Made by a program: the position numbers and the translations under genes. A stretch of DNA of 54,866 nt, taken from assembly GCA_015485495.1 (NCBI GenBank), contig WFTL01000153.1, positions 1-54,866 of the forward strand, given 5' to 3'. This DNA comes from Planctomycetaceae bacterium (lineage in GTDB: Bacteria; Planctomycetota; Planctomycetia; Planctomycetales; Planctomycetaceae). The notes under the pieces are model-generated. The model was not told where the DNA came from. It did not search any database and saw only the letters and a program-made list of their open reading frames with translations. This document shows positions 1-54,866 of the stretch, piece by piece (the stretch's first letter is position 1; each line of letters opens with the position of its first letter).

Positions 1-45
1 AAACCGTTCGTCCGCCCGTTGTTTTCGTGATCGGCGATCCTGTCC

Positions 46-621
46 ATGCTGCATCTGCATTCGGAAACGTCACCGCGCTGGCTGGACCAGGTGGACAGCA
101 GCCTCAGCGATATCCTCATCGACCACGCTCACTGCGAACAAAAGGCTGCCGCGGCGGCGATGGACATCATGTTCGACTATGTCGAACACCGCCGTCTCTG
201 CTGCGAAATGACGGCCATCGTCCAGGAAGAACTGGAACATTTCCATCAGGTTCTCGACCTGCTGGACCGTCGTTCCATTCGGTTCCACAAACTGAAGCCC
301 GGTCCCTATGGGCGCAAAATGAAGTCCCTTGTCCGCCGCCAGGAACCTCAGCGCGCGGTCGACCGACTGCTCATCGCCGGCCTCATCGAAGCACGAAGCT
401 GCGAACGTTTCCTTCTGCTGAAAGACCACCTGCAGGACGAGGAACTGAGCCGGTTTTACGGCGATCTGTGCGAATCGGAAGCGAGACATCACACGACGTA
501 TGTGAACCTGGCCCGATCCTTCGCGTCCGACGGCGAGGTGCGGCAGCGGCTGGATGAGCTGGCCGCCTGCGAAGCCGACATCATTGCCCAGGGCGGTCCC
601 CTGCCGCGGATGCACAGCTGA
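46..621 (+). CDS. miaE: tRNA-(ms2io6A)-hydroxylase MiaE
   Basis: This 191-residue protein matches MiaE, the cytoplasmic non-haem di-iron enzyme that hydroxylates the isopentenyl group of 2-methylthio-N6-isopentenyladenosine at tRNA position 37. The four-helix ferritin-like ligand set is visible: E31, an ExxH pair at E62/H65, E116 in LIEARSCE, and a second ExxH at E145/H148 in SEARHH. The segment RLLIAGLIEARSCERF is characteristic of the family and the length is normal for the short form. The ATG at 46 is the first start in frame with this core. It stands alone, facing the convergent lipoprotein genes downstream. Family assignment is confident; activity is inferred. Confidence 0.9.
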   Translation: MLHLHSETSPRWLDQVDSSLSDILIDHAHCEQKAAAAAMDIMFDYVEHRRLCCEMTAIVQEELEHFHQVLDLLDRRSIRFHKLKPGPYGRKMKSLVRRQEPQRAVDRLLIAGLIEARSCERFLLLKDHLQDEELSRFYGDLCESEARHHTTYVNLARSFASDGEVRQRLDELAACEADIIAQGGPLPRMHS

Positions 622-634
622 ACACACCGCCGGT

Positions 635-660
635 CATCGGCCCACCTGAAGCGGCCGGTG
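635..660. terminator. Weak convergent hairpin after miaE
   Basis: An 8-bp stem (635-642 with 653-660, one U-G pair) lies between the stop of miaE and the stop of the opposing lipoprotein gene. It has no T-tract on either strand, so it would be at best a bidirectional pause or an mRNA 3' end. Low confidence. Confidence 0.25.
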
Positions 661-693
661 ATCCGCCGCATGCCCCGGAGAAAGCTCTTCGCG

Positions 694-1041
694 TCAGAAT
701 GCGGCCAGACGCCGGGTGATGTCGGCAACAGAGTCCCGGTCCGCATCCGCCGGCGGCCCGGCGGATTCTTCTGCGGACGACCGGGCCGGATACGATGCCG
801 GCAAAGACACCCGGCGCGATGACTGTGCCCGAATCGTCCCGCCGGTTTCTTCCGGCATGCGGGAACCCGGAACCTGCGCCGCATATTCTGATGCCGGAAG
901 CATGCGGGCGTCCCGGGCATCCACGGAGAGCTGCAGTCCCAGAAAGGGCACTCCGCTGTCACTGTTCATCTGCAGAAACGATCGTTCATACCGACAGCCG
1001 GTCAGGAACACCGTCACCAGCAGAACCACGGCACACCGCAT
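694..1041 (-). CDS. Small predicted lipoprotein, function unknown
   Basis: This 115-residue protein has a lipoprotein signal: a short hydrophobic stretch ending in the lipobox LTGC, so the mature form would be acylated at Cys16. The mature part begins with a conserved-looking segment (MNSDSGVPFLGLQLSVD) and then becomes Pro/Ser/Arg-rich and probably disordered. I do not recognise a functional domain. It lies 31 bp downstream of another small lipoprotein gene on the same strand, and the two are probably co-transcribed. The ATG at 1041 places the signal peptide at the N-terminus. Confidence 0.55.
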   Translation of the reverse strand: MRCAVVLLVTVFLTGCRYERSFLQMNSDSGVPFLGLQLSVDARDARMLPASEYAAQVPGSRMPEETGGTIRAQSSRRVSLPASYPARSSAEESAGPPADADRDSVADITRRLAAF

Positions 1042-1072
1042 CAGCAGAGATCTCCGGAAAATCGTTGTCGAA

Positions 1073-1207
1073 TCATTCTTCGTCCAGATCGGGTTCCGTC
1101 ATTGCCGGAATGTCCGACAGGCTGTTCAGAGCGGACAGATTTCCCAGACGGGCACAGCCTGCCAGCAGAACGGACGACAGCAGCAGAAACATCATTTGCC
1201 GTGTCAT
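1073..1207 (-). CDS. Tiny predicted lipoprotein (44 aa)
   Basis: The start is set at the ATG at 1207, giving 44 residues with a textbook lipoprotein signal: Met-rich hydrophobic core, then LLAGC, acylation expected at about Cys16. The frame stays open further upstream, but that extension has no signal and is unlikely to be translated. The mature part is only about 28 residues and ends in an acidic tail (EPDLDEE). It is followed after 31 bp by a second lipoprotein gene. The function is unknown; small entericidin-like or spacer lipoproteins are possible comparisons, but nothing in the sequence identifies one. Confidence 0.5.
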   Translation of the reverse strand: MTRQMMFLLLSSVLLAGCARLGNLSALNSLSDIPAMTEPDLDEE

Positions 1208-1536
1208 GGTTGTTGTCGCCTGATCGTGAAGGGAACAGAACGTTCGGCAGGTTCCCTGCCCGCCGAACGAGCGCCGCTTTCCGGAAGAAGGATCCGGCAG
1301 CCAGGGAGCTGCACCATAATGCAGGAACTCAGACGGTCCCAAGATCAGTGACCGGTCCGATTCCGGCCTTCTCCGCGACAACGCCCCGTCTTGGGCACAG
1401 GATGGATTCTTTTTCGGCAGAATCGGCCGTTTGGGCCGGTCACCGACCGCGGCCGGTCACATTTCGCCCGACTGTCGCGAACCGGGTGAACACCACAGAC
1501 GCCACATTCCGCACAGATTCCGCTACAGTATGTGGG

Positions 1537-2427
1537 ATGACTTCCCGTTCTCGTTCCCGGCCGCCTGTCCCCGTTTCGGCCGCATCCGTGCGGCTGCCGG
1601 ATCTGCTGCTGCGCGTTGTCCTGGGAACAGCCGCGTTTCTGGCCGGAACCTGGTGGGCTCTGGACCGCATCGTGGCGGAAAAAATCGCCACGGCTCTGCT
1701 GATGCCGGCCGGGCTGCTGTGGCTGCTGCTGCTGACGGCCGTACTGGCGGCCCGGCGGCTGAGTCGAACCGACATGATGGTGGCCACCGCACTGCCATGG
1801 CTGGCTCTGACGGTTCTGGGCAACTCCATGTTCGTGGAATCTCTCGCCACTCAGCTTGAACGCGACTACATGAACATCGATCCGCTGAAGATCGAACCGA
1901 TGGCGACAGTCGTGGTACTCGGCGGCGGCACCATTCAGGGCGTCAGCGGACGTGTGCAGGCCCACACGTCGGGAGACCGGGTCGTCCTGGCTGCGCAACT
2001 GTATCATGCCGGCCTGGTGCAGCGGATCGTCTGCACCGGCCGCCGGATCGATCAACTGGCCCCCGGGGCCTCTCATCCGGGTGAACAGTCCGGACAACTG
2101 CTGGTTTCGCTGGGCGTGCCGAAATCCGCCATTCAGATTCTGGACGGCCGCAACACATCCGAAGAAATGCAGATTCTCGGACAGCGGTATTCCGGATCCT
2201 CTGAACGAATCGGTCTGATCACTTCGGCCTGGCATCTTCGGCGCGCCATGCGTCTGGCGGAACGGAACGGATTTCATCCTGTTCCTCTGCCGGCAGACTT
2301 CATTTCCACGCCTCCCGGCCCGCGAACCACGGCCCGCATGGTTCTCGACTGCATTCCTCAGGACGGGGCCCTGTGGACATCGTCCCGTCTGCTGAAGGAA
2401 TACCTGGGAATCCTGGTCGGCCGCTGA
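1537..2427 (+). CDS. YdcF/ElyC-family (DUF218) membrane protein
   Basis: This protein of about 296 residues has two N-terminal membrane segments (about residues 25-45 and 52-70), a third hydrophobic stretch (about 85-100), then a soluble DUF218 domain. The domain shows the family signature VVVLGGGT near residue 130, an LYHAGLVQRIVCTGR strand-helix, a conserved TSEEMQIL and ITSAWHLRRA near the end. DUF218 proteins such as ElyC/SanA/YdcF are linked to envelope polysaccharide maturation or bind nucleotide cofactors; the exact reaction is unknown. The frame is open well upstream, but the ATG at 1537 is the one that puts the first membrane helix near the N-terminus. The DUF423 gene follows 50 bp downstream and may share its transcript. 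Confidence 0.8.
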   Translation: MTSRSRSRPPVPVSAASVRLPDLLLRVVLGTAAFLAGTWWALDRIVAEKIATALLMPAGLLWLLLLTAVLAARRLSRTDMMVATALPWLALTVLGNSMFVESLATQLERDYMNIDPLKIEPMATVVVLGGGTIQGVSGRVQAHTSGDRVVLAAQLYHAGLVQRIVCTGRRIDQLAPGASHPGEQSGQLLVSLGVPKSAIQILDGRNTSEEMQILGQRYSGSSERIGLITSAWHLRRAMRLAERNGFHPVPLPADFISTPPGPRTTARMVLDCIPQDGALWTSSRLLKEYLGILVGR

Positions 2428-2477
2428 TCGGAACGGACGGCATTCAACGAACGGCATTCAACAGGGACAAACACACC

Positions 2478-2942
2478 ATGTCGGCTCGCACCTGTCTTCG
2501 ACTGGCCGCACTGTTCGGATTTCTGGCCGTGTTCATGGGGGCATTCGGCGCCCACGGTCTTTCGGATTCCGGCTATCTGGAACGGCGGTACGCCGACGTG
2601 GATCCGAAAACCGTGGCATCCTGGGAACTGCCGGCCGCGTACAAATCCTATCTCGATTTCCAGACAGCCGTGCGGTACCACATGTGGCATGCGCTGGCCC
2701 TGCTGGCGGTCGGACTGTGGAAACAGCGCACGTCGTCCCGCGCCCTCAGCACGGCCGCCTGGATGTTTTCGGCAGGCATCGTGCTGTTCTGTGGTTCGCT
2801 GTATGTTCTGGTCATCGGCGGCCCGCATTTCGGGAACATCCGCTGGGGTCTGGTCGCTCCGCTGGGTGGCACCGCGCTGCTGATCGGCTGGATCTCCCTG
2901 CTCATCACCGCCTGGAACACCGGACCGGCGGACAGCGCATGA
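2478..2942 (+). CDS. DUF423 (YgdD-like) inner-membrane protein
   Basis: This 154-residue membrane protein has four hydrophobic helices. The N-terminal motif FGFLAVFMGAFGAHGL is the hallmark of DUF423 (YgdD family). It also carries the central YHMWHALALLAVG helix and the FSAGIVLFCGSLYVLV segment expected in the family. Compared with the usual form it has a longer loop between helices 1 and 2 (about residues 30-60, rich in charged residues), as in many planctomycete members. The ATG at 2478 starts directly before helix 1. The molecular role of DUF423 is unknown. It sits just downstream of the DUF218 gene in the same direction. Confidence 0.85.
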   Translation: MSARTCLRLAALFGFLAVFMGAFGAHGLSDSGYLERRYADVDPKTVASWELPAAYKSYLDFQTAVRYHMWHALALLAVGLWKQRTSSRALSTAAWMFSAGIVLFCGSLYVLVIGGPHFGNIRWGLVAPLGGTALLIGWISLLITAWNTGPADSA

Positions 2943-2999
2943 CACAGCGAACAGTCCGTCCGCACGCGCTGGTTCCGGCCGCCCGCCTTTCCGGACCGC

Positions 3000-3959
3000 C
3001 TACCCGCGGGGATGGCATTTTTCGTGGACGGACTTGAGCCGGGAATGGTCGACGTGCGTGTAGATCTGAGTCGTCCGGATGCTGGCGTGTCCCAGCATTT
3101 CCTGCAGAGCCCGAATGTCGGCTCCGCCGGCCAGCAGATGCGTGGCGAAGCTGTGGCGCAGCGTATGGGGACTCACGTCGTTCCCGCAGCCGACTCGTTG
3201 AGCATACCGGCGAATCAGCTCCCATACGGCTTCCCGCTGAAGGGGCCTGCCGCTGCGGGACACGAACAGCCGGTCTTCATCCGGGGCGGAATGAGCCACC
3301 AGGGCGGGGCGTTCGTGTGTCAGGTACCGCCGAATGGCGTCCACAGCCACGGGGTTCAGTGAAACCAGCCGCTGTTTGTTCCCTTTGCCGGTGCACCGGG
3401 CGTAGTGTTCTTCCAGGTTCACATCGGACAGTCTCAGCCCGGTCACTTCCGACACCCGGCATCCGGTGGCATACATGACGGCCAGCAGAGCCCGGTCGCG
3501 GCGGGCGTACCGATCGATCGACGGCTGCGGCGCCTGCAGAAGCTGATTGACCGTGTCCGGGCTGAGCACCCTGGGCAGGCGTTTCCACAGACGGGGAGAA
3601 GCGATCAGGTCGACCGCACTTTCGGCCACGACTCCTTCCAGCATGAGATACCGAAAGAACATTCGGACTGTCACCAGATTCCGACCGATGGTTCCCGGAG
3701 CCAGTCCCTGCTGCTGCAGATGATCCAGAAAGGCGGTCATTGCCGGCACGTCGATCTCATGGACCGGCCGGCGCAGGTGCTGTCGATTCCAGTCGAGAAA
3801 CTTCTGCAGGTCGCGGCGGTACGCCAGAATCGTGTTGTGGGACATGCCGCATTCGGCTTCCAGATAAGCCAGGAACCCGTCGCGCCACACGGCCGGATCC
3901 TGAAAGCCGCTTCGAGCGGACTGACGACCGGCGGCAGGCGGTTTTCGGCGGCGAGCCAT
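3000..3959 (-). CDS. xerD: Tyrosine recombinase XerD/XerC-type
   Basis: This 319-residue tyrosine recombinase probably resolves chromosome dimers at dif with a Xer partner. The N-terminal SAM-like core-binding domain (about 20-110) contains YLEAECGMSHNTILAYRRDL. The catalytic domain shows R168 (CRVSE), K192 (GKGNK), H265 and R268 (HTLRH), H291 (LGHASI) and the nucleophile Y300 (IYTHV). The C-terminus HSRLKSVHEKCHPRG resembles XerD more than XerC. An in-frame ATG at 4052 would add 31 poorly conserved residues and begin inside a strong hairpin, so the ATG at 3959 is preferred. It appears to be a housekeeping gene, not one tied to an element here. Confidence 0.88.
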   Translation of the reverse strand: MARRRKPPAAGRQSARSGFQDPAVWRDGFLAYLEAECGMSHNTILAYRRDLQKFLDWNRQHLRRPVHEIDVPAMTAFLDHLQQQGLAPGTIGRNLVTVRMFFRYLMLEGVVAESAVDLIASPRLWKRLPRVLSPDTVNQLLQAPQPSIDRYARRDRALLAVMYATGCRVSEVTGLRLSDVNLEEHYARCTGKGNKQRLVSLNPVAVDAIRRYLTHERPALVAHSAPDEDRLFVSRSGRPLQREAVWELIRRYAQRVGCGNDVSPHTLRHSFATHLLAGGADIRALQEMLGHASIRTTQIYTHVDHSRLKSVHEKCHPRG

Positions 3960-4042
3960 CAGATGTCTGTCCTGAACAGCCTCGTACGAAAGCGTGTTGC
4001 CGAAGGACGGCGCCGGACACCGAACGGCCCGGCGCAAAATCA

Positions 4043-4082
4043 TCGCCGTCACCGTTCAGAGGGGGGTGAACGATGACGGCGA
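4043..4082 (-). promoter_or_regulatory. Strong hairpin in the xerD leader region
   Basis: Two 16-nt arms (4043-4058 and 4067-4082) pair at 15 of 16 positions around an 8-nt purine loop (GA then six G on the + strand). The structure lies about 85-125 bp upstream of the chosen xerD start. It could be a 5'-UTR structure, a transcript end or a DNA-binding site. There is no T-run after it on the + strand, so an ordinary terminator is unlikely. Confidence 0.5.
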
Positions 4083-4128
4083 CGTGAAACCGTTGATGCA
4101 GTTGCTGCAACGGTGTTCGACCTGTTCC

Positions 4129-4151
4129 GATGTGAGATGTCTTCTCACATC
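4129..4151. promoter_or_regulatory. Perfect 9-bp inverted repeat between xerD and the SDR gene
   Basis: GATGTGAGA (4129-4137) and TCTCACATC (4143-4151) are perfect inverted repeats separated by 5 bp, the geometry of a dimeric repressor or activator site. It sits in the divergent gap 3960-4445 between xerD and the SDR dehydrogenase, which otherwise holds only the hairpin at 4043-4082 and no convincing ORF. No cognate regulator is seen nearby. Whether it acts on either gene is inference. Confidence 0.35.
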
Positions 4152-4445
4152 CTGCCTATCGACGAAGCCGGCCCCCGGGATCCTCCGTTCATTCCGGAAT
4201 TCCGCCTGTACCGTCTGTAGGAATCGTCCGCCGGCGGTGAGGCAGATGCCCGGCCCGATCAGAATTCGAAGCCGGCTGCCGCCGATGCGGAACAAAGCGA
4301 AAATCGGCACAGCCGGCTCCATGAAAACCACGCCTGCGACCGTTACACTCGACCGAGTCCGACTGTTCCGCACCGAACGCGGTGCGGAAACGTCGTCGCT
4401 GTCAGAAACAATCAGAAACAATGCCTCTCTGCGGAACGACTGCTG

Positions 4446-5267
4446 ATGGATCTCAGACTTGACGACAAAGTGGCTCTTGTCACGGGCGGTTCCAAAGGCA
4501 TCGGCATGGGAATCGTCCGATGTCTTCTGGCCGAAGGTGCCCGGGTGGCCAATGTGAATCGCAGCGAAGCCGAAGGCCTCGCTCTGGAACAGGAATACGC
4601 CGCTCAGGGAAAGGACTGCCTGTTCATCCAGGGCGACCTGACCGACGTGAACGCCTGCCGGAATGCGGTGGAAAAGGCACTGGACCGTTTCGGCCGCATC
4701 GACATCCTGATCAACAATGCCGGTGTCAACGACGGGGTTGGGCTGGATGCCGGACCGGACGCCTTCCTCACTTCCCTGCAGCGCAACCTCATCCATTACT
4801 ACGCCATGGCGCATTATGCTCTGGAGGCCCTGAAAACATCCCGCGGCTGCATTGTGAACATCGGGTCCAAGGTCTGCGTCACCGGCCAGGGCGGCACATC
4901 GGGATACGCGGCAGCCAAAGGCGCCATCAACGGTCTCACCCGTGAATGGGCCGTCGATCTGGCTCCCTGGGGAATCCGCGTCAACACTGTGCTGCCCGCC
5001 GAAACCTGGACTCCCCTGTACGAACGCTGTCTGGCGGAAATGGACGATCCGGAACAGGCCCGCGCCGACATCGAGCGGCTGATTCCTCTGGAACACCGCT
5101 TCACGACCATCGAAGAACTGGCCGACACGGTCGTCTTCCTGGCATCGGACCGTTCCAGCCACACGACCGGCCAGATTCTCTTCGTGGACGGCGGCTACAC
5201 GCACCTGGACAGGAAATGCACGGCTTCGGGCGCTGTATCGGAATTCGGTGCTGCCGGAGAATCGTGA
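4446..5267 (+). CDS. SDR-family NAD(P)-dependent dehydrogenase, L-fucose-dehydrogenase-like
   Basis: This 273-residue classical short-chain dehydrogenase has the Rossmann motif TGGSKGIG (13-20), NNAG (90-93), catalytic S141, Y154 and K158 (YAAAK), and the C-terminal FLASD...TGQILFVDGGYTH block. The segment LPAETWTPLYERCLAEMDDPEQA resembles L-fucose/rare-sugar dehydrogenases, where a (E/C)xWTPLY motif follows the PG turn. A sugar substrate is therefore likely, but the assignment beyond SDR is inference. It begins after a 486-bp divergent region carrying an inverted repeat. It ends 17 bp before the convergent DUF455 gene. Confidence 0.8.
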   Translation: MDLRLDDKVALVTGGSKGIGMGIVRCLLAEGARVANVNRSEAEGLALEQEYAAQGKDCLFIQGDLTDVNACRNAVEKALDRFGRIDILINNAGVNDGVGLDAGPDAFLTSLQRNLIHYYAMAHYALEALKTSRGCIVNIGSKVCVTGQGGTSGYAAAKGAINGLTREWAVDLAPWGIRVNTVLPAETWTPLYERCLAEMDDPEQARADIERLIPLEHRFTTIEELADTVVFLASDRSSHTTGQILFVDGGYTHLDRKCTASGAVSEFGAAGES

Positions 5268-5284
5268 CCGCCTCACCGGTCCGG

Positions 5285-6094
5285 TCACCCGGCATCGGCC
5301 GGCGGCGGATCATCGGACCAGGTGCGCAGCCGGCGAATGAAGTCTTCCGACAGCCCGGCCTGGCGCCGCGGTTCCGCCAGAAACTCCCGTCCGCGGGCCC
5401 GCGACGGCCGCAAAGGCCACTTCAGATGGTCTGCGAACACGGTGAACTCGTCGGCATCGTCGGGTTTGAGCCGTCGCAGCCAGGTGATGCCGAATTCGAC
5501 ATGCCGGATTTCATCCCGATGAATGGCCCTCATGATGGCCGCACTGCGCCGGTCGCCGGCATCACGAAAGTACTGTTCGAACTCAACCGTGTGGTCCAGA
5601 TTGCCGCATTCGAACACCAGCGGCAGACTGCAGATGTAGTCCAGCACACTGGAACAGTCCGCCGACCGCGACCAGATGTAACCATTGACCGGAAGATCCC
5701 CGAACGCCAGACCCAGTTCGGCCGCCCGCTGAACATGCAGCCGGGTGTGACGCTGTTCGTCCAGCATGATGCGTCCCAGCCCCTGACGGAATTCCCGGGG
5801 GGCTTCCGGAAACGCCAGCACCACCATGGCCATCACTTCCAGAGCCTGCAGTTCGTGATTGGCCATGATGTGGTGCGCCACGGCCCGCCGCTGCGGATCG
5901 CGCAAAGCGGCCGCTTTCGGCATGGCCGGAGCCGTCCGCCGGGCCGCAAACCGCAGATGCGGCGGTCGAGCCGGTTCGCTGATGCGCCGCGGCGTCCCGG
6001 GCTGTTCATCCTGCAGCGGCGCGGCCGGCGGGGCCACTTTGACGGACACGTCGGGCGACAGCAGAATCGTTTCTGCAAACTTCCTCAGTTCCAC
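5285..6094 (-). CDS. DUF455 ferritin-like protein
   Basis: This 269-residue protein starts at a GTG (6094); the MELRKFAETIL opening matches the usual N-terminus of DUF455. The ferritin-like helices carry the expected metal-ligand pattern: ANHELQALEVMA near residue 80, LDEQRHTRLH near 115, GNLDHTVEFEQYF near 165 and IHRDEIRHVEFG near 190. DUF455 proteins resemble di-iron carboxylate enzymes; the substrate is unknown. The C-terminal part (RPSRARGREF) is typical. It is convergent with the SDR gene and lies 28 bp downstream of the ABC exporter gene on the same strand. Confidence 0.8.
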   Translation of the reverse strand: MELRKFAETILLSPDVSVKVAPPAAPLQDEQPGTPRRISEPARPPHLRFAARRTAPAMPKAAALRDPQRRAVAHHIMANHELQALEVMAMVVLAFPEAPREFRQGLGRIMLDEQRHTRLHVQRAAELGLAFGDLPVNGYIWSRSADCSSVLDYICSLPLVFECGNLDHTVEFEQYFRDAGDRRSAAIMRAIHRDEIRHVEFGITWLRRLKPDDADEFTVFADHLKWPLRPSRARGREFLAEPRRQAGLSEDFIRRLRTWSDDPPPADAG

Positions 6095-6122
6095 TCAGAA
6101 CTCCGACCGGTCCGCCGGCCTG

Positions 6123-7946
6123 TCAGCGGTGCGTCCGAAAGGCATTGAACTTCATGTATTCCCAGTGCCGGTACAGTTCCGACTTCCGCACGAGTTCTTC
6201 ATGCGTGCCGTCGGCCGCGACGCATCCGTCGTTCAGCAGAATGACCCGCTGAGACCGTTTGACGGTGGACAGACGCGACGGAAGAAACACGACCGTACGA
6301 TTCTGGCAGATGCGGTCGTAGGTGTCATCCAGCAGAGTTTTGGTTTCTGCGTCCAGGGTTTCGGTCGGTTCTTCAATGAACAGCAGAGCCGGATTGCGGG
6401 CGATGGCCCGCGTCAGAGCCAGGCGAAATGCCTGGCCCGCATCGAGCTGAACACCGAACTCGCCGATGACGGTTTCGTATCCTTTCGGAAGCTGCCGCAC
6501 GAATTTTTCGGTGTGAGCGATTTTGCCGGCATCCATCGCCTGCTGGCGCGTCATATCCGGCTGCCCGCAGATGATGTTTTCCAGAACGGTGGCGTTGAAC
6601 AGATTGTTGCTTCCGGAAACGATCATCACTTCCGCACGAAGGGATTCGAGCGTGGCGCGGCTGATGTCCCGACCGTCGATCAGAATCTGACCGCTGGTCG
6701 GATCGTTCAGGCGCGGCACCAGACTGATCAGGCCCAGAGCTTCTTCGGGATCCAGGGAAATCAAAGACACGCGCTGACCGGCCGGAATGCGCAGGTCGAG
6801 CTGACTGAGCAGGCCCGGGTGATCGGGAGTGTCCATGCACACCTGATCGAACTGAAGGCTGCGGGACATGGGTTCCAGAAACCGGGCCCGGACGACCTGA
6901 CTGACCGGCGGCACTTCGCGAATGTATTCGTCGACTTCTTCGCCGGCCACCGTTCCGGCCACTTCCAGCTCATCGGCCTCTTCCAGAGCGCGCAGTTTCT
7001 GAAAGACCAGCACAGCTCCCAGACCGATGATCGTCGCTCCCGGAAGCTGAAGATCGCTGCTGTTGAGCAGATGGCGGAGAAGAATCCACACGGGGGCTCC
7101 GACGGCAAACACATCAATCAGCCGCGTGACCCAGATTCCTCGTCGCAACTGCCGATCCACTGCCTGCCGTTTCCGATCGAACCGTTCCAGCCGGTCCGCA
7201 AAATGTTTCTGTTCGACCGTTTCCATCCCGTACCCGGTCACGATCCGCGATTTTTCCAGGGACTGGGTGAGCTGAACCAGATCGCGTTCCACCTGCTCGG
7301 TCAGCAGGTCGGCCGCCGCGGCCATCCGCTTTCGCTCCAGCCGCAGCAGAAACCAGCCGGCCACAACGGGAATGAGGCATTCCAGTCCCACGTGCACATG
7401 CACCACGCAGCAGGTCACGGCCAGAGCGGCCAGATCGGATCCGGATGTCATCGTCAGGAAGATCCACTGCCGCGCAGAAGATTCCATCAGACCGACCGAA
7501 TCCTGAAACAGCCGCCGGGTTGTTTCGATCTTCTCGCCGCTCAGATCTCCGGCGCTGAGCCGCAGGGACTGACGATGAATGTGTCGGCGCAGGCGCCGCA
7601 CCCGGTCGGCCACGAAGGCGGCGGCCCGGGCCGCCACGACCGATTCCAGCATCCAGCGCAGAAAAACCAGAGCCAGGGCCGTCAGTCCCAGAGCGACCAT
7701 GCCGCGAAAGGTCCCGTCGAACACCGGGAACCGGACCAGCAGACGGCGGACGAACCGGTCGGGAAACTGATTGTCCTGCAGCAGCGGCAGAAGATCGGCC
7801 CCCGGACCGGAAAGCGTCGTGGTCACGACCAGTCCGGCGGCCGCTCCGGCACACAGCAGCAGGCCGATCAGACAGACAGACGCAGCCAGTGCGCTCAGCA
7901 GCGCCGGCAGCAGCGGCAGGCGCCGGAACTGACGCGTCGCCACCAT
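6123..7946 (-). CDS. ABC exporter half-transporter with degenerate nucleotide-binding domain
   Basis: This protein of about 607 residues has an N-terminal type-I exporter membrane domain (about 1-330) and a C-terminal ABC domain. The fold is clear (IPAGQRVSLIS, SGQILIDGRDI, TVLENI, LPKGYETVIGE, ALTRAIARNPALLFIEEPTETLD, STVKRSQRVILL), but every catalytic motif is altered. The Walker A loop reads SLDPEEALGL with no GxGK[ST]. The Q-loop Gln is replaced (VSGSNNLF). The signature LSGGQ is LDAGQ. Walker B ends EE instead of DE. The switch His is lost (LPSRLSTV). It therefore probably cannot hydrolyse ATP on its own; it may pair with a competent half or have another role. The ATG at 7946 is favoured, although the frame is open to 8072. 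Confidence 0.85.
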   Translation of the reverse strand: MVATRQFRRLPLLPALLSALAASVCLIGLLLCAGAAAGLVVTTTLSGPGADLLPLLQDNQFPDRFVRRLLVRFPVFDGTFRGMVALGLTALALVFLRWMLESVVAARAAAFVADRVRRLRRHIHRQSLRLSAGDLSGEKIETTRRLFQDSVGLMESSARQWIFLTMTSGSDLAALAVTCCVVHVHVGLECLIPVVAGWFLLRLERKRMAAAADLLTEQVERDLVQLTQSLEKSRIVTGYGMETVEQKHFADRLERFDRKRQAVDRQLRRGIWVTRLIDVFAVGAPVWILLRHLLNSSDLQLPGATIIGLGAVLVFQKLRALEEADELEVAGTVAGEEVDEYIREVPPVSQVVRARFLEPMSRSLQFDQVCMDTPDHPGLLSQLDLRIPAGQRVSLISLDPEEALGLISLVPRLNDPTSGQILIDGRDISRATLESLRAEVMIVSGSNNLFNATVLENIICGQPDMTRQQAMDAGKIAHTEKFVRQLPKGYETVIGEFGVQLDAGQAFRLALTRAIARNPALLFIEEPTETLDAETKTLLDDTYDRICQNRTVVFLPSRLSTVKRSQRVILLNDGCVAADGTHEELVRKSELYRHWEYMKFNAFRTHR

Positions 7947-8166
7947 GCGCCGGAACAGGTTCGCCTCAGACACCGATCGGGCTTTCTGTGAGCAGCAGGG
8001 TTTCAGAAAACGTTCCGCATGCCACCCTACCGCCGCGTCCGACGCAGAACAACACTCACCTTCCACCCACACGCGTTTTCAGACGGCCGGTGGCGGATTG
8101 TGCGGAACAGTCTGGAATCCGGGCCCGCTTCGCCTCACCCGAAGCGTCCGCGCAGCTTTCCCGAAT

Positions 8167-9144
8167 TTACGCCAGATCGCGATCTTCAAACAGAATGAAG
8201 GCCAGCAGAATGGCGGCCGTGATGTAGGCCGCTCCGTAAAGCAAAGCCATTCCGGGATAGGCCGGCACCACGTCCGTTCCGGTGGCAATTGCCGCGGAAA
8301 TATTGAACGCGTCCAGAGACGGCATGATCGTGGCGATCAGCCGGGCCACGAAAGCCACGGCTTCGTTCTGAATCACCCGGTCGCTCTGCGCCACCATCAT
8401 CGGTGTCAGGTTGCCGATCACGAAAATCATGAAACTGCCGACCAGATTGACGACCATCGGGAAACGCGTGGCAATCGCCACACTGATGGCGCCCAGCACG
8501 GCCACTTCCAGATACACCAGCACCACGCCGGGAAGCACCTGGCTGACCACCTCCATGCGATCCGAATGCGGAACCGGAATCGACATGCCCATCACGTCCC
8601 GGTATTCCAGCACGGGAGAAATCTCCTGAGTGTTCTCCCGCTGATCATGTCCGACCTTGTAGAAGATCAAAGCACAGAAGATCAGTGTCAGAGGCACCAG
8701 AAGCCACAGGGCTCCCTGCAGAATTCCGATGTACTTGCCCAGAATGAACTGGCGACGGTTGATGGGCTTGGACAGCAGCGTCATCGCTGTCTTGCCTTCG
8801 ATTTCATTTGTGATCGACTGACCGGCCGTCCACACCGCCAGCAGCGCTCCGGAAATCAGCAGAATCGCCAGGCCGCATTCCTTGAGCATCTTCACGTCAG
8901 ATCCCAGCGTGAAGAACGGAATGAACGTGTTCAGCAGCAGCAGGAACGCCGAAATCGCCAGCAGCAGAAAAAACAGCGGCTGGCGGACCGCTTCCTTGGT
9001 CGTGGCCCGCGCGATGATCCCGGCCCGCGTGCCGTAGGAGAAAATCACGAGCCCGAAAAACAGCAGCAGCCCGATGATCCAGGCAGGAGCCCAGTTGGCC
9101 TCGCCAGGCACCGCCTGCTGAGCCAGCACAGGAAAACCATTCAT
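8167..9144 (-). CDS. ABC-2 type transporter permease
   Basis: This permease of about 325 residues has six or more membrane segments: GLLLFFGLVIF near 30, LFFLLLAISAFLLLL near 60, the AILLISGALLAVW helix near 100, LWLLVPLTLIFCALIFY near 150, a VVLVYLEVAVLGAISVAIA helix near 205, and C-terminal helices. The cytoplasmic block SITNEIEGKTAMTLLSKPINRRQFILGKYIG is diagnostic of ABC-2 permeases of the NosY/CcmB-like kind. The ATG at 9144 is preferred over a GTG at 9162. No ATP-binding partner is adjacent; the nearest ABC protein (6123-7946) is of exporter type and catalytically decayed, so the true ATPase is probably elsewhere. Confidence 0.8.
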   Translation of the reverse strand: MNGFPVLAQQAVPGEANWAPAWIIGLLLFFGLVIFSYGTRAGIIARATTKEAVRQPLFFLLLAISAFLLLLNTFIPFFTLGSDVKMLKECGLAILLISGALLAVWTAGQSITNEIEGKTAMTLLSKPINRRQFILGKYIGILQGALWLLVPLTLIFCALIFYKVGHDQRENTQEISPVLEYRDVMGMSIPVPHSDRMEVVSQVLPGVVLVYLEVAVLGAISVAIATRFPMVVNLVGSFMIFVIGNLTPMMVAQSDRVIQNEAVAFVARLIATIMPSLDAFNISAAIATGTDVVPAYPGMALLYGAAYITAAILLAFILFEDRDLA

Positions 9145-9511
9145 GAGTTCAGACAGTCCCACTCAGACGAATTCTTGCAGACCGGAACACAGACGAACAC
9201 TGCACAGCCGAAATCCCGCGCACAGCCGAAGTCCCGGCATTCTGCTGTACGTTTCTGACCCGTGAGCTGTTGGAGGGAATCTGCAGGTCGGACACACCGA
9301 ACCGGCCACCTCCACCCGAAACGCAAATGATTCCCCTCACAGCACTTACGCAGACAGGGCCGATTTCGATCTGCCGACTGCGGGCCGGCGCTGTTTCAGC
9401 CGGCAATCTGTCCGCTTCCGCCCGCCCCTCAGTCGCCAGAGGAACGGCCGTCGCTTACGATGCTCCCTTCTGGCACGGATCGCTGCGGAAACGCGGCCGG
9501 CAAAGGACATC
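9145..9511. other. Divergent intergenic region, ABC-2 permease / helicase
   Basis: This 367-bp region separates the divergent permease and helicase genes. It holds a tandem pair of 18-bp units (9202-9219 and 9220-9237, two differences). The helicase gene has an AAAGGA ribosome-binding site ending 6 bp before its ATG. No confident promoter hexamers or ORF were seen. Confidence 0.4.
9202..9237. repeat. Two tandem 18-bp repeats
   Basis: GCACAGCCGAAATCCCGC is followed immediately by a second copy differing at two positions. It lies 58 bp upstream of the permease ATG on the opposite strand. It could be a pair of factor-binding sites or a chance slip duplication. Confidence 0.5.
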
Positions 9512-11644
9512 ATGAACGGAACGACCGACGACATTCCGGAGTTTCTCAGGGACCTGAACGAACAGCAGCTCACAGCCGTTCTCCACGGCCGCCGTCCGCT
9601 GCTGATCGTGGCCGGTGCCGGAACCGGAAAGACGACCACGCTGGCCCACCGTGTCGCCTGGCAGATTGTGTCGGGCGTTCACCCGGACCGGATTCTGCTG
9701 CTGACATTCACCCGCCGGGCCGCATCGGAAATGCTGCGTCGCGTGGAAGCCATTCTGCTGCAGCTCGATCCCGAAAAGATCCGGCATCCGGAATTCCTGC
9801 AGCGTCCCATGATTCGCCGCATCTGCGGCGGAACCTTTCATGCCGTCGGTACACAGCTGCTCCGACGTCATGGTCATCTGATCGGCCTGTCGCCCGATTT
9901 CACGATTCTCGACCGCAGCGATTCCGAGGATCTGATGAATCTGGCCCGTTCGGAACTGAGTCTGCCGTCGTCCGGCAGCCGGTTTCCTCTGAAAGCCACC
10001 TGTCTGGATATTTACAGCCGCTGCGTGAACACGCAGCGCCATCTCGAAGATGTTCTGAAAAAATGGTTTCCCTGGTGCCACGAACATGCCGCGCTGCTGG
10101 GGAACCTGTTCAGCGACTACGCGGCCCGCAAAGAACAGCAGCGGGTTCTGGACTTCGATGATCTGCTGCTGTTCTGGCATGCATTGACCGCATCGGACGA
10201 CGGCGCCGCCGTTCTGAAGCAGCAGTTCGACTGCATTCTGGTGGACGAATACCAGGACACCAACGTGCTGCAGGCACAGATTCTGAAGAACATGGTGCCC
10301 GACGGCCAGGGGCTGACGGCCGTGGGCGATGATGCTCAGTCGATCTATTCCTTTCGCGCCGCCACCGTTCGCAACATTCTGGATTTCCCACAGGATTTTC
10401 CCGACACGGAAATCGTCGTTCTGGAACAGAACTACCGCAGCACACAGCAGATTCTCGACGTCACGAATCAGGTGATTGCCGAAGCCGCTGAACGGCATCC
10501 CCGCAATCTGTGGTCCGATCGGGGCGCCGGTATCCCACCGGCTCTGGTCACCTGTGCCGATGAGGATGCTCAGAGCGAATACGTGATCGACCGGATACTG
10601 GAACACCGGGAACAGGGCATCCCGCTCAGACAGCAGGCCGTGCTGTTCCGGGCGTCGCATCACAGCATGGCCCTGGAAGCCGATCTGAGCCGCCGGAACA
10701 TCCCTTTCCACAAGTACGGCGGCCTGAAATTTCTGGAAACAGCCCACATCCGGGATGTCATGGCCTTTCTGCGTCTGGCGGAAAATCCGCTGGACGCGGT
10801 CGCGGCATTTCGGGTGCTGCAGCTTCTTCCGGGAATCGGCCGCGCCCGGGCGGCCCGGCTGATCGACGATCTGAGAGAAGCCGGAGGCCGTTTCGACACC
10901 TGGACGCAGTGGAAGCCGCCTGCCGCCCTGCAGCAGGACTGGCCGAAATTCGTCGCCCTGATGGAACAGCTCTCCGGCCGTTCTCCGACCACAGCGGCCG
11001 TCGCATCCGATACCGCGGCCGAAGCGGCCGTGGCCGCCGACCTGCACGCCGTCCGGTCCTTTTATCAGCCCCTGATGGAATCCCGCTACGATCATCCCCG
11101 GCCACGGATCAACGATCTGAAACAACTGGAAGTCATTGCGGCCCGCTATCCCGCCCGGCGGGAATTCCTGTCGCAGCTCACCCTCGATCCGCCCGCGTCC
11201 ACTCAGGATATGGCCGCCGACCCGTGGCTGGACGAAGACTATCTCATCCTCAGCACGATCCATTCAGCCAAGGGACTGGAATGGGACTGCGTGTTCGTCA
11301 TCCACGCGGCCGACGGGAACATCCCGTCCGATATGGCGGTGGAGACTCCGGAAGAAATCGAAGAAGAACGCCGGCTGTTCTACGTGGCCATGACGCGGGC
11401 CCGCAACCGCCTGTATGTTCTCCGGCCGGAACGCTACTACTTCCACCATCGGCGGCGCAGCGACCAGGGATCTCTGTCGCAGATCACCCGTTTTCTCCCC
11501 GCGTCCATTCAGACGTCCTTCGAACGGATCTCCTGGGGCCCCGACATCGACGGCGGCTCCTCATCCGAATCCGACACCAGCCGCCTCATCACAGGCGACA
11601 CCCGCCGCATTCGACAGGACATCGCCCGGCTGTGGTCGTCGTAA
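9512..11644 (+). CDS. UvrD/PcrA/Rep-type superfamily 1 DNA helicase
   Basis: This 710-residue 3'-5' DNA helicase probably acts in repair or replication restart. All SF1A motifs are visible: the Q motif LNEQQLTAV (about 16-24), Walker A VAGAGTGKTTT (33-43), Ia TFTRRAASEM, motif II VDEYQDTN (about 243), motif III GDDAQSIYSFR (about 272), motif IV YRSTQQIL, motif V STIHSAKGLEWD (about 580) and motif VI FYVAMTRARNRLYV (about 625). The length is near that of UvrD and PcrA. Assignment to one of the three is not possible by eye. The C-terminus after motif VI is short, and the UvrD/PcrA tail that contacts RNA polymerase or UvrB is not obvious. The start is supported by AAAGGA upstream. Confidence 0.92.
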   Translation: MNGTTDDIPEFLRDLNEQQLTAVLHGRRPLLIVAGAGTGKTTTLAHRVAWQIVSGVHPDRILLLTFTRRAASEMLRRVEAILLQLDPEKIRHPEFLQRPMIRRICGGTFHAVGTQLLRRHGHLIGLSPDFTILDRSDSEDLMNLARSELSLPSSGSRFPLKATCLDIYSRCVNTQRHLEDVLKKWFPWCHEHAALLGNLFSDYAARKEQQRVLDFDDLLLFWHALTASDDGAAVLKQQFDCILVDEYQDTNVLQAQILKNMVPDGQGLTAVGDDAQSIYSFRAATVRNILDFPQDFPDTEIVVLEQNYRSTQQILDVTNQVIAEAAERHPRNLWSDRGAGIPPALVTCADEDAQSEYVIDRILEHREQGIPLRQQAVLFRASHHSMALEADLSRRNIPFHKYGGLKFLETAHIRDVMAFLRLAENPLDAVAAFRVLQLLPGIGRARAARLIDDLREAGGRFDTWTQWKPPAALQQDWPKFVALMEQLSGRSPTTAAVASDTAAEAAVAADLHAVRSFYQPLMESRYDHPRPRINDLKQLEVIAARYPARREFLSQLTLDPPASTQDMAADPWLDEDYLILSTIHSAKGLEWDCVFVIHAADGNIPSDMAVETPEEIEEERRLFYVAMTRARNRLYVLRPERYYFHHRRRSDQGSLSQITRFLPASIQTSFERISWGPDIDGGSSSESDTSRLITGDTRRIRQDIARLWSS

Positions 11645-11732
11645 CGCCGGCTGTCCCTGAAAACAGAAAAAACAGACGCGTCTGTCGTCAGTGGCGGCCG
11701 CTCCACCCGTCGTCAGAAAACGAACGGCGTTT

Positions 11733-12674
11733 TCAGGAAGCGAACAGAGCGTCCACGAATCCTTCCGGATCGAACAGTTCCAGGTCTTCGAGCTGTTCCC
11801 CCACGCCGATGTACTTGACGGGAATGCCCATGTCCTGGCGAATGGCCACGGTGACGCCTCCACGGGCCGTGCCGTCCAGTTTGGCCAGAATCAGTCCCGT
11901 ACACTGCACCGCTTCGGAAAAACTCCGCGCCTGACTCAGCCCGTTCTGTCCGGTCGTGGCATCCAGAACCAGCAGGCTTTCGTGCGGCGCATCGGGAATG
12001 ACTTTCTGGATGACCCGGCGGATCTTGTTCAGTTCATCCATGAGGTTTTTCTGAGTCTGCAGGCGGCCGGCCGTGTCGACGATGAGATAATCGGCACCGG
12101 ATTCAACGGCCCGACTGGCTCCTTCATAGGCCACGGCGGCCGGATCCGATCCGCCTTCTTTCCGAACAATGTCGCAGCCCAGCCGTTCGCTCCATTTCGT
12201 CAGTTGTTCCACCGCCGCAGCGCGAAACGTATCGGCGGCCGCCAGAACGACCCGTTTCTGATGCGTCTGCAGCAGACAGGCGATCTTGGCGATGGACGTT
12301 GTTTTGCCCGCTCCGTTGACTCCGGCTACCAGAATCACGGTCGGTCCCGAATCGGCCCGGGCCAGCGGCGACAGCGGATCGTTCAGATCCCAGCCTCCCG
12401 ACCCGTCGCCGCGCAGCAGTTCCACCAGCTCCTGGCGGACCGTATCCCAGACGGCATCCACATCCACGACACGGCCACCATGTTCTTCGCGCAGGCGGCT
12501 GATGATCCGGTCGGCGGCCTGAACCCCCATATCCGTGCGGATCAGGCGTGCTTCGAAGTCCTCCAGCAGGCTGTCGTCGAGAATCTCTCCCGAACGAAAC
12601 AGGTCACGGACATCCGTCCGCAGAATGTCTTTCGTTTTTTTCAGACCCGACTTCAGTCGGTCAAACAGTCCCAT
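11733..12674 (-). CDS. ftsY: Signal recognition particle receptor FtsY
   Basis: This 313-residue GTPase is FtsY, which docks SRP-ribosome complexes at the inner membrane. It has the short N-terminal helix MGLFDRLKSGLKKTKD, the N domain, then the G domain: G1 GVNGAGKTTSIAKIA (about 107), ADTFRAAAVEQL, G3 VDTAGRLQ (about 189), ATTGQNG, LAKLDGTARGG (about 266) and the C-terminal GVGEQLEDLELFDPEGFVDALF. There is no long acidic A domain, so this is the compact form common outside enterics. The gene ends convergently to the helicase. A small hairpin (11716-11734) overlaps its stop codon. Confidence 0.96.
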   Translation of the reverse strand: MGLFDRLKSGLKKTKDILRTDVRDLFRSGEILDDSLLEDFEARLIRTDMGVQAADRIISRLREEHGGRVVDVDAVWDTVRQELVELLRGDGSGGWDLNDPLSPLARADSGPTVILVAGVNGAGKTTSIAKIACLLQTHQKRVVLAAADTFRAAAVEQLTKWSERLGCDIVRKEGGSDPAAVAYEGASRAVESGADYLIVDTAGRLQTQKNLMDELNKIRRVIQKVIPDAPHESLLVLDATTGQNGLSQARSFSEAVQCTGLILAKLDGTARGGVTVAIRQDMGIPVKYIGVGEQLEDLELFDPEGFVDALFAS

Positions 12675-12740
12675 CGGTGGTCTCGCTGAGTCGTCTTCAG
12701 GACAGATCCGGAAGTCGGGCAGCTTATCCCGCCGAAAACT

Positions 12741-15700
12741 TCAGTCAACAGTGCCGTCCGCCCGGCCCGGCGGCAGACCGCGGACGAAGAACGGATAAAT
12801 GGCCGGGACAACAAGCGATGTCAGCAGAGTGGACGTGATCAGACCGCCGATCACGACAGTCGCCAGAGGACGCTGCATTTCCGCTCCGTCGCTGCGAGAC
12901 AGTGCCATCGGCAGAAACCCGAAACTGGCCACCAGAGCCGTCATCAGAATGGGCCGCAGACGCGTCATCGCCGTCTCGAACGTGGCCGATTCCGGATCCT
13001 GACCCCGCCGACGCCGGTTTTCCGCCGCGCTGACCCACACCAGACCATTCAGAACGGCCACTCCGAACAGGGCAATGAATCCCACCCCCGCTGAAATGCT
13101 GAACGGCATTCCCCGCAGAGCCAGAGCGAACACGCCTCCGGACGCAGCCATCGGAACGGCCAGAAAAATCAGCAGAGCCAGACGGGGCGACCGAAACGTC
13201 GAATGCAGAAGCAGAAGTATGAGCAGCAGAACGATCGGCGTGATGAGCATCAGCCGCTGCCCGGCCGACTGCAGGTTTTCGAAATCGCCTCCCCAGCGAA
13301 TCTCGTATCCCGGAGGCAGGCGCACGTCCCGGGCGATCGCCTGGCGGGCTTCACGAACGAAACCCGCCACGTCCCGGCCGCGGACATTGCACTGAATGAA
13401 CGTTCGACGCCGATTCGATTCGTGCTGCACGGCCGGCGGAATCTCCTCCACCACCACATCGGCCAGCTCCTTCAGAGGAACCGGATCGCCGGCCGGCCGG
13501 CCGACCGGAAGCTGTTCCAGCAGATCGATCTGAGACCGCCACTGCTGCGGCAGCCGCACCGTGATCGGGTACCGGGCCCGTCCTTCGAAAATCAGTCCGG
13601 TTTCCCGGCCGCCCATCGATTCGACGACATCCATGACGGCCTGTGCGTCGACACCGTAACGAGCCAGGGCATCGCGCCGCGGCTCGATCCGCACGGTCGC
13701 CAGATTCGCCTGGTAATCGGCCTTCACGTCGGTCGCTCCCGGAATCCCCTTCAGAACCCGCTCGATGTCCCCGCCCCTGGCTGCCAGAACATCCAGATCG
13801 TTCCCGTACAGCAGCACAGCCACATCGGCCTTCACACCGGCCACCAGTTCGTCCACCCGCATTTCGATCGGCTGAGTGAACCCGAACACGGTCCCCGGCA
13901 CGCGTGAAGTCAGTTCCTGCCGAAGCTGATCGATCAGGTCATCACGAGTGATTCCTTCACGCCATTCCGACGGAGGATGCAGCATGACCCACACATCGGT
14001 CTGATGGACGCCCATGATGTCGTTGGCGATTTCCGGACGGCCCGTCTTGCAGAACACCGTCCGGACTTCCGGAAACTCGCCGATGATCTTCTCGATCTGA
14101 GTCCCCAGAGGAATCGCGTTTTCGATCGTGGCACTGGGCAGCCGCACCGCTTCGATCAGCAGATCGCCTTCCACAAGACGCGGCATGAATTCCGCCCCCA
14201 GATTCCAGCCCACCGGCAGACTGACAGCGAACACCGTCAGCGCCGTTCCGACGGTCACCGCCCGGTGCCGAATCGCCCGTATCACGACAGGCCGGTACAG
14301 TTTTCTGATCCAGCGCACCAGACGCACATCCTTTTCATCCATATTGCGGGGCAGCACCATGGCCGCCAGAACGGGCATCAGCGTCATCGACAGCACCAGA
14401 GATCCCGCCAGAGCGAACAGGACGGTCAGAGCCATGGGTCGAAACAGTTTGCCTTCCGTTCCTTCCAGCGCCAGAACCGGCACGTACACCACCGCAATGA
14501 TCAGCTCGCCGAACATCGTGGGTTTGCGCACTTCGATGGCCGCATCACGGATCACATCGATGTGCGACCGGAGCGCCCCGCCGGCCTGGCCGTCCGGTCC
14601 GGCGGGCCGGCTGAGTCGTCGGATGCAGTTTTCGATCATGATGACGGAACTGTCGACGATCAGTCCGAAATCGATCGCCCCCAGACTCATCAGACTGGCT
14701 GTCACTCCGGTCGCCATCATCAGGCTCGTGGCGAACAGCATCGACAGAGGAATCGCCAGAGCCGTGATCAGACCGGCCCGAAAACTGCCCAGCATCAGCA
14801 GCAGCACGATGATGACCAGAACCCCGCCTTCTGTCAGATTGTGAAGCACGGTGTGCAGCGTGCGGCCGATGAGATCTGCGCGGTCGTACACGATTTCCAG
14901 TGAGACGCCGTCCGGCAGCGTGGGTTCGATCTCCGTCAGCCGCTGCCTCACCCGTTCCACCACTTCCCGGGAATTTTCTCCGATGAGCATCATGGCCATG
15001 CCGATCACGGCATCCCCGCGGCCGTCCCGGGTGACGGCTCCCTGCCGCGGCAAAGGAGCGATCACGACTTCCGCCACGTCGCCCAGAAGAACGGGCGTCC
15101 CGTCGGCTTCGCGGCGCAGGACCACCTGGCGGATGTCGTCTTCGTTTTTCAGAAGCGCCTGTCCCCGGATGTAGCGCTGTTCGTCGAAATGCACGACATA
15201 CCCGCCGCCGGCCGTGGCGTTGTTCGCTTCCAGCCTCTGAAAAATGTCCCGCAGCGACAGTCGGAAACTGGCCAGCCGATCCGGATTCGGACGAACTTCA
15301 TACGATCGGTAATAGCCGCCCATCGTGTTGACTTCCGTCACGCCCGGCACTTCCCGCAGCCGGGGTGCAATCTGCCACTGGAGAATCGAACGCAGCTCCA
15401 TGGGAGAAAACCCCTCCCCGCGCACCTCGAACTGCAGAATCTCCCCCAGTGCGGTGGTCATCGGCCCCAGTTCCGGTGTCCCGTAGCCGGGAGGAATGTC
15501 GGCCGATGCCGTACGCATCCGTTCGCCGACCACGTTGCGGGCCCAGTAAATGTCGGTCCCGTCCTCGAAGACGATCGTGACCAGACTGATTCCGAACTTC
15601 GAGACGCTCCGCACTTCCTGAACCTTCGGCAGACCGCTCATCGCCCATTCCACCGGGTTGGTCACATAACGCTCCACCTCCACCGGCGACAGGGACCCCG

Positions 15701-15857
15701 CATCGGTCATCACCTGCACCTGAACGTTCGTCATGTCGGGAACCGCATCGATCGGCAGATGCACGGCGGAATACAGCCCGCCCAGCATCATCAGCAGCGT
15801 GCCGGTCAGAATGAGAAAACGATTCTGCAGCGAAAAACGGATCAGTCCGGTCAGCAC
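12741..15857 (-). CDS. czcA: Heavy-metal efflux RND pump, CzcA-type
   Basis: This 1038-residue inner-membrane RND transporter of the heavy-metal efflux branch moves metal ions out with a periplasmic adaptor and an outer-membrane channel. The N-terminal helix (LIRFSLQNRFLILTG) is followed by the DAVPDMTNVQVQV motif. The fourth-helix motif DFGLIVDSSVIMIEN matches the CzcA subgroup better than CusA, suggesting Zn/Co/Cd/Ni rather than Cu/Ag, though this is inference. Helices near 340-480 and 850-1020 complete the twelve-helix layout. It starts at GTG 15857, 2 bp after the adaptor stop, so the two are translationally coupled. No outer-membrane TolC-type gene is seen in the window. Confidence 0.9.
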   Translation of the reverse strand: MLTGLIRFSLQNRFLILTGTLLMMLGGLYSAVHLPIDAVPDMTNVQVQVMTDAGSLSPVEVERYVTNPVEWAMSGLPKVQEVRSVSKFGISLVTIVFEDGTDIYWARNVVGERMRTASADIPPGYGTPELGPMTTALGEILQFEVRGEGFSPMELRSILQWQIAPRLREVPGVTEVNTMGGYYRSYEVRPNPDRLASFRLSLRDIFQRLEANNATAGGGYVVHFDEQRYIRGQALLKNEDDIRQVVLRREADGTPVLLGDVAEVVIAPLPRQGAVTRDGRGDAVIGMAMMLIGENSREVVERVRQRLTEIEPTLPDGVSLEIVYDRADLIGRTLHTVLHNLTEGGVLVIIVLLLMLGSFRAGLITALAIPLSMLFATSLMMATGVTASLMSLGAIDFGLIVDSSVIMIENCIRRLSRPAGPDGQAGGALRSHIDVIRDAAIEVRKPTMFGELIIAVVYVPVLALEGTEGKLFRPMALTVLFALAGSLVLSMTLMPVLAAMVLPRNMDEKDVRLVRWIRKLYRPVVIRAIRHRAVTVGTALTVFAVSLPVGWNLGAEFMPRLVEGDLLIEAVRLPSATIENAIPLGTQIEKIIGEFPEVRTVFCKTGRPEIANDIMGVHQTDVWVMLHPPSEWREGITRDDLIDQLRQELTSRVPGTVFGFTQPIEMRVDELVAGVKADVAVLLYGNDLDVLAARGGDIERVLKGIPGATDVKADYQANLATVRIEPRRDALARYGVDAQAVMDVVESMGGRETGLIFEGRARYPITVRLPQQWRSQIDLLEQLPVGRPAGDPVPLKELADVVVEEIPPAVQHESNRRRTFIQCNVRGRDVAGFVREARQAIARDVRLPPGYEIRWGGDFENLQSAGQRLMLITPIVLLLILLLLHSTFRSPRLALLIFLAVPMAASGGVFALALRGMPFSISAGVGFIALFGVAVLNGLVWVSAAENRRRRGQDPESATFETAMTRLRPILMTALVASFGFLPMALSRSDGAEMQRPLATVVIGGLITSTLLTSLVVPAIYPFFVRGLPPGRADGTVD

Positions 15858-15859
15858 GG

Positions 15860-17395
15860 CTATTCCTCCTCACCTTCCAGCAGCAGTTCCGATTTGAGAA
15901 GGAAAGCGCCCTGAACGACCACATGATCGCCCTCCTGCAGACCATCCCGAATCTCCACACGCCGGGCATCGTGCTGGCCCACCTGAACATCCACCCGACG
16001 GAAACAGCGCTCCGAATCCGCCACGAACACGAAGGCCGCTCCTTCGTGGTGCATGACCGCACCGGAATGCACCGTGAGTACATTGCGGCGTGTTTCCACG
16101 GGAACCGCCACCCGCACGAACAGCCCCGGACGCAGGCGGTCGTCCGCGTGGTCGATCTGAGCCACGATGGGCACGGCATTGGTGTCCGTGGACACTTCCC
16201 GACCGACGAACTGCACCCGAGCGGTCAGCCGTTCTTCTCCCAGAGCGGGAACCTGCACCGCCAGTTCCTGCCCCGGAACCACCGCCATCGCCTCCCAGTC
16301 GTTTTCCCGGACATCCGCGCGGACCCACAACGTGGACGTGTCGGCCAGTACGAACAGCGAATCTGCCGCCCGAACCCGTTCACCGGCAGAAAACGACCGC
16401 CGTTCGATCGTCCCGTCAAAGGGTGCTCGAATCGCCACACGCGACAGATGTTCCAGGTCCCCGTCCGATGCCCCCAGGGCCGTTTCATCCGGTATGACAC
16501 CATCCCGACGAATGGCGGCGTCGTTCAGCAGATGCGACGCCAGATGCTGACGAGCGATCTGCAGACGCCGCTGAGCATCCTTTGCGGCCGCCAGAGCATG
16601 GCCGTGGTCTTTCCACACTTCGAATTCCGCCTGTTCACAGGCCGCTTCCAGTCGCGCCCGCGCCGCCCGGGCCGAAGCCTGGCGTTCCTGAATCACTTTC
16701 CACGATAAAGCGCCCGCTTCCCCCAGACCGGATGAATGTTCATACAGCGATTCGGCCAGACGCGATTCCGACAGCGCTCCGAACAGTTCCGCCCGATAAC
16801 GTCCCAGCAGCCGGTCGGAAAACTGCTGCTTCAGAGCATCGAAATCCGGGCTCCGGCGAATCGCTTTCGTCAGATCCTGAACGCCGGCTTTCAGCTTTTC
16901 AGCCCGATCGGCCAGAGCGGTTTTCAGGTCCGCCTCGTGCCGGGCCCGGAGCACATCCGCCCGGGCCGTCCCGATTTCCGGACTGTTCAGCCAGGCCAGA
17001 ATGCGTCCGGATTCCACTCGATCTCCCGGCTGCACGAGAACAGCCGTCACGATGCCGTCCGTCGGAACCGTCACATCGATGTGACGCGCGGCGTTGTAGG
17101 TGATCCGGCCGGGCACCGTGTGTTCATGCTGCAGCGTCCCCCGCACCACAGGTTCCACCTGGATCTGAGCCTGCCGGAATTTTTCCGGAGACAGCTCGAT
17201 CGTCATCGGCCGCACCGGTTCCGACGGCGAACTTTCCGGCGGCTGCGCAGAAACTGCCGCAGCCAGTGGCGGTTCCGACACACCGTTCAGAAACGCCGGC
17301 AGCATCAGACCGGCCCCGACCAGACCGGCCGCCACCGGAAGAAAAAGCCGCCACCGGACATGGCCCGTCCTTTTCCGGCCCCCTTCCTCAGACAT
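15860..17395 (-). CDS. RND efflux periplasmic adaptor (HlyD/CusB family)
   Basis: This protein of about 511 residues has one N-terminal membrane segment (LFLPVAAGLVGAGLMLPAFL), a proline/serine linker, and then membrane-fusion domains. A lipoyl/barrel-sandwich half (RGTLQHEHTVPGRITYNAARHIDVTVPTDGIV...VQPGDRVESGRILAWLNSPEIG) precedes a long coiled-coil hairpin (about residues 140-260). The second half (IRAPFDGTIERRSFSAGERVRAADSLFVLADTS) and the beta-barrel domain (WVRADVREND) follow. It bridges the CzcA-type pump and an outer-membrane channel. The ATG at 17395 is chosen because it precedes the membrane segment by a short basic stretch; earlier in-frame starts at 17521 and 17614 add an unstructured leader. 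Confidence 0.88.
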   Translation of the reverse strand: MSEEGGRKRTGHVRWRLFLPVAAGLVGAGLMLPAFLNGVSEPPLAAAVSAQPPESSPSEPVRPMTIELSPEKFRQAQIQVEPVVRGTLQHEHTVPGRITYNAARHIDVTVPTDGIVTAVLVQPGDRVESGRILAWLNSPEIGTARADVLRARHEADLKTALADRAEKLKAGVQDLTKAIRRSPDFDALKQQFSDRLLGRYRAELFGALSESRLAESLYEHSSGLGEAGALSWKVIQERQASARAARARLEAACEQAEFEVWKDHGHALAAAKDAQRRLQIARQHLASHLLNDAAIRRDGVIPDETALGASDGDLEHLSRVAIRAPFDGTIERRSFSAGERVRAADSLFVLADTSTLWVRADVRENDWEAMAVVPGQELAVQVPALGEERLTARVQFVGREVSTDTNAVPIVAQIDHADDRLRPGLFVRVAVPVETRRNVLTVHSGAVMHHEGAAFVFVADSERCFRRVDVQVGQHDARRVEIRDGLQEGDHVVVQGAFLLKSELLLEGEEE

Positions 17396-17653
17396 CCATC
17401 GATCGGACAGATCGGACCCGTCGGACCGATCGACACATCGGTCGCCGAGCCGATCACGAAACGTGTTCCTGCTGTGTTGATTGCGAACGGACACACGAAG
17501 TTCGCCTGAAAATGCATTCATGGCAGCGCAGCCTCCGGCCGGAGCGAAGCGGAAAGAAACAGCCTTCGACTGACAGAGCACTGTGCCCGTTTGCCTGCAG
17601 CGCAGGACGGACACATCAGTCGAAACAGAAGCGAAATCGTTCGAGCGGTACGC

Positions 17654-18160
17654 TCAGCAGCGCAGCACGCACAGCACCGAAAGACGTTCCCGTCCGGCGG
17701 TGCAGCAGGAGGATCCGATGGCGCCGAATCGCAAATTTTCCGAATCCGACGCACGGACCACGGACGACAGAACGGCCGCCGCAGACAGCGCAGAAGCGGC
17801 CTTCATCAGCCCGATTTCCTGGCAGCAGGAACCGTCCGGCAAAGCAAAGGACACGGCCGCCGTGGGTTCTTCACGCCCATCTGCAGGAACCGGGCAGCCG
17901 TCGCCGTGAATGATGTCACTGAGCATCGCCAGATGCAGGTGCCACTGATTGTCTTCCGTGGCGCTGTCAGCATGCCACGCATTCAGATGGCGGTGAAGCG
18001 TTTCGCTGCAGACGCCGGTCCGGGACACCGGGTGGAGATGGAACCACGGAACGGGCCCCCGCCACAGTGACACGAAAACACACAGCAGCGTGACGATGCG
18101 CACCGCTTTTCCCAGGCGTCCGCGATGAAATCTTCCGGCATGTCCGGAGGACCGTTTCAT
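17654..18160 (-). CDS. His-rich secreted/membrane protein upstream of the metal efflux genes
   Basis: This protein of about 168 residues has an N-terminal membrane helix (AVRIVTLLCVFVSLW) after a basic leader, then a histidine-rich stretch: WFHLHP, LHRHLNAWH and NQWHLHLAMLSDIIHGDGC. The C-terminal part is Ala/Ser-rich with several Cys (GSCCQE, SSCCTAG). The dense His/Cys content and its position 258 bp upstream of the adaptor and pump genes on the same strand suggest a periplasmic metal-binding or metal-sensing accessory. No named family is recognised. The start at ATG 18160 puts the helix near the N-terminus. High-confidence ORF, speculative role. Confidence 0.65.
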   Translation of the reverse strand: MKRSSGHAGRFHRGRLGKAVRIVTLLCVFVSLWRGPVPWFHLHPVSRTGVCSETLHRHLNAWHADSATEDNQWHLHLAMLSDIIHGDGCPVPADGREEPTAAVSFALPDGSCCQEIGLMKAASALSAAAVLSSVVRASDSENLRFGAIGSSCCTAGRERLSVLCVLRC

Positions 18161-18372
18161 TCCTGACAGCTTCCGCAGCACATCACCACCGGCACCAGGG
18201 AGCACCCCGCTCATGGTGCGCGACAGTCACAAAATGCGACTGTCCGACAGACAGTCTTCGGACAGCAGCAGCCTCTGTCAATGCAGGAATCCCTTCCCCG
18301 ACCGGTTTTCGATATTCACCGAACAGCCTCGACCGATGCCGCCGACAGGATGCCTTTCCCACACGCACTCCG

Positions 18373-19902
18373 TCAGAAATCCGTTTTCGATTCCCGGTTT
18401 TCCGCCGCCGTTCCGGATGATTCCGCACGGTCCAGATGCCGCCGGATGCCTTCGAAATACCGCCGAATCGTCTCTCGGTGGCCGGGTGGAATCCGGTCGG
18501 TCGTGACGGCCGACTCAGCGAGCCGTTCCCAGGTTTCCTGCTGCTGCCGATACCGCCGTACCGCTTCAGCAGCTTCCGGTGTCACCAGAACCGTCTCCGT
18601 CTGAACATCCCCTTCGTCCGAAAGGCGGCCGGGCAGCCGGACAGACGGTCCTGCCTGGGACAACGGTTCCGACGATTCCGAACCATCGTCCCCGGAACCT
18701 CGCCCCGGCTGCCCGTCCGGTCGGCCGCGACGCGGGCCCGGCAACTGCACAGACGCCGCCAGATCGGACTTCAGATCCGACAGAGCCATCAGCCTCCGCT
18801 GCAGGCGGCGGGCCAGATCCCGGCGCTGGTGTTCCCGTTCGGCCAGTTCGGCCAGATCCTGCATGCTTTCGCGAAACTGTCGGCCGTCTTTCTGTTCCAC
18901 CGCATCGGCTGCACGCTCCACGGCCTCTTTCAGAACATCCTCCGGAGAATTTTCCGGACGGGAAGACCATTCCCGCAGTTCTTCCGCCAGGGCATGCTGT
19001 TCCGGGGCTGTCAGTTCCGGCAGATCCGTCTGTTCCAGTTGCCCTGCCGCTTCATCGAATCGACGTTCAGACAGCGCCTGTCCGACCGGCCGCAGAGGTT
19101 CTGCCAGAGTCAGGATGTCTCCGATCTCCGCAAGCTGTTCTCCCACACGACCGTCCGCCAGGTCCGCCTGCCGTTCTTCCAGAACCGCCTCCATACGCAG
19201 CACCCGCACCATCAGTTCCTGTCCCGCCCGATCGGAAAGCCGTCGATTCCGAATCTGCTTCTGCAGCTCCTGCAGCACAGCCTGCATGTCTTCCTGCTGC
19301 TGCAGCAGTTCTTCCACCCGCTTTTCCGACAGTTCCTGCAGAGGATGGATGAAGGATTCCATCTGCCGTTCGATTTCCGACACACGCTGTTCCACCACCG
19401 GATCCACCGCCGCCGCATCGGCATCCGACGGGGCCGACCGTCCGAACCCGGCCAGCATCAGAGCGGAATATGCGGTGACCAGTGCCGGCCACCAGGACCG
19501 CGGCCGCACAATCGGAACAACCGCATCCGCCCGACACCCGGCCAGATGACGGCAGGCATCCTGCCTCTGCAGCGCCCGCCACGGTTCCCGCTCCGGATGA
19601 TCCTTCAGCCGAACGGCCGTGATCACCCGATCCTTCAGCCGGCACCGTTCATCGAGAAGGGCTGCCGCCTGAGCGTCTGAAACATGCCGGAAGCCGCCCG
19701 CCAGGGCACCGACCAGCGAACCGGCCGCCAGACAGCCGATCAGCAGCAGCCAGCCGACGTGCAAGTCGGTCAGCACCCACACTCCGGACAGAACCAGCGC
19801 CGGGCCCCCTCCGATCAACAGTCCCAGGGACGCCCCGTTCCACACGCTCTGCCGCCGCAGACGCCGCCGCACCGCTCGTATCGATTCATCGATCTCGTTC
19901 AT
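18373..19902 (-). CDS. Membrane-anchored coiled-coil protein, function unknown
   Basis: This 509-residue protein has two N-terminal membrane helices (about 22-65), a soluble segment with DAQAAALLDERCRLKDRVITAVRL that resembles the start of DUF4175-like proteins, and a third helix near 140 (WWPALVTAYSALMLAGF). A very long Glu/Gln-rich coiled coil follows (about 170-385), then a Gly/Pro/Ser low-complexity linker and a C-terminal motif IPPGHRETIRRYFEGIRRHL. That last motif occurs at the ends of planctomycete proteins encoded near MoxR/vWA gene sets, but none lies in this window. It may be a scaffold or envelope-associated protein. No enzymatic motif was seen. Confidence 0.7.
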   Translation of the reverse strand: MNEIDESIRAVRRRLRRQSVWNGASLGLLIGGGPALVLSGVWVLTDLHVGWLLLIGCLAAGSLVGALAGGFRHVSDAQAAALLDERCRLKDRVITAVRLKDHPEREPWRALQRQDACRHLAGCRADAVVPIVRPRSWWPALVTAYSALMLAGFGRSAPSDADAAAVDPVVEQRVSEIERQMESFIHPLQELSEKRVEELLQQQEDMQAVLQELQKQIRNRRLSDRAGQELMVRVLRMEAVLEERQADLADGRVGEQLAEIGDILTLAEPLRPVGQALSERRFDEAAGQLEQTDLPELTAPEQHALAEELREWSSRPENSPEDVLKEAVERAADAVEQKDGRQFRESMQDLAELAEREHQRRDLARRLQRRLMALSDLKSDLAASVQLPGPRRGRPDGQPGRGSGDDGSESSEPLSQAGPSVRLPGRLSDEGDVQTETVLVTPEAAEAVRRYRQQQETWERLAESAVTTDRIPPGHRETIRRYFEGIRRHLDRAESSGTAAENRESKTDF

Positions 19903-20045
19903 ACGTTCGCTTCACCGAACCATTCCGACACGCCGATCCTTCCGTCGGTTCTGTGGGAGCATGGGAGCATGAGATCATGATCCGATTGCTGGCAGCCGGC
20001 CGATGGTTTTCGTAAACTGCTGCAATCCTGAACGGAACCGCTCAT

Positions 20046-20116
20046 GCGGCTGTGGTGTAATGGTAACACGCCAGCTTCCCAAGCTTGAAACGCGGGTTCG
20101 ATTCCCGTCAGCCGCT
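20046..20116 (+). tRNA. tRNA-Gly (anticodon CCC)
   Basis: This 71-nt cloverleaf has a perfect 7-bp acceptor stem (GCGGCTG with CAGCCGC), a discriminator T, and a D arm GTGT/ACAC with the loop AATGGTA. The anticodon stem-loop is CCAGC-TTCCCAA-GCTTG with anticodon CCC, followed by a 4-nt variable loop. The T arm is GCGGG-TTCGATT-CCCGT. The 3' CCA is not encoded. The anticodon stem contains one C-U mismatch at the second pair (28-42), which is unusual but tolerable. It reads GGG codons, frequent in GC-rich genomes. Confidence 0.93.
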
Positions 20117-20255
20117 TTCCTTCTGGCTCTCCGCCTGCCAGCAGTCCCGGTCGCTGCCGGTCTGCACGACCTCTGAGTTCACCGGGCGTCCCTCTGTCCG
20201 TCCCCCCGTCTGCAGCAGCGATTCTCCGAATCACACACAGTGGACGGTTTCGGAA

Positions 20256-21443
20256 TCAGCACGCTGCCGGCACACTCTTCTCGGAAACAGCCCGCCCGCC
20301 GGACTGAACCGACTGCCACCAGCGATCCACCAGGTCACAGGATTCGGCCGTGTCTCCGCGGAAAAAAGCAGTCCGCACCTGAGGTTCGAATTCACCGATC
20401 AGGTGCCGCAGCCTCGCATGCCGCCCTGTGTCGCCGATGACTTCCCGCCATGCATTCCAGAAGTCCGGATGCGCATCGCAAAAATCGGCTCCGTTCCAGA
20501 GCACCGGCTTGAACAGCGACAGACAGGGCAGAGACGACGCCGTGGCGAAGACGCGGGGAAGATCGTGCGGTGTGAGCTGAGCGATCAGAGACGACGTGGT
20601 TTCCGACGGCCTGAACAGGCCGGCCGCATGCATGCACACATCCGCATTGGAACTCGGCCGTTCCCCCCGATGATGGCTTCTTAGAATCGCCATCAGAGAA
20701 GCCGCCACGTCGGTGTCTTTCTGTTCGCCAGCGCTGGCCAGATTCTGCAGTCCGGTCAGCGAACAGTGGCGGCGCTGCTGAGCCCGGGCCGCCCAGGGCA
20801 TGAACCGACGCCCGAACGCTCCTTTGAAACTGAATTCTCCACGGCGCCAGTACCCGTGTTTTCGAGCGGCATCCTGCATGCCGGCCGCTCCGCGATCGAA
20901 GTCCGTCGTCAGGGTCAGATCATTGGAAATGGCAGCAAACCGATCCACGCGCTTCGCTGCCCACCAGCGCCCGGCGGTTTCCAGAATCCAGGCGGACGAC
21001 GCATCGGCCATCAGATAACTGTTGTCATAACGAAAACGCGGATTGTTCGCATCGGCCGCTCCTCCCTGCCCGAACCGTTCCAGATACTCCACGATCACAT
21101 CCACGGCGTCGGATGCTGTGTGAGCCTGCTGAAGGGCCAGGCGGAGCAGATCCATGCCCAGCAGCCGGTTTTCCCGGCGTTCCACGAACCGCGTGAAAAC
21201 GGCTTCATTGCCGATCGCCACTCCATGACGATTCACTCCCATTTCGCCACCCCACATCCACGTGGGGCGGCTGAGAATGATGTCGCACGACGACGGCGGG
21301 GCTTCCGGATCGATCCATGTTGCCGACTCCGTCGGCGTCCCGGCCGGCACGCGTTCGATCCGCTGAGCTTCCTGCGGCGGACGGTCGCTGTTCTTGCCGA
21401 ACCATACGGACGCCTCGTCGATCAGCACAAACGTGTCACACAT
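20256..21443 (-). CDS. C69/secernin-like N-terminal-nucleophile hydrolase
   Basis: This protein of about 395 residues starts MCDTFV when read from the ATG at 21443. Removal of Met would expose Cys2, the nucleophile of the C69/secernin branch of Ntn hydrolases. Supporting segments are FGKNSDRPPQEAQ (16-30), TWMWGGEMGVNRHGVAIGNEAVF (about 60-85), LLGMDLLRLALQ, the ANNPRFRYDNSYLMADASSAWILET block and a SNDLTLTTDFD strand. These proteins are peptidases or amidohydrolases, or have unknown roles as in secernins. An upstream in-frame start (21455) would bury the Cys, so 21443 is favoured. Confidence 0.82.
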   Translation of the reverse strand: MCDTFVLIDEASVWFGKNSDRPPQEAQRIERVPAGTPTESATWIDPEAPPSSCDIILSRPTWMWGGEMGVNRHGVAIGNEAVFTRFVERRENRLLGMDLLRLALQQAHTASDAVDVIVEYLERFGQGGAADANNPRFRYDNSYLMADASSAWILETAGRWWAAKRVDRFAAISNDLTLTTDFDRGAAGMQDAARKHGYWRRGEFSFKGAFGRRFMPWAARAQQRRHCSLTGLQNLASAGEQKDTDVAASLMAILRSHHRGERPSSNADVCMHAAGLFRPSETTSSLIAQLTPHDLPRVFATASSLPCLSLFKPVLWNGADFCDAHPDFWNAWREVIGDTGRHARLRHLIGEFEPQVRTAFFRGDTAESCDLVDRWWQSVQSGGRAVSEKSVPAAC

Positions 21444-21870
21444 CGTCCGCCTCACAGAAACCGATCACCCGCCGCTGCCGGACGGCCGTTCCGATTCGCT
21501 TCGGGCCGTTACGTTCGTCTCGCCCACCGCTCCGGATCATCGGCCAGCGGCATCCATCATAGTGGAACGCTGCCCCGTCCGCACGGATTCCTGGTGCCCC
21601 GCCGCAGAATCCGGCCGAACGAAGGCATCGGATCGACCGGCTGCCCGGCACAATCGGTGCCGGACCGGTCAGAGTCATCCGCACCGTCAGACCGCATCCT
21701 GGCGAATCCGGAACATCCGCGTTACGATGTGCCGTCTCTGAGGCGACCGGCGACAGCCGGGACGACCGGCGCGGCAGGCCGCCGGACCTGCCAGGTCCGC
21801 GGCAATTCCGAAAGCGGTGTCGCCGTACCTGCACAGAACCGGCCGCCTGTTCGGCTGGAAATGAGCATTC
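21444..21870. other. Divergent intergenic region, C69 gene / CoA-transferase gene
   Basis: This 427-bp region lies between two divergently transcribed genes. The open frames that cross it are continuations or shadows of the neighbours. I saw no hairpin with a T-tract, no repeat and no promoter hexamers good enough to call. Confidence 0.3.
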
Positions 21871-23022
21871 ATGGGACCACTGACCGGCACGCGCATCATT
21901 GAAATCGCAGGAATCGGCCCCGGGCCGTTCTGCGGCATGCTGCTGGCCGATATGGGCGCCGAGGTGATCCAGGTGGTGCGTCCTGGTTCCGCTTCCGGCA
22001 GCCCGCTCGGTCCGGGCATCGATCAGTCGGGACGGCGGTCCCTCATTCTGGATCTCAAACAGCCCGAGGCCGTCGAAGCGGTGCTGAAACTCTGCGAAAC
22101 AGCCGACGGCCTCATCGAAGGCTTTCGCCCCGGCGTGATGGAACGTCTGGGACTGGGACCGGATGTCTGCCTGACCCGCAGTCCGCGGCTGGTCTACGGG
22201 CGGGTCACCGGATGGGGGCAGGACGGTCCCTGGTCCCGGCGGGCCGGGCACGACATCAACTACCTGGCCCTCAGCGGCGCCATGAACAATCTGGGCCGCA
22301 CCGGAGAAAAGCCGGCCATTCCCCTGAACTACATCGCCGATTACGCAGGCGGGGCCCTGTTTCTGGCCTTCGGCCTGGTCTGCGGTCTTCTGGAAGCCCG
22401 CACATCCGGCCGCGGACAGGTGATCGATGCAGCCATGATCGACGGTCTGGCCGCTCTCCAGGCTCCTCACATGCATTTCTATCAGGCCGGTCTGTTTCGA
22501 GAACGGGGCACGCACTTTCTGGGCGGCGGTCATCCCGCCTATGAAGTCTACGAAACCCGGGACGGAAAGTACGTCGCCCTGGGTGCTCTGGAACCCAGGT
22601 TCTATGACGAACTCATCGAACGCCTCGAACTGGATCCGAACCGGTTTGCCGGAAAAGCACCGTTCGGACCGCATCCGCTGACCTGTCAGGAAGCGGCCGA
22701 ACTGAAGAAAGCCATCGCCGCCGTCATTCGAACGCGCACCCAGGAACAGTGGTGTGAGGTTTTCGCGGATTCCGATGCCTGTTTCGCTCCGGTGCTGAAT
22801 CCCGAGGAAGCGGCCGAACATCCGCATCACCGGGACCGCGGCACCTGGTGCGAACAGGACGGACGCCGGCGGCACCGGCCGGCACCGCGGTTCAGCCGCA
22901 CGGTTCCCGACATTCCCGCTCCGCCGCGTCCTCCAGGATCTGATTCCGAACAGATTCTGCGGGAACTGGGTCTGAATGATGAGGAAATCGGCCGGCTGAT
23001 CACCGACCGGACCGCTCACTGA
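21871..23022 (+). CDS. Class III CoA-transferase family protein, alpha-methylacyl-CoA racemase-like
   Basis: This 383-residue protein belongs to the CaiB/BaiF family. Opening motif: LTGTRIIEIAGIGPGPFCGMLLADMGAEVI. It keeps the residues of alpha-methylacyl-CoA racemases: H127 in GHDINYLALSG and D157 in IADYAGG, at nearly the same positions as in the mycobacterial racemase. The block SGRGQVIDAAMIDGLAAL and the C-terminal RTQEQWCEVFADSDACFAPVL complete the family. It probably epimerises 2-methyl-branched acyl-CoA esters; a CoA-transferase role cannot be excluded. Its stop overlaps the convergent beta-propeller gene by 7 nt. Confidence 0.88.
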   Translation: MGPLTGTRIIEIAGIGPGPFCGMLLADMGAEVIQVVRPGSASGSPLGPGIDQSGRRSLILDLKQPEAVEAVLKLCETADGLIEGFRPGVMERLGLGPDVCLTRSPRLVYGRVTGWGQDGPWSRRAGHDINYLALSGAMNNLGRTGEKPAIPLNYIADYAGGALFLAFGLVCGLLEARTSGRGQVIDAAMIDGLAALQAPHMHFYQAGLFRERGTHFLGGGHPAYEVYETRDGKYVALGALEPRFYDELIERLELDPNRFAGKAPFGPHPLTCQEAAELKKAIAAVIRTRTQEQWCEVFADSDACFAPVLNPEEAAEHPHHRDRGTWCEQDGRRRHRPAPRFSRTVPDIPAPPRPPGSDSEQILRELGLNDEEIGRLITDRTAH

Positions 23023-24689
23023 ACACTCAGATCGTAACAGGCCGCTTCTTCGGCGTTGCGAATGTACAGGCGGCCCCGGTTCACGACGGGATGATTCCAG
23101 GTTTTGCCTTCAATGGCCTGGAAGGACGCGATTTCCGTGGCTTTTTTCGGAGACACTTCCACCAGAACCACGCGACCGTCTTCGGCGGACACCAGCAGAT
23201 CGTCTCCCACCATGACGATCTGTCCGAATCGATAGCGCCCGCGTTTCCACGTTTTCCTGCCGCGTTCCACGTCGAAGCACGCCAGAATGCCTTCGTCCAG
23301 GCCATACACGTAACCATCCCGATAAATGCCGCCGTTGAACTTGAGTCGAAAGCGGTCGCGGGCCGTCCACACCGGATCCACACGCCAGGTACCATCCCGC
23401 CGGGCAATTTTCAGCCGCGCACTGCCGCCGCCGTAGCCGCTGCTGATGAAGACCGTCTGATCGGGCAGGACGATCGGCTGAGCGATGTTGAGATTCGTCA
23501 TGTTCGTCCAGGGAAACGACCACAACAACTGCCCGGTCCGGGCATCGTGCCCGCACAGACCGGTGGAACAGAAAATGAGGATCTGCTCCACCCCGTCCAG
23601 AGTGGCCGGCAGAGGCGACGCATAGCCGGCCCGGTGGCCGGCTCCGGCCCAGCGTTTTTCGCCGGTCCGAAGATCGTACGCTGCCACGGCACCCACGGAA
23701 CCTCCTGGATTGACGATGACGACATCATCCTGAATCAAAGGAGAACCGGCCATTCCCCATTCCACCAGTTCCGTTTCGGCATCTTTGATGATGTCCGCCG
23801 ACCAGACCCGTTCGCCCGACACGGCATCCAGACAGTTGAGAATGCCGGTGGCTCCCAGAGCATACACGCAGGTTCCGTGAACCGTAGGCGTGGCCCGGGG
23901 ACCGGCTCCACTGGCCGGTTCAGAGAAACGAACAGGATCTGTGTGAATCCACAACTGCTCCCCCGTATCCGCGTGGTAGCAGACGACCGCTTCGTCAGGA
24001 CCGCGCTGTTCCTGAGTGAACAGGCGGTGTCCGACGACCGCAAAGGATGACCAGCCCGGTCCGATCGGATGCCGCCACAGAACGGTGGGCGGATGCACGT
24101 CCCAGTCCCGGCGAATGGGCGGCCCGGACACCACATGAGTTCGGTCGGCGCCGCCGAAACGCGGCCAGTCTTCCGGCGTGACGACAAAGGGAGCCTCTTC
24201 CGCCAGGCGGGCCGAAGACGTTCTCTGCCGGCGAAAGTATTCCACTGCCCGTTCTTCGGCCGACGGAGCGAAGCGGAATCGAAACTGAGGCACGAAGTTT
24301 CCCGCCTGGCCGTCCCAGCGAAACAGAACCGCAAACACGCCCAGCGCTGCAGCCGGAATCAGCAGCCCCCGCAGCCGTGTCGACCAGCGGACACCGGACA
24401 GCAGAACCCACCACACCAGCAGGAACACGGCGGCCAGCATCCAGGGAATGGCTGTCACGAGCGACCGTTTGGACAGATCGTCGCCGGCCCACATCAGCCC
24501 GATCGCCTGGCCCATCACGGCTGCCGCCACAATGAACACCGCCGGTCGCCAACGCACGCGGGACACCCGGACCGGCGGTTCCGAAGGCGGTGCTCCCGCT
24601 TCCGAAACCGACGGCCCGGAAAGATCGCCTGAACCCGGTTCGCTCACCGCACGATCACCGGCACCGCCCTCGTTCCGATCTTCCATCAT
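23016..24689 (-). CDS. Membrane-anchored PQQ-like beta-propeller (BamB-like) protein
   Basis: This protein of about 557 residues has an acidic/Pro-rich N-terminal tail of about 55 residues, three membrane helices (about 63-85, 95-115 and 122-138) and a large extracytoplasmic domain of PQQ-binding-like propeller repeats. Repeats are seen as VLWRHPIGPGWSSFAV, ADTGEQLWIHTD, AVSGERVWSADI, DLRTGEKRWAGAG and DARTGQLLWSFPW. The motif PRFGGADRTHVV before blade 1 is typical of planctomycete propellers. There is no evident quinone-dehydrogenase active site, so a scaffold or binding role is more likely than enzyme activity. The start is chosen at the ATG 24689 (MMEDRNEGG). Confidence 0.8.
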   Translation of the reverse strand: MMEDRNEGGAGDRAVSEPGSGDLSGPSVSEAGAPPSEPPVRVSRVRWRPAVFIVAAAVMGQAIGLMWAGDDLSKRSLVTAIPWMLAAVFLLVWWVLLSGVRWSTRLRGLLIPAAALGVFAVLFRWDGQAGNFVPQFRFRFAPSAEERAVEYFRRQRTSSARLAEEAPFVVTPEDWPRFGGADRTHVVSGPPIRRDWDVHPPTVLWRHPIGPGWSSFAVVGHRLFTQEQRGPDEAVVCYHADTGEQLWIHTDPVRFSEPASGAGPRATPTVHGTCVYALGATGILNCLDAVSGERVWSADIIKDAETELVEWGMAGSPLIQDDVVIVNPGGSVGAVAAYDLRTGEKRWAGAGHRAGYASPLPATLDGVEQILIFCSTGLCGHDARTGQLLWSFPWTNMTNLNIAQPIVLPDQTVFISSGYGGGSARLKIARRDGTWRVDPVWTARDRFRLKFNGGIYRDGYVYGLDEGILACFDVERGRKTWKRGRYRFGQIVMVGDDLLVSAEDGRVVLVEVSPKKATEIASFQAIEGKTWNHPVVNRGRLYIRNAEEAACYDLSVQ

Positions 24690-25055
24690 GCGTCTCCTCC
24701 GGGGCGTTCGAATCCCGCAGACATTCGGCCAGGCCGGAATGTCGTCCGGTCGGACCCGCTGTCGGCCGTGCATTGGCCACCACCGCCCCACACGGTAAGG
24801 TACGCCTGCACCCGCGAGATCTCAACAGACGAACGAAACCGCACGGTCATCAGCTTCTGTCCGGCCTTCTGTCATCCTGTTCACACAATGAGGCCCGTTC
24901 CGGAGGTTCGGGAACCGGATGAAGAAGCAGAAGAGCGGCACGGCGGTTCCGATCCGACCTTCGACTCGCACGGTGTCTTCGTCCGCAGCATTCCTGCCGT
25001 TCTCTGTGGTCCCGGCCGGAACCTGCTTCCGTACCGTCCGTGGAGAACCGGGACT
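24690..25055. other. Divergent intergenic region before the nitronate monooxygenase gene
   Basis: This 366-bp region lies between the divergent propeller and monooxygenase genes. The monooxygenase frame stays open through it with in-frame ATGs at 24768 and elsewhere, but the translated extension has no family similarity and is read as non-coding. No terminator, repeat or clear promoter was seen. Confidence 0.3.
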
Positions 25056-26048
25056 GTGAAAACTGCCATCACCGAACTGTTCGGGATTGAACATCCCATT
25101 ATCCAGGGCGGCATGCACTATGTCGGGTTTGCGGAACTGGCCGCGGCTGTTTCCAATGCCGGAGGCCTGGGGATCATCACCGGCCTGACCCAGAAAACCC
25201 CGCGGGATCTGGCTGCGGAAATCGCCCGCTGCCGGGACATGACCGACCGTCCCTTCGGCGTGAATCTCACCTTCCTGCCCACCGTGACGGCTCCGGACTA
25301 TCCCGGATACGTCGACGCAATCATCGATGGCGGCGTGCGGATCGTGGAAACGGCCGGCCGGAATCCACAGGCCTGGCTGCCGAAACTGAAAGATGCCGGC
25401 TGTGTGATCATTCACAAATGCACGTCCGTCCGTCACGCTCTGAAAGCCCAGGCGATCGGCTGCGATGCGGTTTCCGTGGACGGATTCGAATGCGGCGGGC
25501 ATCCGGGAGAAGACGACATCCCCAACATGATTCTGCTGCCGCGGGCTGCTGACGAACTGGACATCCCGTTCGTCGCATCCGGCGGCATGGCCGACGGACG
25601 TTCCCTGGTCGCGGCGCTGGCAATGGGAGCCGACGGCATCAACATGGGCACCCGCTTCATCGCTACCCAGGAGGCTCCCGTTCACCCGAACGTCAAACAG
25701 GCCATCGTGGACGCATCGGAACTGGACACGCGGCTGGTCATGCGTCCTTTGAGAAACACCGAACGGGTTCTCAACAACGCCGCCGTCGAACGCCTGCTGG
25801 AAAAGGAACGCACTCTTGGACCGGATCTGACATTCGATGACATCATCGAAGAAGTGGCCGGCGTGTATCCGCGCATCATGCAGGAAGGCGATATGGATGC
25901 CGGTGCCTGGTCGTGCGGCATGGTGGCCGGGCTGATCCACGACATTCCCACCTGCAGGGAACTTGTCGAACGCATCATGAAACAGGCCGAAGACATCATC
26001 GGCGGACGGCTGCAGCAGATTCTCAGCGGCACCTCCGGGACATCGTGA
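25056..26048 (+). CDS. Nitronate monooxygenase (2-nitropropane dioxygenase family)
   Basis: This 330-residue FMN-dependent TIM-barrel protein is read from GTG 25056, giving (M)KTAITELFGIEHPIIQGGM, the standard family N-terminus. Characteristic blocks are AVSNAGGLGIITGL (about 30-45), RPFGVNLTFLPT, KCTSVRHALKAQAIGCDAVSVDGFECGGHPGEDD (about 110-143) and IPFVASGGMADGRSLVAALAMGADGINMGTRF (about 160-195), which binds the FMN phosphate. It probably oxidises alkyl nitronates such as propionate 3-nitronate; some family members have other substrates. Upstream in-frame ATGs are rejected because they would add an unrelated extension. Confidence 0.88.
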   Translation: MKTAITELFGIEHPIIQGGMHYVGFAELAAAVSNAGGLGIITGLTQKTPRDLAAEIARCRDMTDRPFGVNLTFLPTVTAPDYPGYVDAIIDGGVRIVETAGRNPQAWLPKLKDAGCVIIHKCTSVRHALKAQAIGCDAVSVDGFECGGHPGEDDIPNMILLPRAADELDIPFVASGGMADGRSLVAALAMGADGINMGTRFIATQEAPVHPNVKQAIVDASELDTRLVMRPLRNTERVLNNAAVERLLEKERTLGPDLTFDDIIEEVAGVYPRIMQEGDMDAGAWSCGMVAGLIHDIPTCRELVERIMKQAEDIIGGRLQQILSGTSGTS

Positions 26049-26092
26049 CATCGACGGACGGACGAATGATGTCGACCGCCGTGTCCCGTTCG

Positions 26093-27403
26093 TCACGCTT
26101 TGTCGGAAGGACCTGCCCCGCCGCAGGAAGCTCCGTCGCAGGAAACAGCCACGCTGTCGGGAAAACGGTGGCCCCCTGCATGCCACGGCAGCGGTTCCGC
26201 TCCCAGGCAGTCGTCGACCCGCAGCGGACCGTACAGATGCGGAAACAGGTCTCCGCCACGCGACGGTTCCCATTTCAGAGCCGGTCCCACGCGCAGCGGA
26301 TCGATGGCGACCAGCATCAGATCGTCCTGTCCGGAAAAGTGCTTTCGTGCCGTTTCCGCCACCTGACCGGCCGTGGAACAGTGAATGTATCCATCCCGCC
26401 TGTCGACTTCTGAACCGTGAAAAGCGCCCGTCGTCAGGGCCTCCTGCCACTGCGTCTTCTGACAGATCTTATAGACCGGACTGGTCAGCCGGCGTACCCG
26501 CATCTGACACTGACGCACGTCCCGGGCAATCTGCTGCTTCAGGTCCGCCGCCGAAGTGAAGGAACACAGGGATCGAATTTCGGTCAGCAGATCCACTTCC
26601 AGAACCTGCCCGTACAGCGTTCCCGAAAAACCGACCAGATGACATTCCACCTTCTGCTGATCATCGCCGAACGTTGGATTCGGTCCGATGCTCACTGCAG
26701 CCACGTACGACTGTCCGTCGACCTGAGCGGTTCCTGCGTACACACCGTGCCGCGGCAGCATCACCGGCACATCATCGATATTGGCCGTGGGAAAGCCGAG
26801 TTCCCCGCCGCGGCCCGCTCCCCGCGACACCGTTCCCGAAATCCGATGACCGCGACCGATCATCGACACCGCTTCCAGAACGCGCCCTTCCTTCAGAAGG
26901 CCGCGAATCCGGCTGGATGAAATCATGCGGTCCCCGCAGACCACCGGATCGATCACCTGGAAAATCAGGCCGGCTTCCCGGCAAAACGCTTCCAGCCGCT
27001 GAATATCACCCTGCCGATCCCGCCCGAAGCGAAAGTTGGGACCTTCCACCACCCCCGCAGCCTGAAGCTGCCGCACCAGAATGTCGCGGAAGAACTCGTC
27101 CGCTGTCATCTGCAGCAGCTCCGGCGATGCCGGCAGGACGATCACTTCATCCGCACCGGCGTTTCGCAGCAGTTCACAGCGGCGCGACACGGTCGTCAGA
27201 CGCGGCACGGACACATCAGAACGCAGGACGGCCAGCGGATGCGGATCGAATGTCATCACGACGGCAGGCGCCTTCTGAGCGGCCGCGATCTGCTTCAGAG
27301 AACACAGCATCCGCTGATGTCCCCGATGCACACCGTCGAAATTGCCGACCGTGACGATCCCTCGACGGGCCGTCCGAGGAACCTGTAGCTGCGTCTCCTT
27401 CAT
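26093..27403 (-). CDS. ribF: Riboflavin kinase/FAD synthetase fused to a C-terminal DUF952 domain
   Basis: This 436-residue protein has the bifunctional RibF module in residues 1 to about 300: the adenylyltransferase motifs GNFDGVHRGHQ (20-30), FDPHP (52-56) and SSSRIR (162-167), then the flavokinase domain with ELGFPTANI (201-209), GVYAG and the C-terminal helix. RibF proteins normally stop near residue 310. Here the chain continues with VYKICQKTQWQEAL, RRDGYIHCST, HFSGQDDLMLVAID and LKWEPSRGGDLFPHLYGPL (about 309-400), which is the DUF952 signature, followed by a Gly/Ser/Cys tail. The role of DUF952 is unknown, so the fusion hints at a link to flavin metabolism. No in-frame stop separates the two parts. 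Confidence 0.92.
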   Translation of the reverse strand: MKETQLQVPRTARRGIVTVGNFDGVHRGHQRMLCSLKQIAAAQKAPAVVMTFDPHPLAVLRSDVSVPRLTTVSRRCELLRNAGADEVIVLPASPELLQMTADEFFRDILVRQLQAAGVVEGPNFRFGRDRQGDIQRLEAFCREAGLIFQVIDPVVCGDRMISSSRIRGLLKEGRVLEAVSMIGRGHRISGTVSRGAGRGGELGFPTANIDDVPVMLPRHGVYAGTAQVDGQSYVAAVSIGPNPTFGDDQQKVECHLVGFSGTLYGQVLEVDLLTEIRSLCSFTSAADLKQQIARDVRQCQMRVRRLTSPVYKICQKTQWQEALTTGAFHGSEVDRRDGYIHCSTAGQVAETARKHFSGQDDLMLVAIDPLRVGPALKWEPSRGGDLFPHLYGPLRVDDCLGAEPLPWHAGGHRFPDSVAVSCDGASCGGAGPSDKA

Positions 27404-27567
27404 GGGCCGGAAAATACCGGTCCGGACGGCGGGATTCCAGATGCCCCCATACGATACTCAAAGTCGGGATCCGACCGATTCGTGAACAGGTGTGCGGCCG
27501 CACATCTGTCCCACCCGGCCGCCCGAACACCACAATCATCCCCCGCGGCCGCCAGGCCGCCCCGGGT

Positions 27568-28644
27568 TCAGACACGCAGAGCGCCGACGATCGCATTGGA
27601 CAGCCGCTGCAGCGCCGTGCGGCTGTCTTCGAAAGGGGTGGTCGTCAGCAGCACGGCATAAATCTGTTCGTGCGGATCCAGCCAGAACACCGTTCCCGTG
27701 GCTCCCCAGTGTCCCACGGCCGATCGCGGCACCAGATCGCCGAAACCGGCCGGGTGTTCCGGCCACGGAAAACGCCAGCCATACCCCCACGGACGACGGC
27801 GCCACACGGACTCCGGCAGATCGAACAGCCACCGCGTCTGTTCCTGAACCAAAGCGTCCACAGCGGCCGGAGCCAGCACATCGGCCCCGTCGTCACTGAC
27901 ACCTCGCCGCAGCATCACGCGACACAGCCGTCCCAGGTCTCCGGCCGTGGTCAGCAGTCCTCCCCAGGGAGCACCCAGTCGGCGCCAGTACGGACTGTTC
28001 CAGCCCCAGTCGCAGTCGGCATCCTGCCAGGCGGGAAGCTGACAGGGCATCGCCTGTTCCAGCAGATCGTCACGGTCAGCCGGAATGCCCAGCCAGCTTC
28101 GATGCATTCCGGCCGGCCTGAACAGCAGGTCCCGCAGCGCATCCGGCAGCGGGCCCCCCAGAGCGCGGTGCAGGCACGCACCCAGCAGCAGAAACCCCAT
28201 GCTGCTGTAGCGGCAGTCGGTTCCCGGCGCATAGTCCGTTCCGTATTCGCCCACGCGGCGAACGAATTCGTTCAGATCGGCATGATCCGCACGGATCTGT
28301 TCGTGACCGGGAAGCTGATCCGGAAGCCCCGCCGTGTGGGTCAGCAGATGACGCAGGGTGATCCGTCGAAACGGAACCGCCGGAAGATCCGACAGCCAGT
28401 GCGTCACGCGCTGAGACAGCGACAGCACGCCCTGGGCCGCCAGTTTCAGAGCCAGCGTGGCCACGACGGACTTGGTGATGCTGGCCACGAGAACCAGCGA
28501 TTCCCCCGGATCCGCCGCGGCGTCGGCACCGTGAGAAAACTGCAGATGACTTCCCTCCGCCCCGCCGGCTTCGATTTCCGCGAACGGCAGGCCTGCTTCC
28601 TCGACAACCTGCTGCAGCCGGTCGTGAATGTCGGTTACTGCCAC
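27568..28644 (-). CDS. Serine beta-lactamase-like hydrolase (class C / DD-peptidase family)
   Basis: This 358-residue protein has the active-site S55-x-x-K58 in SITKSVVATLAL, a YSS at 146-148 in the position of YxN, and HWGATG near residue 310 in place of KTG. The RITLRHLLTHTAGLPD block is typical of the family. It lacks an obvious signal peptide and may be cytoplasmic. Such proteins are more often esterases or peptidases than true beta-lactamases. The start is a GTG that overlaps the upstream YdjM-like gene by 10 nt, indicating translational coupling. Confidence 0.83.
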   Translation of the reverse strand: MAVTDIHDRLQQVVEEAGLPFAEIEAGGAEGSHLQFSHGADAAADPGESLVLVASITKSVVATLALKLAAQGVLSLSQRVTHWLSDLPAVPFRRITLRHLLTHTAGLPDQLPGHEQIRADHADLNEFVRRVGEYGTDYAPGTDCRYSSMGFLLLGACLHRALGGPLPDALRDLLFRPAGMHRSWLGIPADRDDLLEQAMPCQLPAWQDADCDWGWNSPYWRRLGAPWGGLLTTAGDLGRLCRVMLRRGVSDDGADVLAPAAVDALVQEQTRWLFDLPESVWRRRPWGYGWRFPWPEHPAGFGDLVPRSAVGHWGATGTVFWLDPHEQIYAVLLTTTPFEDSRTALQRLSNAIVGALRV

Positions 28645-29342
28645 TGTGTGCCCTTCGGTTCATCGGCCATGCGGTACGCCGGTGCGTCCGGCAGGTCCGG
28701 AGTGATCTCCAGAACTTCCGGAACCGGCTGCTTCACCAGAGGATCCAGCAGTCCCGCACTGTCCAGCGAAGCCCAGGTCAGGAACATCAGCAGGCCCAGA
28801 GTCATCCCGTTGGCCAGAGATTCCCGGCCCATGAACTTCAGAGCGCTGCCGGCCGACTTCTTCAGCCGAATGCGGGTACCATTCCACTGCACGCTGTACA
28901 TTTCGTCCAGCACCAGGTGAGACAAAAACCCGATGCCCGTACTGAACGCCATCAGAACACGAACCCGCAGATCCGGACTGTAGTAAGCAAGAAACGTCAG
29001 TTCCGCCGCAATGATCAAAGCCGGAATGCTGTGAAACATGCCGCGGTGCACCGTCATCTTCCCCAGAATCGTCGGTGCTCCGTAGCGAACAGCCCCGTAC
29101 AGAAGCAGCGCGGCCAGTATGGCCCGATCACTGGACACGCCGATGGACGCGAAGTGCTGAAACACGAGCATTGGAGCCACCGCGGCCGTCACGCCGGACA
29201 GTTCCCGCACCGGACGCCCGGTTTCCGAATCCAGATCCGGCAGCATCCCGGCCACCCACGTGAAAATCGCGGCCACCGCCGACTGCACCGCCGTGAATCC
29301 GAACACGAATATGGCGACGAATGCCCAGGCGATGCCCAGCAT
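28635..29342 (-). CDS. YdjM-like membrane-bound metal-dependent hydrolase family protein
   Basis: This membrane protein of about 235 residues has roughly five helices. Its motif MLPDLD (near 33), HRGMFHSIPALI (near 100) and the SHLVLDEMYSVQW block (near 140) supply the His/Asp residues that define the YdjM (DUF457) family, annotated as membrane-bound metal-dependent hydrolases. The substrate is unknown. The C-terminal tail is hydrophilic and Pro-rich. The ATG at 29342 is favoured over a GTG at 29351. Its stop overlaps the start of the beta-lactamase-like gene, so the two form an operon. Confidence 0.78.
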   Translation of the reverse strand: MLGIAWAFVAIFVFGFTAVQSAVAAIFTWVAGMLPDLDSETGRPVRELSGVTAAVAPMLVFQHFASIGVSSDRAILAALLLYGAVRYGAPTILGKMTVHRGMFHSIPALIIAAELTFLAYYSPDLRVRVLMAFSTGIGFLSHLVLDEMYSVQWNGTRIRLKKSAGSALKFMGRESLANGMTLGLLMFLTWASLDSAGLLDPLVKQPVPEVLEITPDLPDAPAYRMADEPKGTQWQ

Positions 29343-29637
29343 CCCGCTCACACTGATATGTTCCCGATAGCCGGCCAGAATTCCCTCCTCACAGACCGTC
29401 TGCGAACCGCGACAGCAGAACAGACCGCGTCCGACACATTCTCAGCCAGGCCCCGCAGCCACCGGCCCGCCGTGAATCGCACCATTCTAACCGGTCCGGC
29501 GAACGGAAAAGCTGCCAATCACGGCCCCGAACCCCCGGATGCCCCGACACCGGCTGCCGACACGATCAACTGCGGCAGAATCTGCCGCTGCCCGGCAACA
29601 GACAGACAGGCCGGACAGCGTCGCCGACTCGTCCACA

Positions 29638-31050
29638 TCATTCGGGAAGTTCCGTATCGCGGGTTTCCTGAGCGGCCAGGGTGACCACCACGCCCAGCAG
29701 AAACAAAGGCGACAGATTCAAAGCCGTCTGACCGGCAGACCATTCCTGCCGACCGGCCAGCCACATGGCCGCCGCCGTCCCGAATCGCCCGGCATTGAAA
29801 CAGAACCCCGTTCCGGTTCCCCGCAGCCGCGTGGGAAACAGTTCCGGAAAATACACGGCATAACCGGCATGCATGCCCAGCGTCAGAAATCCGAACACAG
29901 GCAGCAGAATCATGAGCAGCCAGACGGGCACAACACGATCGGCCAGCACCAGAAACAGAAGCAGTGCCATGAGAAAACCGCCCGTGTGATAAAAGAGGAA
30001 CGCCCCTCGCCGGCCCAGCCGCCCGGATACCCAGCCGAACAGCACCAGCCCCAGTCCGCCTCCCACGGTATTCAGCAGCATGCTGATCATCTCCGCACGC
30101 TTGATCGATCCGGCATGACGTTTCAGCGCGGCCTGTTTGTCCGCCTTCTCCGCATCATCCCCCACGTTTTCGGCTTCCAGAGCCTGTTTTTGCGCGACAC
30201 GCAGCAGCACATTCTTCCCATAAATGTGGCAGCCCCAGAACGTCACCAGCCCGATCGTCGCCAGCAGAACGCCGACCGTCGTGTTCCGCACATGCGCACG
30301 GCTGAACAGATCGGGCACCGATCCGGGCGTCTGAGTCGGGTCCTGCCGGGCTCGTTCCCGGGCCCGCTGCCAGGCATCCGGTTCCTTCATCTTCCAGCGA
30401 ATCACGATCACCAGCAGCGCCGGAACAATGCCGATCAGAAATCCCAGACGCCACGTGTCGTCTCCCCACAGACGGGCACTGATGATGAAGTAGCCCACGG
30501 CGACCGCGATCAGTGTGCCGAACACGCTGGATGCATGAAAAATGGAGGCCATCACCGGGCGCGAACGCTGGGGCATCACTTCGGCAATCATGGCGCTGGC
30601 CACGGCCCATTCTCCGCCGACTCCCATCGCCACCAGAAAACGCAAAGCCACCATGTGGCCGGCGCTCTGAGCCAGAGCCGTGATACAGGTGAAAACGGAA
30701 TAGAACAGAATCGTGACGATCATCGTCCGCGACCGGCCGATCCGATCGCTCAGGGCACCAAACACGATCCCGCCAAACGCTCCTCCCAGAAGAAACGCAC
30801 CCAGCGCATAGTTGTTCCAGCGGGCCACGGCAGGAGAATCGGCCGATGCCGCGTTCAGAAGCTGGGGCATCGCATCGTTCATCGAAGCGACAAAAATCTG
30901 TCCTTCGAATACGTCGAACACCCAGCCCAGCGACGCCACGACCAGCACGAGCCACTGGTAGGCGGAAATCCCTTCGTACCAGCGCAGTCCGGAATCGGCC
31001 GCTGCTGCAGGCGACCGGCCTTCTGCCTCGTGATGCGACATATCGCCCAT
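29638..31050 (-). CDS. MFS transporter (sugar/organic-acid porter type)
   Basis: This 470-residue protein has about twelve membrane helices and the MFS signatures GALSDRIGRSRTM (loop 2-3, about 100), VAMGVGGEWAVASAMIAEVMPQRSRP (helices 4-5) and GWVSGRLGRRGAF (loop 8-9). The GGEWA motif and the PTRLRGTGTGFCFNAGR block are those of the sugar-porter/metabolite-H+ symporter (SHS/NarK-like) group. A charged 60-residue loop between helices 6 and 7 (about 220-320) is longer than usual. It lies last in a four-gene operon, 13 bp after a Gfo/Idh dehydrogenase, so it probably imports the substrate those enzymes act on. Confidence 0.87.
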   Translation of the reverse strand: MGDMSHHEAEGRSPAAAADSGLRWYEGISAYQWLVLVVASLGWVFDVFEGQIFVASMNDAMPQLLNAASADSPAVARWNNYALGAFLLGGAFGGIVFGALSDRIGRSRTMIVTILFYSVFTCITALAQSAGHMVALRFLVAMGVGGEWAVASAMIAEVMPQRSRPVMASIFHASSVFGTLIAVAVGYFIISARLWGDDTWRLGFLIGIVPALLVIVIRWKMKEPDAWQRARERARQDPTQTPGSVPDLFSRAHVRNTTVGVLLATIGLVTFWGCHIYGKNVLLRVAQKQALEAENVGDDAEKADKQAALKRHAGSIKRAEMISMLLNTVGGGLGLVLFGWVSGRLGRRGAFLFYHTGGFLMALLLFLVLADRVVPVWLLMILLPVFGFLTLGMHAGYAVYFPELFPTRLRGTGTGFCFNAGRFGTAAAMWLAGRQEWSAGQTALNLSPLFLLGVVVTLAAQETRDTELPE

Positions 31051-31063
31051 TTCTCAGATCTCC

Positions 31064-32101
31064 TCAGACAGGCAGAGACGCGATCTCCACAACCTGCCCG
31101 GTGCGAATGGACTGCTGAGCCGCCAGGCAGACCGCCACGCTCTGCCGCGCAGATTCTCCGCTGTTCAAAGGCGTCCGGCCGGTTCGGCAGCATTCCAGAA
31201 AGTGTTCCAGTTCCGCCCGAATTCCGCGATCCACACGCCCGGACGCATCCGTGAAACAGGCTTCATCGGGTTCCGGAACCGTTTCCTCCCTGCGACCGTC
31301 CGCATCGAACCTCTGGTGAATCAGCTTCAGACTCTGATTCCAGGAATCCAGCCGGCCCTCCGTCCCCGCCAGACCGACTTCACAGTCGCCGCCGGCCGGC
31401 GCAAACAGACAGACTTCCAGAACCGCCCGCCGGCCGCCTTCGTATTCCACCAGCACCTGAGCATTGTCCAGCAGCTCCTGATCCGTGAGCACGTCCGTCC
31501 CGCCGAACGCAGCGACGCGCACGGGCCGACCGCCCAGAAACCAGTTGAACAGGTCGAAATGGTGACAGTTCTTTTCCAGCAGCAGACCGCCGGTCAGATC
31601 TTCCCGTGATCGCCAGCCCGGCCGCATGGGCCCGCGGTATTCACGGCACCACATGATGCGCGCGTCTCCCACAGCCCCCTGATCCACAAGCATTTTCATG
31701 CGGCGGTACAGTTCCTGGTGCCGCATCTCATGACCAACCTGCAGAACGGTCCCGGCGGAACGGGCTGCGGAAATGATGTCGTCGCATTCCGGCAACGTCA
31801 GTCCCAGAGGTTTCTCGCACAGCACGTGCTTCCCCGCCTGCAGAGCCGCGACGGCCGCCGCATGGTGCTCACTGTTCGGCAGCGCGATGATGACAGCATC
31901 CAGCGCTTCCATATCGAGAAGCTCACGCCAGTCGGCGTACACCCGCAGACCGCTGCCGACCAGTTCCTGAGCCGCCTGGCGACTGGATTCACTGCGGCTG
32001 CTGACGGCCGCAACAGCGGCGCCGGGGATCCGCAGCAGGTTCTTCAGGTGGGCTTCCCGACCAAACCAGCCGGCTCCGATCAGCCCCAGGCGAACCGTCA
32101 T
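31064..32101 (-). CDS. Gfo/Idh/MocA-family oxidoreductase
   Basis: This protein of about 345 residues has an N-terminal Rossmann fold (LGLIGAGWFGREAHLKNLL), the cofactor-binding CEKPLGLTL (the EKP motif near residue 90), a GHEMRHQELYRRMK segment, and the C-terminal alpha/beta domain with GGLLLEKNCHHFDLFNWFLG, where the conserved His pair sits. It probably oxidises or reduces a sugar, inositol or related polyol with NAD(P). The ATG at 32101 is used; a GTG at 32116 is also possible and would overlap the dioxygenase stop. It is the third gene of the operon with the PVC cytochrome, dioxygenase and MFS genes. Confidence 0.86.
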   Translation of the reverse strand: MTVRLGLIGAGWFGREAHLKNLLRIPGAAVAAVSSRSESSRQAAQELVGSGLRVYADWRELLDMEALDAVIIALPNSEHHAAAVAALQAGKHVLCEKPLGLTLPECDDIISAARSAGTVLQVGHEMRHQELYRRMKMLVDQGAVGDARIMWCREYRGPMRPGWRSREDLTGGLLLEKNCHHFDLFNWFLGGRPVRVAAFGGTDVLTDQELLDNAQVLVEYEGGRRAVLEVCLFAPAGGDCEVGLAGTEGRLDSWNQSLKLIHQRFDADGRREETVPEPDEACFTDASGRVDRGIRAELEHFLECCRTGRTPLNSGESARQSVAVCLAAQQSIRTGQVVEIASLPV

Positions 32102-32115
32102 GGACGCACCGGACA

Positions 32116-33093
32116 CTACGACGCCACCAGAGAAGCCAGAACGCGGCGTGTGCCGGTAAATGTTCGACGGCCGTGCATCGCGACATAGTTGTCCACCAGA
32201 GCCATGTCGCCGGACTGCCAGGGAACATCGAACGCCAGTTCTTCGGCCATGTCGATCACCCGATCCATGGCCTGCCGGTCCAGAGGACTTCCGTCGCCGA
32301 AGGTGATCGATCGGGACGGATCGTTGCGGGCATCCTTCCAGCCGGAAAAGGCGGCAATGAGCTGATTGAAGAACGTCACGCGTCCGTCCGGCAGGCGGCG
32401 GACGGCCGGAAGACGCGGCGTGGTCACCCGCAGACAGTCGTCATCCAGCCATTCCCACGAATACTGCAGTTCCCGCATCCGGGCTTCGGCTTCTTCCCGC
32501 GTCGTTGCATTCCAGGTGCTCTGCCAGCTCCGACCCATTCCCGATTCCGGATCATCGGCACCGGGCATCACGTGCGAATACAGCAGCCCCTTCTGCTCAC
32601 AGTCGGCAGCGAACTGAGGCAGTTCCCGCCGCATGCGGTCAAACAGCACATCACTGCGGCACAGCGGCGTTTCTCCTCCGGTTTCGGGCGCCTGTTCGCA
32701 GAAAAAAAACAGGCGGGATGGATAGATGGGAGTCTGAGCCATCTCATGGTGCAGACGGATCGTCACATCCGGCGGAGCCTCATTCGCCGTGAATACCAGA
32801 TCCGTCAGATTGGTACGCACCGCATTGGACAGCGAATCTTCGTAGGTGAACGACGGATAGCCGAACGCCCGGATGGCCGCATCGAAATCCTGCGCCGTCG
32901 ACAGCCCGAACCCGCGAAACAGAACCGCTCCATGCTCCCGAAGCTTCCGGTCCAGTTCGTCACGGTGTTCCGTCATCCAGCGACACGCATCTTCCACCGA
33001 ACCGCCGCCGGATTCGCACTGCAGACACAGCGGAAACAGCGTGCTGCCGTCGTCCGCCCGCTGGCCTTCCAGGGAAATTTCTGCAACCTGCAT
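32116..33093 (-). CDS. TauD/TfdA-family Fe(II)/2-oxoglutarate dioxygenase
   Basis: This protein of about 325 residues has the double-stranded beta-helix fold of TauD/clavaminate-synthase-like enzymes. The facial triad is visible as HHEM near residue 115 (His-x-Glu rather than His-x-Asp) and the distal His in NYVAMHGRRTF near 307. The 2-oxoglutarate-binding Arg lies in GTRRVLASL at the C-terminus. The EHGAVLFRGFGL block is typical of the SyrP/TauD group. Substrate unknown, possibly a hydroxylated metabolite handed to the adjacent Gfo/Idh enzyme. Its ATG overlaps the stop of the cytochrome gene (TGATG), so the genes are coupled. Confidence 0.86.
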   Translation of the reverse strand: MQVAEISLEGQRADDGSTLFPLCLQCESGGGSVEDACRWMTEHRDELDRKLREHGAVLFRGFGLSTAQDFDAAIRAFGYPSFTYEDSLSNAVRTNLTDLVFTANEAPPDVTIRLHHEMAQTPIYPSRLFFFCEQAPETGGETPLCRSDVLFDRMRRELPQFAADCEQKGLLYSHVMPGADDPESGMGRSWQSTWNATTREEAEARMRELQYSWEWLDDDCLRVTTPRLPAVRRLPDGRVTFFNQLIAAFSGWKDARNDPSRSITFGDGSPLDRQAMDRVIDMAEELAFDVPWQSGDMALVDNYVAMHGRRTFTGTRRVLASLVAS

Positions 33094-36000
33094 CACATGC
33101 CTTCATTCACAGGTTCATTCACAGGGGAAACAACGGCCGTTGTCCCGTCATCTGAAATCTGCAGCCGAATCGGCTCACGCCGCCGGGGCCGGTGAGCGAT
33201 CAGTGTCACACGCAGGATACCCGGCTGCACGGGTATCTCCCAGCGTCCCTGGTCCCAGGAAACCGGCCGTTCCCCGGCATACAACTGCAGACCATTGTCG
33301 GATTCGGACGCAAGCACCAGGGTCCCCGGCGTTTCCACACGGACGTGCGTCCGTGCAATCCCGAATCCTTCCTTCGATCCCCGGCCTCCGCCCCGCGGTA
33401 CAAGGGGGATTTCTTCCAGAGGCAGACTGCCGCTGACCCGACTGATGACAGTCTCCCACTGAAATTCCGACCGATCGGTCGCTGCCGTTCCGATGCGCGT
33501 ACGCCGCAGAATGTGACGGGCCTGGGGAGTGTCCTTCAGGACGCTCCAGGAACGCAGGACCCGTTCCCGTCCGACCGTCCAGGCGGGCGTTCGTCCCAGT
33601 TCCGACAAAAACCGCACCAGGTCCGCCAGGTCGGCATCCGTCAGATCATCCACCAGGCCTTTCGGCATCAGGGATACGCCGCTGGTCCGTTCTTCAATCT
33701 CTTCCCGGGAAATCGTTCGCAGCCGGTTGTCCGCGTCCCGCAGCACAACGGAATTCTCCGACTCCCGCACCAGAATCCCGCTCACCACACGCCCCTCATC
33801 CGTGACCACCACCACCGTGTGGTAATTTTCCTTCACTTTGGCATTGGGCTTCAGCAGCGACTCCAGAAGATAATCCGGCTGGGCACTGGCCCCCACGCTG
33901 ATCAGATCCGGCCCCACGCGGCCTCCGGCTCCCCCGATCGCATGACACTTCAGACACCCCAGCGAACGGCGACGAAACACCTGCTCCCCGCGTTCGGCCG
34001 ATCCCTGTTCGGCCGCCCGGGCCAGCAGGCGCTGCACGTCTTCTTCCGACATCGCCACCCGGCTCGTCACGCGGCCGGCCCGACTGATGGCCTGTTCCAG
34101 TTCCGGCAGACGGCGGCCGGACTGCCGCACAATTTTCAGCATGTGCCGCGCCGTTTCCGCCGGAATCGTCACATCGCTCAGAGCCCGCGCCAGCCGATCC
34201 GGACCATCGCTGCCGGACAGAAAACCGCGAACAAGCTGCCAGGCGCCGTCCGACGGCGGGAGTTCCCGAAGCAGTTCCACGGCAACGTCCGTCCCCGCCG
34301 GAACATCGACCTCCATCAGCAGCGCCGCGGCTTTCCGGCGCAGTGACGAACGGTTGTCGGACGACCGGGCCGCCTGGGCCAGCATTCCATACAGATCGGG
34401 AACCTGCGACAGCCGAACGGCCTCCAAAGCCGCTTCGCGCAGAACCGCCGGCTCCGTGCCGTCGCTCAGAATCTGCAACAGACGTTCTGCCTGACCGGCG
34501 CCATCCCATTGAGCGGCCAGGCGCAGCGCTGCAGCCTGTAAGCGCACATCATCCGCATCGATCGCGTTCACCAGCAGCGGTCCACAGACCGCCCGAATGC
34601 CGCGACGCCGGGAATGCCGCTGCAGACGCAGCAGACTGTCTGCGTCGCGATGCTCGGCAGCCGCTTCTGCCAGTTGCGAAAACTGCGAAGCATCGGCTGT
34701 CGCCGCAATGATGTCCACAAGCTGATGCCGGTCTCCATCCGGAGTCTCGTCATGATACACCCGGCCGATCAGCAGGGCCGCCGGAGGCGCCTGGCCGACC
34801 GCGTCGAATGCCGTCGTCAGCTGCCGCACATTCGCGAACGTCAGCTGCCCGGCCCGAAATGCCGGCAGCCAGGTGTCGGACAGTTCGCGAATCGTCAGAA
34901 ACAGACCGTAACGGAGAAACCGATCGACCGGCCGATCGAGAATCTTCAGCGCCGTCAGCACCCGCTGCGGATCGGCCGCTCCGGGCAGCTCCGCCGCAGA
35001 ACCGGCCGACGAATGCGCTGCGTTCAGGAAAACCGCCTGTTTTTCGGAATCCTCCAGCGGAGAAAACGACAAAGCCCGAACCGCTTCCAGCCGCACCCGC
35101 GGATGTTCGTCGGACACGGCCTGCTCCAGAAGCGCATCTGCGTCCGGCATAAAATGCTTCCAGTGGCTCAGAACCCGCACCGTCGCCGCCCGAATCCGCC
35201 CATCGTCCGCTTTCAGAAGCTGTCTGAGCAGATCGGTGCGGACGGCACGCAGAGCCTGAAAACACCACAACGCCTCCAGACGCAGACGATCGGCCGAAGC
35301 ATCCGACGGCAGCCCGGCCAGCCACTGATCCAGATCGTCGGCCACATCGGAACCGCGCTCTTTCAGAATCCGGTGAGCCGCACGGCGTTCGGACAGGCTG
35401 TCGGACCGGAAGCGTTCGAACACTTCGGCATTCGGCAGGTGTCGCGGAGAAGAAATCCGGGCCGCCCGGGATCCGGTCCACGTGACTCGCCAGATTCGGC
35501 CGTGTGAGTGATCGCGGCGCGGATCCCGAAAATCGACTTCCCCGTGCTGAATGATGGGATTGTACCAGTCCGCAATGTAGATCGCGCCGTCCGGACCAAT
35601 GCAGATGTCGACCGGGCGAAACGCCACATGGTCGGACACGATCACCTCCTGCTGCTCCCGCGAAATGTAGCCCGACCGGTCTTCGACAATGCGAAAACGG
35701 CACACGCGGTGTCCGCGGAAATCATTCGTCAGCAGAGACCCCTGCCAGTCCGGAGGCAGCGCCGGCGTGTCCACGATTTCCAGACCGCAGTGCTTGGGAC
35801 TGCCCGGGTTCAGTCCTCGCAGAATCCGCGGAGCATTCGATGCCGTCGCATAATACGCGCCTGGAACGACATAATTGATCCCTTCCCCTCCGGCTCCGTC
35901 CGTTGCGAAGGACTGCCCGAACGGATCGATCACGTGCCCCCAGGAATTGATCAGTCCCCGCATGAACACGCCCAGCTCGCGCGTTTCCGGGCGAAACTGC

Positions 36001-36623
36001 CAGATGCCACCGCCGTTCAGCCGCCGCACGCCCCAGGGCGTTTCGATGTGACTGTGAATGTAGATCGACTGATTCATGTACAGGTGACCATCCGGCCCCC
36101 AGCGCAGCGTATGCAGAATGTGGTGCGTGTCCTCCGTTCCGAAACCCGACAGAAGCACGCGACGGGAATCGGCCCGCAGATCTCCGTCTGCATCCGGCAG
36201 GAACAGCAGTTCCGTACTGTTGGCCACGTACGCACCGCCGTCTCCGGGCAGCACGCCGGTCGGAATCAGCAGACCATCGGCAAACACGGTCGTCCGATCG
36301 GCCACTCCATCCTGATCGCAATCTTCCAGAACCAGAATCTGATCTTCCGCCGCCTGCCCCGGCTCGATGTGCGGGTACACCCGGGACGTGGCGATCCACA
36401 GCCGCCCCTCCGGATCGAACGACATCTGGATGGGTTTCGCCAGAGCCGGATCACCGGCAAACAGGTTGACTTCGAAACCTTCCGGCAGCCGAAACGAACG
36501 GCGTTCCTGTTCGGGATCCGGAGGCGGAATCTTTGTGAGGTCGCGCTGAGCGGACACCGGGGCGGCCAGTATCAGCCCCGCCACCAGGGCCATTCCGATT
36601 CTCACCCACATTCTGTGCTGCAT
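33093..36623 (-). CDS. PVC-type haem-binding (CxxCH) dehydrogenase-like protein with HEAT-like repeats
   Basis: This protein of about 1176 residues has a signal peptide (MALVAGLILAAPVSAQ). A six-bladed glucose/sorbosone-dehydrogenase-like propeller follows (about 25-380; FEVNLFAGDPALAKPIQMSFDPEGRLWIA and DGAIYIADWYNPIIQHGEVD are its PVC hallmarks). Next come HEAT-like helical repeats (about 390-850), a cytochrome c domain with CLKCH near residue 890 and the downstream LMPKGLVDDLTDADLADLVRFLSELG, and a beta-rich tail. Such proteins are thought to be periplasmic dehydrogenases of carbohydrate breakdown in planctomycetes. It opens a tightly packed operon. The start is set at ATG 36623; a GTG at 36650 is possible. 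Confidence 0.88.
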   Translation of the reverse strand: MQHRMWVRIGMALVAGLILAAPVSAQRDLTKIPPPDPEQERRSFRLPEGFEVNLFAGDPALAKPIQMSFDPEGRLWIATSRVYPHIEPGQAAEDQILVLEDCDQDGVADRTTVFADGLLIPTGVLPGDGGAYVANSTELLFLPDADGDLRADSRRVLLSGFGTEDTHHILHTLRWGPDGHLYMNQSIYIHSHIETPWGVRRLNGGGIWQFRPETRELGVFMRGLINSWGHVIDPFGQSFATDGAGGEGINYVVPGAYYATASNAPRILRGLNPGSPKHCGLEIVDTPALPPDWQGSLLTNDFRGHRVCRFRIVEDRSGYISREQQEVIVSDHVAFRPVDICIGPDGAIYIADWYNPIIQHGEVDFRDPRRDHSHGRIWRVTWTGSRAARISSPRHLPNAEVFERFRSDSLSERRAAHRILKERGSDVADDLDQWLAGLPSDASADRLRLEALWCFQALRAVRTDLLRQLLKADDGRIRAATVRVLSHWKHFMPDADALLEQAVSDEHPRVRLEAVRALSFSPLEDSEKQAVFLNAAHSSAGSAAELPGAADPQRVLTALKILDRPVDRFLRYGLFLTIRELSDTWLPAFRAGQLTFANVRQLTTAFDAVGQAPPAALLIGRVYHDETPDGDRHQLVDIIAATADASQFSQLAEAAAEHRDADSLLRLQRHSRRRGIRAVCGPLLVNAIDADDVRLQAAALRLAAQWDGAGQAERLLQILSDGTEPAVLREAALEAVRLSQVPDLYGMLAQAARSSDNRSSLRRKAAALLMEVDVPAGTDVAVELLRELPPSDGAWQLVRGFLSGSDGPDRLARALSDVTIPAETARHMLKIVRQSGRRLPELEQAISRAGRVTSRVAMSEEDVQRLLARAAEQGSAERGEQVFRRRSLGCLKCHAIGGAGGRVGPDLISVGASAQPDYLLESLLKPNAKVKENYHTVVVVTDEGRVVSGILVRESENSVVLRDADNRLRTISREEIEERTSGVSLMPKGLVDDLTDADLADLVRFLSELGRTPAWTVGRERVLRSWSVLKDTPQARHILRRTRIGTAATDRSEFQWETVISRVSGSLPLEEIPLVPRGGGRGSKEGFGIARTHVRVETPGTLVLASESDNGLQLYAGERPVSWDQGRWEIPVQPGILRVTLIAHRPRRREPIRLQISDDGTTAVVSPVNEPVNEGM

Positions 36624-36667
36624 CCGCTTCCCGCCGCTGTGTCTTTTCACCGCTGTCTCTTGTCAAA

Positions 36668-36707
36668 GGAACCGGCTCCGAAGCTCCGGAGCCCTTTGCC
36701 CGGTTCC
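36668..36707 (-). promoter_or_regulatory. Nested hairpin in the leader of the PVC cytochrome operon
   Basis: An outer stem (36668-36673 with 36702-36707) encloses an inner 7-bp stem (36674-36680 with 36687-36693). All pairs are Watson-Crick, with a 6-nt apical loop and an 8-nt asymmetric bulge. It lies 45-84 nt upstream of the chosen ATG. It could be an attenuator or an mRNA stabiliser; there is no T-tract on the minus strand. Confidence 0.4.
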
Positions 36708-37087
36708 CGGTGCTCCTGGCCGTGCCGCTTCCCGTCGGTGCCGATTGTGGCGTTCCCCCGGCACCGGCTCAAGCGTCGCCCCCTGTCACGGGAAACACCA
36801 CACGCAGAACACCGGCACACACTCCCGCCGACTCCGCCGGAGCCCCCCCCGAAAAATCCCGGCCGCCGGCATCGCATCCGCTTCCCGAAGCTTCCGGATG
36901 ATCTGGTCCGGGAGGCTGCAGTTTCCGGCCGGTCGCTCTTTCTTCCCGAGGTGAGGAAGATTGCTTAGACCTCGTTTTCGCAGCCAGATCACCGTGCCGG
37001 GCTCAGGCATTCCTTTCTGGAGGATCGTGGAAGAGCAGCGGACAGCATCTTTCAGGACAACCACAGCCGGCACTTTCGACGGGCCGG

Positions 37088-37115
37088 TTGCAGCGGCCTG
37101 AAGACGACGTAGAAT
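37088..37115 (+). promoter_or_regulatory. Possible sigma-70-like promoter of the DUF1549/DUF1553 gene
   Basis: TTGCAG (37088-37093) and TAGAAT (37110-37115) are separated by 16 bp, 117 bp upstream of the start. The -10 differs from consensus at one base and the -35 is poor. Plausible but weak. Confidence 0.25.
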
Positions 37116-37231
37116 GGATGTTCAGCGCTGCCGGTGTCTCCCCCGGCACGTCAGCATGAGCAGGGAACATCGTCTTCCTTCACCGCCCCCTGCCGCGTTT
37201 CCCGTTCCTTTCCTGACGGCCTGCCAACAAG

Positions 37232-40200
37232 ATGATCCGCTTTCTGCTGCGCTGTGTTCTGCCGGTTGTCGGCAGCCTGTTTTCGGTTGTTTCTCCTCTT
37301 TCCGCAGACGAAACGGCCGCATCGGCCAATGGAAGGCCTGACGGAGAAGTCATCAGTTATTACCGTCAGATCCGCCCCGTCTTTCAGGCATCCTGTCAGG
37401 GGTGCCATCAGCCGGCGAAAGCCGAAGGCGGTTATGTGATGACCGACTTTTCCCGGCTGCTGATCGGAGGAGAATCCGAGCTGCCCGCGGTGGTTCCGGG
37501 AAAACCCGACGAAAGTTATCTGGTTGAACTGATCACAGCGGACGGCGATCAGGCGGAAATGCCGAAAGGGCGTCCGGCGCTGCCGGAATCCGACATCCGG
37601 CTCATTCGCCAGTGGATCGCTCAGGGCGCCCGCAACGACACCCCCGACAATGCCGTGGAACGGTACGACCGTGATCACCCGCCGGAATATTCCCGGCTGC
37701 CGATCATCACGTCCGTCGATTATTCGCCCGACGGATCGATTCTGGCCGTGTCCGGGTTTCACGAAGTTCTCCTGCACCGAACCGATGGCGGCGGACTGAC
37801 CGGACGGCTCATCGGACTGTCCGCCCGGATCGAAGCTGTCCGTTTTTCTCCGGACGGCACGCGTCTGGCCGTGGCCGGGGGACTTCCGGAACGCACGGGA
37901 GAACTGCAGATCTGGGATGTGTCCCGGCAGACTCTGCTCCTGTCTGTGCCGCTCACATCGGACACGCTGTTCGGTGTGAGCTGGTCACCGGACGGAAAGC
38001 AGGTTGCCGTGGGCTGCACGGATTCCACGGTACGCGCCTTTCACAGCGACACGGGGGAAGCCGTCTTTTTCAACGGGGCTCACGACGACTGGGCTCTGGA
38101 CACGGTCTTTTCCGTGGATGGATCGCATCTGGTGTCTGTCGGCCGCGACATGACGGCCCGCCTCTACGAAATTTCAACGCAGCGGTTCATCGACAACGTC
38201 ACATCCATTACTCCAGGAGCGCTCAAAGGAGGTCTGGCCGCCGTCAGCCGCCATCCGCAGCGCGACGAGATTCTCACCGGCGGTTCGGACGGAGTTCCCC
38301 GTATTTACCGCATGCACCGTCAGACCAAACGTGTCATCGGCGACGATGCGTGTCTGGTGCGCCGTTTCCCGGCCATGAAAGGACGCATTCATTCGGTCGA
38401 TTTTGCACCGGACGGATCGACCATCGTCTGCGGCAGCAGTCTGAACAGCACCGGACAGGTGGCCGTTTTTCGCAGCGACTACGACAGTTCCATCAGTGAA
38501 GATTTCCGAAAAATTCTGGAAAAGCAGCCTCGTCAGTGGTCGAAGGAAGAGCGCCAGGCGTTCGAAAACTACGTCACGGCCGGCACCGACAGACGCGCCC
38601 AGGCCGATCTGCCGACGGCCGTGTATACGGTCCGTTTTTCTCCGGACGGCCGCACGGTGGCCGTGGGCGGAGCCGATGGCATCATTCGGTTTCTGGACCC
38701 GGCCAGCGGCGAGATCACACGGACACTGACCCCTGTCTCAGTGGATGACGAGCCGGCCGGTCAGACCATTGTCTCCACCACCGACACCCGCAGGCCCCGA
38801 TCTCTCGACCCCCTGTCTTCTCAGGAACAGCTTCCGGACGGCCGATCGATCGTGTCTCTGGAAGTATCGCCCCGGCCGGCCCGCATCGGCAGTCCGTGGG
38901 ACTATCAGCAGCTTCTGGTCACCGGTGTTCTGGACAACGGAGACCGCATCGATGCGACACGGCTGGCCACGTTCACCCTGCCCGAAGAAATCGGTCATGT
39001 GACGCCCCACGGCCGTCTGACGGTCCATCAGGACGGTCCGGCCGCCCTGGTTGTTCAGGTGGGAGACCATGTGGTCGGCGTGCCTGTCATCGCCGAACGG
39101 ACGGCCGGGGACCGGCCTGTCAGCTACATCCGCGATGTGGCTCCCGTCATTTCGCGGCTGGGATGCAATGCGGGGACGTGCCACGGAGCCCGCAGCGGCA
39201 AGGACGGCTTCAAACTGTCTCTGCGCGGATACGACCCGCTGTTCGATGTCCGATCCTGGACCGATGATCTCAAAGGACGCCGCATCAATCTGGCATCGCC
39301 CGACGACAGTCTCATGCTGCTGAAGGCAACGGGAGCCGTTCCGCACGTGGGCGGACAGCTGACGACTGTCGGATCGGTGTACTACCGCATCCTGCGGCGG
39401 TGGATTTCCGAAGGCGCTCGGCTCGATGCAGACGCTCCCCGCGTGGTCGGACTGACGATCGAACCGACGGATCCGGTGGTCCGGCAGATCGGTTCCCGGC
39501 AGCAGATGCGTGTGGTGGCCACCTGGTCGGACGGGTCCGAACGGGATGTCACCGGCGAAGCCTTTCTGGACAGCGGCAATACCGACGTAGCCGCCGTGAA
39601 CCGGCATGGCGTGGTGACGACGCTGCGACGTGGCGAGGCGCCGATCCTGGCGCGTTTCGAAGGAGCCTATGCGGCCACCACCATCACGGCTCTGGGAGAC
39701 CGCAGCGGATTCGTCTGGGAAGTCCCTGAAACCTGGGGGCGCATCGATGAACTCGTTGCGGAAAAATGGCAGCGGATGCAGATCCGTCCGTCGGAACTGT
39801 GTACGGATGCGGAATTCATCCGCCGCATCTTTCTGGATCTGACCGGTCTGCCGCCGTCAGCCGACCAGGTGCGTGCCTTTCTGGCCGATTCGCGGCCGAC
39901 GCGGGAAAAACGAACGGAACTGGCCGACCGGCTCATCGGGTCTCCGGAATATGTCACCTGGTGGACCAACAAGTGGTCGGACCTGCTGCAGGTCAACAGC
40001 CGGTTTCTGGGGAAAGAAGGAGCAGAAGCCTTCCGCAACTGGATACGTCATCACGTGCAGCAGAACACGCCCTACGATCGCTTCTGCCGTGAGATTCTGA
40101 CGGCGGCCGGATCCAACCGGGAGAACCCGGCTGCGTCTTACTACAAAATTCTGCGGCAGCCTGATCTGCTGATGGAAAACACGACGCACCTGTTTCTGGC

Positions 40201-42364
40201 CGTCCGCTTCAACTGTAACAAATGCCACGATCATCCGTTCGAACGCTGGACACAGGATCAGTACTACGAAACGGCCGCCTTTTTCGCTCAGGTCGGCCTG
40301 AAGAAAGACGACGCCGGCGGCGACCGAACAATCGGCGGCACAGCGGTCGAAGGAGCCCGCCCGCTGTATGAAGTCGTCTTCGACCGTTCGGAAGGAGAAA
40401 TCCGTCATGACCGAACGGGCGAAATCACACCGCCCCGGTTCCCCTGGGACGCCGCGTTCGATGATGAAGACACGCTGTCCCGCCGGGAACGCCTGGCCCG
40501 CTGGGTGACGTCTCCGGACAACCAGTACTTCGTCCGCAGCTACGTCAACCGTGTCTGGGGTTACCTGCTCGGCACCGGACTCATCGAACCCCTGGACGAT
40601 ATCCGCGCCGGCAATCCGCCGACCAACCCCCGGCTGCTCGAGTACCTGGCACGGCAGTTCGTGGAATCCGGATTCGACGTCCGAAAGCTCATGCGTGACA
40701 TCGTCACCAGCCGCACCTACCAGCTTTCGGTAGCCACCAACCGGTGGAACGAAGATGACCGTGTGAACTTTTCCCATGCGCGGGCCCGGCGGCTGCCGGC
40801 GGAAGTTCTTTACGACGCGATTCACGCCGTGACCGGATCAGAAACCCGGCTTCCCGGTGTGCCCGCAGGCACCCGCGCGGCGGATCTGGCGGATGCAGCC
40901 GTGAAACTGCCGGATGGCTTCCTCACGAATCTGGGACGCCCGGCCCGGGAAAGCGCATGCGAATGCGAACGGTCGTCTGATCTGCAGCTGGGCCCCGTCA
41001 TGGCCCTGATGAACGGGCCCACTGTGAGCCGGGCGATCAGCGATCCGGACAACGCCATCAATCGTCTGGCGGCCGAAGCAGACAGCGACGAACAGGTGAT
41101 CCGGGAACTGTATCTGCGCATCCTGAACCGACCGGCCCGCGCCGAGGAAGTGGCCGCCATTCTGGATGCCGGATCCGCCATGGAAGAAGAACACGCCCGC
41201 CTTGTGCAGGAACTGGCTGATTACCGAAAAGCCATCGCCGAACGCGAACAGCAGCGCGCTCAGGCCCGCCAGGACGCCATTCAGGCGGCAGAAGCGGAAC
41301 TGAACCGCTATCGGCAGGAAATTGCCGATCAGGAAGCCGAACGGGAACGTCGTCGCCAGGAAGAAGTCGCCCGCCTGCAGCAACAGCTTCAGCAGTACGA
41401 TGCCGACGTGCTGCCGGGCCGGCTGAAGGCATTCGAAGCCGATTATCTGAGAACCACCACCTGGATCCCTCTTCCGGTGACAGACGCGAAAACGAATGCC
41501 CGCACGAAACTGACTCGCCTGGAAGACGGCACCGTGGTGGCCGACCAGACTCCTCAAAAACGTGTCACCTACACCGTGCAGGCCGATGTGAGTCTGAGTC
41601 GGATCACGGCCGTTCGCCTGGATGCTCTGGCCCATCATCCTCTGCCGCACTTCGGTCCCGGTCTGGCAGACAACGGCAATTTCGTCCTCACGGAATTTTC
41701 TCTGCGCCAGGCACCGGCCGGCGGAACGCAGCCGCCGGCGCCGGTGGCCTTCGCCCGTGCAGAAGCCACCTTCAGCCAGCAGGGCTATCCGGTGGCCGCA
41801 GCCATCGACGGACAGCGCCGTTCCAGCGGAGACGGCTGGGCCGTCCTCGGCGGCACCGGCAGCGACCAGTCGGCCGTCTTCATTCTCAAAGAACCCCTGC
41901 GCCTGTCGCAGCCGACCACACTGACGTTTCTGCTGGAACAGTTTCATATCGACAACCAGCATGTTCTCGGCCGATTCCGCCTTTCCGTCACCAGCGACAC
42001 GAATCCGTCTCTGAACGGTGTCCCCGAAGACATCGATCGCATTCTTGCGGTCGCTGCGGCCGCCCGGTCAGCCGAACAGCAGCAGCGGCTCACCCGGTGG
42101 TTCGGCGAACAGCAGAACGATCGCCGACAACTGCAGCTTCGCCTGGACCAGGCCCGGCAGCCGCTGTCTCCCGATCCGGGAATCGTCCGCCGCGAACGGG
42201 ATCTGGCTGCCGCCCGGGAACCTCTGGTCCCGGACCCCGGACTCGTGCGGCGCGAACGAGCCGTCGCACTGAGTCAGCAGCAGCTCGAACAGCGACGAAT
42301 CACACTGACTCAGGATCTCGCCTGGGCTCTGATCAACAGCCCGGCTTTCCTGTTCAATCGATGA
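37232..42364 (+). CDS. Giant secreted WD40 / DUF1549 / DUF1553 cytochrome-type protein
   Basis: This 1710-residue protein has a signal peptide (about 1-25) and a planctomycete cytochrome C domain with CQGCH (55-59). WD40 repeats follow (about 160-500; FSPDG and SVDYSPDG motifs), then a beta-rich Ig-like part, a CNAGTCHGA motif (about 646) and a BIG2-like domain. DUF1549 (about 840-1040) contains FIRRIFLDLTGLPP and the CNKCHDHPF motif near 995. DUF1553 (about 1075-1320) contains WVTSPDNQYFVRSYVNRVWGYLLGTGL. A Gln/Arg coiled coil lies at about 1330-1400, then a discoidin-like region and a C-terminal coiled coil with the repeated PDPGxVRRER unit. It probably works outside the inner membrane with the downstream DUF1501 protein in polysaccharide breakdown. 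Confidence 0.9.
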   Translation: MIRFLLRCVLPVVGSLFSVVSPLSADETAASANGRPDGEVISYYRQIRPVFQASCQGCHQPAKAEGGYVMTDFSRLLIGGESELPAVVPGKPDESYLVELITADGDQAEMPKGRPALPESDIRLIRQWIAQGARNDTPDNAVERYDRDHPPEYSRLPIITSVDYSPDGSILAVSGFHEVLLHRTDGGGLTGRLIGLSARIEAVRFSPDGTRLAVAGGLPERTGELQIWDVSRQTLLLSVPLTSDTLFGVSWSPDGKQVAVGCTDSTVRAFHSDTGEAVFFNGAHDDWALDTVFSVDGSHLVSVGRDMTARLYEISTQRFIDNVTSITPGALKGGLAAVSRHPQRDEILTGGSDGVPRIYRMHRQTKRVIGDDACLVRRFPAMKGRIHSVDFAPDGSTIVCGSSLNSTGQVAVFRSDYDSSISEDFRKILEKQPRQWSKEERQAFENYVTAGTDRRAQADLPTAVYTVRFSPDGRTVAVGGADGIIRFLDPASGEITRTLTPVSVDDEPAGQTIVSTTDTRRPRSLDPLSSQEQLPDGRSIVSLEVSPRPARIGSPWDYQQLLVTGVLDNGDRIDATRLATFTLPEEIGHVTPHGRLTVHQDGPAALVVQVGDHVVGVPVIAERTAGDRPVSYIRDVAPVISRLGCNAGTCHGARSGKDGFKLSLRGYDPLFDVRSWTDDLKGRRINLASPDDSLMLLKATGAVPHVGGQLTTVGSVYYRILRRWISEGARLDADAPRVVGLTIEPTDPVVRQIGSRQQMRVVATWSDGSERDVTGEAFLDSGNTDVAAVNRHGVVTTLRRGEAPILARFEGAYAATTITALGDRSGFVWEVPETWGRIDELVAEKWQRMQIRPSELCTDAEFIRRIFLDLTGLPPSADQVRAFLADSRPTREKRTELADRLIGSPEYVTWWTNKWSDLLQVNSRFLGKEGAEAFRNWIRHHVQQNTPYDRFCREILTAAGSNRENPAASYYKILRQPDLLMENTTHLFLAVRFNCNKCHDHPFERWTQDQYYETAAFFAQVGLKKDDAGGDRTIGGTAVEGARPLYEVVFDRSEGEIRHDRTGEITPPRFPWDAAFDDEDTLSRRERLARWVTSPDNQYFVRSYVNRVWGYLLGTGLIEPLDDIRAGNPPTNPRLLEYLARQFVESGFDVRKLMRDIVTSRTYQLSVATNRWNEDDRVNFSHARARRLPAEVLYDAIHAVTGSETRLPGVPAGTRAADLADAAVKLPDGFLTNLGRPARESACECERSSDLQLGPVMALMNGPTVSRAISDPDNAINRLAAEADSDEQVIRELYLRILNRPARAEEVAAILDAGSAMEEEHARLVQELADYRKAIAEREQQRAQARQDAIQAAEAELNRYRQEIADQEAERERRRQEEVARLQQQLQQYDADVLPGRLKAFEADYLRTTTWIPLPVTDAKTNARTKLTRLEDGTVVADQTPQKRVTYTVQADVSLSRITAVRLDALAHHPLPHFGPGLADNGNFVLTEFSLRQAPAGGTQPPAPVAFARAEATFSQQGYPVAAAIDGQRRSSGDGWAVLGGTGSDQSAVFILKEPLRLSQPTTLTFLLEQFHIDNQHVLGRFRLSVTSDTNPSLNGVPEDIDRILAVAAAARSAEQQQRLTRWFGEQQNDRRQLQLRLDQARQPLSPDPGIVRRERDLAAAREPLVPDPGLVRRERAVALSQQQLEQRRITLTQDLAWALINSPAFLFNR

Positions 42365-42374
42365 ACACATGACC

Positions 42375-42402
42375 GACCGGCCGGGCGGCCGCCCGGCCGG
42401 TC
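42375..42402. repeat. Perfect 28-bp palindrome between the DUF1553 and DUF1501 genes
   Basis: Positions 42375-42388 are exactly complementary to 42389-42402. The palindrome consists almost wholly of G and C, giving a very stable hairpin (about 12 bp with a 4-nt loop) 11 nt after the stop of the giant gene. There is no T-tract. It may set the mRNA 3' end or tune expression of the downstream DUF1501 gene. Confidence 0.6.
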
Positions 42403-42595
42403 AGCGACTTCAGACTTTCAGACAACCGGACAACCTGAAGAACAGAAAACGACCGATCATGTCGAATCGCGACAACCGGTGAAACCGGTGCCCACGACGC
42501 GGGCTTGTGCGGTCGAACCGGTCTCGTCAGACTGATTCCGATCACACGGCCGGCCAGAACGTGTTCTGACTTCATCCGTTTTGCGGAGAGTTCCC

Positions 42596-44065
42596 ATGAT
42601 GATTCGTGTTCCGGGTGTCCCCGGCAAAGATCTGTGCGATGCGTCGCTGAACATCACCCGGCGTGATGTGCTGCGGGTAGGAGGCAGCGGTGTTCTGGGG
42701 CTGTCACTGGGAGCCATGCTGCAGGCGCAGGCAGCCGCAGGAGACCTCCGCAGCCGCGGCAGCGGACGCGGCAAAGCCCGCAGCATCATTCTGTGCTATC
42801 TGCAGGGCGGTCCCAGCCATCTGGATCTGTGGGATCCGAAAACGGACGTTCCCGACAACGTGCGTTCTGTGTTCCAGCCGATCGATACGGTGGTTCCCGG
42901 AGTGCAGGTGACCGAACTGCTGCCGAAGCTGGCCCGGGTCCTGGACAAAACCACCCTCATCCGGTCCATGTCGTACACGCCGAACGGGCTGTTCAATCAC
43001 ACGGCCGCGATCTACCAGATGATGACCGGCTACACGACGGACAAGGTCAGTCCGTCAGGACAGCTGGAACCGCCCAGCCCGAAGGATTTTCCGAATTTCG
43101 GTTCCAACATCATTCGTCTGAAGCCGCTTTCCGAACCCATGCTGCCGTTCGTGATGCTTCCACGGCCTCTGCAGGAAAGCAATGTGGTCGGCAAAGGCGG
43201 CACGGCCGGTTTTCTGGGACGCGCCTGGGACCCGTACTATCTGTTTCCGCCCGGCGATGACATGGACATGCAGAAAATGGAACGGGTCAGCGTGGCCGAT
43301 CTGGAAATGCGGGCCGATGTGTATGGCGGCCGCATGCAGCGGCGCGCCCGGCTGCGGGACATCATCAACCGCAGCATGCCGGAAGTGGACCGCGCCGTCC
43401 GCGACTACAACCTGGACGAATACTACAGCCAGGCGCTGAATCTCATCGCATCCGGCCGGGCCCGCGACGCGTTCGCTCTGGAACAGGAACCCCGCGACAT
43501 CCGGGACCGCTACGGCCGGAATACGTTCGGCCAGTCGTGTCTGCTGGCACGGCGGCTGGTGGAAGCCGGCACCCGGGTGGTCGAAGTGATCTGGCCGAAG
43601 GTCGCCAACAGCGACAATCACTCCTGGGATGTGCACACGGGACTGTCCGGACGCATGAAAAACCAGTCGGCCCCGATGCTGGATGCCGGTCTGAGTACTC
43701 TGATTGCCGATCTGGATGAACGCGGCCTGCTGGAAGAAACGCTGGTGGTGGCCGTCGGAGAATTCGGCCGGTCGCCGCAGCGGGGTGTCAGCACGTCCGG
43801 CAACGGAAATTCGGATGACGGCCGGGACCACTGGCCCTACTGCTATACGGCTCTGCTGGCCGGGGCCGGCATTCGCCGCGGCTACGTGCATGGGCGCAGC
43901 GATCAGACGGCTTCCGCTCCGCTGGAAGATCCCGTTCACCCGGGCGAACTGCTGGCGACAATCTACGAAAGTTTCGGGATCGCTCCGGATACGATCGTCT
44001 ACAACCACCTCAACCAGCCTCGGGAACTGGTCAAAGCCGACGCGGTTTCCGCTTTGTTCGCCTGA
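42596..44065 (+). CDS. DUF1501 protein with twin-arginine signal
   Basis: This 489-residue protein is read from the ATG at 42596, with GGAGAG ending 6 nt upstream as a Shine-Dalgarno site. The N-terminal [22 protein letters not shown] is a twin-arginine export signal, so it is folded with a cofactor or metal before export. The DUF1501 body (sulfatase/alkaline-phosphatase-like fold) is seen in [58 protein letters not shown] and the C-terminal [15 protein letters not shown]. In planctomycetes DUF1501 genes nearly always follow DUF1549/DUF1553 genes, as here. Probably a periplasmic hydrolase or its partner. Confidence 0.92.
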
Positions 44066-44150
44066 ACGCTGTTCGTCTGTGCAGTGACAGGACCGGGCGG
44101 CGGAAGGACCGGGCGGCTGTGAGTGACAGAAAGATCCGGCCCGAAAAAGA

Positions 44151-44765
44151 TCAGGCCGAAGATGCCGACAGACGGCGGTGGCGCCGGTAATCGCGCACCA
44201 CGATCAGGAAGGCAATGAAGTCATAGGCCGCATGAGCGGTGGCCGGCAGCAGCAGGTTGGGCGTCGGATCGACGGCGAGCAGAGCCGTGAAGTACAGGCC
44301 CGCCATTCCGGCCAGAAACCCGTACAGCGGGGTGATCCAGTGAGCCAGCCCGAAGGCGATGTTGCACAGCATGATGGCCAGAGTGCGGTTGTGCTGAGCC
44401 AGCCAGCCGTACAGAAAACCACGAAACAGGATTTCTTCGCACAGTCCGGCCAGCAGAGCCAGAAAGAACAGGTCGGCCACCCGGCAGCGAGACAGCAGCG
44501 GTCCCAGCGTGTCCCTCAGGAACTTCCGAATTTCCTGCACACCCGATCCGGGCAGCAGAAACAGGGCCGCCATCATCAGCAGCAGCGGACCGGCCGCCAG
44601 CAGCCCGTACCCGGCATCCCGGGCATTCCAGTGCAGATCCTGCGTGGGACGAAAGTCCATCAGCCAGCCCAGCCCCAGGGCTGTCAGCAGCATTCCGCCT
44701 TCCAGCACGCCGGCACCGATCAGAAACTGACCGTGGCTGAGTTTCAGGGAATCCGGTTCGGTCAT
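44151..44765 (-). CDS. CPBP-family intramembrane metalloprotease
   Basis: This 204-residue membrane protein has about five to six helices. It carries the CPBP (Abi) motifs: EExxxR as E110-E111-ILF-R115, a FxxxH as FGLAHW (H142), and a final His in TAHAAYD (H178). These form the zinc-dependent active site of Rce1/CAAX-type proteases. The substrate is unknown; bacterial members process peptides or are linked to bacteriocin self-immunity. The ATG at 44765 is preferred because the upstream extension overlaps tadA. The gene starts 13 bp after the tadA stop, so they are probably co-transcribed. Confidence 0.85.
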   Translation of the reverse strand: MTEPDSLKLSHGQFLIGAGVLEGGMLLTALGLGWLMDFRPTQDLHWNARDAGYGLLAAGPLLLMMAALFLLPGSGVQEIRKFLRDTLGPLLSRCRVADLFFLALLAGLCEEILFRGFLYGWLAQHNRTLAIMLCNIAFGLAHWITPLYGFLAGMAGLYFTALLAVDPTPNLLLPATAHAAYDFIAFLIVVRDYRRHRRLSASSA

Positions 44766-44778
44766 GTCCGTCGTGCGC

Positions 44779-45267
44779 CTATTTTTTCCCCAGAGCCCGC
44801 TGCTTCCGAAAGAATTCCTGAAGAATGTCGCGGCAGTCATCCTGCATGACACCGCCCAGAACGGCCGCCTGGTGGTTGAGCCGGATGTCGCCCGTGATGT
44901 GAAACAGCGAATCACAGGCTCCGGCCTTCGGATCGGCCGTTCCGTACACGACGAACGGGATGCGCGCCTGCACGATGGCCCCGGCACACATCGGACACGG
45001 TTCCAGAGTGACATACAGCGTGCAGTCGCACAGCCGCCAGGACCCCAGCGCTTCGGCCGCCTGTGTGATGGCGATCATTTCCGCGTGCGCAGTGGGATCG
45101 TTGAGTGCTTCCCGCTGATTGTGTGCTTCCGCAATCACCTCATCGCGGTGCACGACCACCGCACCCACCGGAACTTCATCCTGCTCAAAGGCCTCCACGG
45201 CCTGATCCAGAGCACGCCGCATCCAGTGATCGTGCGGATGGAGCGGATCAGAACACGGCAGACTCAC
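44779..45267 (-). CDS. tadA: tRNA-specific adenosine deaminase TadA
   Basis: This protein of about 162 residues has the cytidine/deoxycytidylate deaminase zinc site: H61-A-E63 (TAHAEM) with catalytic Glu63, and PCPMC (C91, C94). It converts A34 to inosine in tRNA-Arg(ACG). [23 protein letters not shown], a [14 protein letters not shown] loop and [24 protein letters not shown] match TadA throughout. The start is uncertain: GTG 45267 gives a leader ending HPHDHW before the first helix, as in relatives, while ATG 45222 would drop 15 residues. The frame remains open upstream without family similarity. Confidence 0.9.
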
Positions 45268-45549
45268 GGGAATCTCAGTTGGACAGATGAATGCGTGAAC
45301 AGTGCGGGCTTCCGGAAGCACGGAGACGACCTCCAGGAACCGGCGATCATAACGCCCGCATTGTAAGAATTTCACGGCCGGGCGGTTGTAGAAACTGCAA
45401 ACGGTCCCCCCGACAGTGCCCTCCTGGTGGCTGCTGCCGAAACAGGAAAATTCCTGCAGATCCCCGTTCAGCAGCAAAAACACTGGAAAGCTGACTGTCG
45501 GAGAAGGGAGGCCGCCGGGGCAGGCGAAAGATTCCGGTGTCATTGGCAT

Positions 45550-45786
45550 CCGGCTTGCGGAAGACGGCCGGTGAGAGAGAGACCTGCCCGGAGTGAGATC
45601 CCGGGCCTGCTGGCGTGAGAAACCAGCACGGCCGCCTGCAGGTGCGGCCAACTGAGAGAGACGGCGGTCCGCGTGAGAAACGGACCCGACTCCATGTGGG
45701 GCAGCCGGCCTGAGAAACCGGCTGACCTCGGCGTGAGAAGAAAAAGGCCGATCGGACTCCGTCCGGTCGGCCCTTTTTCATTTTTT
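45550..45786 (+). ncRNA. Structured RNA with repeated UGAGA hairpin loops
   Basis: A run of hairpins on the + strand shows a strikingly repeated loop. Stems 45586-45591/45601-45606, 45608-45613/45623-45628, 45666-45671/45681-45686 and 45702-45708/45718-45724 each close a 9-nt loop: AGTGAGATC, CGTGAGAAA, CGTGAGAAA and CCTGAGAAA. Two more stems (45550-45571 and 45630-45649) are followed by unpaired TGAGAGAGA, and a further TGAGAAGAAA precedes an intrinsic terminator. In the two CGTGAGAAA loops, C-GUGA-G can also fold as a GNRA-type tetraloop with an AAA bulge. No coding frame explains this pattern. The 5' end is unknown. The RNA resembles a protein-sequestering sponge in design, but its class is not recognised. 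Confidence 0.7.
45741..45786 (+). terminator. Intrinsic terminator of the UGAGA-hairpin RNA
   Basis: A 12-bp stem (45746-45757 with 45761-45772, one G-U pair) with a 3-nt loop is followed by C, five T, CA and six T. Five A precede the stem and can pair with the first T-run. This is a strong rho-independent terminator on the + strand. No CDS lies upstream on that strand for over a kilobase, so it most likely ends a non-coding transcript. Confidence 0.85.
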
Positions 45787-46599
45787 ACCGAACGTCGGCG
45801 AAAAGAACGACACCGGAAGAACACCGGTCGCCCACCGCCGCGTGCCTGCGCCGCTGCCGCATCAGCGTCGCTCCGCTCCTGGATCCGACCGACAGGATGG
45901 AGTTCGCCGTGCGCATCCTGTGATCGCTGCTGTCTGCCCCTGCTGCTTCGGCTGCTGTCTTCTGAGTGTCCGCCGATTCGTCGCCTGCAGAAACAGCCGC
46001 ATCGGTCGACACGGCATCGGTCAGCAGAACCGCTCCGGGGCGAAACATGGGCCGTGTGAGAAAGCGGGCCGTGTGAACGGTCATGACGCTGCCGGTCTGC
46101 AGCGTGCAGAACCCGTTCTGTCTGTGTTCGGGCACCGGGTTTCTCGGTGCTCCGACACCGGGTTCCGGCACCGGTCCGCCGACCGGCTTCGGCAGAAACT
46201 GCCGCTGTGTCCGGCGAAAACCGTCCGGCAGAAGAACGATTCGGCGGCAAATCCGAACTTCGACTCAAGAGTCGGCAACCGCTCTTGACCCGTTTCCGGA
46301 AGTTGCAGTACATCACGCTCCGACGCGACACGGATCCCGGCAGATTCAGCCGTCCGGCGTGTTGAACCGTTCACTTCCTCCGCTCGACCCACTCCACGTC
46401 GGGCACTCTGACATCTCATCTGATCACTCCTGTCACTCTCAACCTTTCTACCGGATCCGAATTCTCCGCACCCTTCGAGACGCACCTCGAACCTGACCGC
46501 GGCAGGATTCCTTTCGGTCTTCTCTCCTGATTTCCGCTGAGCTGTCGGTCTGCGCCGGCGGCTGCGCGGTCAGGAAGGTCCTTTCAGGGAAGAAAATCC
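45787..46599. other. 813-bp gene-free region upstream of the secreted repeat protein
   Basis: No convincing ORF. It contains copy A of a dispersed repeat (45841-45918), a short inverted repeat CAAGAG...CTCTTG near 46265-46290, and direct repeats of ACCGGGTT around 46135-46175. A minus-strand frame here (start near 46084) overlaps the repeat and is not called. The last 60 bp carry AGGGAAGAAAATCC before the ATG at 46600. Confidence 0.4.
45841..45918 (+). repeat. Dispersed repeat copy A
   Basis: This segment aligns with 51121-51203: 44 of the first 50 bases are identical, and after a small length difference both share a 3' arm (GGATG-AGTTC-CCGTGCGCAT with variable positions). The core GCGTCGCTCCGCTCCTGG is identical in the two copies. 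It is non-coding in this position. Confidence 0.7.
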
Positions 46600-47787
46600 A
46601 TGTTGCCACGACAGACGTTTCGTGCCGCTCTGGCAGCGGCCGCTGTTCTCAGCTTGTCACCGGCAAACGCCCAGTTCTACAACAACGGCTGTTCTTCATG
46701 CGGCCCGGTCACCGCTCCGGCAGCAGCCTGTGTCCCCATCCAGCCGGTGCAGGCGGCGTGTTACCAGACGGTTCCCGTGACCACCTACCAGCGGGAAAAA
46801 CAGACCGTCCGGGAACCGTATTACAAGACGGAATATGAAGACCGCGAAGTGACCGTGATGCGTCCGGTCACGGTGCAGCGGGAAATCGAAGTTCCCACAA
46901 TCAGCTACCGCAACGTCACGGAATACCGCACGGTCCAGCGCGACATGGGACGCTGGGTGACGCGGTACATCCCCGTCCAGAAAGCGTCCGCCTGTCAGGT
47001 GGATTCCCGACCCGGCCTGATCGGGTGGCTGAACCGCACGGGCTATTCTTTTCGCACGGCGTTCATGCCCAACTACTACACGTCCCGCCAGTACGTCCCC
47101 CGCATGATGGCCTGCACGGTTCCTGTCACCCGCCAGGTGGCCGTTCGGGGCACCCGCCGCGTCACGGTGGCAGAAACCCGCATGGTCGCAGAAAAACGCC
47201 GGGAACGCGTGGCGGTGCAGAAGCTCGCCTGGCGGGAACGGGTGGTCAGTGTTCTGAAGCCGCAGGTGGCCTACCGCACCGTGCCGATCGGAACCCAGAC
47301 CGCTTACAGCTATGGATTCGGCTATGGAACAGCCGCCGCGTTCGCTCCGACCATCATCGACAGCCGCACAGCGCTGAATCCGGAACCGGATCCCATCAGC
47401 AGTGCCCGGGCGGACGACGAAGACGAACGCGGCATGTTTCCGGACGACCGGGAACCGTCGCGGCGGGCGGAAAGCCCGACTCCGTTCCGCGGATCCGGCC
47501 ACACTCGGGAACTGGAACCGGCTGACGATGATGATTTTCTTCTGGAACCGCAGGCACGCCGCCGGACGCCGGAAACGGACCTCATCGTGCCGGCGGTCTA
47601 CAGCCGGCCGGTCGAACGGTCCACGACCGAACGGTCCACGACTGAACGGTCCACGACCGAACGGTCCACGACCGAACGCCCCGCGAGCGGCTGGAAACGA
47701 ACCACTCGAAAAACCGTGATGCGCAGCAGCCGTGCCGACGCACCCGCTGCGTCTCAGGTGGCCCTCACGCAGCCGTCAGAGGACTGA
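46600..47787 (+). CDS. Secreted repeat-rich planctomycete protein, function unknown
   Basis: This 395-residue protein has a clear signal peptide (cleavage after SPANAQ, about residue 25). The mature N-terminus has five Cys within about 30 residues. A Tyr/Val/Arg-rich stretch of short degenerate repeats follows (about 55-235), of the form TVxxEYRTVQR, VTVMRPVTVQREIEVP and VPVTRQVAVRGTRRVTVAETRMV, reminiscent of cell-surface coat-like proteins. The C-terminal part is acidic and then Pro/Arg-rich, containing four RSTTE units (about 339-358) encoded by perfect-to-near-perfect 15-bp DNA repeats. It is probably an envelope or extracellular structural protein. It stands alone, with an intrinsic terminator 116 bp after its stop. 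Confidence 0.72.
   Translation: MLPRQTFRAALAAAAVLSLSPANAQFYNNGCSSCGPVTAPAAACVPIQPVQAACYQTVPVTTYQREKQTVREPYYKTEYEDREVTVMRPVTVQREIEVPTISYRNVTEYRTVQRDMGRWVTRYIPVQKASACQVDSRPGLIGWLNRTGYSFRTAFMPNYYTSRQYVPRMMACTVPVTRQVAVRGTRRVTVAETRMVAEKRRERVAVQKLAWRERVVSVLKPQVAYRTVPIGTQTAYSYGFGYGTAAAFAPTIIDSRTALNPEPDPISSARADDEDERGMFPDDREPSRRAESPTPFRGSGHTRELEPADDDDFLLEPQARRRTPETDLIVPAVYSRPVERSTTERSTTERSTTERSTTERPASGWKRTTRKTVMRSSRADAPAASQVALTQPSED
47613..47672 (+). repeat. Four tandem 15-bp repeats inside the secreted protein gene
   Basis: Four consecutive copies of CGAACGGTCCACGAC (the third starts with T) encode RSTTE units, with a partial fifth copy. Near-identity at the DNA level suggests recent slippage expansion and probable length variation among strains. 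Confidence 0.85.
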
Positions 47788-47903
47788 TTTGTCCGGACAC
47801 GTTCTTCCCCGGAACGTATCCGGTCCCTTCCCCTTCATCCCGTCTCTTCTCCCCTTCTGCTGTCTCCCTTCCCCCTCTCTCTCTGACGATGCGTTCTCCT
47901 CGC

Positions 47904-47932
47904 GGCACCGGTATCACGCCGGTGCCCTTTTT
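47904..47932 (+). terminator. Intrinsic terminator after the secreted repeat protein gene
   Basis: GGCACCGG (47904-47911) pairs perfectly with CCGGTGCC (47919-47926) around a 7-nt loop, followed by C and five T. It is placed 116 bp after the stop of the upstream gene, behind a long pyrimidine-rich stretch (about 47820-47885). Confidence 0.85.
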
Positions 47933-48012
47933 CGTGGATGATTCCAGTGATCGCATCCCAGCGTCATTCGGCTGCAGGCCTCCCTGGCACGACCAGTGGC
48001 GTGCTCCCCCTT

Positions 48013-48147
48013 CTCGACCGGCCCCTGGAAGGGACGAACAACAAGATCAGGACACTCAGGCGTCAGGCCTGGGGGGTTCGCGATCAGGAGTACTTCAGGC
48101 TCAGGATCAAAGCCCTCCACCGATCACGCTTCAGGCTCATCGGATAA
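48013..48147 (+). pseudogene. 3' remnant of an ISL3-family transposase
   Basis: The last 44 codons read DRPLEGTNNKIRTLRRQAWG followed by VRDQEYFRLRIKALH and a stop at 48145-48147. The motif PLEGTNNKIKTLKRQA(Y/F)G is the conserved C-terminal end of ISL3-family DDE transposases (it contains the catalytic Glu). Upstream sequence shows no continuing transposase frame, so only the 3' end survives. Sixteen bases after the stop there is an ISL3-like terminal inverted repeat (48163-48187). Confidence 0.75.
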
Positions 48148-48162
48148 CCACAGCCCATGCCC

Positions 48163-48187
48163 GCGCTCATAATATCTCGGAGAACCG
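48163..48187 (-). repeat. Right terminal inverted repeat of the decayed ISL3 element
   Basis: The sequence GCGCTCAT...CGGAGA-CC here is the reverse complement, with several differences, of the left end of the ISL3 element at 54537-54564. Eight bases (GCGCTCAT) and six bases (CGGAGA) match exactly, in the right order and spacing. It marks the downstream edge of the decayed copy. Confidence 0.65.
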
Positions 48188-48426
48188 CACTTATGCCAAT
48201 ACCCGACAAAACAATCAGCGCGAGAACACGCCCGAATCTGCTTTCCATTTCCGACTTTCCAACACTACAACCTGCGGCAGGTACTCAGGAATCAGGTTGA
48301 CGCCGAAAAAGAAGCCACGACAATGGCCACTTGCCGCCACAACGTAACGTTTCTCCCACACATGACTCAATAAAATGAAGCAGCTACGGCCAATACACCC
48401 AGGCCCCTTTCCTTCTCCAGGCCCCG

Positions 48427-49608
48427 TTATGCTGATGAATCGTTCGCCTTCCTCCGTAAATGTGCAAACCACACAAAAAGCAGTATTCCAACCATGACAG
48501 TACTGCCCAGGATCATTCTCTGGAACAGGCTTCTCCGATCTTCCGCTTCATTCCCGAATCCTTCTGGACTGTCCCCGGATCGCAGGTCCGCAGCGCTGCG
48601 AATCTCCCTGATCGGCGAGTTGTCGGGCCCCCACAGGTAAACGACCGACTTCCCGTCGACCGGTGGAGTGGTCACCTGGCAGTTTTCCGGAAATCTGAAT
48701 GCGAATGCATCTGTTGATAATGGTTCGTTGATTCTTTCGATTTCGACATGCACGACGATCTTCGATGCGGGCTCTGCTGCCGAACCTTCGTACGATCGCG
48801 TCTCGATCTCGACAGGGATGAACACTCCCGAGCCGGCGTCGTGAAACCTGCGCACTTCTCTTTCCAGGTGAAGATCGGAAGTGACCTCGGCATCACCATC
48901 CTGGTACACAACGCTCTGTCGCACAATGGTCTTCCGGACCATATAGTTCGCGTCCGGATCCAGAAATATGTCGAAATGTGTCGGGCCCGAATCACCGTGG
49001 CCTGGAAGCGAAGCCGTGATGTGCCAGCAATTACGCTCACCAACCAATTCCGAACCTTTCAGTTCAGCCGCAGGAGACGATGCTTCCACCAGCTCCCTCA
49101 GGCTGACTCTCGTCGCGGCACCGGTCAATGGAGTAAACGCCCAGAGCAGTTGCGCCTTGACGTCCCTTCCCGGAACGACGTTGCTTTGAGGCATCATGAC
49201 GGCTTTGACGGTTCCCTGACGGGTGGGTGCGAGAACCTGCGGATTTTCCGGATCCCAGTTTCGAAGCCATTTTGCGGTGTTCCCATCCAGAAACACGTCG
49301 CCCCGGTTATTCGTCAGCCCGTCATCCCGAGGCGGCACGTTCAGGTCGATGTAGCGAATTCTTTCCAGATCTCCCTTCCACGCCCATCGCCAGGTCGCAA
49401 TCTGCAACCTGCCCGTAGCTTCCGGGCGGTAGCGTTCTCCGGAGATCGACAGGGACAGCTCGATCTCTCGAATCTGTGCGATGGCAGCTTCATTGGCGAC
49501 GACGATCGCGGATAGTGATTCGTTCGATTCCTTCTCTTCAGCCAGCGCCGGCACGACGGCACAGAGGCACACTGCCGGCAGCACATACAGAAGTACCGCC
49601 TTGTGCAT
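48427..49608 (-). CDS. Secreted LolA-like protein with C-terminal membrane anchor (module 1)
   Basis: This 393-residue protein has a signal peptide (MHKAVLLYVLPAVCLCAVVPALA), a beta-rich extracytoplasmic domain, one membrane helix near the C-terminus (MILGSTVMVGILLFVWFAHL) and a short basic tail. The pattern Y-V-K-TIV...L.....V.R......FIPV-I...V.I..IN...S.DAFAFRFPE resembles the outer-membrane lipoprotein-sorting (LolA-like) fold seen in planctomycete proteins. It shares layout and C-terminal pattern with the protein at 52391-53656. The ATG at 49608 has a strong GGAGGG site 6 nt upstream, which decides the start over longer frames. A Cys-rich protein gene lies upstream. Role unknown. Confidence 0.7.
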   Translation of the reverse strand: MHKAVLLYVLPAVCLCAVVPALAEEKESNESLSAIVVANEAAIAQIREIELSLSISGERYRPEATGRLQIATWRWAWKGDLERIRYIDLNVPPRDDGLTNNRGDVFLDGNTAKWLRNWDPENPQVLAPTRQGTVKAVMMPQSNVVPGRDVKAQLLWAFTPLTGAATRVSLRELVEASSPAAELKGSELVGERNCWHITASLPGHGDSGPTHFDIFLDPDANYMVRKTIVRQSVVYQDGDAEVTSDLHLEREVRRFHDAGSGVFIPVEIETRSYEGSAAEPASKIVVHVEIERINEPLSTDAFAFRFPENCQVTTPPVDGKSVVYLWGPDNSPIREIRSAADLRSGDSPEGFGNEAEDRRSLFQRMILGSTVMVGILLFVWFAHLRRKANDSSA

Positions 49609-49871
49609 AGCAATCCCTCCCACCATATAACCCCGGGACAACCGCAATGGATCCGGAACAACTGATGCGTAACGGCTGCAGGACGCAAAACCGGCCCGCA
49701 CTGCCCTGATACGCATAGCGCAGCGACCTGCCTTCATCCGGTGAGCTGAAGACACCCGATACCACCACTTCGAATCCAGAACGATCGGTGGAGCAGATTC
49801 ATCAGGGCCGTTCTGTTCTAATTCCGAAGCGCAGCACCAGCGGCAATTGTCATGTCACAAGGCCGAAGCAG

Positions 49872-50216
49872 CTAACAGCCATCGCCACTATCTGTGGAGC
49901 ACCCACAATATTCTACGCGTGCGACGCACAAGCCTGTGCAGCAACCATGATTACTGCAACTCCAATCCTCTCCCCAGAACAGACACGTTCCAAGACTGCC
50001 ACCCGCTGTACACGGGTAGGACCCAATGACACATGCACTGCATTGCGTGGCTGCCCCGCACGAAGCTGGGCAGGCAATTGGAACAGTGTTGTCGCACGAG
50101 TACAATGGCCAGATACCGCCACTCACACCCGGCGCAAAATAACCAAACAACATCGAGGCTACAAGCAGCGAAGGACCAAGAAAGAACACGAAACCAGCCG
50201 GATTATTCCTGCCCAT
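49872..50216 (-). CDS. Small Cys-rich secreted protein ending in Cys (module 1)
   Basis: This 114-residue protein has an N-terminal hydrophobic signal or anchor (AGFVFFLGPSLLVASMLFGYF) and then a mature part with 14 Cys in about 75 residues, including CC and CGC, and Cys as the very last residue (TDSGDGC). The start has GGGAGG 6 nt upstream. Such density implies disulfide bonding or metal binding outside the cytoplasm. It lies upstream of the LolA-like gene on the same strand (gap 263 bp, no ORF called). No family is recognised. The match in type and position with 53699-54097 suggests a repeated system. Confidence 0.65.
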   Translation of the reverse strand: MGRNNPAGFVFFLGPSLLVASMLFGYFAPGVSGGIWPLYSCDNTVPIACPASCGAATQCSACVIGSYPCTAGGSLGTCLFWGEDWSCSNHGCCTGLCVARVEYCGCSTDSGDGC

Positions 50217-50316
50217 TTCATTCCTCCCTTATCATAGGTTCAACGAAAACAGCCAGACGAAAACATGAGCAGCCGGAGTGATCCTGACCGCGATTGCTGA
50301 GAATCCAGAGACTCCT

Positions 50317-50769
50317 TTACTGCGAACGACAGCGACTTTCCAGGACGATACCGAAAACACCCGCACGAACATCATACTCGCGAACGGGCGTATCCCACAC
50401 CCGCGATACGCCGCGCACATGAACGACCCCTTCGAGCGGCTGTTCTGCCACCGTGCTGGCACCCCGAAACCCGGCAGAGCGAAGCATGCTCAACACAGTG
50501 CAGGCGGAACGAACCGTCCCCGGATCCACCGCCACGGACAGACCAGACGAAGAACCGCACGTCTCCTCCAGACGCGCGAGGGCTTCCACAAGCAGAATCC
50601 AGTCCTGTCCCCAATCCAGATTGCTGTGCAGAAGATGCCTGTGTCCGTTTTCCGGACCGCCGGCCAGTTCGTTGAAGTAGGCAAGCTGGTGCGGGTAGAC
50701 GGACAGCGTGCTGCCGACAGTGGCCAGCAGAGCTGCAGCAACCGTGATACCGTAAACGCGACGCATCAC
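50317..50769 (-). pseudogene. C-terminal remnant of a GT39-type glycosyltransferase
   Basis: A 150-codon frame begins right after a stop (50779-50781) and reads VYPHQLAYFNELAGGPENGH then HLLHSNLDWGQDW, a highly recognisable segment from the C-terminal part of planctomycete PMT/ArnT-like (GT39) membrane glycosyltransferases. Full-length members have several hundred residues and about ten membrane helices before this point; only one hydrophobic helix remains here. The N-terminal part is therefore lost. A repeat copy (50967-51008) lies just upstream, where the missing part would have been. The residual frame could be translated from GTG 50769 or the ATG next to it, but is unlikely to be active. 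Confidence 0.6.
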
Positions 50770-50966
50770 AGAACCAGATCAGAAGTCCACACGATGCACC
50801 AGGAACCCCGCGGAAACAGGCTCACACGACGGAAAAAACATTCTACCCCCCCGCACGAATTCAAGTCTTCGTCAAGAGAAAATGTCAGGAATCGAGAAAA
50901 GTGTTCGGAAAATACACCGTGTTGTTCTGGCGAGTGTTCGTGCCATCAGGTGCCGGTGACCTCCGG

Positions 50967-51008
50967 ACTGCCGGATCCGCGTCGGTCCGCTCCTGGTTCC
51001 GGCCTGCT
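50967..51008 (+). repeat. Dispersed repeat copy C (core only)
   Basis: The core CCGGATC-GCGTCG-TCCGCTCCTGG-TCCGGCCTGC matches copy B with only scattered single-base differences. The 3' arm present in copies A and B is absent. The outer CCGGATCC and GGTTCCGG can pair (7 of 8), so the unit can fold as a hairpin. Confidence 0.6.
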
Positions 51009-51120
51009 GAGTTTCCGGACGCGACCTGACATCACAGCGGAAGACCGGGAGGCCTCCGGTGAGTACACTCACCCGCACACCGACCGGGGGGCTTGCGCCG
51101 CTCCGCTGTCATTGCCATCG

Positions 51121-51203
51121 CGTGCCTGCGGTGCTGGCGGATCGGCGTCGCTCCGCTCCTGGATCCGGCCTGCCGCCTATGGGATGCAGTTCACCGTGCG
51201 CAT
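51121..51203 (+). repeat. Dispersed repeat copy B
   Basis: This is the longest copy: a core with inverted GGATC/GATCC ends around GCGTCGCTCCGCTCCTG and a 3' arm GGATGCAGTTCACCGTGCGC. It is 5.3 kb from copy A, on the same strand. Confidence 0.7.
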
Positions 51204-51359
51204 ACGAACTTCCCATCGAAGCGCCAATGTGTCCGCACCATCGCTTTTCCTCCTGATGACGCCACGATACCGACCTCAACCTCTTCCCGAAAACCACTCC
51301 ACCAATCCACCTAAAACCGTGGTCCGAAAAACGGGGTCCACTTCACGATTCACCGAACT

Positions 51360-52418
51360 CTATTTCGGCAGCGCGAGTACTTTCGCGCTGACGCCACGGA
51401 CTCTGGAATGATCGAGCGTGAATCGCAGGCCGATCACACTGGCTCGGCCAGCCTCCGCCGACTCTGCGTGAAGCTGCACCAGGTGTTCAGTCGACGACTC
51501 TGACTTCTCCCAGCTTCCAACAATTCCCGACGTATCACATTTCATTCCGAGAATCCGAAACGGCTCTTCCGACAGGACACGCAGCTGGGCTTCCCCGTTC
51601 CCCAGGGCGTCGATCCGAAGGATTGGTCTCTGTGGGGCAATGGTGACCGGAACATCGGCAACAAGACGAAGCAACTTCGTCACGCGGTCCTTGCCAGCTG
51701 CAAGAGTGATCGGCACAATCGCCGTTGATTCGAGGCCGTCAGCGCCCTTTTGTCAGATCGTTCCATGGAACACGGTTGATTCTTCCACGAACGACTCAAG
51801 ACGCGATTCCGTCGTTTGTCCTGCAACAATTCGGATCCTTAAGTCGTCCACCTCTATTTCGATCGGCTCACGTGGCTGGTCCGGTTCACGTCGAACCAGT
51901 ACCGAAAACAGAAACGGAGTGTCAGCGTTTTCCTGAACCGTCACGGGCGCAAATTCAGGTGGTGAGAACTGCGTGCGGCTGAACGTGTTGATTGTCAGCG
52001 TGGCAACCCAGCGACGTGGGCTGTCTCCTCTTGACTTGTACTGAGCGCTCAGTCGCCGTGTGGTGTTGGCCGGCTCCAGGTGCGTCGATAACGTAACAGT
52101 CGCATCTCCGCCCGGCGGAATCACGACAGTCTGTGGAGAAGCCGCGAGACAGCTGCAGCTCTTTCCGTCCAGCTGCAGTTCGACCGACCGGGAGTCCGAC
52201 GGGTTGATAAATGACAACGTTTCCGCGAAGTCGAGGCCACTGGACCCCACGAGGAGTGGCCCAACAGTCTTGGAGACGACGACTTCCTCGTCCGGGAATG
52301 AAGACACTGATGTCTCTTCGCTACATCCGAGAATCGCCATCGATATCAACGGGCCAATTGCAGTGCATTTAACACTTTTTAGCACCCTGATTACTCCCCG
52401 CCTGATCCGCGTCTCCAT
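51360..52418 (-). pseudogene. DUF1573 lipoprotein gene interrupted by an in-frame TGA
   Basis: The upstream part (from ATG 52418) has a lipoprotein signal (ISMAILGC) and a DUF1573 domain with the motif GKSCSCLAASPQTVVIPPGGDATVTLS (about residues 85-111). The frame meets TGA at 51753-51755 after FVEESTVFHGTI. The same frame then continues without shift through QKGADGLESTAIVPITLAAG for about 130 codons to a normal stop at 51360, with a second DUF1573-like beta domain (FRILGMKCDTSGIVGS). A single nonsense change is the simplest reading; an 83% longer ancestor protein is implied. The start overlaps the preceding gene by 28 nt, showing an operon. Sec recoding is possible but unsupported. Confidence 0.65.
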
Positions 52419-53656
52419 GCAATAATGATGCTAAGTCCGATGACAAGTGCAACGTTGGCCGCCAGAAGCCACCATCGCCAGTCACGTGTCTCGGGCGATT
52501 CGCCGTTCAGCAGTAGCGCCCGTTCAGCAGCAGCAATTGCCACCGGATCGAGGATCCGCTGCGGAGACAGGTCTTCGCGTTCCAGTTCCAGAATGTTGAT
52601 GACCCGTTCACCGGAGTCATCCACGTCCGGCAGGTTACGCATTCCACCGATGCGGGTGGAGTCCGGAAATCGAATCGCGATATCATCAGCGTCAGGAGGC
52701 ACTTCGCCGAGGTCGTCAGAAATGAAGATTTTCACATGTGCCTTGCCGCCAGCCCTGAGCGACGCCTGAATCACCTTTCTGGCAACGTAGAATCGATCAG
52801 AACATTCGACGAAGTGTGAAAACACCCGCCGACTCTCGGACAGGAGTTCCCCTTCGGTCGATCTGTATGACGTGACGATTGATCGCACGACTGGGTACAG
52901 CGGCTTCGTCCAGAGCGTCACCTGGCGTGTACATGATTGCCCGCCGGCAACCCCGACCATCTCCAGAACCAGTTCGTCAGGTGTCCGGGATTCGATCTCT
53001 CGCATTGTGTCCGGCTGCTGACTGCCGAATCGAAACAAAGCATCCGGTCCCCAGGCGTGAAGGGACAGCGGTGTGGCCATTCGCTGAACCCGGGAAATCG
53101 GCGCACCCCCGGCAGATTCCGGCAGGTCAACTGAAACCGAGTCACCAAGCTTCAGTTCACCGACTGCCGACGGCAGCTGATACAACGCCTGCACGGGCTG
53201 GCCAATCCTGGGAGTGACACCGCAGGCCTGCTCAAATGGTGCGTCTCGCACCAGAACGGCTCCAGCCGGGGGTTCAAACCCCTCAGGCAGATTATCGTGC
53301 ACCGGCTGCGAAGGACTGTCGAACTCGACCCGTATACGGGTGACACCACGATACGCGACAAGTTCACCGCGTGCATGATGGCCTGCCACCAAAGCGTCCG
53401 GGTCGGTCTCATCGGTCCGTTCGGTTTCCAGCCGATCGACAATCTGTTCAAGCGTCAATCCTCCGGGATCAATTCCTGCCCTGTAGTAGTCGAACGTGGC
53501 CGTAAATGCCACGTTCTCGTTCCACTCAGCAAGCGCCTCCTGAATGACGCCGAACACTGGAGCCCGACCAGAAGATCCGTCGGCGGCTCTATCCTGTGCG
53601 ATACTGATGTGCCCACCAACCGCGTACCACACCACCAGCCATGCGAGAAACTTTTG
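52391..53656 (-). CDS. Secreted LolA-like protein with C-terminal membrane anchor (module 2)
   Basis: This 421-residue protein has a signal peptide (VQKFLAWLVVWYAVGGHISIAQ), a large beta-rich extracytoplasmic region and a single membrane helix close to the C-terminus (WWLLAANVALVIGLSIIIAW) followed by RRGSGGE. The pattern around YPVVRSIVTSYRSTEGELL and DDIAIRFPDSTRI parallels DAFAFRFPENCQV in the module 1 protein. GTG 53656 is chosen as start because GGAG lies 6 nt upstream; a TTG at 53692 would extend the signal. It lies 42 bp downstream of a Cys-rich protein gene and overlaps the DUF1573 gene. Function unknown. Confidence 0.68.
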   Translation of the reverse strand, partial: QKFLAWLVVWYAVGGHISIAQDRAADGSSGRAPVFGVIQEALAEWNENVAFTATFDYYRAGIDPGGLTLEQIVDRLETERTDETDPDALVAGHHARGELVAYRGVTRIRVEFDSPSQPVHDNLPEGFEPPAGAVLVRDAPFEQACGVTPRIGQPVQALYQLPSAVGELKLGDSVSVDLPESAGGAPISRVQRMATPLSLHAWGPDALFRFGSQQPDTMREIESRTPDELVLEMVGVAGGQSCTRQVTLWTKPLYPVVRSIVTSYRSTEGELLSESRRVFSHFVECSDRFYVARKVIQASLRAGGKAHVKIFISDDLGEVPPDADDIAIRFPDSTRIGGMRNLPDVDDSGERVINILELEREDLSPQRILDPVAIAAAERALLLNGESPETRDWRWWLLAANVALVIGLSIIIAWRRGSGGE

Positions 53657-53698
53657 CACCCTGAACTCCGATTCACGGCGGGAATCATTCAACAGCCG

Positions 53699-54097
53699 TC
53701 AGCACCCGTTTGAGGAGCAGACACTCGACTCACATTCGTCCATGTAGATGTCGATTTCATCGACGAGATCGCCCAGGTCGTCACAGTTGCCGGTCCACCA
53801 GGATGTCTCCTTGCACAACACCGCAGTTTCATCCGTGCTGTGTGTGCACTCGCAGTCCTCATCCGGGCCTTCAGGGATGCACTGTGAGAACGCAACTTCG
53901 ATGCAGCCGAACGCACCGTATTCGGGATTTCCAGGCGTATTCAGGCAGACGATCCCGCTACAACTGCAGCTGTGACCAGCGACCCTCCGACATTTCTCGT
54001 CCTGGAACGTTCCGACTGTGGCCCACACGCGGCCCAGAACGAGAACGAGCAGCCAGGCTGCATACAAGTGAACGTTCCGAGAGATGACAATTTTCAT
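53699..54097 (-). CDS. Small Cys-rich secreted protein ending in Cys (module 2)
   Basis: This 132-residue protein has a signal peptide (VHLYAAWLLVLVLGRVWA) and a mature part with 13 Cys, including CSCSGIVC and CEC, an acidic helix-like segment (DDLGDLVDEIDIYMDE) and a terminal CESSVCSSNGC, so again Cys is the last residue. AAGGGA lies 8 nt before the ATG at 54097. It opens a three-gene operon with the LolA-like protein and the DUF1573 lipoprotein. Beyond Cys density, position and the C-terminal -xGC, similarity to the module 1 protein is low, so the proteins may be fast-evolving. No family is recognised. Confidence 0.65.
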   Translation of the reverse strand: MKIVISRNVHLYAAWLLVLVLGRVWATVGTFQDEKCRRVAGHSCSCSGIVCLNTPGNPEYGAFGCIEVAFSQCIPEGPDEDCECTHSTDETAVLCKETSWWTGNCDDLGDLVDEIDIYMDECESSVCSSNGC

Positions 54098-54536
54098 TTT
54101 TCCAGTCCCTTCCCTACGTTCAGACAACGAGGAATGCATTACCGTGGCTGAACAGCGCTGCAATCGTGTCAAGGGCAGTGTCGATATTCGTATCACGCTG
54201 CTTCGCACACTGTCGATCGGCAGGCTGGTGAATTTTTGTTGTCACGAAGAATTGCTCGGTCGTCGTACTCGAAAGCAGAAACCACATGGCAGGCAGAACA
54301 CCAGATTTGCTGCCTCCGCAGATACGGGTCGCTATTGCGCTGAGAGAGCACGCGGATTATAGCCCCCCCCCCAGACGTCAACTGGCTGATTCCCGAAATT
54401 CCTGGCTACTCGAGTATCCCCGATTCTCCATCATTAGATGGTATCCGCTCGTGAGTGTCCTCGTCATCACCCTCATGGCCGTGCTGTCCGAAGCCGAATC
54501 CTGAAGTGGATTCGAGGTGGATCGGGTGGTCATTTC
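54098..54536. other. Gene-poor region between module 2 and the ISL3 copy
   Basis: This 439-bp stretch contains a run of ten C (54363-54372), and near its end a short transposase-like remnant (54400-54504). The promoter of the module 2 operon must lie in its first part, but no clear hexamers were seen. Confidence 0.35.
54400..54504 (+). pseudogene. Possible ISAs1-family transposase N-terminal remnant
   Basis: The frame reads RWYPLVSVLVITLMAVLSEAES before a TGA at 54502-54504, resembling the N-terminal segment RRYPLxxILxLALxAVLCGAxSW of ISAs1-type transposases. An adjacent frame just upstream reads SSIPDSPSLDG, like the preceding IPDPR motif, implying a frameshift. The TGA falls where the family has Trp. 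The ISL3 copy begins 32 bp later. The fragment is short, so this is tentative. Confidence 0.38.
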
Positions 54537-54564
54537 GGGGGCTCTCCGCGGATTCATGAGCGCC
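54537..54564 (+). repeat. Left terminal inverted repeat of the ISL3-family element
   Basis: The end begins GGGGGCTCTCCGCGG and continues ATTCATGAGCGCC, about 70 bp before the transposase ATG. It resembles ISL3-family ends and is matched in inverse orientation by 48163-48187. The exact outer base cannot be fixed because the right end is beyond the window. Confidence 0.6.
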
Positions 54565-54634
54565 GGGTTGAAAAATGTGGAAATGCCGGTTTGATCGGTG
54601 GTTGTACAAACGCCATTCGATCAGGGAGACCGGC

Positions 54635-54866
54635 ATGTCCACGAGCGTATTCTATCGGGCACTGGGGATTCATGGCTACAAACACCAGTCGATTCGGGAG
54701 CAGGATGGCGGAATGGTGATCCAGGTGCAGCACGATGGCAGACCCCTGAAATGCCCTCGCTGCCGGGGAACGAACGTCATTCGTCGCGGGACCGTTCCCA
54801 GAAGCTGGGTCACCGTGCCCATCGGTCGCCGCTCGGTCACCCTCTTCGCCCAGGTCCCCCGCATCG
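54635..54866 (+). CDS. ISL3-family transposase, 5' part (runs off the window)
   Basis: The first 77 codons read MSTSVFYRALGIHGYKHQSI, then a zinc-ribbon half CPRCRG (about residues 44-49), VIRRGTVPRSWVTVPIGRRSV and FAQVPRI before the window ends. The N-terminus MSTSxxYxxxGIxGY, the CPxCG-type finger and the RxxxVPIGxRxVxLxxxVPR block are the ISL3 (IS204/IS1001/IS1096/IS1165) transposase helix-turn-helix/zinc-finger region. No frameshift is seen in the visible part, so this copy may be intact. The remainder, with the DDE catalytic core, is not in the window. Confidence 0.85.
   Translation, partial: MSTSVFYRALGIHGYKHQSIREQDGGMVIQVQHDGRPLKCPRCRGTNVIRRGTVPRSWVTVPIGRRSVTLFAQVPRI

Follow-up and report, generated by a model that had tools for sequence, protein, structure and literature searches.

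On the forward strand of the window (the whole stretch of DNA analysed, 54,866 nucleotides) there is a predicted small RNA, preceded by a promoter motif and by putative activator sites and closed by an intrinsic terminator (Table 1). The neighbouring tadA-like deaminase gene, whose true start probably lies near 45290, is on the reverse strand. A sequence-only reading of this DNA had placed the RNA downstream of tadA; the gene runs the other way, which puts the RNA upstream of it. The next large forward-strand ORF (46600-47787) encodes a protein with ERSTT repeats and no Pfam match. The feature had originally been drawn at 45550-45786. Its repeats, hairpins and terminator stand, but the 5′ part is the promoter motif at 45543-45558, and we have therefore moved the start of the predicted RNA to about 45570. 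This start is placed 12 nt after the C of the -12 element and the end, at 45778, is the first T-run.

Table 1. Features of the locus, in order of position.
Feature	Position	Strand	Remarks
tadA-like deaminase gene	44779-45366	-	Divergent neighbour, outside the RNA; Pfam deaminase matches
Tandem activator (UAS) sites TTGTAAGAATTTCAC and TTGTAGAAACTGCAA	45361-45375 and 45386-45400	+	10-bp linker; predicted
Sigma-54-type promoter motif TTGGCATCCGGCTTGC (GG-N10-GC, -24/-12)	45543-45558	+	
Predicted small RNA	45570-45778	+	Model matches in 29 genomes, own included; covariation
5′ purine run GUGAGAGAGAGA	45571-45582	+	
Hairpin H1, loop AGUGAGAUC	45586-45606	+	Outer helix least well aligned across genera (73.9% paired)
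Hairpin H2, loop CGUGAGAAA	45608-45628	+	Covarying stem, 93.7% paired (helix 3)
Hairpin H3, without the motif	45630-45649	+	Shorter or absent in many other members
UGAGAGAGAC between hairpins	45653-45662	+	
Hairpin H4, loop CGUGAGAAA	45666-45686	+	Best-kept hairpin, 97.5% paired (helix 4)
Hairpin H5, loop CCUGAGAAA	45702-45724	+	Lost in some members, e.g. L026, L033, L035, L037
Seventh UGAGA, before the terminator	45734-45738	+	Seen in the three congeners alone
Intrinsic terminator (A-run, GC hairpin, T-run)	45741-45786	+	Helix 5, 92.9% paired

All seven UGAGA copies on the forward strand were re-found exactly where they had been reported, at 45572, 45594, 45616, 45653, 45674, 45711 and 45734, with spacings of 22, 22, 37, 21, 37 and 23. 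Four of them (45594, 45616, 45674 and 45711) are indeed found in 9-nt loops, each closed by a perfect stem of 6-7 pairs, and the seventh directly precedes the terminator. The forward strand of the window holds 33 TGAGA, seven of them inside 170 nt; in 300 first-order Markov sequences the largest cluster was 4 and the mean 2.3. Counted on both strands of the whole window, TGAGA falls short of the chance expectation (64 observed versus 104.5 expected), hence the cluster is a local one. A search for 9-nt xxTGAGAxx loops closed by five or more perfect pairs gave four hairpins on the forward strand of the window and none on the reverse strand; simulated forward strands averaged 0.06 (n = 100). The fold of 45480-45800 (321 nt) has z = -3.74. 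An eighth TGAGA, at 46057 within GGGCCGTGTGAGAAAGCGGGCC (46049-46070), lies in a weak hairpin about 270 nt beyond the terminator.

Among 59 genomes, BLAST detected the element in three, the source genome and two congeners, with a tadA motif near each and a single locus in the source genome. Run against 170 genomes from the same GTDB family, a covariance model built from these three (R1) matched 39 at E <= 1. We fetched 30 R1 loci, a count that leaves out ten further matches with E of 0.12-0.89; 27 are members (L012-L037, L039) and three (L038, L040, L041) were dropped, since a correctly formed promoter motif is missing from each and TGAGA occurs 0, 1 and 0 times, respectively, around the match. 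Score alone does not separate the two groups: the dropped loci have E of 0.01, 0.045 and 0.14 in the 170 genomes (0.00015-0.0017 in a smaller search), level with the members L037 and L039 at 0.009 and 0.013. A second model, R2, covers the predicted start through H4 and leaves out the promoter. Over 397 genomes of the class it matched 43 at E <= 0.1 and added L148 (G071) and L149 (G147), together with a divergent form, L168 (G120). The covariance modelling of relatives that had been proposed as a check has thus returned 29 members, our own locus included, in five genera (g1, g6, g54, g55, g73) of one GTDB family. A search with the activator-site pattern added L320 (G150), which brings the main family to 30 loci, with L168 counted apart. 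A scan of named contigs for promoter plus motif gave 73 stretches, 14 of them labelled Fuerstiella, Planctomycetaceae or Planctomycetota; 58 of the 73, from many other groups, were left unread, and about 35 chance matches are estimated. By comparison of these sequences, the RNA family is real.

In the alignment of 27 members (A5) the named structure is paired in 90.5% of cells, 17 of its 35 pairs change on both sides, and no shuffle out of 500 equalled the real alignment in any of the five measures. The tested structure was derived from the same alignment, which favours it; when the pairing partner is slid by 1-3 columns, only 24-56% is paired. What RNAalifold retains at default settings is limited to H2, H4 and some of the terminator (16 pairs, 12 double changes), and single-sequence folds put 71 of 127 UGAGA copies in hairpin loops. 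Among 99 TGAG hairpins scored, the loop is exactly nine nucleotides in 60; these read C/A, C/T/G, UGAGA, A/T/G, A/C and are closed by G-C (39) or C-G (21). TGAG was the search key and is constant by construction; loop size and flanks are free of the key. An earlier suggestion that the loops could be read as GNRA-capped stems was rejected: of the 60 loops, 41 have C before UGAGA, 10 have T and just nine have G. GAGA is found in the first 20 nt of all 27 members and GAGAGA in 22. Member lengths range from 173 to 235 nt, with indels that are not in threes. The view that this is an RNA under selection, with conserved loops on variable stems, is therefore supported by the covariation and loop conservation of 27 members. 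The assignment to the forward strand, with an intrinsic terminator, holds as well, as the promoter motif, the UAS and the polarity of the T-run all point that way; the two congeners also have a strong T-run on the forward side.

The strongest mechanistic clue is the control region, with its sigma-54 motif and activator sites. Just 5′ of the RNA, [TC]GG[CT]A-N7-[TG]GC is found in 27 of the 30 fetched R1 loci, which are all 27 members, the other three having been judged non-members partly for want of it (the TGAGA series is missing there too). The search pattern fixes the GG, A and GC, and the free columns agree too: position 7 is T or C in 27/27 and position 13 is T in 24/27. A like motif has a background of 0.0115 per 250 nt. 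All 29 model-found members have both the promoter motif and the UAS, the latter 117-147 bp before the former. The UAS consists of tandem TTGTAA-N3-TTACAA-like sites with a linker of mostly 10 bp, about 20 in some loci. When 38 loci were scored, 36 had the tandem UAS 116-147 bp before the promoter and two (L170, L204) were without it.

The UAS pattern was drawn from these same loci and the independent test is therefore its rarity. It has a single match in the source genome. All of 11 RNA-bearing genomes have it at the RNA locus, and one of them (G067) at another place too; the reversed pattern has two matches. Over the 170 genomes of the family, 41 were matched (55 rows, palindromic double counts included), against nine for the reversed control. 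It is matched at the RNA in 30 of 30 member genomes, nowhere else in 25 of them, and also beyond the RNA locus in G067, G075, G145, G153 and G155. We read all 16 UAS loci away from a model-found RNA: six (L314, L316-L320) have a sigma-54 motif 116-122 bp downstream, and in ten (L315, L321-L329) neither a sigma-54 motif at that distance nor an RNA was seen. The gene for sigma-54 itself, rpoN, has a single match in 20 of 21 genomes tested, our own included, and no match in the remaining one (G185). A comparison of enhancer proteins across G000, G068, G160 and G078 did not identify the activator. The best-conserved candidate, the protein of the L230 group, was set aside because it is present in 28 of 28 genomes whether or not the RNA was detected and is therefore non-discriminating.

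Related RNAs are predicted beyond the main family as well. We read 13 of the 27 R2 matches outside it (the 14 left out include every match outside the GTDB family) and 16 of the 34 new matches, mostly the best-scoring, to a single-hairpin model, R3 (the 18 left out have E of 0.6-1.9). Both models are free of the promoter, and a strict TGGCA[CT]-N6-TGC lies within 250 nt upstream of 11 of the 29 loci read (L158, L159, L163-L167, L169, L170, L204, L209). By chance about 0.17 of the 29 would be expected, from 0.0058 per 250 nt; the 11 loci are not independent and represent some four RNA types. Two others have variant forms, CGGCAC in L168 and TGGTAC, farther off, in L205, and 16 have neither form. 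Type B comprises L158, L159, L169, L209 and L205, the last two placed by loose alignment, type C L163-L166 and type D L167 and L170; L204 is a short form in genus g5. The second R2 match in the source genome (L160, E 0.0012) and L162 were rejected as RNA loci, because long open frames span the match and the strict promoter motif is missing.

The five type B loci (L158, L159, L169, L205 and L209, in G144, G160, G158, G067 and G120, respectively) have sigma-54-like motifs before the RNA, GTTGTGACG near its start and, in four of the five, GCGAGAGAGGGAG later. In G160 the distance from the RNA to an enhancer-protein gene (C110:2914-3414) is about 5.4 kb. The type C hairpin reads GGCCCG-CCUGAGAAA-CGGGCC in L163-L165, and its counterpart in L317-L319 is GGCCCG-AGGGAGA-CGGGCC; in L166 the stem has GACCCG in place of GGCCCG. 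In these type C-like loci (L314, L317-L319, L163-L166) the hairpin is followed by a C-rich stretch and then a GC hairpin, and the C-rich stretch could pair with Shine-Dalgarno regions. The pairing probability of the motif hairpin is high in L318 (0.97-1.0), L163 (0.91-0.93), L316 (GACCCGTCTGGAGAACGGGTC, 0.9) and L319 (0.85-0.88), about 0.8 in L164 and about 0.67 in L165, weak in L314 (0.32) and L166 (0.17), and next to nil in L317 (0.02). L168 carries CCGGAGAAA, and L170 has UGAGA (UGUGAGA) and GGAGA loops within one RNA. The constant element looks like [U/G]GAGA, on a hairpin that is unsure in three loci. It is possible that GGAGA/GGGAGA hairpins follow sigma-54 motifs in other genera, as the UAS search suggests. 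In four g73 genomes (L201, L202, L203, L161) a further CCUGAGAAA hairpin runs across the stop codon of an HTH and receiver-like gene. Its stem changes partly keep the pairing; as the proteins are nearly identical, it may be a by-product of coding.

To our knowledge, no regulatory sRNA of this sort has been characterised in the planctomycetes, a phylum with unusual cell biology. That the RNA belongs to no known class is supported by Rfam: the window and 14 relative loci gave only tRNAs at gathering score, and the sole such match in the window is a tRNA gene at 20046-20116. CsrB/RsmZ-type models gave no gathering-score match in the window, and the best match of a permissive search at the element region has E 0.79. 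A limited open-access literature search, which does not imply absence from print, found no such RNA. The RNA family is new to Rfam and has a distinctive control region.

The RNA may work like CrcZ or CsrB while being a member of neither family. In CsrB, a series of hairpins repeats a single purine motif in its loops. The likeness to CsrB/CsrC and RsmX/Y/Z lies in the tandem hairpins, the repeated loop motif and the intrinsic terminator, together with the presence of CsrA in the genome. In contrast to those RNAs, which are under BarA/UvrY-type control, ours has a sigma-54 motif, UGAGA loops without GGA and no Rfam match. GlmY is not known to have a repeated loop motif, and differs in this and in the lack of an Rfam match here. 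That said, GlmY of E. coli has a sigma-54 promoter, is activated by QseF and sequesters RapZ (PMC7073468, in the part consulted); sigma-54 promoter, response-regulator activation and protein titration are shared features, as far as they are proposed here. According to excerpts of PMC8395346, CrcZ of Pseudomonas is driven by RpoN and the response regulator CbrB and sequesters Hfq, and RsmY/Z sequester RsmA. CrcZ/CrcY and our RNA have in common an RpoN promoter, upstream activator sites (here sequence motifs only) and several protein-binding motifs per RNA; the difference is that CrcZ combines A-rich motifs with Hfq/Crc, whereas our RNA carries [U/G]GAGA, in a genome without an Hfq match. The same excerpts describe NrsZ of Pseudomonas, an NtrB/C- and RpoN-dependent RNA of about 226 nt that appears to interact with the rhlA leader. 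It is set beside ours by description only. Rhodopirellula-1 is a candidate RNA motif from Proteobacteria and Planctomycetes, mentioned without an Rfam accession in the relevant passage of PMC2864571, the main text of which does not contain UGAGA.

Which protein might bind such an RNA? GGA is the canonical CsrA determinant. Our RNA has three GGA and one ANGGA in all, and its four 9-nt UGAGA loops contain no GGA; the AGGGAGA of sister-genus loci contains ANGGA, in a similar hairpin. An Hfq sponge was rejected, since the source genome, the one genome tested, has no match to PF17209 (five control genomes matched). The same genome has six CsrA matches (PF02599) above the cut-off (L006-L011), and the one that was compared with solved structures matches CsrA entries. 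Three of the six (L009-L011) have the diverged C-termini VREE, LRKE and LRGE instead of VHREE or VHRRE. The csrA gene of L011 (G000:C130:10999-11136) has a sigma-54-like TGGCACACCGATCGC 98 nt before its start, which, with CGC at its end, does not fit the strict pattern; TTGTA/TTACAA-like half-sites precede it. No match to TGG[CT]A-N7-[TGC]GC was found within 400 nt upstream of the other five csrA genes, L010 and L007 having looser motifs only (TGGTGCAGAAGTTGC and CGGCATCCGGACTGC). In the portion of PMC12316311 used here, csrA is described as enriched for sigma-54 promoters in the Planctomycetia, with Pirellula strain 1 cited there.

The RNA family, its structure, the promoter motif, the UAS and the terminator are established at the level of sequence and comparison. 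The explanation that we prefer, with a confidence slightly above even, is titration of a [U/G]GAGA-binding protein, perhaps a CsrA paralog, by a sigma-54-activated, trans-acting sRNA. An enhancer-binding protein would bind the tandem TTGTAA-N3-TTACAA-like sites at 45361-45400 and contact sigma-54 RNA polymerase at 45543-45558, switching on an RNA (45570-45778) that would be released as a free trans-acting sRNA. This RNA would display many [U/G]GAGA copies, some in the 9-nt loops of hairpins, others within GAGAGAGA stretches; with so many copies of one element it would bind several copies of an RNA-binding protein and draw the protein off its mRNA targets. In this scheme we infer transcription, start site, activation, protein binding, titration and the identity of the partner. 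A decoy function is the likeliest reading and is a prediction; many like sites on separate hairpins are the decoy architecture given for CrcZ and RsmY/Z in the excerpts of PMC8395346. A CsrA-family paralog is probably the best single candidate for the partner, given the lack of an Hfq match, the six CsrA, the ANGGA within AGGGAGA and the link between csrA and sigma-54. Counting against a sponge, types C and D and L204 have one to three motif hairpins only and therefore fit it less well. Also on the negative side are the lack of GGA in the UGAGA loops, the two loci short of the strict tandem UAS (L170, L204) and the ten of 16 UAS loci at which no RNA was seen. The weak hairpins of L314, L317 and L166 leave the explanation as it is, because it was built on the main family.

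The main competitor, which we regard as unlikely, is that the RNA is a sigma-54-dependent base-pairing sRNA whose loops are seeds for UCUCA or UUUCUCAGG sites in several mRNA targets. Unpaired loops that vary little (UGAG being the search key) would suit such seeds, and the C-rich stretch before the terminator of types C and D could, by eye, pair with Shine-Dalgarno regions. The RpoN-dependent NrsZ is thought to act on a leader (excerpts of PMC8395346). Yet similar hairpins carry UGAGA in some RNAs and GGAGA/GGGAGA in others, so the pairing partners would have to change; the common 9-nt loop size (60 of 99 hairpins) is not needed for pairing, and the source genome has no Hfq match. A tentative reading, to which we give a somewhat better chance, is a sponge for a CsrA paralog that has drifted from GGA to UGAGA/GGAGA. 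This is a special case of the titration explanation and does not add to it. It draws on the six CsrA without an Hfq match in the source genome, on the ANGGA within AGGGAGA of sister-genus loci, on CCGGAGAAA in L168 and the GGAGA loop beside UGUGAGA in L170, and on the sigma-54 link of csrA (the L011 motif and the cited part of PMC12316311); the absence of GGA from the main-family UGAGA loops and the uncertain hairpins of L314 and L317 speak against it.

Two further possibilities are far less probable. A leader or attenuator of the forward-strand gene at 46600 or, read on the reverse strand, of tadA is suggested by the position of the element between these genes and is disfavoured by polarity and by the terminator, which ends the element about 820 nt before 46600. 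The promoter motif, UAS and T-run polarity favour the forward strand, and only 15 of the 27 member loci, a set in which some flanks are short, have a tadA-type motif; we consider a leader very improbable. An artefact of repeats or of coding seems hardly credible: several ORFs do overlap the element on both strands, but the stems covary, the lengths of 173-235 nt differ by indels that are not in threes, BLAST finds one locus in the source genome, and the second R2 match there (L160) lies in long open frames without the strict sigma-54 motif.

A bolder version of the titration explanation, which we put forward with considerable reserve, is a hitherto undescribed, family-wide post-transcriptional switch in the Planctomycetaceae. 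One dedicated enhancer protein, together with sigma-54, would fire fast-evolving decoys, in which the [U/G]GAGA loop is the only constant. The protein titrated by these would be a CsrA paralog, or else a new RNA-binding protein, and its recognition would have moved between GGA and UGAGA among genera. If this were true, the shift would be a natural record of a change in RNA-protein specificity. Likewise, should the partner prove to be a CsrA paralog, joint changes in the specificity of a global regulator and its decoy would be visible in the UGAGA/GGAGA/GGGAGA series. Comparison alone gives the RNA class, the promoter motif, nearly private activator sites and the loop alphabet, and with these laid out the partner could be fished with a defined 21-nt hairpin.

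Finally, a second tandem TTGTAA-type site is found directly 5′ of an apparently thioredoxin-like gene in three g73 genomes (L321, L322 and L323, in G145, G155 and G153, respectively). In L321 and L322 a looser TGGCATGGAAGCCGC can be read about 11 bp past the UAS, at the start of this gene. The thioredoxin-like gene is a possible second target of the activator.
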